Source of the DNA: a virus
IMG/VR virus record: IMGVR_UViG_3300044808_000089
Coordinates: 1-40,883 of that record
DNA length: 40,883 nucleotides
Reading direction: 5' to 3' (one strand)
Program-made: the position numbers and the translations under genes
Part shown: piece by piece, positions 1-40,883 of the stretch
How the letters are laid out: each line of letters starts with the position of its first letter
Position numbering within the stretch: the stretch's first letter is position 1
The notes under the pieces: generated by a model
Databases searched by the model: none
The model's input: the letters and a program-made list of their open reading frames with translations, nothing else
Told to the model about the DNA's origin: nothing

Positions 1-90
1 GTTGGACAACACGGAACTGAAGATATGATTGCTAAATATGTCAGAGAACAAGGTGGTCAAACTGAAACCACACAACTTAGCTTATTTTGA
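1..90 (+). CDS. C-terminal end of a probable Y1 (IS200/IS605-like) transposase, partial
   Basis: The reading frame is open from the window edge to a TGA at 88-90 and encodes the last 29 residues of a protein. The segment EDMIAKYVREQ resembles the C-terminal helix of IS200/IS605-type TnpA, in which a Y-(I/V)-x-x-Q stretch carries the nucleophilic tyrosine. The protein ends in QLSLF, a good match to the bacterial sliding-clamp binding motif seen on some DNA-processing enzymes and transposases. The same frame continues without a gap into the integrase remnant at 91. The family call rests on one short helix, and the HUH motif lies outside the window, so this is tentative. Confidence 0.4.
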   Translation, partial: VGQHGTEDMIAKYVREQGGQTETTQLSLF

Positions 91-693
91 TACCGCGTCA
101 GCTTGCTGCGCGGAGATTTCATTATCTTAGCCGCCTGCACAGGACTCAGGAAAACCGCTATCTTGTCGCGCAAGTGGGAGGAAGTAAAACTTGATGTCGA
201 GTTTCCTTCTATTTTCCTGCCGAAAAAGGACAGCAAGAATCGGCGTTCAAATAGATTGCCGTTGCCGCAGTTTTGCGTTGAGGCGTTAAAACAGCTACCA
301 AGCTATCAAAAACACGAATACCTCTTTCCGGCTCGTCCGAACGTCAAATACCGCAACGTGGCTGAATTTCAAAAGCCGCACGCTTGGGATATTGGAAAAC
401 GATTTCGCCGGATTTGTGATTTGGCGGGAATAACGGATTTAAGAATTCATGATCTGCGGCATTTCGCAACGACGATGCTCTTTATTGAAGGCGTCTCGGA
501 TGCCATCATCAGAAAAATGACCGGTCGCCGCTCCGAAGAGCTTGAACGGTATAAACATCTCTCGCCGGAGTTCTCTCGCCAGACAACGGAACTCATTGCC
601 GGAAAACTGGTTGAGGAGCTTGAGGGTACAAATTGGGGCACAGGGGCGAAAATCAAGAAAGCCGTCAAGGTGACGGCTCTCCAAATTCAGTAA
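91..693 (+). pseudogene. Integrase remnant, C-terminal catalytic half of a tyrosine recombinase
   Basis: About 200 codons cover only the catalytic domain of a recombinase closely similar to the complete integrase at 788-1909. Shared blocks include FIILAACTGLRKTAILSRKW, LPKKDSKN and HDLRHFATT. The N-terminal arm-binding and core-binding domains are missing; the frame starts abruptly after the upstream transposase stop, and the first usable start (TTG at 103) lies inside the domain. The conserved catalytic motif G-H-R reads G-R-R here (codon CGC at 526-528), so the third active-site residue is lost, while the Tyr in ERYKHL remains. Truncation plus this substitution mark it as a dead relic, probably of a related element that used the same tRNA. 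It is convergent with the intact integrase. Confidence 0.88.
661..677. repeat. Perfect 7-bp stem hairpin at the 3' end of the integrase remnant
   Basis: GCCGTCA and TGACGGC flank a 3-nt loop. There is no T-run on either strand, so it is not a standard terminator. It sits in the last codons of the integrase remnant, 30 bp from the tRNA fragment, and could be a recombination-associated hairpin or an element end. Confidence 0.5.
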
Positions 694-706
694 ATGAAGG
701 GTTTAG

Positions 707-768
707 TGGCGGGACCGACGGGGCTCGAACCCGCGACCTCCAACGTGACAGGCTGGCGTTCTAACCAA
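707..768. other. Probable attachment site (left att) of the phage/prophage
   Basis: A partial tRNA 3' end directly beside an integrase gene (its stop is 20 bp away) is the usual signature of a tyrosine-recombinase att core. The orientation predicts that the intact tRNA-Asp lies at the far right end of the element on the minus strand. No second copy of this core was seen in the window. Confidence 0.75.
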
Positions 769-770
769 AC
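707..770 (-). tRNA. tRNA-Asp(GTC) 3' fragment, 5' end missing
   Basis: On the minus strand the sequence reads through the end of the D-arm (GGTTAGAAC), the anticodon arm CCAGC-CTGTCAC-GTTGG with anticodon GTC (747-749), the variable loop, the T-arm GCGGG-TTCGAGC-CCCGT, the acceptor 3' strand CGGTCCC, discriminator G and an encoded CCA ending at 707. G73 with GTC fits tRNA-Asp. The 5' acceptor strand and the 5' half of the D-arm are missing; phage-side sequence stands in their place from about 768 on. The fragment is therefore not functional as it stands. It matches the displaced tRNA 3' end left when a tRNA-targeting integrase inserts an element. Confidence 0.85.
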
Positions 771-787
771 TTCACATTTAAAATCAA

Positions 788-1909
788 TTACTTAGAGCCG
801 TCGTTTTCCTGCTGTACCTTATTTTGTGCCTTTTTGGTCTTCAATTCGTCTTCCAGCTTACCAGCGATTAAATCAACTGTTTGCTGTTTAAAATCATGAG
901 ATAGGTGCTTATAACGCTCTAATTCGTCTGACCTATGACCAGTCATTTTACGAATAATAGCGTCTGATACTCCGCTGGTAAACAAAGCCGTAGTAGCAAA
1001 GTGACGTAAATCGTGAATCTTTAAGTCAGTGATGTTTGCCAATTTTGCAATTCGTCTAAACCGTTTCCCTAAATCCCACGCATACGGCTTTGAAAATGCC
1101 TCAGCATCACGATATTTCACGTTTGGACGTGCAGGGAACAGGTAGTCATGCTTCGCATAACTTGGAAGCTGTTTTAAAGCCACTACAGCAAATTCTGGCA
1201 ATGGCAACCTATTAGAGCGTTTATTTTTACTGTCTTTCTTGGGTAAATGGAAATACGGATATTCGCTATCAAGACTTACTTCGTTCCACTTACGAGACAA
1301 AATAGCTGTCTTACGCAAGCCAGTACAAGCAGCCAAGATAATAAATCCCTGTAATTCAAAATCCTTCTCCTGTTGGCATTGGTCAATGAGGGACGCAAGT
1401 TCCGAGACTTCAACGAATCTGTCTCTCGGTTCTGGCTCGGTCTGCTGCGGTATTACTTTGGCAGGATTGTCGTCATATTTCTTCCACGCAATCGCAAAGT
1501 TAAAAGCAGAGTTAAAAATGGTTCGATAATGATTGACGGTTGAAGCTGCTAATGTCTCGGCTAACTCGTTCAAAAAATCTTGAATCATCTCAGGTGATAA
1601 GTTTCGAGCTTTTATCTTCCTGAACTTTTCGAGGCGATGCAGCTTGTAATGAAACGCTCGTTTATTCTTAGCGTGTCTCTCCCACCAAAAATCCAAGATT
1701 TCACCAAATGTGATGCTCTCGAATTTTCTTTGGGGAGTAAGTTTATTTTCAGCCACTTGTCCAAGTCTTCTGATTCTGAACTGTGTTGCGGCAACTGGGT
1801 CTGTCGTGTGCGCTGATTCTTTGATTTGCTTTCCCGTTTCATCACGATAAGTAATCCAAAGCTGGTCATTTGTTTTACTACGCTTAAAAACGCCTTTCGG
1901 TAGTTTCAT
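788..1909 (-). CDS. int: Phage integrase, tyrosine recombinase
   Basis: A complete 373-residue tyrosine recombinase that would catalyse site-specific integration and excision at the neighbouring tRNA-Asp site. The N-terminal 60 residues look like an arm-type DNA-binding domain (ITYRDETGKQIKE), residues about 65-150 are a SAM-like core-binding domain, and the catalytic domain follows. Active-site residues are visible: R199 in CTGLRK, a Lys in KKDSKNK near 225-230, H299-x-x-R302 in HDLRH, H325 in GHR, and nucleophile Y333 in ERYKHL. The start is well set by AAGGAGGAAC just upstream of the ATG. The C-terminus points at the att site. The tail is Lys/Gln-rich. It is the last gene of the leftward early block. 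Confidence 0.95.
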   Translation of the reverse strand: MKLPKGVFKRSKTNDQLWITYRDETGKQIKESAHTTDPVAATQFRIRRLGQVAENKLTPQRKFESITFGEILDFWWERHAKNKRAFHYKLHRLEKFRKIKARNLSPEMIQDFLNELAETLAASTVNHYRTIFNSAFNFAIAWKKYDDNPAKVIPQQTEPEPRDRFVEVSELASLIDQCQQEKDFELQGFIILAACTGLRKTAILSRKWNEVSLDSEYPYFHLPKKDSKNKRSNRLPLPEFAVVALKQLPSYAKHDYLFPARPNVKYRDAEAFSKPYAWDLGKRFRRIAKLANITDLKIHDLRHFATTALFTSGVSDAIIRKMTGHRSDELERYKHLSHDFKQQTVDLIAGKLEDELKTKKAQNKVQQENDGSK

Positions 1910-1939
1910 AGTTCCTCCTTCCGGCGTTTCTATTTATTT

Positions 1940-2248
1940 CTATAAATCAGCGACATCATCCAAAGTGTATGCCACTACAGCAATGCCGCCTCGCTTTTTT
2001 ATTTCTTCAAGATAGGCTTCTTGGAGCGGGGTGGTTTTGTTAGGCTTAATTTTGCATTCAATTGCGATAAACCTACCATCTTTACTGCAACCAGTAATGT
2101 CAGCAGTCCCAGCATGAGCAAGCTTAATAAAATGGCGACGGCTATTGGCATCAGTGAATCGTACAGCACCGCTATTGGTGCGCTGGACGAAATGCCCACG
2201 ATAGTTAAGAAAATCAATAATTTGGCTAACAAGTTGTGTCTCCTTCAA
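1940..2248 (-). CDS. VRR-NUC domain nuclease (phage-type, standalone)
   Basis: A 102-residue protein that looks like a whole VRR-NUC domain, a PD-(D/E)XK relative often found alone in phages. Visible motifs are TNSGAVRF near the N-terminus, the catalytic Asp in GTADITG, and Glu/Lys in the strand FIAIECK, followed by the Q-x-x-(Y/F)-L-x-x-I helix typical of the family. Such proteins are thought to act on branched or damaged DNA; the exact substrate is unknown here. The start is TTG at 2248, overlapping the upstream stop in TGATTG, with GAAGGAG inside the first codons. It is probably translated by coupling to the upstream gene. Confidence 0.85.
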   Translation of the reverse strand: MKETQLVSQIIDFLNYRGHFVQRTNSGAVRFTDANSRRHFIKLAHAGTADITGCSKDGRFIAIECKIKPNKTTPLQEAYLEEIKKRGGIAVVAYTLDDVADL

Positions 2249-2544
2249 TCACGTTTATTTAATGATAACCAAAGCTTTGCTACGGCTTCTTCTAAAGAAA
2301 ATTCTTGGATAAGTCTTGCTGTTTCACCCTTATCAACCGACTGACATACTTCCCAACCATCAGAGATTTCAGTTTCTCCCGTGCGGATAGTCATCCGTCT
2401 CATATAATTCAGACTATCCCCACACGCTGCTATAAGCTCTGAAAGAGTTGGAATTCTAATGTCACCTAAATGCTTTGGAGCGAAAGACGGCATACTGTTT
2501 GGGAATCCAGCATCTCTCAGTTGTTTGGCTAGTTCATAGTCCAT
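2245..2544 (-). CDS. Small phage protein of unknown function (99 aa)
   Basis: The N-terminus (MDYELAKQLRDAGFPN) and the C-terminal EEAVAKLWLSLN resemble small hypothetical proteins common in phage early regions, in which a conserved '...LAKQL..AGFP' start is paired with an 'EAVA.LWL.LN' end. No catalytic motif is visible and it has no membrane segment. It overlaps the VRR-NUC gene by 4 bp and abuts the HNH gene, so it belongs to a tightly coupled nuclease cluster. The function is not known to me. Confidence 0.8.
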   Translation of the reverse strand: MDYELAKQLRDAGFPNSMPSFAPKHLGDIRIPTLSELIAACGDSLNYMRRMTIRTGETEISDGWEVCQSVDKGETARLIQEFSLEEAVAKLWLSLNKRD

Positions 2545-2906
2545 TATTGTTGTTTTAATTGTTGGCTAAAAGCTTTTTCTTTACTGCCGTAGTTAGGAGT
2601 CTTTTTATGACACTCTCTACAGACCGTCAATCCGTTGAATAAATCAAATCGAAGCTCTCGAAATGATGCGAATGAATAGATGTGATGAGCTTCTAAATTC
2701 TGTTCTGAGCCACAAAATACGCATCTGAAATTATCCCGCTTTTTAACAGCTATTGCCCACGCCCTATATTCTGGAGACTGTCTGATTTCTTGATTAGTCG
2801 GTTCGTGTTCATCAATTACTGGAGTTATTTTAGTTCTATGCGTGAGACGGTAGTACGGATAACCGAGAATGATAGTTACCACGCTGGCGAACAGTATTGC
2901 TCTCAT
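2544..2906 (-). CDS. HNH endonuclease with N-terminal membrane segment
   Basis: A 120-residue protein. Residues about 55-105 form an HNH/treble-clef nuclease: RDNFRCVFCG, then EAHHIYSF with the His pair, an Asn in LFNGLTVC, and a second zinc pair in CRECHK. Residues 1-20 are a hydrophobic stretch ending in YPYYRLTHR, consistent with a membrane anchor, unusual for a phage HNH. The first 70 nt overlap the 3' end of the upstream nuclease gene, so a shorter, soluble start inside the frame cannot be excluded. HNH proteins beside terminases often help packaging, but this one sits far from the terminase, with other nucleases, so a DNA-processing or superinfection role is equally possible. Confidence 0.85.
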   Translation of the reverse strand: MRAILFASVVTIILGYPYYRLTHRTKITPVIDEHEPTNQEIRQSPEYRAWAIAVKKRDNFRCVFCGSEQNLEAHHIYSFASFRELRFDLFNGLTVCRECHKKTPNYGSKEKAFSQQLKQQ

Positions 2907-3360
2907 AAGGGCTGATTGATTCTTCCATTGAGAAGCGTTTAATAAACGGTAGGTAGATAAACTTCATCTTTGGAATTAAGGCGTTCTCTAATCCCCACTG
3001 CCCAACCTTCTTTTGTACTGGATATTTCTTAGCGTATTCGTAGATTGCTTTAAGCGGCATTGTGAAGATGTCTGTACCGTATTCATTGGGGAGTCCGATG
3101 ACAAAGAGTGATGCTTTTGATTTAGATAATGAATCCCAGTCTATGCAGACATTCCCTGTACGCTCTGACATAATATCTTTCTTCACTTCTACCCAATAAC
3201 TAGAGCCGTTTTTTGTTATCCACAGGTCGTATTTTTGAAGCTGTTTTAAGTCATCAGACTCATTTAATTTAACTGTCCATCCTTTGATTTCTAAAAGATG
3301 CTTCACTGAAAGCTCGAATCTTTGACCTATCTCAAGTTGTGGTTTGAGTGTATATTGCAT
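2836..3360 (-). CDS. PD-(D/E)XK-type nuclease-like protein (174 aa)
   Basis: The central part carries a PD-(D/E)XK pattern: YDLWITKNG with the Asp, then the strand YWVEVKKD with E-V-K. An N-terminal helix with GQRFELSVKHLLEIKG resembles the leading helix of endonuclease-like folds. It is 174 residues, typical of small phage or restriction-like nucleases. The C-terminal 25 residues overlap the HNH gene in another frame. The ATG lies directly at the foot of a large hairpin (3364-3437), which could limit ribosome access. The biological substrate is unknown; the fold assignment rests on motif and predicted strand/helix order only. Confidence 0.65.
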   Translation of the reverse strand: MQYTLKPQLEIGQRFELSVKHLLEIKGWTVKLNESDDLKQLQKYDLWITKNGSSYWVEVKKDIMSERTGNVCIDWDSLSKSKASLFVIGLPNEYGTDIFTMPLKAIYEYAKKYPVQKKVGQWGLENALIPKMKFIYLPFIKRFSMEESISPYESNTVRQRGNYHSRLSVLPSHA

Positions 3361-3363
3361 GGT

Positions 3364-3437
3364 TCGTTAAGCTAGTCCGACAAACGATTCCAGACCCCAC
3401 AACAGATTTCTGGTCGTTTATCGGATTAGTCTAACGA
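3364..3437 (-). promoter_or_regulatory. Large stem-loop (about 28 bp) just before a nuclease start codon
   Basis: On the minus-strand RNA the 5' arm CGTTAGACTAATCCGATAAA pairs with the 3' arm along most of its length, with G-U pairs and one 2-nt bulge, around a loop containing TGTTGTGGGG. The 3' foot ends 3 nt from the ATG of the 174-aa nuclease. One arm also contains the stop codon of the 96-aa upstream gene. There is no T-run, so it is not a terminator; a translation-control, RNase-processing or mRNA-stability element is more likely. Confidence 0.7.
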
Positions 3438-3716
3438 GGTAGGGGGCTTATACCCTTCACTAATTGACCCAAAATGTGCGCCTTGTTCCCATAGACATTG
3501 CCCTTCGGCATAACAAAGCATTGCATTATGAGTTCGACATTTAGCTTTCTTTGTCCAGACAATGACAGTGATGATTTTCATTCGCTGCCTAGCCTTGCTC
3601 CAGATGGTTGTTTTTACTTTTCGAGGAAAACCGAAGTAAGCAAGCTTACAGCCTTTAAGAGGATGATGATAGACGCTTGATTTAAGCGCATCAATGAAGG
3701 AGGGTTCGTCTTGCAC
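3426..3716 (-). CDS. Hypothetical protein, 96 aa, GTG start
   Basis: Not recognised. The frame is open from a GTG at 3716 to a TAA within the hairpin at 3426. It has a Lys/Arg-rich centre (KVKTTIWSKARQRMK) and two Cys in the C-terminal half (KCRTHNAMLCYAEGQC), with a hydrophobic strand IITVIVW. Composition looks protein-like and no better frame exists on this strand. A TATAAT box lies about 35 bp upstream (3751-3756). There is no clear ribosome binding site, so the start is uncertain. Confidence 0.5.
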   Translation of the reverse strand: MQDEPSFIDALKSSVYHHPLKGCKLAYFGFPRKVKTTIWSKARQRMKIITVIVWTKKAKCRTHNAMLCYAEGQCLWEQGAHFGSISEGYKPPTSLD

Positions 3717-3731
3717 TTTGTTTTAGTTTGG

Positions 3732-3756
3732 TTACTCGGATTACAGAGTAATTATA
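3732..3756 (-). promoter_or_regulatory. Possible promoter (TATAAT) with a palindromic operator-like site
   Basis: On the minus strand TATAAT (3751-3756) is followed by a palindrome, TTACTC and GAGTAA, separated by 8 bp (3732-3751), covering the expected start point. The -35 position (AAGCTG) is poor. It would serve the 96-aa gene and the nuclease cluster downstream. Confidence 0.35.
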
Positions 3757-3779
3757 CACCTAAAACTTATCCCCAGCTT

Positions 3780-4169
3780 TTATTCTATCCGTTTAATTAC
3801 TTGGTCAAGAGCGTAATTATATTGGCAATAACATTGTCTTCTATCATTATTAAACCCGCATTCATAACAGGCTGATTCTGATGCAGATTGTCTTGTTCTA
3901 TGCAGTTTCATCCCTTCCAGAATCCCTATAATCCGTTCTCGTTCTTCTTGTTTGGCTCTATCTTGAACTTCAGACATATACTGCTTTGCCCCTTCGCCTC
4001 GTAAAAATGCATCTATCGCTTCTTGTTTGGCAGTTTCTAGCTCGGACTGAGGAACATAAAGAATATCATTAATGGTTACAGTGGAGTTATTTCGTTGATA
4101 TTTAATCTGGTACAAAGGATGATTTGACATCTCTGCGTTATCTTCTCGTTGTTGTTTCTCCCTATTCAT
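3780..4169 (-). CDS. Hypothetical protein, 129 aa, coiled-coil with Cys cluster
   Basis: Not recognised. Residues about 40-85 are a charged, helical segment (ELETAKQEAIDAFLRGEG, then RAKQEERERIIGILEGMK). The C-terminal 35 residues carry C-x2-C and C-x-C pairs (SACYECGFNND, RRQCYCQYN), suggesting a small zinc site. The gene overlaps the end of the upstream gene by 8 bp, so it is probably translationally coupled. Such helical small proteins are common in phage early operons; no function can be assigned. Confidence 0.7.
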   Translation of the reverse strand: MNREKQQREDNAEMSNHPLYQIKYQRNNSTVTINDILYVPQSELETAKQEAIDAFLRGEGAKQYMSEVQDRAKQEERERIIGILEGMKLHRTRQSASESACYECGFNNDRRQCYCQYNYALDQVIKRIE

Positions 4170-4467
4170 TGAGGTATGAGTTAATTTTATTTTGTTGGTC
4201 TGCTACTGCTTGGTTGTATTGAATATTTTCGCCAGTTATTTTGGGAAGACTTGTACTCAAAACAGATTTTTTATATAAGAATTTCTTTTCCAGTTTCGTA
4301 GCTTCGATTGCCTCTGTAACTGCTTTGCGGATACGCTCAGAGTAGAATTGCTTAACATCTTCTACGGTCGTATCTCTATGAACGTGACCGATATATTCGT
4401 CATTATCAGCGAAGCTATTTTCAAATTCAGATTCTATGGATTGTAAGGTTTCATTGAGATTGGTCAT
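4162..4467 (-). CDS. Hypothetical protein, 101 aa, helical
   Basis: Not recognised. Acidic N-terminal half (ESEFENSFADNDEYIGHV) followed by a helical segment VEDVKQFYSERIRKAVTEAI. There is no Cys and no membrane segment. The start ATG overlaps the stop of the upstream 50-aa gene (ATGA), and its own end overlaps the 129-aa gene, placing it inside a coupled leftward operon. Confidence 0.7.
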   Translation of the reverse strand: MTNLNETLQSIESEFENSFADNDEYIGHVHRDTTVEDVKQFYSERIRKAVTEAIEATKLEKKFLYKKSVLSTSLPKITGENIQYNQAVADQQNKINSYLNE

Positions 4468-4616
4468 GGCTTTAACGATTTTAATGCTTCTAACTGCTCA
4501 CTGGTCGGGTCTCCTACTGGGAATGGCGTATTTTCCCAGAGCCACTTCATAGCATCTTGTCTAGGGATACCGTTTGAAACTGCTTGTTCTACAGCTTCAC
4601 TGCATAATTTACACAT
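4464..4616 (-). CDS. Small hypothetical protein, 50 aa
   Basis: Translates to a short protein starting MCKLCSEAVEQAVSNGI and containing AMKWLWENTPFPVGDP. A Cys pair (C-x2-C) at the N-terminus could bind metal. It joins the next gene by an ATGA overlap, which strongly supports both starts. The leader has no Shine-Dalgarno site, only AT-rich sequence. Function unknown. Confidence 0.65.
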   Translation of the reverse strand: MCKLCSEAVEQAVSNGIPRQDAMKWLWENTPFPVGDPTSEQLEALKSLKP

Positions 4617-4635
4617 AATTATTATTGGTTAATGT

Positions 4636-4812
4636 TTATTCGGTGGGGTTAGTTAATTCTGCTTTGATACGCCTCAAAATCATTACCATATCAACATCTG
4701 ATTTATCTGGCATTCCTTCAAGTCTTGTAATATATCCATTTATTAAGTCTACTGCCCTGATTATCGGTTGGTTGGCTTTATTAAGCATTTCAAAAGCTTG
4801 TTCTGCTTTCAT
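4636..4812 (-). CDS. Small hypothetical protein, 58 aa, helical
   Basis: Starts MKAEQAFEMLNKANQP and contains ITRLEGMPDKSDVDMVM; it is predicted mostly helical and carries no known motif. It is separated from its neighbours by 10-20 nt AT-rich spacers of a type repeated through this operon. Function unknown. Confidence 0.65.
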   Translation of the reverse strand: MKAEQAFEMLNKANQPIIRAVDLINGYITRLEGMPDKSDVDMVMILRRIKAELTNPTE

Positions 4813-4822
4813 ATTTTTACGT

Positions 4823-4969
4823 TTAATTGTGTGATTCAGTATCTTGGTTAGGAATTTCTTTCATTCCTACAAGGGTAATTTGACCGTTTTCTTCAACTTT
4901 GAAATATGTCTCGATGCATTTATCTTTTCCGCTTGCTTCATCTATCGCAATATAATATTTCTCTTTCAT
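4823..4969 (-). CDS. Small hypothetical protein, 48 aa
   Basis: Starts MKEKYYIAIDEASGKDKC and looks like a short all-beta protein (CIETYFKVEENGQITLVG). No motif is recognised. It ends ten bases before the next gene and has an AT-rich leader without a Shine-Dalgarno site. Confidence 0.6.
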   Translation of the reverse strand: MKEKYYIAIDEASGKDKCIETYFKVEENGQITLVGMKEIPNQDTESHN

Positions 4970-4979
4970 ATTGAGTGAA

Positions 4980-5117
4980 TTAATTATTGATGTTGACCGC
5001 CGATAACTTGTTATCTGTATCTTGGCTAGGGAAGAAAAGCGGAGGATGATTAGTCAATTCTGCGTTTTCCTTTATTTGATTCATTATTCTATCCAGATAT
5101 TCTTTGGCTTCGTTCAT
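4980..5117 (-). CDS. Small hypothetical protein, 45 aa
   Basis: Starts MNEAKEYLDRIMNQIKEN, an amphipathic helix, followed by a Pro/Phe patch (NHPPLFFPSQD). No motif is recognised. It is the first gene after the structured RNA at 5118-5476, so its leader is that RNA. Confidence 0.6.
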   Translation of the reverse strand: MNEAKEYLDRIMNQIKENAELTNHPPLFFPSQDTDNKLSAVNINN

Positions 5118-5476
5118 AATTGATTATTTAATTACACCCCGCCCTTAACTCTGCTAATACCTATGCAGAACTTAATGAGAGTTATGTATCAGTTAATCTC
5201 AGGCTGCTCAGTTCAGACTGGTCATTTCGTGGGCGGGTATCATTCGTTCCACAGTGTCCAAGCTACCGTACTTAGGTGTTACGCCTAGTAGTTTCCATTC
5301 GGCTAAACCTTATACAGCTCTCGGACACAGCAGAGGGAACGATACACGAAATGTTGTAGTATTTGCTATTTATCGTCGGCAACACGCTAAACGCGACGTT
5401 TAACTGAATTGTAGGAATTTCTTGTTTCTCTAAACGGCGGAAATTCACTTGAAACTAAATCTGGATAACGATTAAT
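5118..5476 (-). ncRNA. Structured RNA region 1, no gene, within the leftward early transcript
   Basis: No credible ORF. The centre (5223-5353) folds through nested perfect helices: CATTTCGTG with CACGAAATG (9 bp), TATC with GATA, CGTTCC with GGAACG, and GTGTCC with GGACAC, closing around an inner branched part with a TAGG/CCTA hairpin. On the minus strand, hairpins TAAACG-TCG-CGTTTA and TCTGC-loop-GCAGA flank it. The order of nested pairs over 130 nt is hard to explain by chance. It may be a stable ncRNA domain or a long 5' UTR for the small genes at 5117 and below. Family unknown. Confidence 0.65.
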
Positions 5477-5787
5477 TTATATACGAATCATCACATCCCC
5501 CGATTTCGGGTCGTGTTTGTGACGCTTCAACTTTTTTATTTCTTCTTGTAATTCTCTGATAGCTTCCCAAGTGGAAGGTAAAGATGTATCCCAATCTTCG
5601 TTGAGTAAATCGGTGAAAGGTTCTCTGGTTTTAAGTACGTCCATAATTTGTTCGTACTTTCCGCCAGTTGTGAAGTCACCTTTTGCTTCACTGAGCTTAG
5701 ATAAAATGTCTAATAGCTCTGTGGTGGTCTTGTTCTCCATAGAGTTTTGACTTTCTGTTATTCCAGATTCAGTTGTAAATGAACTTC
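5439..5787 (-). ncRNA. Long-range helix motif, copy 2, enclosing an 87-aa gene
   Basis: On the minus strand GAAGTTCA (5780-5787) pairs with TGAATTTC (5440-5447). After a symmetric 8/8 internal loop, TGAATCTGGA (5762-5771) pairs with TCCAGATTTA (5456-5465). The 3' side of the loop (GTTTCAAG) is almost the same as in copy 1. The 87-codon gene lies inside this helix, so the coding region would be presented as one large loop. Confidence 0.6.
5477..5740 (-). CDS. Hypothetical protein, 87 aa, inside an RNA helix frame
   Basis: Not recognised. Helical N-terminal half (TELLDILSKLSEAKGDF) and a C-terminal basic/acidic coiled segment (AIRELQEEIKKLKRHKH). The last residues are MIRI. It has no Cys and no membrane segment. 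Unusually, the gene is bracketed on both sides by structured RNA, and the flanks pair with each other (5440-5465 with 5762-5787). The upstream region (AAAGTCAAAACTCT) has no Shine-Dalgarno site. The unit could be a small regulator whose expression depends on RNA folding; that is inference. Confidence 0.7.
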   Translation of the reverse strand: MENKTTTELLDILSKLSEAKGDFTTGGKYEQIMDVLKTREPFTDLLNEDWDTSLPSTWEAIRELQEEIKKLKRHKHDPKSGDVMIRI

Positions 5788-5810
5788 TACCGCTTGCAAA
5801 CGGTATGATG

Positions 5811-5937
5811 AGGTTGTTTTATTCCCTGAGAGTTTATTAAGCTCTGGAGTGCTAGCAACTGTAATTGAACATTCAAACTTTGACAAGTTTGTAGTAGATG
5901 CGAGTTTCTCAAACTCCTTACTAGCACATCACAACTT
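5811..5937 (-). ncRNA. Structured RNA region 2, cloverleaf-like module
   Basis: Nested and side-by-side helices are visible: AGGTTGT (5811-5817) with ACAACTT (5931-5937, with one G-U on the plus strand), GTGCTAG (5849-5855) with CTAGCAC (5921-5927), and three hairpins: AGAG/CTCT (5829-5845), CAAACTT/AAGTTTG (5874-5891) and GAGTTT/AAACTC (5902-5916). A further hairpin, CCGTTTGCAAGCGG on the minus strand, lies just outside. It is not a tRNA: there is no CCA, T-loop or anticodon arm. Confidence 0.6.
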
Positions 5938-5944
5938 ATTAAAT

Positions 5945-6105
5945 GGAAATTCACTTGAAACTGTTGACGATACTGAGATTGATTCTATCCATGGATAGGT
6001 GAGTAACCACGCCCTGAACGTTACAGGTGACGTACTCAGTCATAAGGCACACTCTGGTTAGCGTGAAGATTACACGCCTACATCAACAGATTTAAATGAA
6101 CTTCC
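5945..6105 (-). ncRNA. Long-range helix motif, copy 1, enclosing a branched RNA domain
   Basis: On the minus strand GGAAGTTCA (6097-6105) pairs with TGAATTTCC (5945-5953). After a symmetric 7/7 internal loop, CTGTTGATG (complement of 6081-6089) pairs with CGTCAACAG (5961-5969). Inside are GCGTG/CACGC, TAACCA/TGGTTA with an inner CCTG/CAGG hairpin, and a perfect 14-bp palindrome CTATCCATGGATAG. Compared with copy 2, the first helix and the 3' loop strand are conserved, while the second helix differs in sequence but keeps pairing. Confidence 0.65.
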
Positions 6106-6191
6106 TACCTCAGTCCATCCAATAATCGCCGCCTCCGGTAATGAACACAATTATTGAATGAAGTGGGGTAACAATTTATTTACTAAACGCT

Positions 6192-6259
6192 GCTGGCGAC
6201 CGTTAGGAGAATGAGGAATTATGGGGTCTATATGCCTAGGCGCATCTCTCCCTACCAGC
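6192..6259 (-). ncRNA. Leader stem-loop downstream of the early attenuator
   Basis: GCTGG with CCAGC (outer) and TAGGGAGA with TCTCCTA (inner, minus-strand reading) close a loop that contains the palindrome GCCTAGGC. It lies between the leader terminator and RNA module copy 1 and is part of the same leftward leader. No coding potential is apparent from 6112 to 6270. Confidence 0.5.
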
Positions 6260-6273
6260 AACATTCAGGAAAC

Positions 6274-6324
6274 AAAAACCCCGCCGTCCGACCAAGGAGT
6301 AGCGAGGTTAAATGTTGGTCGGAC
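6274..6324 (-). terminator. Leader terminator with a competing antiterminator stem (early leftward transcript)
   Basis: On the minus strand AACCTCGC pairs with GCGGGGTT (one G-U) and is followed by TTTTTG, an intrinsic terminator only about 70 nt into the transcript. A perfect 9-bp stem, GTCCGACCA (6316-6324) with TGGTCGGAC (6286-6294), overlaps it and cannot form at the same time, since the terminator's 5' arm lies in its loop and its 3' arm follows. This is the layout of an attenuator. Confidence 0.65.
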
Positions 6325-6352
6325 ATTTGTTTATTTGGCTGTTGTTTTCTTT

Positions 6353-6380
6353 ATCATAGCAAGTCTATAAACGCCGTCAA
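6353..6380 (-). promoter_or_regulatory. Early leftward promoter
   Basis: TTGACG (-35, complement of 6375-6380), 16-bp spacer, TATGAT (-10, complement of 6353-6358). The -35 directly abuts a TTATCCAC box. The start is followed by AAAGAAAA, as at the late leftward promoter. It would drive the structured RNAs and the small-gene/nuclease/integrase block. Confidence 0.7.
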
Positions 6381-6415
6381 GTGGATAACTCTAAAATTTT
6401 CTATAACTTATCCAC
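6381..6415. promoter_or_regulatory. Symmetric operator-like site: inverted TTATCCAC boxes between divergent promoters
   Basis: GTGGATAA (6381-6388) and TTATCCAC (6408-6415) are perfect inverted repeats 19 bp apart. Each box touches the -35 element of one of the two divergent promoters. The box matches the core of the DnaA box (TTATCCACA), so binding by host DnaA or by a phage regulator is possible. Confidence 0.7.
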
Positions 6416-6443
6416 TTTACAGATTCTATCCCATTGATATAAT
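6416..6443 (+). promoter_or_regulatory. Early rightward promoter
   Basis: TTTACA (6416-6421), 16-bp spacer, TATAAT (6438-6443). It mirrors the leftward promoter around the TTATCCAC pair and would drive 6492-8229, which ends at the terminator at 8238. Confidence 0.75.
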
Positions 6444-6491
6444 AAAGTTACTATCAAAGGTCGAAGTCTCACCAATTAATCACTTTAAAAA

Positions 6492-6671
6492 ATGAATAAA
6501 ACAAGAGAAATAACAAAAGAGGATATTGGTGTGTCTCTCAAATGGCTGGAAGGAAAACAGCCTTTAGCCGAAGTCTCAAAACACTTCCAAGTGTTCAATA
6601 TGAACTCGTATCACCGGCTTGCTATGTGTCTTCGTGAAGCCTATAAAGACGGAAAATTAATAATCAAATAA
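6492..6671 (+). CDS. Small HTH-like protein, 59 aa
   Basis: Starts MNKTREITKEDIGVSLKWL and continues with LAEVSKHFQVFNMNSY, which reads like a helix-turn-helix (an 'LAEVSKHFQV' first helix and a following recognition helix). It is the first gene after the early rightward promoter, the place where phages often encode a regulator. It ends immediately before the next ATG (TAAATG). The HTH call is by pattern only; it is the best candidate for a transcription regulator in the window, since no classical CI/Cro repressor is visible. Confidence 0.65.
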   Translation: MNKTREITKEDIGVSLKWLEGKQPLAEVSKHFQVFNMNSYHRLAMCLREAYKDGKLIIK

Positions 6672-6869
6672 ATGACTAAAGAAATTAACGAACGGTATGT
6701 GAAATTATCCTCACGACTTCCGTTCGATAAAGACATTGCTCTTGGTGATGACATCACAGTTGTTATCAACAATAAAAGCTATATCGCCAACTGTGTGAAA
6801 GTTGCCCATCTCGACAAACAAGATGGCTCAATGGATATTGTTTATAACCTAAAATTCCTCGCAGAATGA
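6672..6869 (+). CDS. Small hypothetical protein, 65 aa, beta-rich
   Basis: Not recognised. Alternating hydrophobic strands (DDITVVINNKSYIANCVKVA, then MDIVYNLKFL) suggest a small beta-barrel or OB-like fold. It follows its upstream neighbour without a gap and overlaps the next gene by 4 bp (ATGA), so it is translated as part of one operon. Confidence 0.7.
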   Translation: MTKEINERYVKLSSRLPFDKDIALGDDITVVINNKSYIANCVKVAHLDKQDGSMDIVYNLKFLAE

Positions 6870-7153
6870 AACTATTAAAATGGCTGTTTGAGCCACAATT
6901 CAGTGGTCTTGAAGCTTTAGGAATCATACTAATTTCTGTCATATCTTATTCCTCAAGCGATTGGTTCCTACTTCTATACATCCCTCTATTCATTGTGAAT
7001 GGATTTATAAATACATGGTTATTTTTATCTAAATATCCTCAACCCAACGTCCATGTTAAGAGTTTAGAAGAAGCCATAGAACTGATTAAAAAGAATGGAG
7101 AAGAACGTAATAATGGACTGAATATCATTGTAGATAATCCAATCAATAATTAA
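6866..7153 (+). CDS. Small membrane protein, 95 aa
   Basis: Two hydrophobic segments are visible: about residues 15-35 (EALGIILISVISYSS) and 36-58 (WFLLLYIPLFIVNGFINTWL). A cytoplasmic-looking charged tail (EEAIELIKKNGEERN) follows. Function unknown; a superinfection-exclusion or inner-membrane accessory role is possible but not shown. The ATGA overlap with the previous gene fixes the start. Confidence 0.7.
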   Translation: MKLLKWLFEPQFSGLEALGIILISVISYSSSDWFLLLYIPLFIVNGFINTWLFLSKYPQPNVHVKSLEEAIELIKKNGEERNNGLNIIVDNPINN

Positions 7154-7162
7154 CTCACAACT

Positions 7163-7864
7163 ATGAAATATCCCAGCACAAATATCACCTTTGGAGGAAT
7201 GGAGGACGGAGGACTCACTGTTAAAGTCAAAGACTCCTCGAATCCCAAAACTAAATGGATAGTTTGGAAAGCTGACAAAGAAAACCCCAATCAAGACAGT
7301 GAAGCCTTCGCTGATTTGCAAAGAGTAAAATTCGGGGAAGTAATCGGCGTAACGTATGGAGAAAAAGAAAAATCCTTCACTGGCAGAGAAGGCAATACCA
7401 TCACTTACACAGAACGAACAATTTATAAAGTATTGCCTCCTGTAGCCCAACCAGCTCCGCAGCCTCATCAAGTATCATCTCAGGCAAAAACAAGCCCTAG
7501 CGTGTCAAATACAGCCTCTCAGAGCAAATCTGATGCACAATCTGATGATAACTATTGGGATAAGAAAGCATATAAGCAATGTCTTTGGAATTACTGGTTA
7601 GCCCTGAACACTCCAGAGAAGTTAGGCAGGACTCAGAACGCTAAACTATCAGATATTGAAATGGATTCCGTATGGATTGTATTCAAACAGATTGAAGCTG
7701 ATGCTGATAGACGTTTCTCCCCACTTGCTCAAGCTGTTCAGAAAACAAACCCTGACTTCTTCAAACAAGATGAACAATTACCAATAATCAATCAGGATGA
7801 GGAAATGCCACCCATTGAAACTTATGATGAGAATGAAGTAAGCGTAGAAGATGTTCCGTTTTAA
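7163..7864 (+). CDS. Probable single-stranded DNA-binding protein with SSB-type acidic tip
   Basis: A 233-residue protein. Residues 1-95 are beta-rich (PKTKWIVWKADKE, FGEVIGVTYGEKEKSFTG, ITYTERTIYKVLP) and could be an OB-type domain. Residues 95-130 are a Pro/Gln/Ser linker, 130-185 a helical domain (YKQCLWNYWLALNTPEKLG), and the last residues are acidic and end EVSVEDVPF, very like the DDDIPF tip with which SSB recruits partner proteins. It probably coats ssDNA during phage replication or recombination. The N-terminal fold differs from canonical SSB and is not proven. It is the only recognisable replication-type gene in the early rightward operon. Confidence 0.65.
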   Translation: MKYPSTNITFGGMEDGGLTVKVKDSSNPKTKWIVWKADKENPNQDSEAFADLQRVKFGEVIGVTYGEKEKSFTGREGNTITYTERTIYKVLPPVAQPAPQPHQVSSQAKTSPSVSNTASQSKSDAQSDDNYWDKKAYKQCLWNYWLALNTPEKLGRTQNAKLSDIEMDSVWIVFKQIEADADRRFSPLAQAVQKTNPDFFKQDEQLPIINQDEEMPPIETYDENEVSVEDVPF

Positions 7865-7893
7865 TTAAATAGGGTAGTGACCAACGCTAAAAA

Positions 7894-8229
7894 ATGTCAG
7901 CAGATATGATGATTATATCCAAAGAAGATAATTCTTCTTTTGAGGGTGATGGGACAGACAAAGCTTTCCAGATAGATGAAACTTCTATGGGCGAACCTTG
8001 GACTGAATTCGGTAAATGGTTTGGTGAAAGATACTGTGGCGCACCTGGTATATTAGAACAATTACACGGCATTAGTAGTCATACGTACGTCAAGTTAACA
8101 GATGTTGACATTGATGCCATCTTAAAAGCATTTGATTCCATGGAACATCGAGAAAGTTTAACAAGAGATAAATTAGAGAAGTTTTTGAACGAGCATAAAG
8201 ATAAACATATCAGCACAGAAAATTGGTAG
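7894..8229 (+). CDS. Hypothetical protein, 111 aa
   Basis: Not recognised. Acidic start (MMIISKEDNSSFEGDG), an aromatic patch (EPWTEFGKWFGERYC) and a helical C-terminus (DIDAILKAFDSMEHRESL). The ATG at 7894 may be replaced by ATG at 7906 or 7909. It is the last gene of the early rightward operon and is followed by a terminator at 8238. A position next to the SSB-like gene hints at a DNA-metabolism role, which is inference. Confidence 0.65.
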   Translation: MSADMMIISKEDNSSFEGDGTDKAFQIDETSMGEPWTEFGKWFGERYCGAPGILEQLHGISSHTYVKLTDVDIDAILKAFDSMEHRESLTRDKLEKFLNEHKDKHISTENW

Positions 8230-8237
8230 ATAAAATA

Positions 8238-8261
8238 AACCGCTTGAAAGGGCGGTTTTAT
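8238..8261 (+). terminator. Intrinsic terminator of the early rightward operon
   Basis: AACCGC-loop-GCGGTT followed by TTATAAT, nine bases after the 111-aa gene. Preceding A residues make it potentially active in both directions. Confidence 0.75.
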
Positions 8262-8304
8262 AATTACCATTTTTATTGTAAAACCATTTCAATTTTAGTT
8301 AAAT

Positions 8305-8333
8305 AAAAAAGAGCCTGTTATGTACAGGTACTC
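8305..8333 (-). terminator. Intrinsic terminator of the 69-aa gene
   Basis: On the minus strand GAG(TA)CCTGT-ACATA-ACAGGCTC is followed by six T. The stem has 8 bp with a 2-nt bulge. It ends the short leftward unit that starts near 8640. Confidence 0.75.
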
Positions 8334-8386
8334 AAAGGCGAAAAGCGAATATAATCTTGGCAGGTTGTACTACCCTTTTCGCCTTT
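8334..8386. repeat. Perfect 12-bp inverted repeat in the 3' UTR of the 69-aa gene
   Basis: AAAGGCGAAAAG (8334-8345) and CTTTTCGCCTTT (8375-8386) enclose a 29-nt loop. It lies between the stop of the 69-aa gene and the terminator at 8305-8333, so the leftward mRNA would end in two stacked hairpins. It also works as a rightward terminator (CTTTT). Confidence 0.8.
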
Positions 8387-8391
8387 TAAAT

Positions 8392-8601
8392 TTATCCTAG
8401 AAGGCGGTGACGGTCAGGGGTTAATGCTTCTTCAACGGCATCCCGTTCATTCATTAAAGCGAGTTTTTGTTGCTGGTAAGCAAATTCCAGTAGTTCACCG
8501 AGGCGTTTTTCTTTGTCCTCAATATTATTAATTCGGGTCAATTCAGCCGTCATTTCTTCTGTTACTAAACCGTAATTTCTAAAATCATCACGCTTCTCCA
8601 T
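8392..8601 (-). CDS. Small hypothetical protein, 69 aa, next to the restriction gene
   Basis: Strongly helical and charged (EEMTAELTRINNIEDKEKRL, then LLEFAYQQQKLAL). No HTH is evident, so it is not a clear C (control) protein, but its position divergent from the restriction endonuclease makes a regulatory or immunity role worth testing. The start has a good ribosome binding site (TAGGAGG about 7 nt before ATG). A TATAAT box lies upstream near 8640 on the minus strand. Confidence 0.7.
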   Translation of the reverse strand: MEKRDDFRNYGLVTEEMTAELTRINNIEDKEKRLGELLEFAYQQQKLALMNERDAVEEALTPDRHRLLG

Positions 8602-8673
8602 AAATCCTCCTAAAATCAGTTTCCCTTTTTCTTATATTATAGCGTATTATGCTGCGTTATTGGGGGGTAACGA

Positions 8674-9405
8674 ATGGCGCAGGAGTGGACATTAGAGGCA
8701 GTTAAAAAGCGGCTCATAGAAATTAAACAAAAAGGTTTTATTCCGATTCCTAGCGGAATGCACCGAAGTGATGACGGCATAGTTGGACAGATTTTAGAAC
8801 GCGAATTTGGAGTTGCCGAGAATAATATCAGGCTTGGTGATTTAGGGAAATTCGAGCTAAAAGGAATCCGTAAAACATCAACCAATCTTACGTTATCGCA
8901 CAAGAAACCGGAACGAGGGATGACTCCGATTCAGATATTCGACAAATTCGGTTATATCCGCCCATCGAAAAGCAATCCAAATGTTTTAAAGAAAAAGTTG
9001 TTCGTTACCGTCAAGGGCACGAAAGAAAACAGCGTCAAGCTTCGACTTCGCGGAATAGGAGATGCTGCACTTGATATGGTTACAGGCGCGACGCTTCTGT
9101 GCGAATGGGATTTAACAAATTCGCTTAAAAAGATTGACCAAATTATTTTGGTTTTCGCCGAGAGTAGCGCCAAGACGAGAGATGCAAGCGAAACCTTTCA
9201 TTATCAGAAAGCATTTTTGCTCGATGGATTAAAGCCAATAAAAGATTTGGTTGATAAAGATATTATCGTGATTGATTTTTGTATTGACCAGCCGATTGAC
9301 GAAAGCGGTAAACCGCTTGCTTCGGTTCATGACCGAGGACCGCATATTCGGGTTCCGGTTGCAAAACTTTCTAAAGCATATAATCGAGTTGAACAGATTT
9401 TATAA
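8674..9405 (+). CDS. Type II restriction endonuclease, MvaI/BcnI family
   Basis: A 243-residue protein, the usual size for MvaI/BcnI-type enzymes, which cut CCWGG or CCSGG as monomers. The family signature is visible at residues 36-66: GIVGQILEREFGV (early Glu), then GDLGKFELKGIR with D56, E61 and K63 forming the D-x4-E-x-K centre. A basic segment with SHKKPERGMTP follows, and DRGPHIRVP lies near the C-terminus. The start follows a GGGGGG stretch that can serve as ribosome binding site. It converges with the methyltransferase gene and is separated from it by one shared hairpin terminator. Family assignment is good; the exact target site cannot be read from sequence. Confidence 0.8.
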   Translation: MAQEWTLEAVKKRLIEIKQKGFIPIPSGMHRSDDGIVGQILEREFGVAENNIRLGDLGKFELKGIRKTSTNLTLSHKKPERGMTPIQIFDKFGYIRPSKSNPNVLKKKLFVTVKGTKENSVKLRLRGIGDAALDMVTGATLLCEWDLTNSLKKIDQIILVFAESSAKTRDASETFHYQKAFLLDGLKPIKDLVDKDIIVIDFCIDQPIDESGKPLASVHDRGPHIRVPVAKLSKAYNRVEQIL

Positions 9406-9430
9406 AAAAGCACTACTGAGTAGTGCTAAA
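9404..9430. terminator. Shared hairpin terminator between restriction and methylase genes
   Basis: AGCACTA-CTGAG-TAGTGCT, a perfect 7-bp stem with six T on the leftward side and AAAA on the other. It terminates the leftward methylase transcript; the last methylase codons (stop TAG) lie in it. Confidence 0.8.
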
Positions 9431-10201
9431 AGCAAACGGTAATTCGCTTGCAATCCGGTCTTCTGCCATTTGGCAATATTCCGGCGAAATTTCAATACCG
9501 ATAAAATTCCGTCCCAATCTTTTAGCCGCAAGCGCAGTCGTGCCGCTGCCCATAAATGGGTCTAGGATTACTTGCGCTTCGGTGCTTTCAATGCAGCGTG
9601 AGGGAAGAGCTATAGGAAACGGCGCAGGATGCTTGTTTTTCATTTCCTGATTGAATTCCCAAATATCGCCGTAGCCGTTCGCGCCTTTAACCAGTTTGAA
9701 TTTCTTTTTGGCAATGAGGTAAATCACTTCATAGGTTGGCACGAAATAGCCGGGGTTGAAGTTAAATCCTCCTGCACGCTTCCAGATGATGCATTGACGA
9801 ACTGGGAAATCGTGCAAAATCTCGTAGCGGTCTTGAAGTAAGCCAGCCTGAACGCGAGTCTTATGATTGTAGAAAATCGCGCCATCGTCTTTTAAGAGGC
9901 GCATACATTCGGTTAAAATTTCACGTTGCCACGCAACATACTCGTCATAGGGCATATCGTCGCCGTGATGGGTGTAGCCGTTTTGAAGCGGATTGTTCGC
10001 CCAGCGTCCGGTTTTCGTTCCGGCTTTCATTCCGTTTCCGGTGGAGTTTTTCAGATTATACGGAGGGGAAGTTACAACTAAATCAATGCTGTTATCCGGC
10101 ATCAATTTCATTACTTCAACCGTATCTCCGCAAATTATTTTATTCAGGTATTCGTTTATATCTGACATCTTGGGTGGTGCAATCGTAATAATACTTTCCA
10201 T
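9413..10201 (-). CDS. DNA methyltransferase, TSPPY (probable N4-cytosine) class
   Basis: With the ATG at 10201 (AAAGGAG 9 nt upstream) the protein has 262 residues. The catalytic motif TSPPY is at 44-48 and the AdoMet-binding motif DPFMGSGT at 214-221, so motif order is IV then I, the beta class. TSPPY is typical of N4-cytosine methylases, and MvaI and BcnI are protected by such enzymes, which fits the adjacent endonuclease. The region between (GGFNFNPGYFVPTYEVIYLI) is the usual family core. It should protect the element's own DNA from the neighbouring nuclease. A longer frame starts ten codons upstream but would bury the ribosome binding site. Confidence 0.92.
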   Translation of the reverse strand: MESIITIAPPKMSDINEYLNKIICGDTVEVMKLMPDNSIDLVVTSPPYNLKNSTGNGMKAGTKTGRWANNPLQNGYTHHGDDMPYDEYVAWQREILTECMRLLKDDGAIFYNHKTRVQAGLLQDRYEILHDFPVRQCIIWKRAGGFNFNPGYFVPTYEVIYLIAKKKFKLVKGANGYGDIWEFNQEMKNKHPAPFPIALPSRCIESTEAQVILDPFMGSGTTALAAKRLGRNFIGIEISPEYCQMAEDRIASELPFAFSTTQ

Positions 10202-10224
10202 AGTATAAACTCCTTTTTTAAAAG

Positions 10225-10268
10225 AAACCACTCGAACGAATCGGGTGGTTTTGGCTTCGTTGCGAAGC
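10225..10268. terminator. Two adjacent hairpins between DUF932 and methylase genes
   Basis: AAACCACTCG with CGGGTGGTTT (10225-10251), followed on the minus strand by TCTTTT; and a perfect GCTTCG-TTG-CGAAGC hairpin (10254-10268). They end the upstream leftward gene and insulate the restriction-modification block. Confidence 0.65.
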
Positions 10269-10283
10269 GGGGAATTTGGCAGG

Positions 10284-11495
10284 TTAATTCAGGCAAGTGT
10301 CAATGAATTTGGCGAGCTTGCTTGTCGCCTCAAATTGACTTGTTGGTTGGAGTTTTTTAAAGGCGGTGGTAAAGCTGTTTTCGAGCGACCAGAGATTCAG
10401 AGGTTTAAATTCCTCAAAACTCGGCGCTATGAACAATTCTTTGTGAACCGTGTTCATCATGCTGATTGGAATTTTGTATTTCATAAACGCCTTGTACACG
10501 AGTTCTTGAGCTTTGCCTTCGGTTAAAGCAATTTCTCGCTTTCGGTCAATTGTGCCGGAAAGTCTCAGGAAGCTGCGTTTGATTCGGTCAATACCGATAC
10601 AAAGCGAGTCGTCCAAATTGAACTTGGCGGTATGTTTTGCGGTGAGCGGCTGGTATTCGCCGTTAATCATTCCGTTGGTACAGACTTTAACGACATAGCC
10701 GACTGCCAAAGAAAGGCGAGTAGATTTGTCATTTGAGTTCCGAAGTCCAACAGCGTAATTAACGCCGTTATATTCGTCGTACAACGTAATCAAGCCGTAA
10801 AGCTTAAAGCCATCGGCTGAAACCGCATATTTTTCATCGAGAACGGAGAGTCTTCGGTCCCAAAGTCCATCAAGCAGTTTACGCACAAATTCATGATGCG
10901 CTACTGGCTGCCACGTTGAAGTAGCGACTGGTGTTTCGAGGTCGAAGAGTTCGCTTCTGGTGATATAGCGAGAGCCTTTCGTGCCGAGCATCAATTTAGA
11001 GTCCGGCATCGTAGCGAGTTGTCCGTTTCCTTCGGGCGGATGAATAATCGCTCTGGGAGCGACAATAATAGCGCCTTCTGGCATCGGGTCAATATCAATA
11101 ATTTGGTTGGCGTATTCCGGTTCTTGTGCTTCAAAAGCTTGGGCTAATTCGTCGTCGGCAAAGTCCTTTTCATCTTCGGGGATGAATCCATCATTGTACA
11201 TTACGTCGCCATTGTAATCGTCCATAAATTCGGCGGCTTGGTTGATTTCTTCGGCTGGCGGTGCATAAGCCTCTTGAATCGCTTTTACTAAGCATTCTTC
11301 ATGAAACGGATAACCTTTCCACATTACCTGACAAGTAGCAACGATATGTTCAGTACAGTATTTGCAGTTCATCTGATTCTTCCTTTCTGTGTCTGTGATT
11401 GCGACTTGAATGCAGCAATCGGGATGATAGGGTTTCTGATTCCACCAAAGGTCATAGCCGTTTGGTATCGGTTTAAAACAGTAGTTGCATAACAT
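10284..11495 (-). CDS. DUF932-type phage protein with N-terminal zinc fingers
   Basis: I place the start at ATG 11495 (MLCNYCFKPIPNG), giving 403 residues; the longer frame runs into the upstream zinc-protein gene. Residues 1-70 carry two C-x2-C ... H-x2-C units (CNYC/HPDC and CKYC/HEEC), like small LIM-type fingers. Residues about 70-190 are an acidic linker. The C-terminal 200 residues match the DUF932 pattern of phage and plasmid proteins (LLDGLWDRRLSVLDEKYAVS, YAVGLRNSNDKSTRLSLAVG, VCTNGMINGE). Function of DUF932 is unknown; it is common near replication genes. A fusion of zinc fingers to DUF932 is less usual. Confidence 0.75.
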   Translation of the reverse strand: MLCNYCFKPIPNGYDLWWNQKPYHPDCCIQVAITDTERKNQMNCKYCTEHIVATCQVMWKGYPFHEECLVKAIQEAYAPPAEEINQAAEFMDDYNGDVMYNDGFIPEDEKDFADDELAQAFEAQEPEYANQIIDIDPMPEGAIIVAPRAIIHPPEGNGQLATMPDSKLMLGTKGSRYITRSELFDLETPVATSTWQPVAHHEFVRKLLDGLWDRRLSVLDEKYAVSADGFKLYGLITLYDEYNGVNYAVGLRNSNDKSTRLSLAVGYVVKVCTNGMINGEYQPLTAKHTAKFNLDDSLCIGIDRIKRSFLRLSGTIDRKREIALTEGKAQELVYKAFMKYKIPISMMNTVHKELFIAPSFEEFKPLNLWSLENSFTTAFKKLQPTSQFEATSKLAKFIDTCLN

Positions 11496-11571
11496 AACCG
11501 TCTCTTGCGTCTTTCTTCGCGTCTCCTTCGTTTCAAGATGGAGAATCTCGAATGTGTTGAATGACCCATTA

Positions 11572-11952
11572 TTACCCCCTGCATTCAGAACAGAGATTGC
11601 CTGGGACGACTTGCGGAAAAGCAAAATCACATTGTTCACACTCTTTGTATTTCTTTTGGAAACACGACTCGCAGACAGCTCCTCCACCTGATAAGGCGTG
11701 AGCTTCTTCATTGTTGGTTAATTTATTGCAACCATCACAAATGAAAGTCTCGTCGTTTACGTCTGCTTCAGCTTGTTCAGCTATGGATTTGGGTTCCCTG
11801 ATATTGAAAGTAAGCCCAGGGTGAATGTCGAGTTTGACGTTGATTGAGCCATCACGGTTAACGTAAGCTACGCCAGCGGATTTCCAAAGCGGTTTTCTGT
11901 CTCCGCCTTGCTCCACGATTAAATAAACAATCTTCCTGCCATTATCGTTCAT
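11572..11952 (-). CDS. Zinc-ribbon protein, 126 aa
   Basis: Residues 1-55 form a small beta domain (GRKIVYLIVEQGGDRKPLWK, then GSINVKLDIHPGLTF) typical of phage 'DUF-like' early proteins. The C-terminal 60 residues carry four Cys pairs (FICDGCNKL, VCESCFQ, ECEQCDF, LCSECRG), enough for two zinc sites. An excellent ribosome binding site (AAAAAGGAGAG) precedes the ATG. It lies just after the late-operon terminator and upstream of the DUF932 gene, with which it probably forms a two-gene unit. Confidence 0.75.
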   Translation of the reverse strand: MNDNGRKIVYLIVEQGGDRKPLWKSAGVAYVNRDGSINVKLDIHPGLTFNIREPKSIAEQAEADVNDETFICDGCNKLTNNEEAHALSGGGAVCESCFQKKYKECEQCDFAFPQVVPGNLCSECRG

Positions 11953-11984
11953 TGTTTCTCTCCTTTTTGGTTGTAGAAGGTGCT

Positions 11985-12005
11985 AAAAAAGGGCGCAAAA
12001 CGCCC
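11985..12005 (-). terminator. Strong intrinsic terminator at the end of the late operon
   Basis: On the minus strand GGGCG-TTTTG-CGCCC followed by TTTTTT. It closes the very long leftward structural operon. Confidence 0.85.
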
Positions 12006-12135
12006 TCTGATATAACCCCAGTTGGGCTAAAGCCTACCCAAAGCAACTGATAACGACATTAGTCGTTGGTTTAGCATTGCTCCGTAGCAGGCTCCAGCCA
12101 GCGAATGAATCGCTAGTGGAGGTGTACAAATATTA
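12006..12135 (-). ncRNA. Structured 3' region of the late operon, possible small RNA
   Basis: No ORF. On the minus strand a chain of hairpins runs into the terminator: CTCCA...TGGAG enclosing AGCGA-TTCAT-TCGCT; ACGAC-TAAT-GTCGT; and CAGTT...AACTG enclosing GGG..GCC. With the terminator it would make a compact RNA of about 150 nt. It may be a 3'-end-derived small RNA or a late-mRNA stability element. Confidence 0.55.
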
Positions 12136-12140
12136 AGTTG

Positions 12141-12275
12141 TTAGCATCTATGGAAGTCGTTCTTATTGTAGTCTCTACCGCAGTTATTGCAGTGGCGTTG
12201 GTTTGATTTCGGGTTCTGTTGTTGTCCGACTCTAACGGCTTTTCTGTAGGCTTTCCGTTGTGCTTCTGATTTCAT
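12141..12275 (-). CDS. Small zinc-ribbon protein, 44 aa
   Basis: Starts MKSEAQRKAYRKAVRVGQ, a basic helix, and ends with CNNCGRDYNKNDFHRC, a C-x2-C plus H-x-C site. The ATG overlaps the stop of the holin gene (TAATG), a coupling signal used repeatedly in this operon. Last gene of the late operon. Function unknown. Confidence 0.65.
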   Translation of the reverse strand: MKSEAQRKAYRKAVRVGQQQNPKSNQRHCNNCGRDYNKNDFHRC

Positions 12276-12556
12276 TACTTCTTTTTCCTAGCGGCTATTT
12301 TAGCTTCTTGGGTTTCTTCTATTTCTATTGGCTTCTCTGGTTCTACCCAGCGAATCCATTTATCAATAGCCATCAGCAAACCAACGACTACAGGGGTAAG
12401 CACATTGGTAAATAATTTGTTGCGGTCGAGCGGATTAGTCAGGTCGTAACCTTTATTTATTTCGAGCAAGAGAATCGGTACGACAACACCTAAAAAGGTG
12501 TAGATAAATCCTCTGGCGAATCGAACGGCGAGGACTTGAAACTTTGTTGGTTCCAT
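12275..12556 (-). CDS. Probable holin, 93 aa
   Basis: Two hydrophobic segments, residues about 14-30 (GFIYTFLGVVVPILLL) and 50-66 (VLTPVVVGLLMAID), separated by a polar loop, and a strongly charged C-terminal tail (EIEETQEAKIAARKKK). This is the layout of class II-like holins. It lies in the lysis region, right after the lysozyme gene. Holin identity is inferred from topology and context. Confidence 0.65.
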   Translation of the reverse strand: MEPTKFQVLAVRFARGFIYTFLGVVVPILLLEINKGYDLTNPLDRNKLFTNVLTPVVVGLLMAIDKWIRWVEPEKPIEIEETQEAKIAARKKK

Positions 12557-12696
12557 GTTGGTTGGTTAATGATTGTTAATTCCCATATCGAATGGTAAGG
12601 ATATTTTCCATAATGGAAAACGAATTGTTCTCCAGTTTTGAGGCTTGCCTTGCCGTTCTTTATGGCGATTAATTGATTGGGGTGATAGGTTGGCAT
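12490..12696 (-). CDS. Possible small protein, 68 aa, overlapping lysozyme and holin genes
   Basis: Starting at ATG 12696 (MPTYHPNQLIAIKNGKASLK), the frame fills the 110-bp gap between lysozyme and holin and then overlaps the holin start by 67 bp. The first 45 residues look protein-like (FVFHYGKYPYHSIWELT); the remainder, which overlaps the holin, is Ser/Pro-rich. It may be real with a dual-coding end, or only its first part is meaningful. Confidence 0.4.
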   Translation of the reverse strand: MPTYHPNQLIAIKNGKASLKTGEQFVFHYGKYPYHSIWELTIINQPTWNQQSFKSSPFDSPEDLSTPF

Positions 12697-13211
12697 TGTT
12701 TGGCTACCGTCCAAGGCTTAGCGTTTTTCCGACTCGCCATGTACTTAATAGCGGCTTTTATATTACTCTCTGCGTCGTAAACGGATAAACCAGCCTTTCC
12801 TTCATCAGTTGCTCGCCACGTTCCTGAGAGATACTGGAAGACACCTCTGGCAGAGCTTCGTTTGTTAGCCGAAAACTGGTTGTAACCGCTTTCTTTTTTG
12901 GCGATACATAGCGGAGCTTCGGCGGCGATTCCGTATTGCTGTGCGTATTGTTTAATAATTTCGACAACTTCTGCTGGGGTGTAATGCCGTCCACTATACT
13001 TGGCGATGTCTTGGGTTTTGGTTTTGGGTTTTGCTTTACTCGTTTTCCAGTAAATACTGGAAGGCTTGTACGGTCGTAAGTCTTTCCCAGATTGTAATAC
13101 TCGTCGTCCGTAACTTGTTTTGGCTTCCACCAATTTTTGATTTTGTTGATTAGTTTTCGCATAGGCGATTAGTGGAGCGATAATTCCTAATAGGATTATT
13201 ACTGCCCACAA
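12669..13211 (-). CDS. Membrane-anchored lytic transglycosylase / lysozyme (SLT fold)
   Basis: 180 residues from a TTG start (13211). Residues 1-17 are a hydrophobic anchor (WAVIILLGIIAPLIAYA), possibly a signal-anchor. A basic linker follows to about residue 85. The C-terminal domain has the SLT pattern: PLCIAKKESGYNQFSANK with the catalytic Glu, then ARGVFQYLSGTWRATDEG and IKAAIKYMASRKNAKPW. It would degrade peptidoglycan glycan strands at lysis. The same anchor-linker-SLT layout recurs in the frameshifted gene at 35963-36528. Confidence 0.85.
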   Translation of the reverse strand: MWAVIILLGIIAPLIAYAKTNQQNQKLVEAKTSYGRRVLQSGKDLRPYKPSSIYWKTSKAKPKTKTQDIAKYSGRHYTPAEVVEIIKQYAQQYGIAAEAPLCIAKKESGYNQFSANKRSSARGVFQYLSGTWRATDEGKAGLSVYDAESNIKAAIKYMASRKNAKPWTVAKQCQPITPIN

Positions 13212-13381
13212 AATAACTTTGAGGGTTTGCTTAGAATTTTGAAGTTCTATGGGAAACCTGCAAGCAGCCGACAGGCTTGTTTTTCACTCCTCCATCGTTA
13301 CGGCAAGTTTTTAAGGCTGTTAGTAATCTTTTACTTAATGATACGCTTATGAAATTTTTTGACAATCAAATCTGTGGATAA
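13212..13381. other. Intergenic region with a hairpin and a DnaA-box-like site
   Basis: No gene. On the plus strand CAAGC...GCTTG is followed by TTTTT, a possible rightward terminator (13261-13285). TGTGGATAA (13373-13381), the complement of TTATCCACA, lies directly after the stop of the 65-aa gene. On the minus strand TTGATT and TATCAT could be a weak promoter for the lysozyme gene. Confidence 0.45.
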
Positions 13382-13579
13382 CTATCTCCACGTCACAACT
13401 GGGGAGCCAAAGAAACCGAGTACCCAGCCGATTGCAATCAGCACAACAAATACCTTAAACAGCATGATTGCCACTAATGGCAAAGCCACTGAAGCAGCGA
13501 GTAATCCGATTAGCCAGAACGCTAATACGACAAGGATTGCCGCTACTACAAGGTTGATGAGTAGGTTTAATAAATTCAT
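13382..13579 (-). CDS. Small hydrophobic protein, 65 aa, holin-like
   Basis: Almost entirely hydrophobic: two transmembrane segments (LLINLVVAAILVVLAFWLIG and LVAIMLFKVFVVLIAIGW) joined by a short turn. The ribosome binding site is AAAGGAAAAC before the ATG. It lies between two peptidoglycan hydrolases, so it may be a second holin or a pinholin; it could also be an antiholin to the 93-aa protein. Confidence 0.6.
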   Translation of the reverse strand: MNLLNLLINLVVAAILVVLAFWLIGLLAASVALPLVAIMLFKVFVVLIAIGWVLGFFGSPVVTWR

Positions 13580-13591
13580 GTTTTCCTTTCT

Positions 13592-14497
13592 TTAATTAAT
13601 TGTTACTAAGGCGTTTTGTAATTTGCCGTAGTCAATGAGGGATAAAAGCGCTTTGTATTTCGGCGGGTCTTGGTAAAGCAGTTCATGCACTCGGTCGGGT
13701 TGTCCAGTGAGAAAGAACAGAGCGTGGCAGATTTCATGGAAAGCTCGTTCCTCGAAGACATTAGATTCGCTCTCAAGGGCTGTAACTTCGATTCTAACAG
13801 GTCTTTTTGGGTCTCCCCATGTCATATACCCCCAAGAATTGGTAGAAGGGTAATCTTTAGGGTTACAGAGAAACAGCGTTGCTTGTCCTTCAGCCATCGG
13901 GGTTACATTGTTTCGATACCAGTTTACGTCAATGCATTCAATCCCGTTAAAGCTGCCTTTGGGGATTTTTGTGAAGTTGGAATATTTAAATTTGAATACT
14001 GGCTCTAACTTTCCTAGAGAATGTTCAACAAACATCTTCTTTAAGTTATCGAGTCGAGGGGTTAGATTCCAGGTATTATTGTTGGCTATTACTGTGATAG
14101 CCATAAAGGTTTTTTGAAGCACAGGCGTTGGTGGGTTTCCCCAATTAATTTTCTCAGGGTCAACTAATAGATTGTTTTTATACGCTTCTTGGTGAAGGTG
14201 AGGGTTGGTCGTGTATCTGCCAGAGTTTCCTGTAATCGCTACAAGCTCTCCTTCTTTGACTATTCCGGTCTTGATAATTTTCGATAAATGGCGAGCGATG
14301 AACTTATGTCCGTCTGGAGTTTTTAATTGCCAGAATTTACCCCCTTCAACACCTTCACCGCTTGTTGCATACCCTGAAAACGGGGCGTAATAATTGACGT
14401 ATTCAGCTTGATAATCGGTTCCGTTATGGAAGCTGTTGTAGAAGGTTCTTTGCCCAAACAGGTATCCACCTATCTTTTTTGTACGTAATGGAAACAT
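13592..14497 (-). CDS. M23 (LytM) endopeptidase fused to an HExxH metallopeptidase-like domain
   Basis: 301 residues. The N-terminal 110 residues are an M23 peptidase: FHNGTDYQ gives H24 and D28, GHKFIARH gives H70, NPHLHQEA gives H100/H102, the zinc ligands and catalytic His. These enzymes cut peptide cross-links in peptidoglycan. After a Pro linker, residues 135-301 form a second domain with RAFHEICHALFF, an H-E-x-x-H zinc signature (254-258), and a downstream His/Asp-rich stretch. The pairing of two metallopeptidase types in one endolysin is uncommon. It has no signal peptide, so release would need the holins nearby. Confidence 0.82.
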   Translation of the reverse strand: MFPLRTKKIGGYLFGQRTFYNSFHNGTDYQAEYVNYYAPFSGYATSGEGVEGGKFWQLKTPDGHKFIARHLSKIIKTGIVKEGELVAITGNSGRYTTNPHLHQEAYKNNLLVDPEKINWGNPPTPVLQKTFMAITVIANNNTWNLTPRLDNLKKMFVEHSLGKLEPVFKFKYSNFTKIPKGSFNGIECIDVNWYRNNVTPMAEGQATLFLCNPKDYPSTNSWGYMTWGDPKRPVRIEVTALESESNVFEERAFHEICHALFFLTGQPDRVHELLYQDPPKYKALLSLIDYGKLQNALVTIN

Positions 14498-14498
14498 A

Positions 14499-14837
14499 TT
14501 ATTGAGTTACTATTACTAAACCAATGACGGCGAGAATAACTGCGCCGACGATTAAACGTAATGCCCATAATTGCCAACCTTTAACTTCATCCAAGTCTTT
14601 TTGTAGAGCCAGTGTGCCAACAAATCGTTTAAATTCTTGATACTCTTCTCGTGAGACAAATCCTCTTTGCATCACCTCTAGCCGAGCATTAGTTTCTTTT
14701 TGAAGTGATGTGAACTCTTTAAAATCGCTTTTCTGTTGAGATTTGAACTCAGTAAAAGCAGCTTCTAAAGATTTCATCTGCCATTGCAGAGCATCTATTT
14801 TTTTGTCTTGTGTGATGTTGTTATTTTCTTCTGCCAT
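14499..14837 (-). CDS. XhlA-like membrane-associated lysis protein, 112 aa
   Basis: Residues 1-80 are a long charged coiled coil (IDALQWQMKSLEAAFTEFKS). Residues 88-110 form one hydrophobic segment at the extreme C-terminus (LWALRLIVGAVILAVIGLVI). This coiled-coil plus C-terminal anchor layout is that of the haemolysin XhlA family, which works with endolysin/holin pairs. It is the first gene of the lysis cassette after the tail genes. Alternatively a structural coiled-coil protein. Confidence 0.65.
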   Translation of the reverse strand: MAEENNNITQDKKIDALQWQMKSLEAAFTEFKSQQKSDFKEFTSLQKETNARLEVMQRGFVSREEYQEFKRFVGTLALQKDLDEVKGWQLWALRLIVGAVILAVIGLVIVTQ

Positions 14838-14884
14838 GAAAGCTCAGTTAATTACTGTAATTATACAGGTTGGGGATGGGTGGT

Positions 14885-16108
14885 TTAATCTCCCGCTAAA
14901 GCGAGAGCGTTAAAGGTCGGGGTAACAGGTGCAGTGTAAGGAACATATTCAACCAAAGCCCAAAGAGTTGAAAGGTGAACTTCAGCCGTAGAAGATGTTG
15001 GAAGCTGCGCTCCGATTTGCATGGTATCAACCGTACTGGTTGTCCATGCTGCCCCATCAGGGTTGGTATATCGTGTAAGCGGATAATTTTTAGGAGCTGC
15101 AATCGAGTTCGTAAACCAAGTAATTGCGTTAGCGGCGATTGTTCCACTTGCTGCGACTGTTCCCCCTGATGTTTTCTTAATGCGGAGCGTCCATGTTCTA
15201 TCTGCTGAAGCTGTATTTGAAATACAGTTCATTCTCGCACCGACTTGGACTAAAGTAATTGTATCGGATGCACCTATCCCCGCAGTTGAACTATTAGTGA
15301 CGTTGTAATCGTCAATCGGCTGACCGCTTCGACGCTGAACATAATCGGTTACATCGTTCGGAGTTACTTCATCAACAAGCGTATAGTTGTTAGTTGTCCC
15401 TGCGGCTGCGGCGGTATCAAGCAAAGCGTTGTTGTCACCTGCTGCGTTTGGTCTAAGATGAACAATACTCCCTGCACCAGCCCACGATGCTTGGTCTGAG
15501 CCAGAATTATCATTAATCGCAATGTCGTCAAAAAACCAGTTACCAGTGGTCTGGGCTTCTGAAAATAAATTTCCTCCAACTAATAAGTTAGAATGGGAGC
15601 GACCGTAGGTTATGGTGCTTGAGGTACAGAAATCAGTGCCATCAACACGAGCTGTAAAAACCTGAGAACCAACGGCAGGAGTGTTATTTACATTAAATTC
15701 CAAGCGATACCATATGCCTGTGCTTAACGTGACTGTTCCCGTAACCTGAGAGAAAGAAGTGCCATTATGCGTATAACAACGAACGACTCCTGAGTTATCA
15801 ATCGTTATTTTAACAAAGTTGGTTGAGCTTAAATCATTTGCTATAGCTATGAACCCATTTTCAGCGGAAGGCAAAGTATCAAACCTAACATAGACACGAT
15901 AATAATTATTTCGTGCCGTTAAGTTAGCGGCTGCATACTGGTATCGAAGCCCTTTTAGTGTTGCTGAAGCAAGCGAATTTATTTGAAGGGCGTAAGCTCC
16001 GCTTCTGACGGTTGTAGTCTGGATTGAAGGAGTGCTTAATGCGGCAGTCCATTCTACGTTTGCAGTTATGCTATTTAATTCAAATCCTGATGACCAGAGA
16101 CGTGCCAT
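14885..16108 (-). CDS. Tail/appendage protein with a LamG-like beta-sandwich
   Basis: 407 residues, low in Cys and Lys, rich in Thr/Ser/Ala, as in phage adhesins. Residues 1-200 resemble a concanavalin/LamG-type jelly roll (SGAYALQINSLASATLKG, YYRVYVRFDTLP, WYRLEFNVNN, GNWFFDDIAIND). The C-terminal half is another beta domain that ends in STLWALVEYVPY. Probably carbohydrate-binding and exposed on the virion. It overlaps the spike gene by one base and follows the fibre genes, so it may form part of the same receptor-binding complex. Confidence 0.7.
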   Translation of the reverse strand: MARLWSSGFELNSITANVEWTAALSTPSIQTTTVRSGAYALQINSLASATLKGLRYQYAAANLTARNNYYRVYVRFDTLPSAENGFIAIANDLSSTNFVKITIDNSGVVRCYTHNGTSFSQVTGTVTLSTGIWYRLEFNVNNTPAVGSQVFTARVDGTDFCTSSTITYGRSHSNLLVGGNLFSEAQTTGNWFFDDIAINDNSGSDQASWAGAGSIVHLRPNAAGDNNALLDTAAAAGTTNNYTLVDEVTPNDVTDYVQRRSGQPIDDYNVTNSSTAGIGASDTITLVQVGARMNCISNTASADRTWTLRIKKTSGGTVAASGTIAANAITWFTNSIAAPKNYPLTRYTNPDGAAWTTSTVDTMQIGAQLPTSSTAEVHLSTLWALVEYVPYTAPVTPTFNALALAGD

Positions 16109-17877
16109 TAGAGTGCAAGGTTAAGTAATGAAGACGCGGCATAGTTAGTGCCGTTGTAATAAAGCGTAATGATGTCGGTCTGACCGTTGGTGGTAGTAAG
16201 TGTCGGAGCTGTCCCGCCTGACCATTTAACTGTTGATGGGAAAGTAACCGTTCCGGCTGCACCTGATGCTGGCTGTTTAAGCTCGATTAAATATCTGCCT
16301 CCAGATTGAGGGTTGGAGAAAGTCAGAGTATTCCCGCCGTTAGCAAGCGTGAGTGATTGCACATTGCCGTTGTTCCAGTTGATTGTGGTGGAAGCTGCAT
16401 AACGAGTCGAGGAATACTGGGAAACGGTCGTCATCGCTCCGCCTTGGGTAACACTGAATTTAGGATTACCTGAGCCGTCTTCGATGGAAAGACTGTTGCC
16501 TGTTCCAGCGTTTTTAATTCGGAGAGCTTTAGAAGTATCGGTAGCGTTCAGCATTTGAATATCTACAAGCTGAGTTCCGGCGTGAGCGTAAGTGGTATTG
16601 TTTTTGAACAGTCCTGCTGAGGCTGAACCATTACGGTTATCAACAGCGATAATTATTCCGTTATTAACAATGGTAGTCGAAGTGTAATTAACATCACTGG
16701 TTGTTCCAGGCTCAAAGTAGTTGCCGCTAACTTGCGTATAAGTCGAGCTTGATTCTTCAAGAGCGTAGGTGTAATAAGCACCGCCGATAACATTATTCCC
16801 CATGACAATATTGCGAGAACCGTTCAAGACTTTAATAGCTGGATTAGTTGTGTCTCCTCCAGCGACCTTCACGACGCGGTTGTTGGAGATAATAACGCCG
16901 CTTGCATCAGCATAAATGGCTTCTTCGTGAGGTCCATCGAAAACGTTTGAATCTACGATTCCTGACGAAATACCAGTCATGTGAATCATTTTGCCAGTGG
17001 TGGTACTGTTGAATCCGACGAAGCTATTATGGTGAATGTTATTTAGCCCGGAGTTGTCGTAAATAGCTGTGGTGGTGAAGTCAGAGAATATATTATTAGA
17101 AATAATATTCTCATCGTTGTACGTCATGTGAATACCGTAAGGAGTATTTGTATCGAAAATACAACGGTCAATCCAGTTGTTATAGCCTCTGATAGAAGCT
17201 GTTCCAGAAAGAGCAATTTGTTTATCCCGGCAATTAGTAATCCAAATACCAGTAAAAGTACAAACTGCTGCTGTTCCCGTAATACCACCACCAGCGGTCA
17301 AGTTATTAGTGCGATTACCGTCAATCTTAAAGTTTCTAAAAACATTGTATTTCCGAGAAGCTGCTGCATCCAGGGTAATTGCGTAGATGTTTGTTGAATC
17401 CTTAACCTTCAAAACACTGCTCCAGCCGCAACCCATCAGAGTGACATTATTGCCAGAGATAGTTAAAGTCGTACCGATAATATAAGTGCCAGTAGGGAAA
17501 AAAACTGTACCGCCGACTGCTTGAGCTGCGGTGATTGCGGATTGAATATTAGTTGAGTCATCGGTTGAGCCATCTCCAGTTGCTCCATACGCTTTGACGT
17601 TGAAAACCTGAGTCCCTTTATCTAAAAGAGTCCCAGCGTTGAAGATTTTGGCAGCGGTTACGGTCTGCGCTGTACCGAGATACATATCCCCGCCGCCTGC
17701 TGAAGAATTGATAGTAACATCGCCTGTTCCGGTATCAATTCCAGTTGAACCAAGCGTAATTCCTGAGCCAGCGACAATCCTACGGACTACAGCTTCACCA
17801 GTTGTGGAGACATCTAAATCAGAGCGTTGGACGCTCGTATCTTTTATTTGTCCGCCACGAATTTCTGTTTTAGCCAT
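16108..17877 (-). CDS. Tail spike with pectate-lyase-like beta-helix (probable depolymerase)
   Basis: 589 residues. N-terminal 90 residues are a fibre-like attachment part (GGQIKDTSVQRSDLDVST). Then NVKAYGATGDGSTDDSTNIQ, the hallmark entry motif of the pectate lyase superfamily, opens a right-handed beta-helix of about 330 residues with repeating short strands and Asn ladders (NRTNNLTAGG, NENIISNNIFSD, GLNNIHHNSFVG). The C-terminal 110 residues form a trimerisation-type beta domain. By analogy to podovirus spikes it would bind and cleave a surface polysaccharide. The catalytic residues cannot be identified from sequence alone. Confidence 0.85.
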   Translation of the reverse strand: MAKTEIRGGQIKDTSVQRSDLDVSTTGEAVVRRIVAGSGITLGSTGIDTGTGDVTINSSAGGGDMYLGTAQTVTAAKIFNAGTLLDKGTQVFNVKAYGATGDGSTDDSTNIQSAITAAQAVGGTVFFPTGTYIIGTTLTISGNNVTLMGCGWSSVLKVKDSTNIYAITLDAAASRKYNVFRNFKIDGNRTNNLTAGGGITGTAAVCTFTGIWITNCRDKQIALSGTASIRGYNNWIDRCIFDTNTPYGIHMTYNDENIISNNIFSDFTTTAIYDNSGLNNIHHNSFVGFNSTTTGKMIHMTGISSGIVDSNVFDGPHEEAIYADASGVIISNNRVVKVAGGDTTNPAIKVLNGSRNIVMGNNVIGGAYYTYALEESSSTYTQVSGNYFEPGTTSDVNYTSTTIVNNGIIIAVDNRNGSASAGLFKNNTTYAHAGTQLVDIQMLNATDTSKALRIKNAGTGNSLSIEDGSGNPKFSVTQGGAMTTVSQYSSTRYAASTTINWNNGNVQSLTLANGGNTLTFSNPQSGGRYLIELKQPASGAAGTVTFPSTVKWSGGTAPTLTTTNGQTDIITLYYNGTNYAASSLLNLAL

Positions 17878-17892
17878 TTAAGAGAGAGTTAA

Positions 17893-18966
17893 TTATTTCA
17901 TGTAGTGAACACGAATCTTGTCGCCAGTTGCGGGAGCTGTAAGGTAGGTAATTGTTGCCCCAGAGATTGTGTAATCGTTGCCAGAGCCGGGTTCCTGCAA
18001 AATTCCGTTTAAGAATACCTGCACAGTTCCGGCAGTTGGTGTATTGGCAAGGGTAAATGCCGTATTAGAACCGTTGACTGAGCCTGACGGCGTTTCGTGG
18101 AAGACAAAGTTTGAAGTTCCCAGTCCTGAAGCTGAAGCGCTCAAGGTCGTACCAGTCATGGTTAAACCAGAACCAAGCGTAATTTCCTGTGGTGCGCCTG
18201 CTCCTGAATCACCACGTCCAAGCAGTTTGGAAGCTGCTGATACGTTTTGAATCTTGGCATATGTAATTCCTGCATCTTTTACTCGAAGTGCATCTGAACT
18301 GATTTCAATTGTCGAACCATCAACATTAACTGCAAGACTGTTTCCGGTGCGAGTTAATCCAGCTCCATCAGTAAATGAGCCTGCTCCAGAGAATTGTGAA
18401 AAGGTAAGAGCCGTAGTGCCAAGCGTAATTGCGCCGTTATTGGTTAATACCCATCCAGTATCAGCGTTAGTTGTTCCTTCTTCTACAAAAACGAACATCC
18501 CTGCGGTAACTTCGGTGTTTGAATCTGCGTCTGTTGCGCGAGTAGGGGTTCCTGATGCGTTTACGGTATAAATACCGTTTTCAGCTCCTGCTGCTTGGTC
18601 TTTGATTAAGATACGGTCGCCCGTTGCAAGTGTTACACCGTCAACGGTATCGCCGTTTTCAAAGCTAGTTGCCAGCGTTCCGGCTGCCGTTGTTGCGACG
18701 CGAACTGATTGCTTAACGTCGAGTCCGGCACGAGCCGAATCAACATAGCTTTTGTTTGCCGCATCACTGCTTGAAACTGGGTCTGCAAGGTTGGTGAGTT
18801 TGAACCCACCCATTGATTGGTCAGCGGTAAAAGCTTGTCCACCGTCAGCTTGTACTACTGCTTCTGCTAACTTAGTTAGTGCAATATTTGCACTTGCCGA
18901 GATTTCAGCGTTAGTGATGGTTCCGGCTTTAATCTGCCGTCCGCCATCAAGTTGTGTGACTGCCAT
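17893..18966 (-). CDS. Tail fibre protein, 357 aa
   Basis: Opens with a conserved phage-fibre head (QIKAGTITNAEISASANIAL) and continues with GGFKLTNLADPVSSSDAANK, a motif shared by many tail fibres. The middle is a beta-repeat region. The last 70 residues form a compact domain (NGSNTAFTLANTPTAGTVQV, FLNGILQEPGSGNDYT, GDKIRVHYMK) that also ends the 284-aa protein at 18987-19841, so the two fibres share a C-terminal tip domain. Virion surface, host recognition. Confidence 0.82.
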   Translation of the reverse strand: MAVTQLDGGRQIKAGTITNAEISASANIALTKLAEAVVQADGGQAFTADQSMGGFKLTNLADPVSSSDAANKSYVDSARAGLDVKQSVRVATTAAGTLATSFENGDTVDGVTLATGDRILIKDQAAGAENGIYTVNASGTPTRATDADSNTEVTAGMFVFVEEGTTNADTGWVLTNNGAITLGTTALTFSQFSGAGSFTDGAGLTRTGNSLAVNVDGSTIEISSDALRVKDAGITYAKIQNVSAASKLLGRGDSGAGAPQEITLGSGLTMTGTTLSASASGLGTSNFVFHETPSGSVNGSNTAFTLANTPTAGTVQVFLNGILQEPGSGNDYTISGATITYLTAPATGDKIRVHYMK

Positions 18967-18986
18967 TGGTGAGAATGGTTTCTAGA

Positions 18987-19841
18987 TTATTTTCGGTAAT
19001 CTATTAATAATGAATCCCCTGATTGGGGTGGTGAACTAAAAGTTATCTGGTTGGTACTACTCTCAGTATAATCATTCGATGCTCCGGGTTTTAACCGTAG
19101 CCCGTTTAGATATAACTGAGTTGAACTAGAAATAAAATTATATGCGGTGGTAAATACGGTATTTGAGCCGTTAATTGTGCCTGTAGGAATTTCGTTGTTT
19201 ACAAAATCTGCACTTGAACCTTCTCCACTCACTGAAACAACGGGGTAACGAGGATTTGTTCTGTCAATCGTGATGTTAGAGCCAGCGACAATTTCAGCTA
19301 TTCCCATTACTCCGCCGACAGATTGAACAGCTTCTGGTAAGTTTTTGATTGCTGAAGCGTCTAAGCGCTCTTCTCCTTCAAGTAATTCAAGCGAATTTCT
19401 GATTGCTTCGGGTTCTTGAGTAATAGCTGTGGCAACATCGGGGAGGATTACCCGCTCCATAACTCGTTCGACTATCAGTTCTTCATCAGCATCTTTTCCG
19501 TTTTTACCATCAGCACCATTAAGTCCGTCTTTTGGTTTATTAAGCCTAATGTCTTCGGCAATCTGACGTGCTTTTTCTATCTCTGTTTTGACAGTATCCA
19601 GTAATTCTTTCGTGCGGATATGGAGGTTCTCAAGTACGTCTTGATGCTCCACTTCCATCGCTTCGAGCGCATCGTTCATTTCCTGAATCCTGATGCCTGA
19701 AATTTCATCGAAAGAATCTCGCTGTTTTTTGATTACATCAACGACTAACAAAAGAAACTGTTCAATCTCTTTAGCTGAGATAGTGTCTTCTTTCAGAACC
19801 TCGAAGAACTTATTCAATTTTTCAAGTTTGCGGTTGTCCAT
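18987..19841 (-). CDS. Tail fibre/coiled-coil protein with collagen-like segment, 284 aa
   Basis: Residues 1-105 are a long coiled coil (FDEISGIRIQEMNDALEAME). A short Gly-x-y collagen-like stretch follows (DGLNGADGKNGKDADEEL). A beta region contains VAGSNITIDRTNPRYPVVSV, a frequent fibre motif. The C-terminal 70 residues (NGSNTVFTTAYNFISSSTQL, YLNGLRLKPGASNDYT, GDSLLIDYRK) are homologous to the end of the 357-aa fibre. It probably makes a trimeric fibre joined to the tail. Confidence 0.78.
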   Translation of the reverse strand: MDNRKLEKLNKFFEVLKEDTISAKEIEQFLLLVVDVIKKQRDSFDEISGIRIQEMNDALEAMEVEHQDVLENLHIRTKELLDTVKTEIEKARQIAEDIRLNKPKDGLNGADGKNGKDADEELIVERVMERVILPDVATAITQEPEAIRNSLELLEGEERLDASAIKNLPEAVQSVGGVMGIAEIVAGSNITIDRTNPRYPVVSVSGEGSSADFVNNEIPTGTINGSNTVFTTAYNFISSSTQLYLNGLRLKPGASNDYTESSTNQITFSSPPQSGDSLLIDYRK

Positions 19842-19888
19842 TGTGAGGTGGATAAATGGTTATGAGGAAAGGTGTATAATTAGGTCAC

Positions 19889-21742
19889 TTACTTTTCCAT
19901 ACTCTTTTTAGTTACTCCGGCTACGGCTGCTGCTCCTGCGGCTTTCACGGTATGCTTCAGACCTTGTTCTTTGAGCCATTTCACCCAGCCTCCGGCTTCA
20001 TCTCGCGCCAAGTCCTTCATCACGACCTTTTTCCCTGATTTATTCGTGTAAGTAATGGTAAATTTGGATTTAGTGTAATTACCTGGGGTTACTTCATTTA
20101 AAGCATCATTAACTTTTTTTATGCCGTTTTTAATACTCGTCATCGTTGTACTCTGGGTCTTGTTTAGACTTCCGAGACTCTTCGATTGAACAGGAGGTAA
20201 TTCAATAACGCTGGGGATATTAGCCTTGATTGCATTCTGCATAGCAGGAGATTGCTCAAGGTTTTTTCCGATTGGCTGAGCAAATTTAGAAGCCATCTGT
20301 GCGCCTTTCACTTTCCCACCTACTTCAGCACCGACGATTGTTCCAACGGGACCAAAATGACTACCGACGATTGAACCGACTGTTTGAGCGAAGTATTTGC
20401 CGAGTTTCCCTCCAGCGACTTTCTTACCGTCGAGAGCTTCAAGATAATTCTGGAGCGTGAAATATCTACTTAACTCCCCGTTCAAAGCCTTTACATCTAC
20501 TGAATCAGTGTAATTCTCGACTAATTCCTTTAAGCCTTTGGCGATTGCCTTATCTGCTCGTTTACTTTCAGGATTCATGTAGTTGAGATTGGCGTATTTA
20601 TCCACTTTGGCATCGTGAATAATCGAGAGCGCAATATATCCGTCTTTATCTGCGTCTAACGCATATCCGGCAATATCATCTTCAACATTCTTTAATGCTC
20701 TGAGTTTGGCTCCGCCTTTGAGTCCGCTGGCGTTCACGTTTTGAACAAGTTTCTGTTTAACCAAACCGAGAGGAATGCGTTTTCCTTCACGTTGCAGAGT
20801 TTCACCAATAACTGATTCCTGCGGTCTGATAAAATCATTGAGTTCAGCAATAGCTTCGGTGGTTCGGATGGTTCCGGTGTTGTCAACTGAGTTATGAAGC
20901 AAATCAGTTTCAGCTAGTAATTTCTTGACTTCAATGCCTTTTTGCTGAGCTTTGGCAGATTGATTTCTGAGAGCTTTATACGAACCTTCTAATTTATCGA
21001 GTTCTCCAAGACGTTTGGTAATGATTTTATTTTCTTTAGGAGTGAATCCGGTCGGTTTAGCTGATAGTTTTTCGAGTCCTTTAGAAATTCCAGCAAACAC
21101 ACCACCTAACACACCTCCAGCAACGCCTCCCATAACTCCGCCTACTGTGGTATTAATCGCAACTGAACCGAAAGTAGCGTTTTCATCTTGTAGCCCTGTA
21201 CCAAATCCACTTAATGCGCCGCTTGCCACCCCATATTTAGCCCCTTGACCGATTGCTTGTTTAACTCCTCCAGCGAGGGCTGTTCTTCCTGCTCCACCTC
21301 CTCCAATTGCGAAACTGGCTAGTTCTGCTGCTGTTCCGGCTCCGCTCAACGCCGTTCTTATTCCATAAGTGTCTCCGGTTGCTTGTGGATTAACTTTGAG
21401 CAACGGTGAAAGCTCCATTCCAGCAATATTCCTAGTAGCATCAGCTTCTTTAGTGAAATCCGCCGCAGCTTGCCCTAAACCACGACCCCTAACTAAGGAA
21501 TTAACTCCTGATACTGGAGAAGCTATTACATCGTTATAGATACTGACTCCAGTTCGAGCGAATGGATTAACTACGCCTTTGACAAAGGTTCCTGCTCCCG
21601 ATACTAATTTTTCTGAAAAAGACTTCTTTACTTCTTCTGGTTCTTCAGTTGGAAAATTTGACGATGAACTAACTGTGCTTGCTGATGGAGGAGGGGTGAG
21701 AACTTTATATGTGCCTTTTTTGAGGTCTTTTATATTTTTCAT
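19889..21742 (-). CDS. Internal virion / DNA ejection protein with glycine-zipper membrane segments
   Basis: 617 residues. Several Gly/Ala-rich segments resemble membrane-inserting glycine zippers: VGGVMGGVAGGVLGGVFAGI near 205-225, GSIVGSHFGPVGTIVGAEVG near 460-480, and a C-terminal AAGAAAVAGV. Between them are long helical regions (LDKLEGSYKALRNQSAKAQQ). This matches ejection proteins of short-tailed phages that form a channel across the envelope. It overlaps the CHAP-domain protein by 4 bp, the usual partner arrangement. Identity is inferred from composition and context. Confidence 0.7.
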   Translation of the reverse strand: MKNIKDLKKGTYKVLTPPPSASTVSSSSNFPTEEPEEVKKSFSEKLVSGAGTFVKGVVNPFARTGVSIYNDVIASPVSGVNSLVRGRGLGQAAADFTKEADATRNIAGMELSPLLKVNPQATGDTYGIRTALSGAGTAAELASFAIGGGGAGRTALAGGVKQAIGQGAKYGVASGALSGFGTGLQDENATFGSVAINTTVGGVMGGVAGGVLGGVFAGISKGLEKLSAKPTGFTPKENKIITKRLGELDKLEGSYKALRNQSAKAQQKGIEVKKLLAETDLLHNSVDNTGTIRTTEAIAELNDFIRPQESVIGETLQREGKRIPLGLVKQKLVQNVNASGLKGGAKLRALKNVEDDIAGYALDADKDGYIALSIIHDAKVDKYANLNYMNPESKRADKAIAKGLKELVENYTDSVDVKALNGELSRYFTLQNYLEALDGKKVAGGKLGKYFAQTVGSIVGSHFGPVGTIVGAEVGGKVKGAQMASKFAQPIGKNLEQSPAMQNAIKANIPSVIELPPVQSKSLGSLNKTQSTTMTSIKNGIKKVNDALNEVTPGNYTKSKFTITYTNKSGKKVVMKDLARDEAGGWVKWLKEQGLKHTVKAAGAAAVAGVTKKSMEK

Positions 21743-24033
21743 GTTCGTCTCGTGGGGTTAATAACACCGATGATTTTTGGAGAGTTAAATGGAATAACTC
21801 GACCGTGTGAGACTTTATTCGACTGTTTAAAGTTTGATTCTGAGACTATCCAGCCTTTAGCGTTTCTCCCAATGATATAAGCAACGTGACCGTAGGTAGG
21901 ATTTTCTTTCGTAACAATTACTGAGCCAATAGTAGCTTGTGTAAGGGAAGTACCGTATTTTCTAACTGCTGCAATTTTCTGGGAAAGCTTATCTCCTAGG
22001 GTTGGATAGGTAAATCCGAGCGAACTTGTTACTTTCCTCACATAATCTCCGCATTGACCACCCGTAGCGCCAGCTTGAAATTTCTGAGTAACAATCTGGG
22101 GAATAGCTTTAAAAGTGTTCGGGTTTATCATGCTCATCTTGCCGATGTTCTGAGTGGTTCCCTTTACTTGATTGGAAGCTGAGGTGTTACCAACCGAGTT
22201 AAAACTTAGTCCACCGCTATTTATTGCCTTATTCCAATCGAGCGGATTTTGTCCAATAGGCTGTGTTTCATCAAAATTACCTTGAGCATCGGTCTGATAC
22301 ATCCGACCGTTATACTGGATTATTTGACCGTTTGGATTAGTGAGGTAGCTGCTAAAGTCTGGAGTAACATTTTCTGGGTTGAGTCCTTGATTCTCTGCAA
22401 TGCGCCTGATTTGTTCACGCCAGTTGTTGTATTGCTGTTCTTTCGCTTGGTATGCCTGATTAGTAAGGTTTTGGAACTCGCTTTTAACTGAAGCAGGGAG
22501 GAAGCCACCTTTTTCTTTCAAGTAGCCATTATATTTAGCATAGATACCTTGGAAAATGTTCCCTGATTTTGCTGCGGACGCATATTCTGTTTCCCTCACT
22601 ACCGAACTAGGGTCAAGGGATTTCATAAACGAATAGATAACAGCCAAATCAGCCGGACCACCTACTCCGTTCTTGACGATATTATCTATTTTTAGTTTAT
22701 TACCTTGAATTTCATTGAAGTCTTTAACAATCGGATTACTAGTGAATTGCGTCATCAATGCTCGTTCATTGTCACTCATTTGATTAAGGTCAATCTTAGG
22801 AGCTTCTGGAGGTCGGGAAGCAATCTCATTACCGTATCGGTCATACCTGACTTCACCTGGACTAAGCGAGAAGCTGTCATCAATATAATTTTCCTTGTAA
22901 TACGTTTGACTATTCTGAAGCTTACTTCGGGCGGTGTTTACATCATCATTGTAATTAATCCCTGCATCTGGGTATTTATCACGCAGTTTCAAAACAAAGT
23001 CTCGGTCTGCAATCTTTTCCATCGTCAAATCACCAACCAAACCACGCTGGTAGGCTTCGGCAAAGCTCTTGACTCCGGCATCACGGAAGAATTCTTCTGG
23101 ACTTTCGTATAACTTACTGTCACTAGCTCTGATAAATTCACCACTTCGGTTAATGAATTTCTGTGTAAGCCCTGAAGCCACAACTTGCGACATAATTTCT
23201 TTACTCTTGGCTTTCCGTTCATCTAATTCTTTCATCGCCATATCGAGTTTTAGCTGCTGCGCTTGAGCTTGTTTCTTTTCATCTTTACTAAGCAAAGGCT
23301 GGATAGCTTCTAATTGCGCCTGATACACGGCGAGAGCTTCCTTGTAGGGTGCAAATTTCACGTCAACGGCTTGTTTTGCCGTGTCCATTGCGAGATTTAT
23401 GTCTCCCTGCTTCGCTATAGCTCGTGCGTTTAAAACGCCAATCTCAGCCGATTTTAAAGCCCTAATAATTTGAGCATCTTGGATAGTTTTAGCTTGCTGT
23501 CCTGAAACAATTGAGGCAAGCATTCCCGTTTGACGGTCAATATCTCGGTTTTGAGCAATAAGATTGATATTGTCCTGGTTCATCTCGGCTTCTTTAGCGA
23601 GAATCTGGGAATTGATGGCGTTTAGTTCCTGTTTATATCTCGTTACTCCAGCTTTCGCCTGTTCATCGGCAAGTGCCTTGGTTTCACCTTGAAGCTGAGG
23701 CAATAAATCATAAATAGACCTCGATAAACTGTCTCCGAGCTTTTGAGTTTCAGTATCTTCAACTGCCGTGTCTTTTAAAAGCTGTTCAGCTTGATTCAAT
23801 ACTGGAGGCGGGGTTGTCGGCTGGAGCGAGGGAACGCTTAACGGTGTTTGAGGTTGCAGAATATCCGGCGAAATAGCCGTATTGGGTACGGGGATATTAG
23901 TTTGAGTAGAATACTGAGTTGATGTTGGTAAAGATTTTACTCCGTCTTGAGGGATAGGAACAGCCGCCACCGCTTTCTGTGCTATTTGCTCACGAGTGAG
24001 TCCCTGTATTGGGTCATCGTAGGTGTTTGCCAT
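21739..24033 (-). CDS. Internal virion protein with C-terminal CHAP peptidoglycan hydrolase
   Basis: 764 residues. The first 100 residues are Pro/Thr-rich; 100-330 are coiled and Gln-rich (KQELNAINSQILAKEAEMNQ); the middle is helical. The last 107 residues form a CHAP domain: GGQCGDYVRK with catalytic C661, PTYGHVAYIIG with H716, and a polar third residue in SESNF. A tail- or capsid-borne hydrolase of this type opens the cell wall during DNA entry. The gene is adjacent to the pore-type ejection protein. The signature CHAP residues are all present. Confidence 0.83.
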   Translation of the reverse strand: MANTYDDPIQGLTREQIAQKAVAAVPIPQDGVKSLPTSTQYSTQTNIPVPNTAISPDILQPQTPLSVPSLQPTTPPPVLNQAEQLLKDTAVEDTETQKLGDSLSRSIYDLLPQLQGETKALADEQAKAGVTRYKQELNAINSQILAKEAEMNQDNINLIAQNRDIDRQTGMLASIVSGQQAKTIQDAQIIRALKSAEIGVLNARAIAKQGDINLAMDTAKQAVDVKFAPYKEALAVYQAQLEAIQPLLSKDEKKQAQAQQLKLDMAMKELDERKAKSKEIMSQVVASGLTQKFINRSGEFIRASDSKLYESPEEFFRDAGVKSFAEAYQRGLVGDLTMEKIADRDFVLKLRDKYPDAGINYNDDVNTARSKLQNSQTYYKENYIDDSFSLSPGEVRYDRYGNEIASRPPEAPKIDLNQMSDNERALMTQFTSNPIVKDFNEIQGNKLKIDNIVKNGVGGPADLAVIYSFMKSLDPSSVVRETEYASAAKSGNIFQGIYAKYNGYLKEKGGFLPASVKSEFQNLTNQAYQAKEQQYNNWREQIRRIAENQGLNPENVTPDFSSYLTNPNGQIIQYNGRMYQTDAQGNFDETQPIGQNPLDWNKAINSGGLSFNSVGNTSASNQVKGTTQNIGKMSMINPNTFKAIPQIVTQKFQAGATGGQCGDYVRKVTSSLGFTYPTLGDKLSQKIAAVRKYGTSLTQATIGSVIVTKENPTYGHVAYIIGRNAKGWIVSESNFKQSNKVSHGRVIPFNSPKIIGVINPTRRT

Positions 24034-24037
24034 AGAT

Positions 24038-24271
24038 TTAGTTGATAGTTAATTCACGCCATGTATTATTGGTCGTGTCGTAAATGCGAAGCAGCTTCGT
24101 TCCACCATTGATATAAATCTCTATTTGGTCAATTAATCGGGTAGGAGTTCCGGTGGATGGGGTTGAAACGGTTCTTATCATTCCAATCATAGCGTTTATG
24201 AACTGCGGGTCATTTACAGTGTCGTTTATCGGCTCAATATTCACTTTTACGAGGTCTTTATCTTCCGTCAT
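24038..24271 (-). CDS. Small structural protein, 77 aa
   Basis: Contains VNDPQFINAMIGMIRTVS and TKLLRIYDTTNNTWRELTI, a two-part layout often seen in small proteins that lie between nozzle and ejection genes of podoviruses. Its start overlaps the stop of the nozzle gene (ATGA). It is probably a minor virion or assembly protein; this is inference from position. Confidence 0.65.
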   Translation of the reverse strand: MTEDKDLVKVNIEPINDTVNDPQFINAMIGMIRTVSTPSTGTPTRLIDQIEIYINGGTKLLRIYDTTNNTWRELTIN

Positions 24272-25731
24272 ATAATTTGAGTTTGAGCGTCCTGCGGTAT
24301 GCCCCAGACTTCGACTCTCGCTACCGCTTTATTACTTGATACGATTAATTGAAAATCCTCGAAATACGGAACATCTAAACCTGAACCAGCCGAAGTTTTC
24401 TTGAATACATACGACTGTTTCGCACCTATTTGGGAAAAGGTTTTAGGATTACTGGCTGTAATAATTTTACTGGCTTCTTGGCTCACCATATACGCATTGA
24501 TGGAATCTGCAAAAACCAATGGTCGCTGCATCACCATCTTGATGTGACTGAACTTAAATGCTCTCGGTAAAACGATTGGAGCTGTCATCACTGAACCTGT
24601 GTTTCGTGTGGAACCTGTGCTTGTAACACGAAGAAAATTATCACTGCCTGATGTGCCGATATAGAAATTATTGCCGCTATAAGTAAGTGCTGACGGCGTA
24701 TAGCCTGCTGCAAACGGCTGATAAAAGACTTTCTTCATGCCGGGGAATAATGAACCGTAAGCATAAACAGAGCCGTTTGATTGTCCTGTCCAATAAATCG
24801 AGTGCTTAGCTTGGGTAATCTGAAACGGATTCTGAGGCTTTTCGGTAATAGTCGAACCTGTCCTAAAGCTGAATATCGCTTTTGGAGCGGTTGATAGATT
24901 ACAAACGTAAAGATTATCGCCGCCGAAAATATAAATGCCGCCGTCCAGATACGCCCCGCCGATTAAATATGAATCCGAGAACTCGAATATCTGGTCAAAC
25001 TGGTTCTTGATTAAATCCCAGAACAATACCTGACAACGATATTTGCCATTCTGTGGTACAGGCGGGGTAGTGCCGCCCATGATGTTATAGTCGCCTGTCG
25101 GGTTATTATCAGCGAGAATAGCTAGGTATCTTCCATCATTTACAGCGTGACGAGCATACATGCCTTCTTCGAGATTCACCTTCTGGAGTTCATTTCCTGC
25201 GGTTCCGGTAACAGAAGTAATTTTGTTAATTGTGCTGTAGTCCATTTGGTACAGGTTCTTGTCGGCTGCTGCTACGAGCGGATGCCAGATGCCGTCTGAC
25301 GCTACACCGGAAAGAATCTGAATGTCGCTTCCTGATAAGGTCGAAGCTCTGACAGAGGAAGCAAGGGAATAAACGTATTTTCCCTTATACATAATTGCTC
25401 CTCTTACTCCGCCTGTTATCGTTACTTCGGTTGTTTTGTCGAGTGTTGTCCACGGTGTGCCGTCTAAAACTTCATATAATTTGGTTGGAGAGTGAGCGAG
25501 TATCTTTGAAGCTCCGCTTCTGTGCCAGTGTGTAAGCGTTGTTGGTGTGGTTGTGATTGATAAATTAGAAGCTGTTGACGAAGCCAAAGAGCATTGCATC
25601 ATTCCAGAGATTTCAAATGGGTCAAAGTTACTGGTCGAAGAAAATAACCCACCGACAGCAGAAGCCGTCTGGAGGGAATAACCTTTCATCCAATCATCTC
25701 CTTTAAGTTCAAAAATTTTTACTGGTTTCAT
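24268..25731 (-). CDS. Tail nozzle/hub-like beta-propeller protein
   Basis: I place the start at ATG 25731, which overlaps the upstream stop (TAATG), giving 487 residues. It has regularly spaced beta-blade motifs (ASKILAHSPTKLYEVLDG, GIWHPLVAAADKNLYQMDYS, GGAYLDGGIYIFGGDNLYVC, HSIYWTGQSNGSVYAYG), consistent with a beta-propeller, the fold at the core of podovirus nozzle proteins (T7 gp12-like position). It lies downstream of the adaptor gene, as expected for such proteins. Confidence 0.7.
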   Translation of the reverse strand: MKPVKIFELKGDDWMKGYSLQTASAVGGLFSSTSNFDPFEISGMMQCSLASSTASNLSITTTPTTLTHWHRSGASKILAHSPTKLYEVLDGTPWTTLDKTTEVTITGGVRGAIMYKGKYVYSLASSVRASTLSGSDIQILSGVASDGIWHPLVAAADKNLYQMDYSTINKITSVTGTAGNELQKVNLEEGMYARHAVNDGRYLAILADNNPTGDYNIMGGTTPPVPQNGKYRCQVLFWDLIKNQFDQIFEFSDSYLIGGAYLDGGIYIFGGDNLYVCNLSTAPKAIFSFRTGSTITEKPQNPFQITQAKHSIYWTGQSNGSVYAYGSLFPGMKKVFYQPFAAGYTPSALTYSGNNFYIGTSGSDNFLRVTSTGSTRNTGSVMTAPIVLPRAFKFSHIKMVMQRPLVFADSINAYMVSQEASKIITASNPKTFSQIGAKQSYVFKKTSAGSGLDVPYFEDFQLIVSSNKAVARVEVWGIPQDAQTQII

Positions 25732-26540
25732 TAGCTCCAAGTTATTTTTACTGCGATAACATCCCAATCACTGGTGAAGGTATCGCTTGCGTCTCCACCC
25801 AATCGTTCGATTGAAATCGAGAACAAATCCCCGGCTGCGATAGTTAATCCGTTATAAGCGCCGGATGGAACGGTGACGGTATCAAGTTCGGTATTAGCGT
25901 TGGTATATGTAGTGAGCGTGTCGGTAACATCCTGTGTGTCGTCTGCTCCGAGCGTATCGAGGTCAAGAACTGAGGTATAGAAAACAAGACGCAAGTTACC
26001 GCTTGCCGCTCCGCTTTTCATGTAATAAACGACAATCGAAGCAATCCCTGTTTTCCCTGTCGGGATAACTGTAGAAAGCTTCCATCGGTCAGTATTGGTA
26101 TCGTCAAACTTAACAGCGGGAATAATGTCGGTTGATGAAGCTGCTGCCGTGCCTAACGTCGCACCTTGAAGATAGCCTTGTCCAGGCATTATCCACGTAT
26201 CAGAACCCCCGGTTGCAGGACTAGCCCATGTTTGGTCTCCTCTAAGGAATGTCGTGGCATTTGCTGTTCCTGAAGCAAGGCGAGCTGTAGCAACTGTTCC
26301 TGAAGTAATATCAGCTCCGGCATGGCTATGAGTTGATGCGGCTTTACCTGCCAAATCACTGACGAGGTTGGTTACGTCTGATTGAGCGTGGGTGTGGCTG
26401 ATGTTTGCTTTGGTTGCAAGTCCTGCGGTAAGTGCAGCAGTTTCTATCTTGTCGGTATTGAGAGCGGTAAAATTGTTGTTGATTGTATCTCTGGAAGTTG
26501 CGCCTGAATCAAACGCTCCCAGAGTTCCAAGAGTAGACAT
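25731..26540 (-). CDS. Tail fibre-like protein, 269 aa
   Basis: The N-terminal 110 residues carry the repeat-like motifs SHTHAQSDVTNLVSDLAGKA and THSHAGADITSGTVATARLA plus FLRGDQTWA, typical of phage fibre shafts and their His-containing repeats. The C-terminal 150 residues are a beta-sandwich domain (LSTVIPTGKTGIASIVVYYM, GNLRLVFYTSVLD). It probably forms a trimeric appendage on the tail hub. Its position before the nozzle gene is unusual for a fibre, so it might be a head fibre or decoration protein. Confidence 0.75.
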   Translation of the reverse strand: MSTLGTLGAFDSGATSRDTINNNFTALNTDKIETAALTAGLATKANISHTHAQSDVTNLVSDLAGKAASTHSHAGADITSGTVATARLASGTANATTFLRGDQTWASPATGGSDTWIMPGQGYLQGATLGTAAASSTDIIPAVKFDDTNTDRWKLSTVIPTGKTGIASIVVYYMKSGAASGNLRLVFYTSVLDLDTLGADDTQDVTDTLTTYTNANTELDTVTVPSGAYNGLTIAAGDLFSISIERLGGDASDTFTSDWDVIAVKITWS

Positions 26541-26725
26541 TAGTTTTTGGTTTGATTAATGGTTCCTGTTCCTGACATCTGCCAAGGCTGAGCTAATTGC
26601 CAAGGCTGATTGCTTGCGCTCCATAAATAATTGGTATTTCGAGTCTGATTAGTAAAAGATGAGCTGTTCTTGGTCTGTTTGGTCGAGGCAGTAGTTGCCT
26701 TGGATTGATTGGTAAATGAGGTCAT
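26540..26725 (-). CDS. Small Asn/Gln/Thr-rich structural protein, 61 aa
   Basis: Low-complexity: FTNQSKATTASTKQTKN followed by a second SFTNQTRNTN unit, then WSASNQPWQLAQPWQM. The unit F-T-N-Q-(S/T)-(K/R) occurs twice and ends again as INQTKN. It has no Asp, Glu or Cys except near the ends. It is coupled to both neighbours by overlaps (TAATG/ATGA). Probably a small virion component; not recognised. Confidence 0.6.
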   Translation of the reverse strand: MTSFTNQSKATTASTKQTKNSSSFTNQTRNTNYLWSASNQPWQLAQPWQMSGTGTINQTKN

Positions 26726-27441
26726 CGAGTGTTAGTTATAAATGGTTTCATTCGGCGTACATCATCTCTGTTTCTGCGTCCTAAGAACTGCTTGATGCGC
26801 TCCTCATCAGCCATTATCAGATTATTGACGCTACCCGCAGAATCCATATTGTTTTCAAGCAAGAACGGCAAGGAAGCAACACGAGCTAGGTAAGGATGAA
26901 AAATTGAAGGGATTCCAGGCTCTTTAGTGGTGTCACCGGAAACGAACTTTGAAGCGTTGCGCTTAAAGATTACTTTCAAACCTCCGGTAGAGCTGTAATT
27001 TGGAATTGGGTCGAGCAGGATAGAGTTAGCGAATTTGTCGTATCTGGTTGGTGTGCCGCTGTTTCCAGTTGTAAGTCGCCACAGGTCGCCGGAATCAGAA
27101 TTGCCGTAATCAGTACGGTCAAGGTCATGCCAAGAACCTGATGAATCTTTAATCATCACTTTCTCAACGGTTAGAACATCGGATGCAAATGAATAATCTT
27201 GCTGACCGGAGACAAGATTTCCTGTTCCAATCGGCAAGTCTGTGTAATTCGTATCGTCAAATTGCCACGTACTATCATAAGTTAAGGCAACAGTAAAGAA
27301 ACGGTCTAAGGCTTGATTGATTCGAGCGGTGAAATTTTTAAGTTGATTGGTGTCTCCAGAAATTCCGCCTGTGCCAAGTAAGGTGATGCGCTCGCACTCT
27401 TGAATCAGACCGTCGAGAGTTGTTGTATTTGAGAACTGCAT
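26722..27441 (-). CDS. Head-to-tail adaptor (tail tube A / gp4-like position), 239 aa
   Basis: Helical N-terminus (TLDGLIQECERITLLG), a central beta region with the recurring adaptor signature GQQDYSFASDVLTVEKVMI, DKFANSILLDPIPNYSSTGG and LKVIFKRNASKF, and a C-terminal helix ending in IKQFLGRRNRDDVRRM. This pattern is common in podoviral and some siphoviral head-completion proteins downstream of the capsid. Acts as a ring that joins portal and tail. Confidence 0.7.
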   Translation of the reverse strand: MQFSNTTTLDGLIQECERITLLGTGGISGDTNQLKNFTARINQALDRFFTVALTYDSTWQFDDTNYTDLPIGTGNLVSGQQDYSFASDVLTVEKVMIKDSSGSWHDLDRTDYGNSDSGDLWRLTTGNSGTPTRYDKFANSILLDPIPNYSSTGGLKVIFKRNASKFVSGDTTKEPGIPSIFHPYLARVASLPFLLENNMDSAGSVNNLIMADEERIKQFLGRRNRDDVRRMKPFITNTR

Positions 27442-27498
27442 TGAAGAAGTTTAATTTACCTAATCCCGCTCCCCATAAAGAGGAACGGAGTAGAAAAA

Positions 27499-27708
27499 CT
27501 AAGCGCCAGTAGTAACGGAAGTCCACGTTGTTGCGCCGTTTGTATTTACATACAAGCGGGTAGAAGTGGATGAGCCGTCAATGCGGATATAGAGAGAGCC
27601 TTTGGCAGCAGAATAGGTAGGTGCGCCAGTACCACTTTTGATAGTTGCACCATTGCCTACACCAACTCCGCCTTCAAAGTTTGGATTATGTCCATTTGCT
27701 ACAGCCAT
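27499..27708 (-). CDS. Small capsid-associated protein, 69 aa
   Basis: Small beta protein with GTGAPTYSAAKGSLYIRIDG and STSTRLYVNTNGATTWTSV, a module often found as a single head-fibre or decoration unit or at the tip of phage fibres. It abuts the 116-aa gene by one base. Location right after the capsid genes favours a decoration or head-fibre role. Confidence 0.65.
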   Translation of the reverse strand: MAVANGHNPNFEGGVGVGNGATIKSGTGAPTYSAAKGSLYIRIDGSSTSTRLYVNTNGATTWTSVTTGA

Positions 27709-28058
27709 TATTTTGCCTTTCGGGCATCAGCCATTTTACGTTCTATTTCTTCACGCTTTGCTTCATATTTCGCTGGGTTAGTCTTCTTTAAGTTATCGAG
27801 GTAAGCCTGATAACCTTCAGCAGACATCCCTTCGTTGATAGTTCGCTTTTCACGAACAACAGCTTTTGATTCGATGTTATCAACGTATAAGCCTTTGGTC
27901 GGGTCAGAGTTGTCTAAAACTGGAGTGCCTTCAGTGATAACAGGCTCGGTTACTTTCTCCATTCGAGTTTCCTCAAAAGTTTGAGTTCCGTTGCTCTTAT
28001 CAACTTCTTTCACTTCCAAATCCTCTACAGACTCTTTGTTAGTTGTTTTATTAGCCAT
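27708..28058 (-). CDS. Hypothetical structural-region protein, 116 aa
   Basis: Hydrophilic, with a Lys/Glu-rich start (NKESVEDLEVKEVDKSNGTQ) and a helical C-terminus (GYQAYLDNLKKTNPAKYEAK, then REEIERKMADARKAK). No motif is recognised. It lies between capsid and adaptor genes, so a head-completion or minor capsid role is possible. Confidence 0.6.
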   Translation of the reverse strand: MANKTTNKESVEDLEVKEVDKSNGTQTFEETRMEKVTEPVITEGTPVLDNSDPTKGLYVDNIESKAVVREKRTINEGMSAEGYQAYLDNLKKTNPAKYEAKREEIERKMADARKAK

Positions 28059-28143
28059 TTGTAATAAGTTTCTGCTTCAAGGAGGGAGGGTGCTGGGAAG
28101 GTATCGGTGGAAACCCGCCCAACGTCCTCCCCCCGAAGATTAA
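28059..28143 (-). other. GC-rich stem-loop between capsid and downstream genes
   Basis: On the minus strand GGGAGG pairs with CCTCCC around a GC-rich interior. There is no T-run. It probably stabilises the 3' end of the capsid mRNA or partly reduces read-through, which would help make more capsid than downstream proteins. Confidence 0.45.
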
Positions 28144-28995
28144 TTAAGCGAGTGTAATGTCCACCAAAAGAGTTTCTTTGGTAGCCCACAGTTTGAATCC
28201 GATGTAACCATAAGTTACTAATTCAACTCCGGTCTTACCTGATACCTGCTTTTCCTCGAATTGAATTCCGCGAGGAGCAGCGTAAGTAGCAACATTCTTA
28301 ACACCGAATAAACGATGTCCAAGATTGGTCCATGTCTTTGTGCCTACAGTTGCATCTTTGAACGTACCAGCGCGAACGACATAGATGTCAATACCTTGCT
28401 GGCTGGTCATAAAGCCATTACGGAGAGCAGCATCAGAGTAAGAGAAACCAGAAGCCATTTGAGCGCTAGCGATTCCAGCTACGTCTGTATTTTCGATGAC
28501 AAGGAACAATCCACGGTAAGTTTCTGCATAACCCATCAGAGAACCTGCAAGAGCTGCAAGGATTCCGTTGGTGTTAGCGGCAGTAAAACCACCTGCTGGA
28601 GTTGTGTAAGCACCAACAGCGTCTTCAGTAGCGCAGTTCAAGACGAAATCGTCAATCTTTGCTGCTACAGAAGCGTTTTGTTCATCTACACGGTTAGCAA
28701 ACAAATTGAATTGCGTAAGAACTTCTTCAAAATCTTTGATGTGTTCAGCTACGATGAATTCATCGGTGATGGTCAACACATCGTCAGTGATGGTGAAATC
28801 TGCGACAGAGTAAGTACCTGCGAGGGCTTGTACTACAGTAGTCGGTTTAGAACCGTAAGGGTTCTGGATTCGCATTGAATCGGAGCGGTCAACCTCGAAG
28901 ATTTTTTCCGATACCAACGCATTGCGAAGGGTCTGTTCAAGGGTAGCTCTGCGATATTTATCACGATAAGCCCTTGAGGAAATTGTATTAGCCAA
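28144..28995 (-). CDS. Major capsid protein (HK97-fold type), 283 aa
   Basis: A 283-residue protein with the order N-arm (SSRAYRDKYRRATLEQTLRN), E-loop/P-domain region, then A-domain. Visible segments include ADFTITDDVLTITDEFIVAE and DEQNASVAAKIDDFVLNCAT, typical of podoviral and siphoviral capsid proteins, and a C-terminal YGYIGFKLWATKETLLVDIT that resembles the conserved capsid end 'g..v..pea.v.l'. It lies after portal and scaffold. The only start in frame is TTG (28995), unusual for such a highly expressed protein, with an AT-rich leader and no Shine-Dalgarno site. Confidence 0.82.
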   Translation of the reverse strand: MANTISSRAYRDKYRRATLEQTLRNALVSEKIFEVDRSDSMRIQNPYGSKPTTVVQALAGTYSVADFTITDDVLTITDEFIVAEHIKDFEEVLTQFNLFANRVDEQNASVAAKIDDFVLNCATEDAVGAYTTPAGGFTAANTNGILAALAGSLMGYAETYRGLFLVIENTDVAGIASAQMASGFSYSDAALRNGFMTSQQGIDIYVVRAGTFKDATVGTKTWTNLGHRLFGVKNVATYAAPRGIQFEEKQVSGKTGVELVTYGYIGFKLWATKETLLVDITLA

Positions 28996-29054
28996 TTGTT
29001 TAAAGTTAGTTGTCCTTTTACGTTCCTAGTAAGTAGGAGACAACCACCGATTTC

Positions 29055-29636
29055 CTATTTGAGACCTTTTCTTGCTTTCCAGAGTCTAGCTATTTCATCT
29101 TCTGATTCAGGCATTTCGTCTTTTTCAGCTTTAGCAAGTAAGGTGTCGTCTGAAATTTTGCCAGTTCCACGCTTCGTATTCGTTACATTCGTTGCTTGAG
29201 CTATGTTGCGCTTCTCGGCAATGTCGGCAAGGATAGATTTAACAACTGAGGTCTGCAAAGCTTCATTTATGGAGATATTTTTGTGTTTGGCATAGTCCAA
29301 AACCTCTTCAATATCTTCTTTATTAGTAACTTGTGCATTTATCAGAGCGATTGTGTCCATTGCCGATAAATCGCTTTTAGGTTGCGGTTGCGGAGTTGGT
29401 TCTGCTGGTTTAACAACAGATTTTCGTTCCGCTTTCTCTGCTCGAATCTTGTAGTTTTTAGCAAGTTCTTCAGCCTTTTCACGAGCTTTACGCTCATCTT
29501 CAAGCCGAGCCTTGTAATCTTCTACAGATTCGGTTGAATCATCGGAACTATCTTCGTCAGATTCGTCTGCTGTATAAAGGTCAGCGTCCTCTGTAGCATC
29601 TGAGGCGGCTACTTCGCCTTCTTCTTCGTATAACAT
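29055..29636 (-). CDS. Probable scaffold protein, 193 aa
   Basis: Extremely acidic N-terminus (EDADLYTADESDEDSSDDST), a long coiled coil (EDYKARLEDERKAREKAEEL), a Pro/Gln linker, and a basic C-terminus ending in EDEIARLWKARKGLK. This acidic-coil-basic layout, right before the capsid gene, is that of phage scaffolding proteins. The start has a good site (AAAAAAAGGAACCT). A GGTGC/GCACC hairpin precedes it (29656-29673). Confidence 0.75.
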   Translation of the reverse strand: MLYEEEGEVAASDATEDADLYTADESDEDSSDDSTESVEDYKARLEDERKAREKAEELAKNYKIRAEKAERKSVVKPAEPTPQPQPKSDLSAMDTIALINAQVTNKEDIEEVLDYAKHKNISINEALQTSVVKSILADIAEKRNIAQATNVTNTKRGTGKISDDTLLAKAEKDEMPESEDEIARLWKARKGLK

Positions 29637-29680
29637 AGGTTCCTTTTTTTAGGTGCGGAGTCCTGCACCAGATTAATAAA

Positions 29681-29875
29681 TTAATGGTTGTGACTTGTGC
29701 CTGATAAGGTCGTCGGATTGCTCAAATAAGCTGTCCCTGTTCCGCTAACCCAAGTGCCTGAATTTGTCCATTTGAAGGTTTTCGTCCATTCAGCTTCACA
29801 TTTAGAGCAATAAACCGTATCGCATGGAAGACACATTTCAAGTTTATGTTCACATTTATGAGATTTGTGATTCAT
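29681..29875 (-). CDS. Small zinc-binding protein, 64 aa
   Basis: Contains HKCEHKLEMCLPCDTVYCSK with C-x2-C pairs and another Cys-x2-Cys (CSKCEAEW), followed by a Trp/Thr/Gly-rich tail ending TSHNH. It lies between the 113-aa protein and the scaffold. Virion or assembly role unknown. Confidence 0.6.
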   Translation of the reverse strand: MNHKSHKCEHKLEMCLPCDTVYCSKCEAEWTKTFKWTNSGTWVSGTGTAYLSNPTTLSGTSHNH

Positions 29876-29879
29876 ATAT

Positions 29880-30221
29880 TTATTTATTGCTGTTCTTCTG
29901 GAGGCGTTCTTTGGTTTGTTCTACTGTTTCGTTCTTATCACCAGCTAATACTTTGATTTGAAGTAATTGCTGTTCAATGTGATTGATGAGCGTGTTACGT
30001 GCCTTTAGATTAATTATAGCTTGTTCGGGTGTCTGGCTCTCCAAGCTAACTGTCATCCACAAGTCAATAACTTGACCGATTGGCGCTGTCGGGTCTAATT
30101 CCGGCAAGAATAACTTGCGTAAGAGCTTAATTAACTCTTCATTCCCTGCGAATGTATTTTTAATCAGGGATAGTTCAGCATCAGTGATTCTCATCTGCTG
30201 ACCATTCTTTTTGTTGTCCAT
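29880..30221 (-). CDS. Hypothetical protein, 113 aa, helical
   Basis: Helical throughout (ITDAELSLIKNTFAGNEELI, EQAIINLKARNTLINHIEQQ). No membrane segment or Cys. A good ribosome binding site (AAAGGAAAAA) precedes the ATG. Situated between portal and scaffold, where many podoviruses encode a small head-assembly protein. Not recognised. Confidence 0.7.
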   Translation of the reverse strand: MDNKKNGQQMRITDAELSLIKNTFAGNEELIKLLRKLFLPELDPTAPIGQVIDLWMTVSLESQTPEQAIINLKARNTLINHIEQQLLQIKVLAGDKNETVEQTKERLQKNSNK

Positions 30222-30255
30222 TTTTTCCTTTCGTTATTAATAATATCCACCGCTA

Positions 30256-32094
30256 TTATTGAGGCGTTGGTTGAGGACTAATTTGAGGCATCGGCTGCGG
30301 AGTCTGCGGGTCTGTCTGTACTGGAGTCTGTACTGGCTGCGGCTTTGATTGCATCTGCATCGGTGAGATTTTCCCTGTAGTTTCAAGTATTTGGTTAAAG
30401 ACAAACTTCTGTTCATCGCTCATCGGCTGACCATTCATCGAAACAAGAGTTTTAAACACGCTATCAAGCGTAGTCAGGGTCACTTCCTTGTTTCCGGTTT
30501 CATCAGTAACTTCCACTTCGAGTTCCCATTCCAAATCTTTAAACAATTCTTTCCAAGTCTTGTCGTCCACTTCTGACGGTTTGAAGAAACGTTGATTGCC
30601 TTGAGCGTTGAGTGATTCCTGCAAGCCATTCTGTAGCTCGGTAAGGTCAAGATTCTCAGCAATTTGACCATTAAGGATAGCTTTCTTCTTTTGGTCGTTA
30701 TCCATTTGGATTGCCTTATTTTTCGTGTAAATCGAGTCAATCTGAGAGATTTGGTAGGAGTCGAGAGTTGCGGTGATTTCGTCTTTAGTGTCCATCTGTT
30801 TCTTCAAATGCGGGATAATGTACTTTCTCATCATATCTTCGATATGCAAGCCTTTGTTTTCGGTCATTATCTCGAATAACGAGTGAGATTCTTGGTTAAG
30901 TATTGCCACCTGTCGGTAAGCTGTTCCTGATGGCATCGTAGCGCCAGAAATTGAATCAGGAGTAGAGGTAATTTCTTTGGCTAGAGCTTGCCATTGGTTG
31001 CCGAATGCCTGAAGACTGGTGATGTCGTGAGAATTGTTCTGTAACTGCGTCAGAGGCTTATTATCGGCGTGAATCATGATGTCTCCATTCTGAATAGCAT
31101 CAAGAGCGTTTTGACCAACGAAATTGCCATCTGCTGTCTGGAAGATGAGCTTAGAAGCTAGGTCTAGCTGGTCTTTGATAGCTTTCGTTGAATGGTTGAC
31201 CATCCACTGCGCTTCAAACAAATGCTCCACTGCTCCGATACTTTGCGTGCGTCCGTCTTCCTTGATTAAATGCGTAATCATGTACGGGTCTCGTGATTCC
31301 TTGCCTGAAACAAGAGTGTAATCCTCAAAACTCCTATTGGTTCCTTCTTTCTTTTCAAGGAACGTAACAACGTGCATTTGTTGAACAAACTCATCCTCAT
31401 CACTGTCTTTGTCTGTTAAATACGATAACGGAAGATTGCCATGCACTTCGTAGAGTTCAATATAATCAGCTTTATTGTCTTTGGTTTGTCCGCCGATAGT
31501 TTCACGCTTCACAAGTTCATCGAGGAGCTTTTTAACCATCTCTTGGTCATAGCCTTTGCGCTGACGGAGTTGAGCCGGAGTCAGATAGAGCTTTTCAATC
31601 TTTGGAGCTGCGTCAAAGTCCACAGGGTCAACAATCAGCCGATTCCAGGGAATAACCATGCAGTGCAGTTCACCGTCTTTCTCAACGAACTTAACGACTG
31701 ATGAACCATAACGAGCCAGAGAGCGTCCCCAGTCATTTAAGAATGAACCGAAGTTCTCACGGCGCATCCAGTTCTGGAGGTGAACGGTAGCTAAAAAGGC
31801 TGAGAAGATGTCTGACTGCTTGGTAGCTTTAACACGAATGTCTTTGCGGTCAATGTCTGTTGCTCTGTACCAAATATTTGTAGCTGCGGTGACAATATTA
31901 AAAAAAGGCTTCTCTCTGCCGAGGCTGTCAGTTTCCCCTGAGATATGTTTGCTGTTCAAATAAGCGTCAATCTTCTCGATGTTGTCGTATTGATTGAAAT
32001 TAACGTACTTGGAGATAGTCGTGAAGCCGTTGGTATAGTCGTCTTCCTGCTTCCTGACAAGTTCACAGATTGAAGGATGGTTGAGGTATTCCAT
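30256..32094 (-). CDS. Portal protein, 612 aa
   Basis: The largest head protein after terminase. The N-terminal part (FNIVTAATNIWYRATDIDRK) and the middle (VIPWNRLIVDPVDFDAAPKI, HEVHG-like LYEVHGNLPLSYL, LFEAQWMVNHSTKAIKDQLD, SGATMPSGTAYRQVAILNQE) match portals of podo- and siphoviruses, with a long stem/wing/clip layout. A Gln/Pro-rich tail (PQPVQTPVQTDPQTPQPMPQ) ends the protein. It follows the large terminase subunit directly (stop TAA then ATG). It forms the dodecameric DNA entry ring. Confidence 0.85.
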   Translation of the reverse strand: MEYLNHPSICELVRKQEDDYTNGFTTISKYVNFNQYDNIEKIDAYLNSKHISGETDSLGREKPFFNIVTAATNIWYRATDIDRKDIRVKATKQSDIFSAFLATVHLQNWMRRENFGSFLNDWGRSLARYGSSVVKFVEKDGELHCMVIPWNRLIVDPVDFDAAPKIEKLYLTPAQLRQRKGYDQEMVKKLLDELVKRETIGGQTKDNKADYIELYEVHGNLPLSYLTDKDSDEDEFVQQMHVVTFLEKKEGTNRSFEDYTLVSGKESRDPYMITHLIKEDGRTQSIGAVEHLFEAQWMVNHSTKAIKDQLDLASKLIFQTADGNFVGQNALDAIQNGDIMIHADNKPLTQLQNNSHDITSLQAFGNQWQALAKEITSTPDSISGATMPSGTAYRQVAILNQESHSLFEIMTENKGLHIEDMMRKYIIPHLKKQMDTKDEITATLDSYQISQIDSIYTKNKAIQMDNDQKKKAILNGQIAENLDLTELQNGLQESLNAQGNQRFFKPSEVDDKTWKELFKDLEWELEVEVTDETGNKEVTLTTLDSVFKTLVSMNGQPMSDEQKFVFNQILETTGKISPMQMQSKPQPVQTPVQTDPQTPQPMPQISPQPTPQ

Positions 32095-33528
32095 TTATTT
32101 GGTTGAATTTTGAGGGAGGCTTGCTTTATTTATAGCAAATCGGGTTTGTTGGGTATGAACAACTCTGCTTCGTTCTTCGCTCTGCTCTGGAATCATGCGC
32201 TTCATAATCTCGAAGTACATCCGCATAATCCACGTATCGCTGTCATCTGGAGAGTGTCCGATTATCTCTTTGACATCTTCTTTCGGGGTTGCCATGCGCT
32301 TGCCATCGCCCTTAGAAGCGTCCTGATAACTCGATAACTCCTCGATAATGGCTTCTTTTTGTTTCCCTGTAACTTTGGAGGCTATCTTGTGGTTATTGAC
32401 GAGATTGGCGAGGGTGAAGATGCATTGGCTGCGTAGGTTTTTGTATTCGCTGATTAGCGGGGCGTTTTTTGTATATCCGACGTTTGGGAGGTGGACGATT
32501 GAAATATCCGTTTTGATTGCTTGGTAGGAAGATTTAAAACTAACCACTCCATCCAGCAAACTGCTACTACCAACACCAGCACCGACACCAATGGCATCAA
32601 CAGCAATATGACTATAAGGAATCCGATGCTCTGCGGCATATTCACGAATTTTGTTAATGATTGATTCTGTATTCAGTCTAGCAAATGCTTCTCTATGGGT
32701 TTCTTCGAGTCCTTCCCAGAACGAGAAGATTGTCTTATCTGAACCATCGTCTGCTATATCAACGATTAAATATTTGGCATCTTCTTTCGTGACTGTGTTG
32801 GTGAAAACATCAACCAATGAATCAAACCGGAATAAAGCGCCAGCGTTATCAACATATTCAGCGAGTATCTCCTGCTTGTAAGAAACTGGGTCATCAGCGT
32901 ATTCCTTCTCGATAGCCAATAACTCATCTATCGGAAGATGTGGATTATCTTTAGAGGTAAAGTGAAAAGCCTGGTATTCTGGGTCTGTTTCAGCAATCTT
33001 CTCTAAGCGTCGTAGGTTGCCACTTTCCTTCTTTGGTGTCCCGATAAAATCTGCTGTTCCTCCGGTATCAAGGAACATCGGACGAAAAATCTCTTTCCAT
33101 GCAATGAAGAAATCGCGCAAAGTATCAACTTCATCAAACGTGATATGAATAACATCGGTTAATCCGCGATAGTTTTCTCTATTTTCCCATCCTCCAACGA
33201 ATATTGTTGTAGTTTCTCCATCTTCATTGGGTACTTGCATCTGCAAGCGCTGTTCGTTCGGTCTACCAATTCCATAAAACTTAGTTTTAAGAGACTCCCA
33301 AATAATATTGCGAGCCTGGTCTTGTGTTGGAGCGATATAGATTACTTTTCTTCCAGTATCAAATACAGTCTTTTTGAGATAAGGAAGCCTGGCGACAGAT
33401 GCAGTCGCTTTATAACCAATGACTTCACGCTCTAAAGCAGTCTTTCCGCCTTTACGACCTGCTCTAATCGGTTTAAACCGTTTCTTGCTCTGTACTATCT
33501 CCTTCTGTTTCGGATGGAGGGTTATCAT
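32095..33528 (-). CDS. terL: Terminase large subunit
   Basis: 477 residues. ATPase domain: Walker A AGRKGGKT (23-30), a Q-motif-like IYIAPTQDQARNI, and Walker B VIHITFDEVDTL with D132/E133. The nuclease domain has acidic residues at LIVDIADDGSDKT (D257), HIAVDAIGVGAGVG (D311) and a later GHSPDDSDTW. It would cleave and pump concatemeric DNA into the procapsid. The first 56 nt overlap the small subunit gene. The overlap and motif order leave little doubt. Confidence 0.95.
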   Translation of the reverse strand: MITLHPKQKEIVQSKKRFKPIRAGRKGGKTALEREVIGYKATASVARLPYLKKTVFDTGRKVIYIAPTQDQARNIIWESLKTKFYGIGRPNEQRLQMQVPNEDGETTTIFVGGWENRENYRGLTDVIHITFDEVDTLRDFFIAWKEIFRPMFLDTGGTADFIGTPKKESGNLRRLEKIAETDPEYQAFHFTSKDNPHLPIDELLAIEKEYADDPVSYKQEILAEYVDNAGALFRFDSLVDVFTNTVTKEDAKYLIVDIADDGSDKTIFSFWEGLEETHREAFARLNTESIINKIREYAAEHRIPYSHIAVDAIGVGAGVGSSSLLDGVVSFKSSYQAIKTDISIVHLPNVGYTKNAPLISEYKNLRSQCIFTLANLVNNHKIASKVTGKQKEAIIEELSSYQDASKGDGKRMATPKEDVKEIIGHSPDDSDTWIMRMYFEIMKRMIPEQSEERSRVVHTQQTRFAINKASLPQNSTK

Positions 33529-33751
33529 TAAATGAGGTGTCGAATGTTATTTTAATAGCTTGTCCTCCGAGATTCAGGTCTTGCGGTATCATCTTGGCGA
33601 ACGCCGATTTTAAGTTATCTGCTGCCCATCTACGGTCTTCTTTGCGTTCTGATTCTAAATGGTCTCTTAAAACACGAAAATACGGCTCTGTTAAGTCGTT
33701 GTATCTGCGAAGTATTGCTACTTCATCTCGCATTGTTTTACGTCCTGCCAT
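33473..33751 (-). CDS. Probable terminase small subunit, 92 aa
   Basis: Short basic/helical protein (KTMRDEVAILRRYNDLTEPY, then DHLESERKEDRRWAADNLKS) with an acidic Ser/Thr tail. It lies directly upstream of terL and overlaps it. It lacks the easily recognised HTH of many small subunits, so assignment is mainly positional. The coupling by a 56-nt overlap is longer than usual in this genome. Confidence 0.65.
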   Translation of the reverse strand: MAGRKTMRDEVAILRRYNDLTEPYFRVLRDHLESERKEDRRWAADNLKSAFAKMIPQDLNLGGQAIKITFDTSFNDNPPSETEGDSTEQETV

Positions 33752-33773
33752 TAATGAAATGTTTTTAGCTTAT

Positions 33774-33929
33774 TTAAAAAGTATCTTCTTCGTTCTCTGG
33801 ATATTCCGTCCGGGTTGATTCTGGCGGAATTACTGACGGTGTTCCTAAGTCTGCTGGGTCATTTTCAAAGCGTGAGCTTTCAGAAGTTTCTGGGTGAAGC
33901 TCACTAGCGTTTTCGATGTTTTCGTTCAT
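33774..33929 (-). CDS. Small acidic protein, 51 aa
   Basis: Starts MNENIENASELHPETSESS and ends YPENEEDTF; very acidic and Pro-rich, probably disordered. It has an ATG with AT-rich leader (AACAACACCAATG). No motif recognised. It is one of the first genes of the late operon. Confidence 0.55.
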   Translation of the reverse strand: MNENIENASELHPETSESSRFENDPADLGTPSVIPPESTRTEYPENEEDTF

Positions 33930-33952
33930 TGGTGTTGTTATTAAGATTCATT

Positions 33953-33972
33953 CCCCAGAATCCGAAGATTCC
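33953..33972 (-). promoter_or_regulatory. cUUCGg tetraloop hairpin upstream of the 51-aa gene
   Basis: On the minus strand GGAATC-TTCG-GATTC is a 5-bp stem closed by the very stable cUUCGg tetraloop, some 25 nt before the 51-aa gene. It may protect the mRNA or pause polymerase. Confidence 0.55.
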
Positions 33973-34018
33973 AAGGTCTTATGCGTACCCCAGTCAGACT
34001 GAGGGAAATAAACCTTAA

Positions 34019-34123
34019 TTAAAATAACGATTTTGGAAGTTGAGTGGGTTCTTCTGGTTCTATCTTCTGCCAAAGCTTTTGGATTGCTTTGACTTCTGCA
34101 ATCGTCGGGCGACGTTTATGCAA
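34019..34123 (-). CDS. Possible small protein, 34 aa
   Basis: From TTG at 34123 the frame reads HKRRPTIAEVKAIQKLW and ends in EPTQLPKSLF, which looks protein-like. The AGGA upstream is too close to the TTG for a good start, so the true start is unclear. Confidence 0.3.
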   Translation of the reverse strand: MHKRRPTIAEVKAIQKLWQKIEPEEPTQLPKSLF

Positions 34124-34142
34124 TTCCTGCTTGAATTATACA

Positions 34143-34280
34143 CTAATGCACATCAGGCTGTGGATAAGTATCTGAATCGGCGGCGTTTATATCCTCTTGT
34201 AATTGAATAAACTTCTGTTCCTCAGTAGTAATGTAATTATTATTCTGTATTTTTAAATACAATCTCTTTATTATTCCCAT
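34143..34280 (-). CDS. Small hypothetical protein, 45 aa
   Basis: Starts MGIIKRLYLKIQNNNYITTE and ends SDTYPQPDVH, mostly helical. Its 3' end covers a TGTGGATAA box (34159-34167). First gene after the late leader. Function unknown. Confidence 0.55.
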   Translation of the reverse strand: MGIIKRLYLKIQNNNYITTEEQKFIQLQEDINAADSDTYPQPDVH

Positions 34281-34643
34281 TTAATTAACTATCTGCTTAG
34301 TGTGTTGTAGAAACGTCCCCCTACCCCCTAAATAAGAAATTAGGAGATTCCGTTATTAAAAACGTCGTATCGCTTCAGCCTGTTCATATTGCAAACAGGG
34401 GGATAAGACCTCGATACAGGTATCCTTATCCATTCCAGTGACTAAAACTGCTTGAGGTGTCCACGTTTTATAGTTGTGGAAGCCAAGTCTTAGCTGTCGG
34501 CTATTTAGAGTCGGTTGCCGAACATTTAACCCCCGACGACGAGAAACAAAAAACCCTATTCGGAGTTCCTAGATAACGCTAGGAATGCCCCAAACAGGGA
34601 TTCTTATCTTGTGCGTTATCACAAGCAACTATTGCTTTTCTTT
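34281..34643 (-). ncRNA. Structured leader of the late operon
   Basis: No convincing gene in 360 bp. Hairpins in order on the minus strand: CTTGTG-loop-CACAAG (34610-34632), the attenuator-like hairpin, GTC(GGG)GGTT with AACCGAC (around 34511-34540), AGCC with GGCT, CCAC with GTGG, and GGATAAG with CTTATCC enclosing a further 4-bp stem (34402-34432). A 25-codon frame near 34360-34440 is probably not real. Confidence 0.55.
34548..34599 (-). terminator. Leader terminator in the late leftward transcript
   Basis: On the minus strand CCCT pairs with AGGG and, inside, TTCCTAG pairs with CTAGGAA around ATAACG-type loops; six T follow (GGGTTTTTTG). It lies about 40-90 nt after the late promoter, before any gene, so it must be read through for late gene expression. 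The end of the sequence (GGGTTTTTTGTTTC) matches that of the early leader terminator. Confidence 0.6.
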
Positions 34644-34672
34644 ATTATAGCCGATAATGCTCTAAATTTTAC
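34644..34672 (-). promoter_or_regulatory. Probable late leftward promoter
   Basis: TATAAT (complement of 34644-34649) followed by AAAGAAAA, as in the early leftward promoter. The -35 region (GTAAAA) is weak, so an activator may be needed, as is usual for late promoters. Confidence 0.45.
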
Positions 34673-34717
34673 TTGGCTTAAATAAGCGTAAGTCCTTTGT
34701 TATCCACAGATATACTC

Positions 34718-34746
34718 TTTACAGTATTAGATATTTCGTATATTAT
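34718..34746 (+). promoter_or_regulatory. Promoter of the right rightward operon, with an upstream TTATCCACA box
   Basis: TTTACA (34718-34723), 17-bp spacer, TATTAT (34741-34746). A full DnaA-box-like TTATCCACA lies at 34700-34708. A small GCTC-AAAC-GAGC hairpin follows the start point. Confidence 0.7.
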
Positions 34747-34794
34747 ATATATGTAAGATAAATAAAGCTCAAACGAGCAGAAACCCCCACAACC

Positions 34795-34986
34795 ATGTAC
34801 CCACAACCAATCTTCACCGCCTACAAAGACGGCTCTCATATCCATCACCGACTATCTGGAGACGTTCGCTGTACCAAGAGCCATCCAAAACCCCTTCCAC
34901 TCTGGGCTAAGAACATTATCATCATTCAGTCCGGCATTATCTTCACCTTAATAACTCACTTAATCCTTAAATCAAATAATTTATAA
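34795..34986 (+). CDS. Small membrane protein, 63 aa
   Basis: One hydrophobic segment near the C-terminus (NIIIIQSGIIFTLITHLIL). The N-terminal 38 residues are polar and basic with several His and a Cys. No motif recognised. First gene of the right rightward operon, 50 nt after the promoter. Confidence 0.6.
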   Translation: MYPQPIFTAYKDGSHIHHRLSGDVRCTKSHPKPLPLWAKNIIIIQSGIIFTLITHLILKSNNL

Positions 34987-34990
34987 ATAT

Positions 34991-35215
34991 ATGTCTAACT
35001 GGAAAGAACAATTTGATAAAAAGTTTACTGTTAAACGAGTAGTTGGAAAGGAATTTGGGGATACTTTATTACACTGGAAATCAGAAGCTATTCAACACTT
35101 CATCTCCAAAGAAATCATAGAAAAGCTGATAGATGATATTCCAGAAAAAGGATATTTTGATGATTTACAAGAAATCCGAGAAGTTAAACAACAATTAAGA
35201 GATAAATGGTTATGA
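34991..35215 (+). CDS. Hypothetical protein, 74 aa
   Basis: Helical and charged (FISKEIIEKLIDDIPEKGYF, then DLQEIREVKQQLRDKWL). No motif recognised. Preceded by an AAATATATG leader without a Shine-Dalgarno site; ends in an ATGA overlap with the next gene. Confidence 0.65.
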   Translation: MSNWKEQFDKKFTVKRVVGKEFGDTLLHWKSEAIQHFISKEIIEKLIDDIPEKGYFDDLQEIREVKQQLRDKWL

Positions 35216-35364
35216 ACAAAGAAATTTGTAAATATTGCTCTGGCGACGGCTGCGAAAAATGCAATTACTACGGTATTATCCTCTGGCGAAACCGAGTAGA
35301 ACCTAAACAACTAAAATACAACAAGCCTCACGGCTCTTATCCAAAAGATAAAAGATTCGATTAA
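35212..35364 (+). CDS. Small DnaJ-type Cys-rich protein, 50 aa
   Basis: Starts MNKEICKYCSGDGCEKCNYY, with a C-x2-C-x-G-x-G-C-x2-C pattern like one DnaJ zinc repeat, followed by a basic tail (KQLKYNKPHGSYPKDKRFD). Probably a small zinc protein. ATGA-coupled to the gene before. Confidence 0.65.
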   Translation: MNKEICKYCSGDGCEKCNYYGIILWRNRVEPKQLKYNKPHGSYPKDKRFD

Positions 35365-35380
35365 CTAATTAAAATATATG
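35361..35380 (+). repeat. Translation-leader repeat, copy 1
   Basis: TTAACTAATTAAAATATATG, ending in the start codon of the 38-aa gene. It is repeated exactly at 35491-35510. No Shine-Dalgarno site. Confidence 0.8.
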
Positions 35381-35494
35381 ACCTGCAATATACCAATGTG
35401 CAATGAATCAGCGACTAAAAAATACAAAGGGATGAAAATATGTAAACAGCATTATGAGGATTATATGGACGAAGATTATATCTTTACTAATTAA
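35378..35494 (+). CDS. Very small zinc-finger-like protein, 38 aa
   Basis: Starts MTCNIPMCNESATKKYKG and has C-x3-C ... C-x2-H (MKICKQHYEDYM), enough for one treble-clef-like zinc site. It lies between two exact copies of a 20-bp translation leader. Function unknown. Confidence 0.55.
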   Translation: MTCNIPMCNESATKKYKGMKICKQHYEDYMDEDYIFTN

Positions 35495-35510
35495 CTAATT
35501 AAAATATATG
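35491..35510 (+). repeat. Translation-leader repeat, copy 2
   Basis: Exact 20-bp copy of the leader at 35361-35380, ending in the ATG of the 93-aa gene. Confidence 0.8.
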
Positions 35511-35789
35511 TCACACCCACAAAACGACAACTACGAAGAAACAATCTTCGAGTACAAACAAGAATCAGAAGCAATGAAAGCTGTCAACCGATTATCTTCA
35601 CACGAACGAAAGTTTAATGAGCTTAGTGAAATTACTGACTTGTTCGGAGACCTAACCAACGCCTTTGCAGGGAAAGGCATAGATTACCAACGAGAGTTCT
35701 CAGCCAACACCCGTACAGACTTATCTAAAACCATAATCTTAGATGAATTAAACTTCCAATTTGGAAGACCAGAATTAATTAATAGCTAA
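35508..35789 (+). CDS. Hypothetical protein, 93 aa
   Basis: Acidic/helical (NYEETIFEYKQESEAMKAVN, then FNELSEITDLFGDLTNAFAG). No membrane segment or Cys. Not recognised. Its start lies in a repeated AT-rich leader. Confidence 0.65.
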   Translation: MSHPQNDNYEETIFEYKQESEAMKAVNRLSSHERKFNELSEITDLFGDLTNAFAGKGIDYQREFSANTRTDLSKTIILDELNFQFGRPELINS

Positions 35790-35793
35790 CTAA

Positions 35794-35958
35794 ATGAACG
35801 AAATCACAAAAATAGACGCTTATACAAAAGACTTAAAGCGTATCGCAGACTTAACGTATGACGAATCAGGGAAGAAAAGCCGAAACAGACCTGACGTAAT
35901 CCATTTCCTTCTCAATTACTTCTACGATAACGAATTAAAAAATAAAACTAACAAATAA
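35794..35958 (+). CDS. Small hypothetical protein, 54 aa
   Basis: Starts MNEITKIDAYTKDLKRIADL and ends with basic KNKTNK. The segment RPDVIHFLLNYFYDNEL could be the second helix of a ribbon-helix-helix-like DNA-binding fold, but this is weak. Function unknown. Confidence 0.55.
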   Translation: MNEITKIDAYTKDLKRIADLTYDESGKKSRNRPDVIHFLLNYFYDNELKNKTNK

Positions 35959-35962
35959 CTAT

Positions 35963-36528
35963 ATGAACTCAATCAAAACAAAAATCAACGCCTTCATCAC
36001 TCACAGCGATAAAATCGCCTTCGCCCTATCCATTTCCTTATTACTGTTCTTCATCATCGGAACCACGATTCAAATCGTACAGTACACCAACCAGTACAGC
36101 GTAAAATTTCAGAACTTCATCAACATTGAACCAAAAGTACAACAGACATATCTCGTAAAAAAATAACGACCAAGGAGGATAAATCACTCTCTAAACCGCA
36201 ACAACGAAAGTCGGAATTAGAGCCGCAAACAGTAAAACCTACCTCAGACATTGAAAAGCTCATCTGCTCTTACAACTGGGACTGCAAAACAGCAATAGCA
36301 GTAGCTAAAGCTGAATCAGGACTCAGATGTAACGCAACCAATAAAAACACTAATCAATCCACAGACTCAGGACTCTTCCAGATAAACTCAATCCATAAAC
36401 AGAAATACCAAGATAAAAATATCTTCGACTGCAAAACTAATATCGAAATCGCCTACCAAATTTACCAAGCCCAAAATTGGACTCCCTGGGTAGCATTTAA
36501 AACAGGAGCATATAAACGACATCTCTAA
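35963..36528 (+). CDS. Membrane-anchored lysozyme made by -1 frameshift at A7 (188 aa)
   Basis: The zero frame (35963-36166) encodes 67 residues with one membrane segment (IAFALSISLLLFFIIGTTIQ) and stops at TAA just after GTA AAA AAA. The overlapping -1 frame runs from there to TAA at 36526 and encodes a 90-residue lysozyme/SLT-like domain: IAVAKAESGLRCNATNKN with the catalytic Glu, STDSGLFQINSIHKQK, and four Cys (CSYNWDC and others). This second frame has no ATG, GTG or TTG anywhere before the domain. A_AAA_AAA (36157-36163) is a textbook -1 slippery heptamer. A shift would give anchor-linker-lysozyme, 188 aa, the same layout and length as the 180-aa lysozyme at 12669-13211. An assembly error in the A-run is the main alternative. 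Confidence 0.7.
36157..36178 (+). promoter_or_regulatory. Slippery A7 site followed by AAGGAGG
   Basis: A_AAA_AAA in the zero frame, then the TAA stop and a strong Shine-Dalgarno-like AAGGAGG (36172-36178) with no start codon in the right frame at the right distance. The SD-like site may be a remnant or may pause ribosomes. Confidence 0.6.
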
Positions 36529-36534
36529 AACGAA

Positions 36535-36557
36535 AAGCCCTCATATCGAGGGTTTTT
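36535..36557 (+). terminator. Terminator of the right rightward operon
   Basis: CCCTC-ATATC-GAGGG followed by TTTTT, seven bases after the lysozyme stop. The A-run before it could also terminate leftward transcripts. Confidence 0.85.
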
Positions 36558-36695
36558 CAATTGGCAAGACTGTCCCTGTGACATACCGCTCATCGAGCAG
36601 CAGACATCACATGGACCATACAGAACGTGCTTTGCATTCCAAGACAGAGACAGCCTACCTAATTAAAGTCTACCAGACAGTCCCGACCAAACATT
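36558..36695. other. Intergenic stretch between facing operons, no gene seen
   Basis: GACTGTC (about 36569) and GACAGTC (about 36676) are 7-bp inverted repeats that could pair over 100 nt. Nothing else was recognised. Confidence 0.4.
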
Positions 36696-36731
36696 AAAAA
36701 AAGCCCCCAAAACTCAGCTAGAAGGGCGGCT
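36696..36731 (-). terminator. Terminator of the leftward mini-operon
   Basis: On the minus strand AGCCGCCC pairs with GGGGGCT (one bulge) and seven T follow. Confidence 0.7.
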
Positions 36732-36735
36732 CTAC
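36721..36735. repeat. 15-bp inverted repeat, left arm
   Basis: GAAGGGCGGCTCTAC, exact inverse of 37159-37173. The pair brackets the two-gene leftward mini-operon, so its mRNA leader and trailer are complementary. Confidence 0.8.
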
Positions 36736-36771
36736 GGGTGTAGCCACTAAACGAGTTAGCACGCTACTTAA

Positions 36772-36915
36772 TTATTCTTTATCTAAATGATTTTCAACTA
36801 CAAACAAATCTTCATCACTCATACACTCAGGACAACATTTTGAATGACACGAATCACAAACCATCAATTCTTCTTCCTCAAAAGTCTTATCACATTTTAT
36901 ACAACGTATCGCCAT
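36772..36915 (-). CDS. Small zinc-ribbon protein, 47 aa
   Basis: Starts MAIRCIKCDKTFEEEELMVC and continues CDSCHSKCCPECMSDED: three C-x2-C pairs, a rubredoxin/zinc-ribbon pattern, followed by an acidic tail. AT-rich leader (ATAATATATATGG), no Shine-Dalgarno site. Function unknown. Confidence 0.65.
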   Translation of the reverse strand: MAIRCIKCDKTFEEEELMVCDSCHSKCCPECMSDEDLFVVENHLDKE

Positions 36916-36974
36916 ATATATTATATCATTAATATTAAAACAAACTTACCCACTTATCCCCAGACTTACCCCCC

Positions 36975-37145
36975 TTACCTGCCATAACGATAGTCTTCCC
37001 TATAGCCTCTAGCGGAAAACCTATCATTAAACCTCCTTCCTTCATCAACACTCTTAATCTTAAACTTAATCAAAACATAAAAATGAAATAAAGCCGTCAA
37101 AGTAATTCCAGTCATTGCTCCCAAAATATAACAGAACAAATTCAT
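36975..37145 (-). CDS. Small membrane protein, 56 aa
   Basis: Starts MNLFCYILGAMTGITLTALF, a transmembrane segment continuing FHFYVLIKF, followed by a basic, Arg-rich tail (GRRFNDRFSARGYREDYRYG). A ribosome binding site (GAGAGGTG) lies 6 nt before the ATG. It is the first gene of the mini-operon. Confidence 0.65.
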   Translation of the reverse strand: MNLFCYILGAMTGITLTALFHFYVLIKFKIKSVDEGRRFNDRFSARGYREDYRYGR

Positions 37146-37158
37146 AACACCTCTCGTA

Positions 37159-37173
37159 GTAGAGCCGCCCTTC
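37159..37173. repeat. 15-bp inverted repeat, right arm
   Basis: GTAGAGCCGCCCTTC, exact inverse of 36721-36735, located in the leader of the 56-aa gene, 14 bases upstream of its start codon. Confidence 0.8.
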
Positions 37174-37221
37174 CGCTTCCGCTAGGAAGCGGAACCTTCC
37201 AGGAGGGTCTTCTGTGTCTTT

Positions 37222-37246
37222 AAAAACCCTGTCGCGGTCTGCGACA
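37222..37246 (-). terminator. Leader terminator of the leftward mini-operon
   Basis: On the minus strand TGTCGC-AGACC-GCGACA is followed by GGGTTTTT. It lies upstream of the 56-aa gene, so, as in the early and late leaders, it would have to be bypassed for expression. Confidence 0.55.
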
Positions 37247-37583
37247 AGCAAACCACAAAAACCGTGATGCACGAGAAACGATGAAAAGAGATTAAACCAA
37301 ATTGAACTCTATGAAACCTTACCAAACTTCAATCCATTGTTTCACAAACCAAAATCACAATTCTCCTTCACGGCAATCAACCTCAAACCACTCTTAAGAC
37401 CTCTCCAACTCTCCACCTAAAACCAAACTCCACCCACCCAAACCTTAAGACCAACCAAACCAAATTGCCTATTACTAGCTTCACATCTTGCCGAACGAAG
37501 GGAGGCAATCACTCGGAATCCATCGAAATCAAAGAAATCATCCCAACTGTATTAAGTATTGAAAATTTGAATGAGGGAAGTAA

Positions 37584-37655
37584 TTATAAACAAAGGGAAT
37601 TAAGCCTAAACGCAGGTTATAACACTTATAACATCCTTATAACACGCTTATAATA
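37584..37655. repeat. TTATAACA-type iterons
   Basis: TTATAAAC (37584), TTATAACA (37617), TTATAACA (37626), TTATAACA (37637) and TTATAATA (37648), with spacings of 33, 9, 11 and 11 bp, so mostly in helical phase. They cover the 3' end of the replication-relaxation gene. Iterons of this kind often bind a replication initiator or relaxosome protein. Confidence 0.6.
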
Positions 37656-38356
37656 TCAGGAATTGAGAGAATTTCATCTCTTGGACTAAATAAAACTCGT
37701 CCCATTGGGTTAGCGATTAAGGTCGGATGCTGAGCCAAAAGAAACTGGTCGTTACGCTTTTTTTGTTGTAAAAACTCGCCCATTTTCTTAGCTCGTTTGA
37801 CGACTCTTTGGTGTTCTCCGACAAAATCAAAGACAACATGGAACCTCTCTTTTGCCTCATTTCCATACACAATATAGTTCTCGACCTTATCTCGTAAGTC
37901 CTGAAAATTCTCGGTCACTCTGTCCACCTCAAAGTAAATCGTCAGCCCGCCTTCAAACTGCACACCCCTATCAGCTCTCTTCGAGAGAATAAACGGTTCG
38001 TGAATCCATCGTTTGGCGTAGAGGTTGTAAGCGACAAATAAATCTGCCCCCGCTTGCTCATGTCGAAACTTATCCGCAGATTTGAGCCGTGGCGTTGATG
38101 GAAGCATAAACATATCAGACAAGCCGAACCTACTAAGGTCGTGGACTTTGACTTCTTTGCGTTGCTCCATCCGGCGAAGCATATTATTGGCTGCCTGATA
38201 ACTGCTAGGATAAGTCTTTCCACTTATCAAAATTGTCTTTTTTGTTGGATATGCCAGCCTTGCGATTTGTTGCGCCGTCATTCTTGGTTCGATGCTTAGG
38301 AGGTTTAGAATGTCCTCCTTCCTCTCTTGGGGGGTGGGCTTTGAATTGCCTTGCAT
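37637..38356 (-). CDS. Replication-relaxation family protein (MobC-like), 239 aa
   Basis: N-terminal winged helix (EDILNLLSIEPRMTAQQIAR, then YQAANNMLRRMEQRKEVKV). The C-terminal part has the family's nuclease-like pattern: H-E-x2-G start (KFRHEQAGADLFVAYNLYA), WIHEPFIL, and GLTIYFEVDRVTENFQDLRD with the central acidic residue, then KVENYIVYG. Such proteins act in plasmid or ICE relaxosomes and at rolling-circle origins. The first 50 codons overlap the ATPase gene in another frame, yet the winged helix starts at codon 15, so the long overlap is likely real. Its 3' end contains iterons. Confidence 0.8.
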   Translation of the reverse strand: MQGNSKPTPQERKEDILNLLSIEPRMTAQQIARLAYPTKKTILISGKTYPSSYQAANNMLRRMEQRKEVKVHDLSRFGLSDMFMLPSTPRLKSADKFRHEQAGADLFVAYNLYAKRWIHEPFILSKRADRGVQFEGGLTIYFEVDRVTENFQDLRDKVENYIVYGNEAKERFHVVFDFVGEHQRVVKRAKKMGEFLQQKKRNDQFLLAQHPTLIANPMGRVLFSPRDEILSIPDIISVL

Positions 38357-39740
38357 TGATTTGTTGTTCTATTTGTTCTCTTATTAAATACCAAGGGTTG
38401 CTGCAAATGGATTTAATGTAATCGTTCACGGCTTCCTGAGAAATATTGACTTCCTTAACTTCGGGTACTTTAATTCTAACAGGTGTTTCCTTGTCCTTTT
38501 TGATGACCATGTACCGCTTGGGGATATTCTGATTAGCGTAAGAAGCAAGAGTTGGATGAATATCTCCGCCATATCCGAGGTCTTCGACCATCTCAAGTCG
38601 GTCTTTTGCGCTCGAAATATTGAACATCATCTTAATCCGGCAACCGTTTTTAATTGCGCTCAATACGTCTTGCTGTCCTTGCTCCCGAAACTGGTCGAAC
38701 TCGTGGTGAGCGATAATCAGCCGGAGTCCCATCTTCCTCATGTATTGAATGATGAATTTGATTTGGGGGCTGGCAAGGCGAGTAGCTTCGTCAATGTACA
38801 GATTAAAGACGTTCTTTATTTCGCCTTCAGGGTGCGAATGAAACAACACGCTTACTCCGTGAATGATTTCGGAGATAATAAAAATGCCAAGCAGTCGAGC
38901 TGGTGTTGTTAATAGGGTTTTACTCGGGGATAAGTTGACGAGAATAACCCAGCCCTCACGAACCATTTTGACAAAATCAATTCCGGTATCGGCTGCGGTC
39001 ATCAGTGAAATCGGCTCCTGACGGAACGTATCAATCCTGCCGACTGTCGTTATAAAGTAGTTTTCAAAGTGATTTGGCGACCGGAAACTATCCTTAACGA
39101 TTAGCGAGTCTTCATCGTCTTCAAGAAACGGCAACAAATCGGCTGGTTGCCATCGCATAAAATATCTAGCCTCGTTAATCGTTAATCCTTTTTTTGCAAG
39201 AACATTTAAAAGTGCCGAAAAATTACGCCTGATTCTGTTGGTATCGGTTTGTCTGTGGACGCCGAACAAAGCATTTACCGACTCCAACACGGAATCAACC
39301 GATTGATTTGTGTACGGAGCCGGTTTTAGGAGCTTTAGCGTCGGTATTTTATTAAGTCTGAGGTTTACATCGGGGTCAATGTAAATCACCTTCTCATAGC
39401 CAATTTTGGCGCAATAGCGAAGAATTGCCTTTGCCGTGTCGCCGTTATCCGAAGGGTCGAGTAAACACAATCCGTTGCCTAGGTCTATATCCTGCCGGAT
39501 TTGGTGTTCAAGAAGCTTGGATTTACCCTGCCCAGGCTGACCTATGATGTGCATGTTTGCGCTTCGTTCTTCTTCGGTGATGACGAGTTCTTCCTCACCA
39601 ACACCGACTGTCCGAAGCGGATATTGGCTGGAGTGTTGTTTGATTGACTTCTTTTCTATCTCCTCGAAACTGGGAATCCGCGTGAACTCGTCAAACGATT
39701 CATCGGGATTCACCAATTTCCAAGGGTCAAAGTCTGCCAT
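38205..39740 (-). CDS. VirD4/TraG-like coupling ATPase, soluble form, 511 aa
   Basis: Walker A is GQPGQGKSKLLE near residue 70; Walker B is NVFNLYIDEATRLASPQI near 310, with the conserved Glu; downstream MRKMGLRLIIAHHEFDQFRE resembles the Q/H motif III of the family. There is no N-terminal membrane anchor, unlike classical VirD4, so a soluble or partner-anchored form is likely. The C-terminus is basic and disordered (HPPREEGGHSKPPKHRTKND), perhaps for DNA. It would deliver relaxosome DNA to a secretion channel or act as a pump. The genes on both sides support a mobilisation module. Confidence 0.85.
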   Translation of the reverse strand: MADFDPWKLVNPDESFDEFTRIPSFEEIEKKSIKQHSSQYPLRTVGVGEEELVITEEERSANMHIIGQPGQGKSKLLEHQIRQDIDLGNGLCLLDPSDNGDTAKAILRYCAKIGYEKVIYIDPDVNLRLNKIPTLKLLKPAPYTNQSVDSVLESVNALFGVHRQTDTNRIRRNFSALLNVLAKKGLTINEARYFMRWQPADLLPFLEDDEDSLIVKDSFRSPNHFENYFITTVGRIDTFRQEPISLMTAADTGIDFVKMVREGWVILVNLSPSKTLLTTPARLLGIFIISEIIHGVSVLFHSHPEGEIKNVFNLYIDEATRLASPQIKFIIQYMRKMGLRLIIAHHEFDQFREQGQQDVLSAIKNGCRIKMMFNISSAKDRLEMVEDLGYGGDIHPTLASYANQNIPKRYMVIKKDKETPVRIKVPEVKEVNISQEAVNDYIKSICSNPWYLIREQIEQQINARQFKAHPPREEGGHSKPPKHRTKNDGATNRKAGISNKKDNFDKWKDLS

Positions 39741-40654
39741 TATTTTAAAGCGCCTAAAAGTCCTCGTCCCTGCTCGTCTCTGAATTGCTTAAAGAAGGTG
39801 ACAATAGCCTCCCTATCTTCAACCATTCTGCGTTTGGTTTCAGGCGAGAATTTTGAACGATGGATTTCCTCAATCTGTTCATAAATACCGTCCAGTAATC
39901 CCTGCACGAGTATTATTTTTTGATGCGTGGTTAATGTTTTAGCGATAAGAGCAAGCCGTAGCCGCTCGTTCATCTCGGTAATCTTGTTATTAAGCGTAAT
40001 CGTTTCTTTTTCCTTGAACTCTGACAGCCGGATATGTGACAGAGCCTGTTCAAGGTCAAGCTGTGCCTGTACGTCAAAAAGTTTTACTCTGAGTTGTTGC
40101 GTCGTTGCCGCTGCTTCTTCCTGTATTTTTAAGGATGAAGCGTTTTGGCTCTCACGAACTCGGAGCCGTGATTCGTTTTGTGCTAGTCGTTTGGTTTCGA
40201 GTCCTGCGACCGACAATCCTTGGCGTGTGGCTTGCTCCAGTAAATGAGCCTTCTGTTTTAATTCGTATAAAACGAATGAGTTGTGAACAATCCACGACAA
40301 GAATTCGACGTATTTCTTATCACTATTAACAGCCGCGTCTTCAAGCATCGCGCCTTGCTCGATAACAGCGACCATTGAAGGCGTAATAAAACTTAGTGTT
40401 TGTTGGTGTCCTTGTAGTTTCCACGTCTTTAGCCAACTGCGAAGCCGTCCTGAATCTGGGTCGAAAAATTCCTGTAATTGTTTTGCTTGATTAATTACTA
40501 ACTGCTGGCGGGGGTCTGGGGCGTCTTGATAATCGTCGTAACTAGGAGCGTATTTCTTCTTGATGCGCCTACCGACCTCCTCATCGGTTAGGTCGCTATA
40601 TTGACCTGGGTACTTCTTTTTAATGAGCTGCCCTAGCTCTTTAATCGTTTTCAT
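39740..40654 (-). CDS. Coiled-coil protein with KYPGQY-type N-terminal repeats, 304 aa
   Basis: The first 40 residues hold two units of a short repeat (IKKKYPGQYSDLTDEEVGRR and IKKKYAPSYDDY), a motif known from many phage and bacterial proteins of unclear role. Residues about 130-240 are a long coiled coil (LEQATRQGLSVAGLETKRLA, then QEEAAATTQQLRVKLFDVQA). The end is basic and helical. It overlaps the ATPase by one base and the upstream gene by 14, so it belongs to the same operon, maybe as a scaffold for the ATPase. Confidence 0.65.
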   Translation of the reverse strand: MKTIKELGQLIKKKYPGQYSDLTDEEVGRRIKKKYAPSYDDYQDAPDPRQQLVINQAKQLQEFFDPDSGRLRSWLKTWKLQGHQQTLSFITPSMVAVIEQGAMLEDAAVNSDKKYVEFLSWIVHNSFVLYELKQKAHLLEQATRQGLSVAGLETKRLAQNESRLRVRESQNASSLKIQEEAAATTQQLRVKLFDVQAQLDLEQALSHIRLSEFKEKETITLNNKITEMNERLRLALIAKTLTTHQKIILVQGLLDGIYEQIEEIHRSKFSPETKRRMVEDREAIVTFFKQFRDEQGRGLLGALK

Positions 40655-40883
40655 CTCTAATCCCTAACGGGTCGGGTTTACCTCTGAGTTTTTTCAAATC
40701 TTTAGCGGCAAACACGTTGACTCCGAATATTAGTGCTGCCGATAAAATAACTCCTATCCAGTAATACCAACGCTCGTTTGATAGCGAATTATGTATCGCT
40801 GGGTAATTAAGATTAGGATTATTAGGCGGTAGGTTGTTTGTAACGGAATCAATAAAATATAATTTGCCGAAACAGTACAGCAT
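40641..40883 (-). CDS. Small membrane protein, partial at the window edge
   Basis: At least 80 residues. One transmembrane segment (WYYWIGVILSAALIFGVNVF) near residue 50, followed by a basic tail (AAKDLKKLRGKPDPLG). The ATG at the very edge may be internal, and the true start may lie outside. It could provide the membrane anchor that the ATPase lacks. Confidence 0.6.
   Translation of the reverse strand: MLYCFGKLYFIDSVTNNLPPNNPNLNYPAIHNSLSNERWYYWIGVILSAALIFGVNVFAAKDLKKLRGKPDPLGIRDEND

Follow-up and report, generated by a model that had tools for sequence, protein, structure and literature searches.

Long-range helices carrying a boxA-like strand enclose small genes in phages and resemble the leader-trailer frame of pre-23S rRNA

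What purpose could be served by two long-range helices that lie in one phage leader, share much of their arms, and enclose quite different things, one an RNA domain and the other a complete gene? This question is raised by the 40,883-base IMG/VR virus record analysed here (the window, meaning the whole of this stretch), in which both frames are read from the minus strand. The framed transcript is predicted to start at a promoter-like site, TTGACG-16-TATGAT (6353-6380, minus strand), which is a consensus match only; the stretch in which it lies is 96% identical to that of a related phage, L005. Downstream of this site is a structured leader of approximately 1.2 kb on the minus strand, with a fold of -377 kcal/mol over 1,251 nt (a value obtained without a shuffle control at that length).

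The initial annotation described two copies of a helix motif in this leader, and folds and helix scores place them where it had put them: both are on the minus strand, copy 1 at 6105-5945 and copy 2 at 5795-5432. In copy 1, the 5′ arm (6081-6105), which carries the boxA-like sequence GTTCATTTAAATCT at 6101-6088, pairs with the 3′ arm CGTCAACAGTTTCAAGTGAATTTCC (5945-5969), and the predicted fold of the sequence between them (5970-6080) is a branched RNA domain of about 110 nt. In copy 2, a 34-nt 5′ arm (5762-5795), with the boxA-like sequence GTTCATTTACAACT at 5784-5771, pairs with the 3′ arm TCCAGATTTAGTTTCAAGTGAATTTCCGCCGTTT (5432-5465) around the gene for an 87-aa protein, MENKTTTELLDIL...LKRHKHDPKSGDVMIRI (5477-5740). 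The two kinds of cargo are thus as originally described. The helices are 25 and 34 pairs long, respectively, and both are near-continuous; that of copy 2 is lengthened outward by AAGCGGU/GCCGUUU. The inner helix differs between the copies and pairs in each, as had been claimed. However, the symmetric internal loop (7/7 or 8/8) that had been drawn next to it is mostly paired, with only one or two mismatches per copy at that place.

Single-strand folds of the two framed segments gave z values of -5.2 and -5.8, and no shuffled sequence folded equally low. Pairing between the flanks was then expressed as an ungapped-helix score, calculated between the 130 nt on either side of each gene (extended to 300 nt on the downstream side for L014 and L050); this score replaced full duplexfold energies, which were dominated by long loops. 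Copy 2 scored 57 (shuffle maximum 32) and copy 1 scored 44 (shuffle maximum 38). Taken alone, copy 1 is close to genome-wide chance, since each shuffled window yields 0-6 helices scoring at least 42, and the case for it depends on the shared arms and on comparison across the family. The opposite strand pairs worse (46 instead of 57 for copy 2, and under threshold for copy 1), as is expected if the RNA is read from the minus strand.

Several other structural features of the leader were observed. The whole of it (5120-6370, minus strand) folds into many arms; among them, GGGTTTTTGTTTCCTGA / TCAGGGAATAAAACAACC form an outer helix at the base of a multi-arm domain that surrounds copy 1, and parts of this structure are retained in another phage, L017. 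Just past the promoter (6274-6324, minus strand) there is a possible H-type pseudoknot followed by a U run, in which GTCCGACCAA / TTGGTCGGAC is crossed by ACCTCGC / GGCGGGGT. In the window and L005 these helices were read by eye and were not returned by the search. The leader of L017 has the same pseudoknot topology in a different sequence (score 56 versus a shuffle maximum of 39), and similar crossed helices seem to be present ahead of boxA in L014 and L050. Covariance model matching assigned neither the copy 1 RNA domain nor the leader to an Rfam 15 family.

The window record holds exactly two copies of the 3′ arm, and an exact search with this arm located a third copy in L005 (IMGVR_UViG_3300049432_000210), whose proteins share 35-60% identity with their window counterparts. 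In that phage the arms are the same, the gene between them is a different one of 81 codons, and both sides of the inner helix have changed (CTAGGGTCAA/TTGACCCTAG). At the 3′ arm, L005 and the window have 27 identical bases, although their cargo is different. L017 has the 5′ arm and, between it and the contig end, a homologue of the 81-codon gene. Exact 17-mer matches to the 3′ arm in L003, L004, L006 and L007 were rejected as chance, none having a 5′ arm, and exact 17-mer matches to the neighbouring conserved segment were likewise attributed to chance.

A protein search with the 87-aa gene returned seven more viral loci. Five of these (L014, L050, L052, L054 and L056) have the gene inside a helix of 24-26 pairs with a boxA-like strand in register; the 87-aa family is framed in at least six phages. 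The homologue in L015 (4970-5280) is also framed, with a score of 39 against a shuffle maximum of 38 and without a recognisable boxA, and the locus in L055 is cut by the contig end. The frames of L014 and L050 each hold two genes. The sole cellular match of the 87-aa gene is a truncated copy with a boxA-like 5′ arm, GTTCCTTCACAACTAG, on a contig binned as Acidobacteria (L057, 1250-1465), and that bin is without a 23S gene. A genome scan for a core phage protein, performed as a host search, gave no match. The 87-aa family has no convincing Pfam or PHROGs family, its AlphaFold2 model is weak (pLDDT 62) and gave no fold match, and two other cargo proteins had no match in phages. Neither the leader nor the 87-aa protein had a relative among annotated phage and plasmid records.

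In total, 13 frames were collected, namely the two in the window and 11 in related phages. Those in other phages surround homologues of the 87-aa gene (five), the unrelated 81-aa gene (one) and other unrelated small genes (five, found only through the boxA search described below). For eight cargo genes (seven of the 87-aa family and the 81-aa gene), the frame helix was compared with dinucleotide shuffles of its own flanks, and none of 500 shuffles equalled it in any case. When 292 ATG-started ORFs from ten loci were ranked, framed genes took six of the top seven places.

The 13 frames were then set in one register, with the sequences connected through an artificial linker that did not count as paired. 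Standard pairs made up 86.4% of positions, compared with 66.9% when partners were shuffled and 33-46% when the strands were slid by 1-3 columns. Both sides had changed in 17 of 25 pairs, and the covariation score was 0.575 versus 0.197 (0/500 shuffles). Outside four boxA columns there were 23 G.U pairs and only 3 A.C mismatches; this excess indicates that it is the RNA strand that pairs. The frame is a real, covarying and modular RNA helix. The initial annotation had proposed a modular frame with a covarying inner helix and exchangeable cargo, and had suggested a search for further copies with compensatory changes in that helix. The 13 frames, with these two-sided changes and at least seven unrelated kinds of cargo, strongly support the proposal.

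The 5′ strand of the frames is conserved, and its consensus in the phages, GTTC(T/A)TTGAAAACT, is boxA of the Gram-positive type. The boxA consensus is GYTCTTTAANA in gammaproteobacteria and of the GTTCTTTGAAAACT type in Gram-positives. Among frames found without the use of boxA, L014 and L050 match it at 13-14 of 14 places, L054 and L017 at 12, and the window, L005 and L052 at 11. The match is weak in L056, where it is not significant by itself, and L015 and L055 have none. Of its 14 places, the boxA of the window has 3 that depart from the exact consensus of Gram-positives; an equally good match was found in 18 of 1000 shuffled flanks. In seven of the eight loci with boxA before a gene, it lies 35-44 nt upstream of the start codon. 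In the phages found by protein, conservation was 0.76 for the boxA strand versus 0.58 for its partner. That the boxA strand is conserved above its partner points to selection on that strand itself, and this asymmetry would look like that expected of a protein-binding site on one strand.

To look for frames independently of the cargo gene, viral contigs were scanned with the 16-mer GTTCTTTGAAAACTRG, which gave 62 matches. Six of the 18 matches outside long ORFs opened a strong in-register frame (five distinct, as L086 is the same as L100). As controls, none of the 44 matches inside ORFs did so, and 71 of 7,320 random positions (about 1%) did. One of the frames, L050 (recovered as L089), was already known, and L098, L093, L124 and L100 were new; the 5′ arms of L050 and L093 have the exact boxA consensus. 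In a further frame, L068, the overlap is smaller, and the helix reaches only the end of boxA. Except in L050, the frames from the scan hold complete, unrelated small genes of 142, 69+72, 138, 122 and 113 codons. Since the cargo genes are unrelated, the frame and not the gene is the common element.

A boxA strand within a long-range helix is also found in rRNA operons, which we compared using public plasmid records and E. coli. In Staphylococcus aureus, Peribacillus, Priestia, Acetoanaerobium and Arthrobacter, the pre-23S boxA forms part of the leader-trailer helix: it sits on the 5′ strand and is paired with the trailer, in a register that matches the phage frames. Conservation in the rRNA operons was 0.81 for the boxA strand and 0.61 for its partner. 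In E. coli, boxA is upstream of the 23S leader-trailer helix and not inside it, and no boxA was recognised in a Deinococcus locus. The phage frames are therefore similar to the pre-23S leader-trailer helix of Bacillota and Actinomycetota in their boxA-bearing 5′ strand, variable inner helix, register and strand asymmetry, and, like it, they close around their cargo with a covarying helix of more than 17 bp. In contrast, the phage cargo is one or two genes for proteins of 69-142 aa, or a 110-nt RNA. Pre-rRNA itself was rejected as an explanation: the window record contains no LSU rRNA, the leader gave no Rfam match, and small genes are enclosed in place of rRNA. The likeness that we claim is one of working. 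No named RNA of such a form had been recognised when the helices were first described; given a boxA, a layout and a register like those of pre-23S rRNA, they are neither a nameless RNA class nor categorically new.

Other known systems share less with the frames. The nut sites of lambdoid phages (boxB, boxA and the N protein) also place a boxA in a phage transcript, but in the phage frames boxA belongs to the rrn type and is part of a long-range helix. The RNase III sites of T7 are known as local hairpins between genes and are not known to form a boxA helix around a gene. RNase III-processed phage messages, such as T7 early RNA and dicBF of the Qin prophage (PMC10448788), resemble the frames as phage or prophage dsRNA that is possibly cut. 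Outside rRNA, boxA/Nus antitermination is described for the E. coli suhB leader and others (PMC5725501). Similar to the frames, the suhB leader has an rrn-type boxA ahead of a gene; in contrast, that boxA represses its own gene, and the part of the report considered here mentions no long-range closing helix (PMC5725501). No account of boxA leader-trailer frames around phage genes was found in a search of the open-access literature, and novelty is provisional to that extent.

Based on these comparisons, we consider it somewhat probable that the frame is a phage version of the boxA/leader-trailer frame of pre-23S rRNA, in which a small gene or RNA domain has replaced the rRNA. About the wider proposal our confidence is evenly balanced: phages of several lineages might carry such pre-rRNA mimics, with the host NusB-S10 complex, frame closure and RNase III together making and trimming the phage message. 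The long-range helix, its covariation, the boxA, the register and the enclosure of whole genes were found in the phage sequences, and the working is modelled on the rRNA system, as follows. On emerging from RNA polymerase, boxA would be bound by host NusB and S10, which, with NusA and NusG, would convert the polymerase into an rrn-type antitermination complex. Such a complex could resist Rho and cross the long, structured and poorly translated leader. During transcription of the cargo, boxA would be held near the exit channel, and the emerging 3′ arm would pair with the boxA strand, as has been proposed for pre-rRNA. In E. coli pre-16S, a leader-trailer helix of more than 17 bp is critical, boxA mutations cut activity about three-fold, and boxA tethering is supported as an aid to helix formation (PMC10250234). 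The closed helix would end the use of boxA and would be a likely substrate of RNase III, whose cut would free the cargo as a short RNA separate from the leader and the downstream message. A phage N-like protein would not be needed under this model.

A simpler explanation is that the frame is only a processing or stabilising stem, from which RNase III or another nuclease frees a monocistronic message, and that the likeness to boxA is irrelevant. With 24-34 pairs and few mismatches, the phage helices are of the kind that RNase III typically cuts. They also enclose one or two complete small genes tightly, and L015 has a frame without boxA. However, a stem of this kind would explain neither the higher conservation of the boxA strand relative to its partner nor the new frames that were found by boxA alone, and we regard it as unlikely. 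Alternatively, the helix could serve mainly to mask boxA, with antitermination lasting until the 3′ arm appears, so that the frame acts as a timer or feedback for one small gene. In almost all frames, conserved G.U pairs and mismatches make the pairing of boxA weaker, which would suit a strand that is both bound and paired, and in L068 and L100 a terminator or U run follows the 3′ arm. Most of boxA is nevertheless unpaired in these same two frames, and weak pairs of the same kind occur in the rRNA helix, so a switch is not implied; we think this quite unlikely.

It could also be argued that the arms act at the level of DNA, as inverted repeats for recombination that swap genes between phages. 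The 27 bases at the 3′ arm that are identical in the window and L005, around different cargo and between phages whose proteins are only 35-60% identical, are consistent with this, as are the HNH genes nearby. Against it, the inner arms differ between copies and still pair within each, G.U usage shows that one strand is favoured in pairing, most of the phages have only boxA in common, which is too short for homologous recombination, and a scan of window genes gave no transposase. Such a cassette is very improbable. A transposable element with terminal inverted repeats was rejected, as there are only two 3′ arm copies, the inner arms differ and the window genes scanned include no transposase.

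With respect to the pre-rRNA-like frame that we favour, its place in the phage operon is of interest. The initial annotation had read the leader as part of an early transcript. In the window the frames are promoter-proximal. Several phages have HNH or terminase genes downstream, and the head of a late operon is an equally possible position. A terminase gene lies about 1 kb downstream in L014 and L052, an HNH gene follows in L050 and the window, an endolysin-like gene in L124 and a groEL gene in L056. Based on these neighbours, the frame could plausibly stand at the head of a late operon. The groEL-like chaperonin gene after the framed gene of L056 is complete (6669-8192). In L100 at least eight U residues directly follow the 3′ arm (near 7800), and in L068 a strong terminator hairpin does so (near 3600); transcripts of these framed genes may end there. 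In these two phages the frame would then serve the enclosed gene itself, and antitermination of a downstream operon cannot be its sole purpose.

Some further features of the window were noted. A non-coding segment of 86 nt (5329-5414) is 94% identical to 3294-3379 of L005, whereas protein identity between the two phages is only 35-60%; the segment follows the frame in the window and precedes it in L005. Two similar, convergent integrase-like reading frames (103-693, plus strand, and 788-1909, minus strand), visible as a long inverted similarity at about 100-1,350, flank a weak tRNA match (716-774, minus strand). This region is perhaps an attachment site between two elements. A gene for an MvaI/BcnI-type restriction endonuclease lies at 8674-9405.

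The antitermination and leader-trailer system of rRNA is usually described as serving rRNA, and a phage version whose small cargo can be exchanged would show that the frame is a general module. Phage frames would also offer a short natural substrate for asking whether a boxA-bound complex helps distant strands to meet co-transcriptionally, a question that is hard to study on rRNA of 1.5-3 kb. A boxA together with a matching downstream strand provides a simple rule by which to search for such genes. For the phages themselves, the frames suggest a route to antitermination without an N or Q protein.

Follow-up and report, generated by a model that had tools for sequence, protein, structure and literature searches.

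A membrane anchor and a lysozyme in two frames

The window, by which we mean the whole stretch of DNA that was analysed, comprises the 40,883 bases of a virus record, has 42% G+C and carries tailed-phage genes for a terminase, tail fibres, a peptidase and an integrase. A small operon on its plus strand (34795-36528) closes with a lysozyme gene. Upstream of this operon is a promoter-like site (TTTACA-17-TATTAT; 34718-34746, plus strand), which is weak and of a kind that is no commoner in the window than expected by chance. The operon end is marked by a terminator-like hairpin, CCCTC-ATATC-GAGGG followed by TTTTT (36538-36557, plus strand; also listed on the opposite strand). Further along, on the minus strand, the region 37637-40654 holds genes that resemble a conjugative coupling protein (weak similarity to TraD), together with neighbouring genes.

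At this gene, a membrane anchor and a lysozyme domain lie in two overlapping reading frames. The first, read directly from the sequence, is an open reading frame of 67 amino acids (35963-36166, plus strand) that begins with ATG at 35963 and ends with TAA at 36164-36166. An earlier note on this DNA described an upstream frame that supplies a membrane segment and ends GTA AAA AAA TAA, and direct reading and hydropathy agree with that description. There is a single strong transmembrane (TM) segment (Kyte-Doolittle 2.44), predicted at residues 18-36 (36014-36070, plus strand). Because the N-terminal tail is net positive, this anchor would be expected to lie with its N terminus inside and its C terminus outside.

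The second frame runs from stop to stop at 36130-36528 (plus strand), lies at -1 relative to the anchor and overlaps it by 37 nt. None of its 132 codons is ATG, GTG or TTG, so the earlier claims of a start-less lysozyme and of a -1 offset between the frames both stand. The slippery heptamer A_AAA_AAA (36157-36163, plus strand), an A-run of exactly seven, is in register with the anchor frame and abuts its TAA stop. A -1 slip there would add 121 residues comprising the linker and the lysozyme domain (36163-36525, plus strand) to the 67 of the anchor, giving a predicted fusion of 188 amino acids, the length originally proposed. By chance, as gauged by shuffling codons, the window's overlap would contain a canonical in-frame heptamer about 8% of the time. 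Immediately 3' of the slip site in the window there is no significant stem-loop (z about 0; 23% of local windows are equally stable), and a search for longer-range structure in stretches of 70-120 nt after the site gave nothing beyond chance. A hairpin is usual at -1 sites but not essential, and its absence lowers certainty for the window.

Two other routes to the lysozyme frame were considered and rejected. An alternative genetic code would not join the two frames, as they are separated by a -1 offset and not merely by a stop. A Shine-Dalgarno-like AAGGAGG at 36172-36178 is followed by no usable in-frame codon, and this motif occurs six times in the window against 4.8 expected, a chance frequency. 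The Shine-Dalgarno core is found at just 4 of the 38 gene starts of this phage; many of these starts show TTAAC- or ATTAA-like leaders instead.

The enzyme encoded by the second frame looks intact rather than decayed, given a fold model that resembles c-type lysozymes and the presence of both expected catalytic residues. The open reading frame matches Pfam SLT_3 (PF18896; E 1.7e-15), with a weaker match to C-type lysozyme. The model of the domain has a pLDDT of 91.8, and its top Foldseek matches, every one a c-type lysozyme, have a probability of 1.00 although their E values are 1.7e-3 or worse; a profile search against solved structures also returns c-type lysozymes, with E values down to 8e-12. 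The catalytic Glu codon (36313-36315, plus strand), in an AESG motif, is invariant in all alignments. An Asp codon (36364-36366, plus strand) follows 17 residues further on, within NxNTxxSTDxGxxQIN; Glu35 and Asp52 of hen lysozyme are spaced in the same way.

Elsewhere in the window, three minus-strand genes (12275-14497) probably form a conventional late lysis cassette: a small membrane protein (12275-12556), a TM-SLT protein (12669-13211) and an M23-type peptidase (13592-14497). The earlier note saw the predicted fusion as a copy of the design at 12669-13211. The likeness holds for the layout of TM segment, linker and glycosidase; it does not extend to close homology, as the cassette protein matches Pfam SLT (E 2.9e-8) and the frameshift lysozyme SLT_3.

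Phage loci with the same frame break

Searches of viral contigs with single sequences from the window (the lysozyme, the anchor and the slip-site DNA) found no close copies. Profile searches were therefore needed, and relatives were reached by searches that started from a match to a TM7 phage and from profiles. At least 20 further non-identical phage loci share the plan of the window (21 in all), that is, a short single-TM open reading frame that overlaps, by 10-172 nt, a lysozyme frame without a TM segment (L051, L055-L059, L097, L105, L106, L111, L114, L116-L119, L126, L128, L133, L140 and L181). These loci were picked by the missing anchor in the lysozyme frame and not by the direction of the shift. 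In all 21 the lysozyme lies at -1 relative to the anchor, and in none at +1. About 13 of the 21 have no start codon upstream of the catalytic domain, and the window and L128 have none anywhere in the lysozyme frame.

The frame break of the window thus recurs in 20 further loci, including those of two phages (L128 and L133) whose terminase is of the window's type (about 41% identity). In both of these, and in an uninterrupted relative whose terminase also resembles that of the window (L123, 36%), the lysozyme gene lies about 2-2.5 kb upstream of the terminase. The window's own lysozyme gene is 2.6 kb upstream of the terminase, which is on the opposite strand. Another of the loci (L051) belongs to the complete TM7 (Saccharibacteria) phage DolZOral124_53_65 (MG269973), in which CQ476_31, an annotated CDS, corresponds to the anchor half, whereas no annotated CDS takes in the catalytic domain.

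A tblastn search of the 43 closest terminase relatives of the window found a lysozyme relative in none of them. Among 25 whole records, four have an SLT-domain protein and one (L045) has a weak match. We set this last locus aside (1180-1854), as its anchor and lysozyme share a frame with one TGA between them, a different kind of break; its position in the protein matches that of the frameshift, and the second half could start from a TTG at 1528. The search of the genome collection yielded a single find, a phage-like contig binned as Prevotella (JAFTFC010000001; L111/L112). The frameshift lysozyme locus occurs twice on this 71-kb contig, 40,113 bases apart, probably because the assembly runs round a phage genome more than one time.

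Slippery codons are concentrated where the frames overlap. In 20 loci the overlap contains A_AAR in frame, meaning AAA or AAG preceded by a codon whose last base is A, against 7.4 expected when the anchor codons are shuffled; in 11 it contains a canonical X_XXY_YYZ heptamer, against 1.6. These counts come from 21 related loci and so are not independent trials. The heptamers are A_AAA_AAA in the window and L056, A_AAA_AAC in L051, A_AAA_AAG in L106, T_TTA_AAA in L055 and L058, and G_GGA_AAA in L097, L105, L111, L117 and L118; one locus (L181) has no slippery codons. The same relatedness applies to the RNA structures that follow. In 18 of the 21 loci the downstream 45-nt hairpin ranks in the top 5% for stability within the 550 nt around it (14 of 16 when the test was made on a 16-locus set). 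A group of nine rumen sequences shares a 10-bp helix in which 94% of cells are paired, compared with 31-51% when the helix is slid, and its covariation score of 0.328 exceeds that of 499 of 500 shuffles (0.186 +/- 0.042). Between L128 and L133, 2 of 90 nucleotides differ after the slip site compared with 35 of 156 in the anchor, as would be expected if an RNA signal were conserved there.

This comparison of loci supports programmed -1 frameshifting in the family. The central claim of the earlier note, that a -1 shift where the anchor ends gives access to the lysozyme, gains support from the frames, slippery codons and hairpins of the relatives.

Uninterrupted relatives and competing explanations

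In at least nine relatives, the TM segment, linker and lysozyme form one open reading frame (L061-L063, L069, L086, L123, L124, L130 and L132), and one of these, L086, carries the motif GDxxLTxxxNGRxYGxSxGxxQ that is common to the frameshift group. These sequences show the anchor-lysozyme fusion to be a genuine protein design. Relatives with an ordinary start, which the earlier note took as evidence against the frameshift, thus exist as several continuous frames, yet in these the enzyme is joined to a TM segment, which favours the fusion.

On the lysozyme tree, the nearest neighbours of the window by path (L121, L122 and L061) are all uninterrupted, and the frameshift state requires at least three changes. 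The window therefore does not owe its break to descent within a well-supported frameshift clade. In L121 a single open reading frame (1495-2820) links an N-terminal domain that looks to be of a phage replication type to a TM segment and to this lysozyme domain, and L122 has a frame that is similar in length and layout. Other arrangements occur among the relatives. TM-lysozyme genes lie directly 3' of a small membrane-protein gene in L075 (2764-3258) and L084 (2806-3258); neither has a standard start before the TM segment, and an ATA over the TAA in L075 and an ATT in L084 look like starts. In L053 (865-930) and L109 (2650-2715), conservation reaches 5' of the first ATG and takes in the ten codons that immediately follow the stop (QLRPIHIKRN); in L109 no standard start precedes the TM segment.

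We consider it probable that the locus is a two-product gene that makes an anchor and, by a -1 slip, a tethered anchor-lysozyme fusion. Most ribosomes would translate the 67-residue membrane anchor and terminate at TAA, and a minority would slip back one base at A_AAA_AAA, bypass the stop and make the 188-residue fusion. The N-terminal TM segment would carry the c-type-lysozyme-like muramidase over the membrane and tether it toward the peptidoglycan, which a tethered enzyme should face given the positive N-terminal tail and the strongly hydrophobic TM segment. The shift would hold a potentially lethal enzyme scarce and at a fixed proportion to the anchor, and the anchor itself may pair with or restrain the enzyme. 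We infer the shifting in cells, the topology, the product ratio and the biological role. That the window's own break is programmed is, in our judgement, likely, and we rate -1 frameshifting at the level of the family higher.

The same two products could arise at a different step. If RNA polymerase inserted an additional A in the run of seven, a subset of mRNAs with eight would encode the fusion, a variant of the two-product gene that concerns the window only. Runs of seven A can slip in this way, and the window has such a run without a hairpin. Counter to this, most relatives have runs of four to six A, or T_TTA_AAA or G_GGA_AAA, together with a hairpin, a combination that is a better fit to ribosomes. 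We thus regard transcriptional slippage as unlikely, although it may yet apply to the window taken by itself, where its product from the A-run could be the same.

Somewhat less likely again is the possibility that the break is an artefact or a product of decay, in which one A was lost, by a read error or a fresh mutation, from a continuous anchor-lysozyme frame. A single-base loss from a homopolymer would look identical to a programmed break, the nearest relatives on the tree are continuous, and the contig has nine A or T runs of exactly seven and none of eight. Other runs of seven, however, lie inside long intact genes (for example at 17498, 20114, 31900 and 39189), so runs of this length seem to be correctly read. 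Arguing further against a chance loss, the heptamer is exactly in register against the stop and identical to the site in L056, the enzyme is otherwise intact, and the same break occurs in at least two other lineages.

Least probable of the three, and improbable in our view, is stop-start coupling, in which re-initiation at an AUA overlapping the stop (AUAA or AUAG) would give a soluble lysozyme to be released by a holin-like upstream protein. The window and many relatives do have ATA, overlapping the stop, as the codon after the slip; the related start-less lysozymes with their own TM segment (L075, with ATA, and L084, with ATT) probably use such starts; and an ATG overlaps the stop in L056, with a GTG a few bases further in L055 and L057. 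Eight loci nevertheless lack ATA over the stop (L055, L058, L105, L106, L126, L128, L140 and L181), seven of which have slippery codons, while a soluble product would need no excess of A_AAR, the one-frame relatives physically join the TM segment to the enzyme, and both the scarcity of Shine-Dalgarno cores in the window and the chance frequency of the AAGGAGG at 36172 speak against re-initiation.

Possible role and relation to known systems

Distant phages have retained the frame break, and it seems to have had more than one origin, even though uninterrupted versions exist. This pattern suggests that selection holds anchor and enzyme at a fixed ratio. A broader reading, which we offer tentatively and hold at somewhat less than even, is that recurrent, independently gained -1 frameshifting in phages, some of them phages of Saccharibacteria, rations a tethered lysozyme, with the anchor acting as a holin or inhibitor, so that control of lysis is set by the ribosome. 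The more specific idea of a lysis timer, raised in the earlier note, is somewhat weakened, because the frameshift gene lies outside the probable late lysis cassette. In four relatives (L051, L055, L117 and L128) a strong promoter-like TTGACA is found directly upstream of the anchor, and the anchor-lysozyme gene is thus probably expressed on its own in these phages.

If the broader reading is true, it is the ribosome that would control lysis, and neither dual starts nor antiholin genes of their own. This raises the question of whether the ratio of anchor to enzyme sets the time of lysis or protects the cell early in infection, and cultivated Saccharibacteria could bring that question within reach. 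There is also a consequence for annotation, as gene callers split such genes or miss the enzyme half, as in the TM7 phage MG269973.

Frameshifting by -1 in phage tail genes is classic. The tail-assembly chaperones (gpG/gpGT), insertion-sequence and dnaX systems likewise have a slippery heptamer in an overlap, a -1 shift and products in a set ratio, and their 3' hairpin is shared by the relatives of the window locus. The difference lies in the gene, which here encodes a membrane-anchored cell-wall hydrolase in place of a tail, replication or transposition function. In the coat-lysis overlap of MS2, synthesis of the lysis protein is likewise tied to a change of frame; there, termination and re-initiation produce a separate small lysis protein and not a fusion enzyme.

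SAR endolysins (P21 R21, P1 Lyz and HP1 Lys) resemble the predicted fusion: in them an uncleaved N-terminal TM segment precedes a muramidase that is exported by its anchor, as that of the fusion would be. They differ in carrying anchor and enzyme in one frame, whereas the window has them in different frames, and in having a weakly hydrophobic TM segment that leaves the membrane, compared with the strongly hydrophobic one of the window (2.44). The SAR-like features of the window, a TM segment and a positive N-terminal tail, are found with the enzyme only in the predicted fusion product.

A further comparison is the lysin of Lactococcus phage phi-vML3, for which a pair of overlapping genes is reported (Shearman 1994; described in PMC3111421 and cited in PMC10885494). 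There, one gene region is likewise reported to yield a lysin resembling lysozyme together with a holin-like protein of smaller size, and PRFect, citing Shearman 1994, counts lysins among the genes in which a frameshift is known. Our search of the open literature on endolysin and lysozyme frameshifting, lysis genes and phages of Saccharibacteria and Patescibacteria found no membrane-anchored lysozyme made by frameshift. The proposed mechanism is a known one and, by this search, the class of gene is new to it, and membrane-anchored cell-wall hydrolases would join the short list of phage genes in which -1 frameshifting is conserved.
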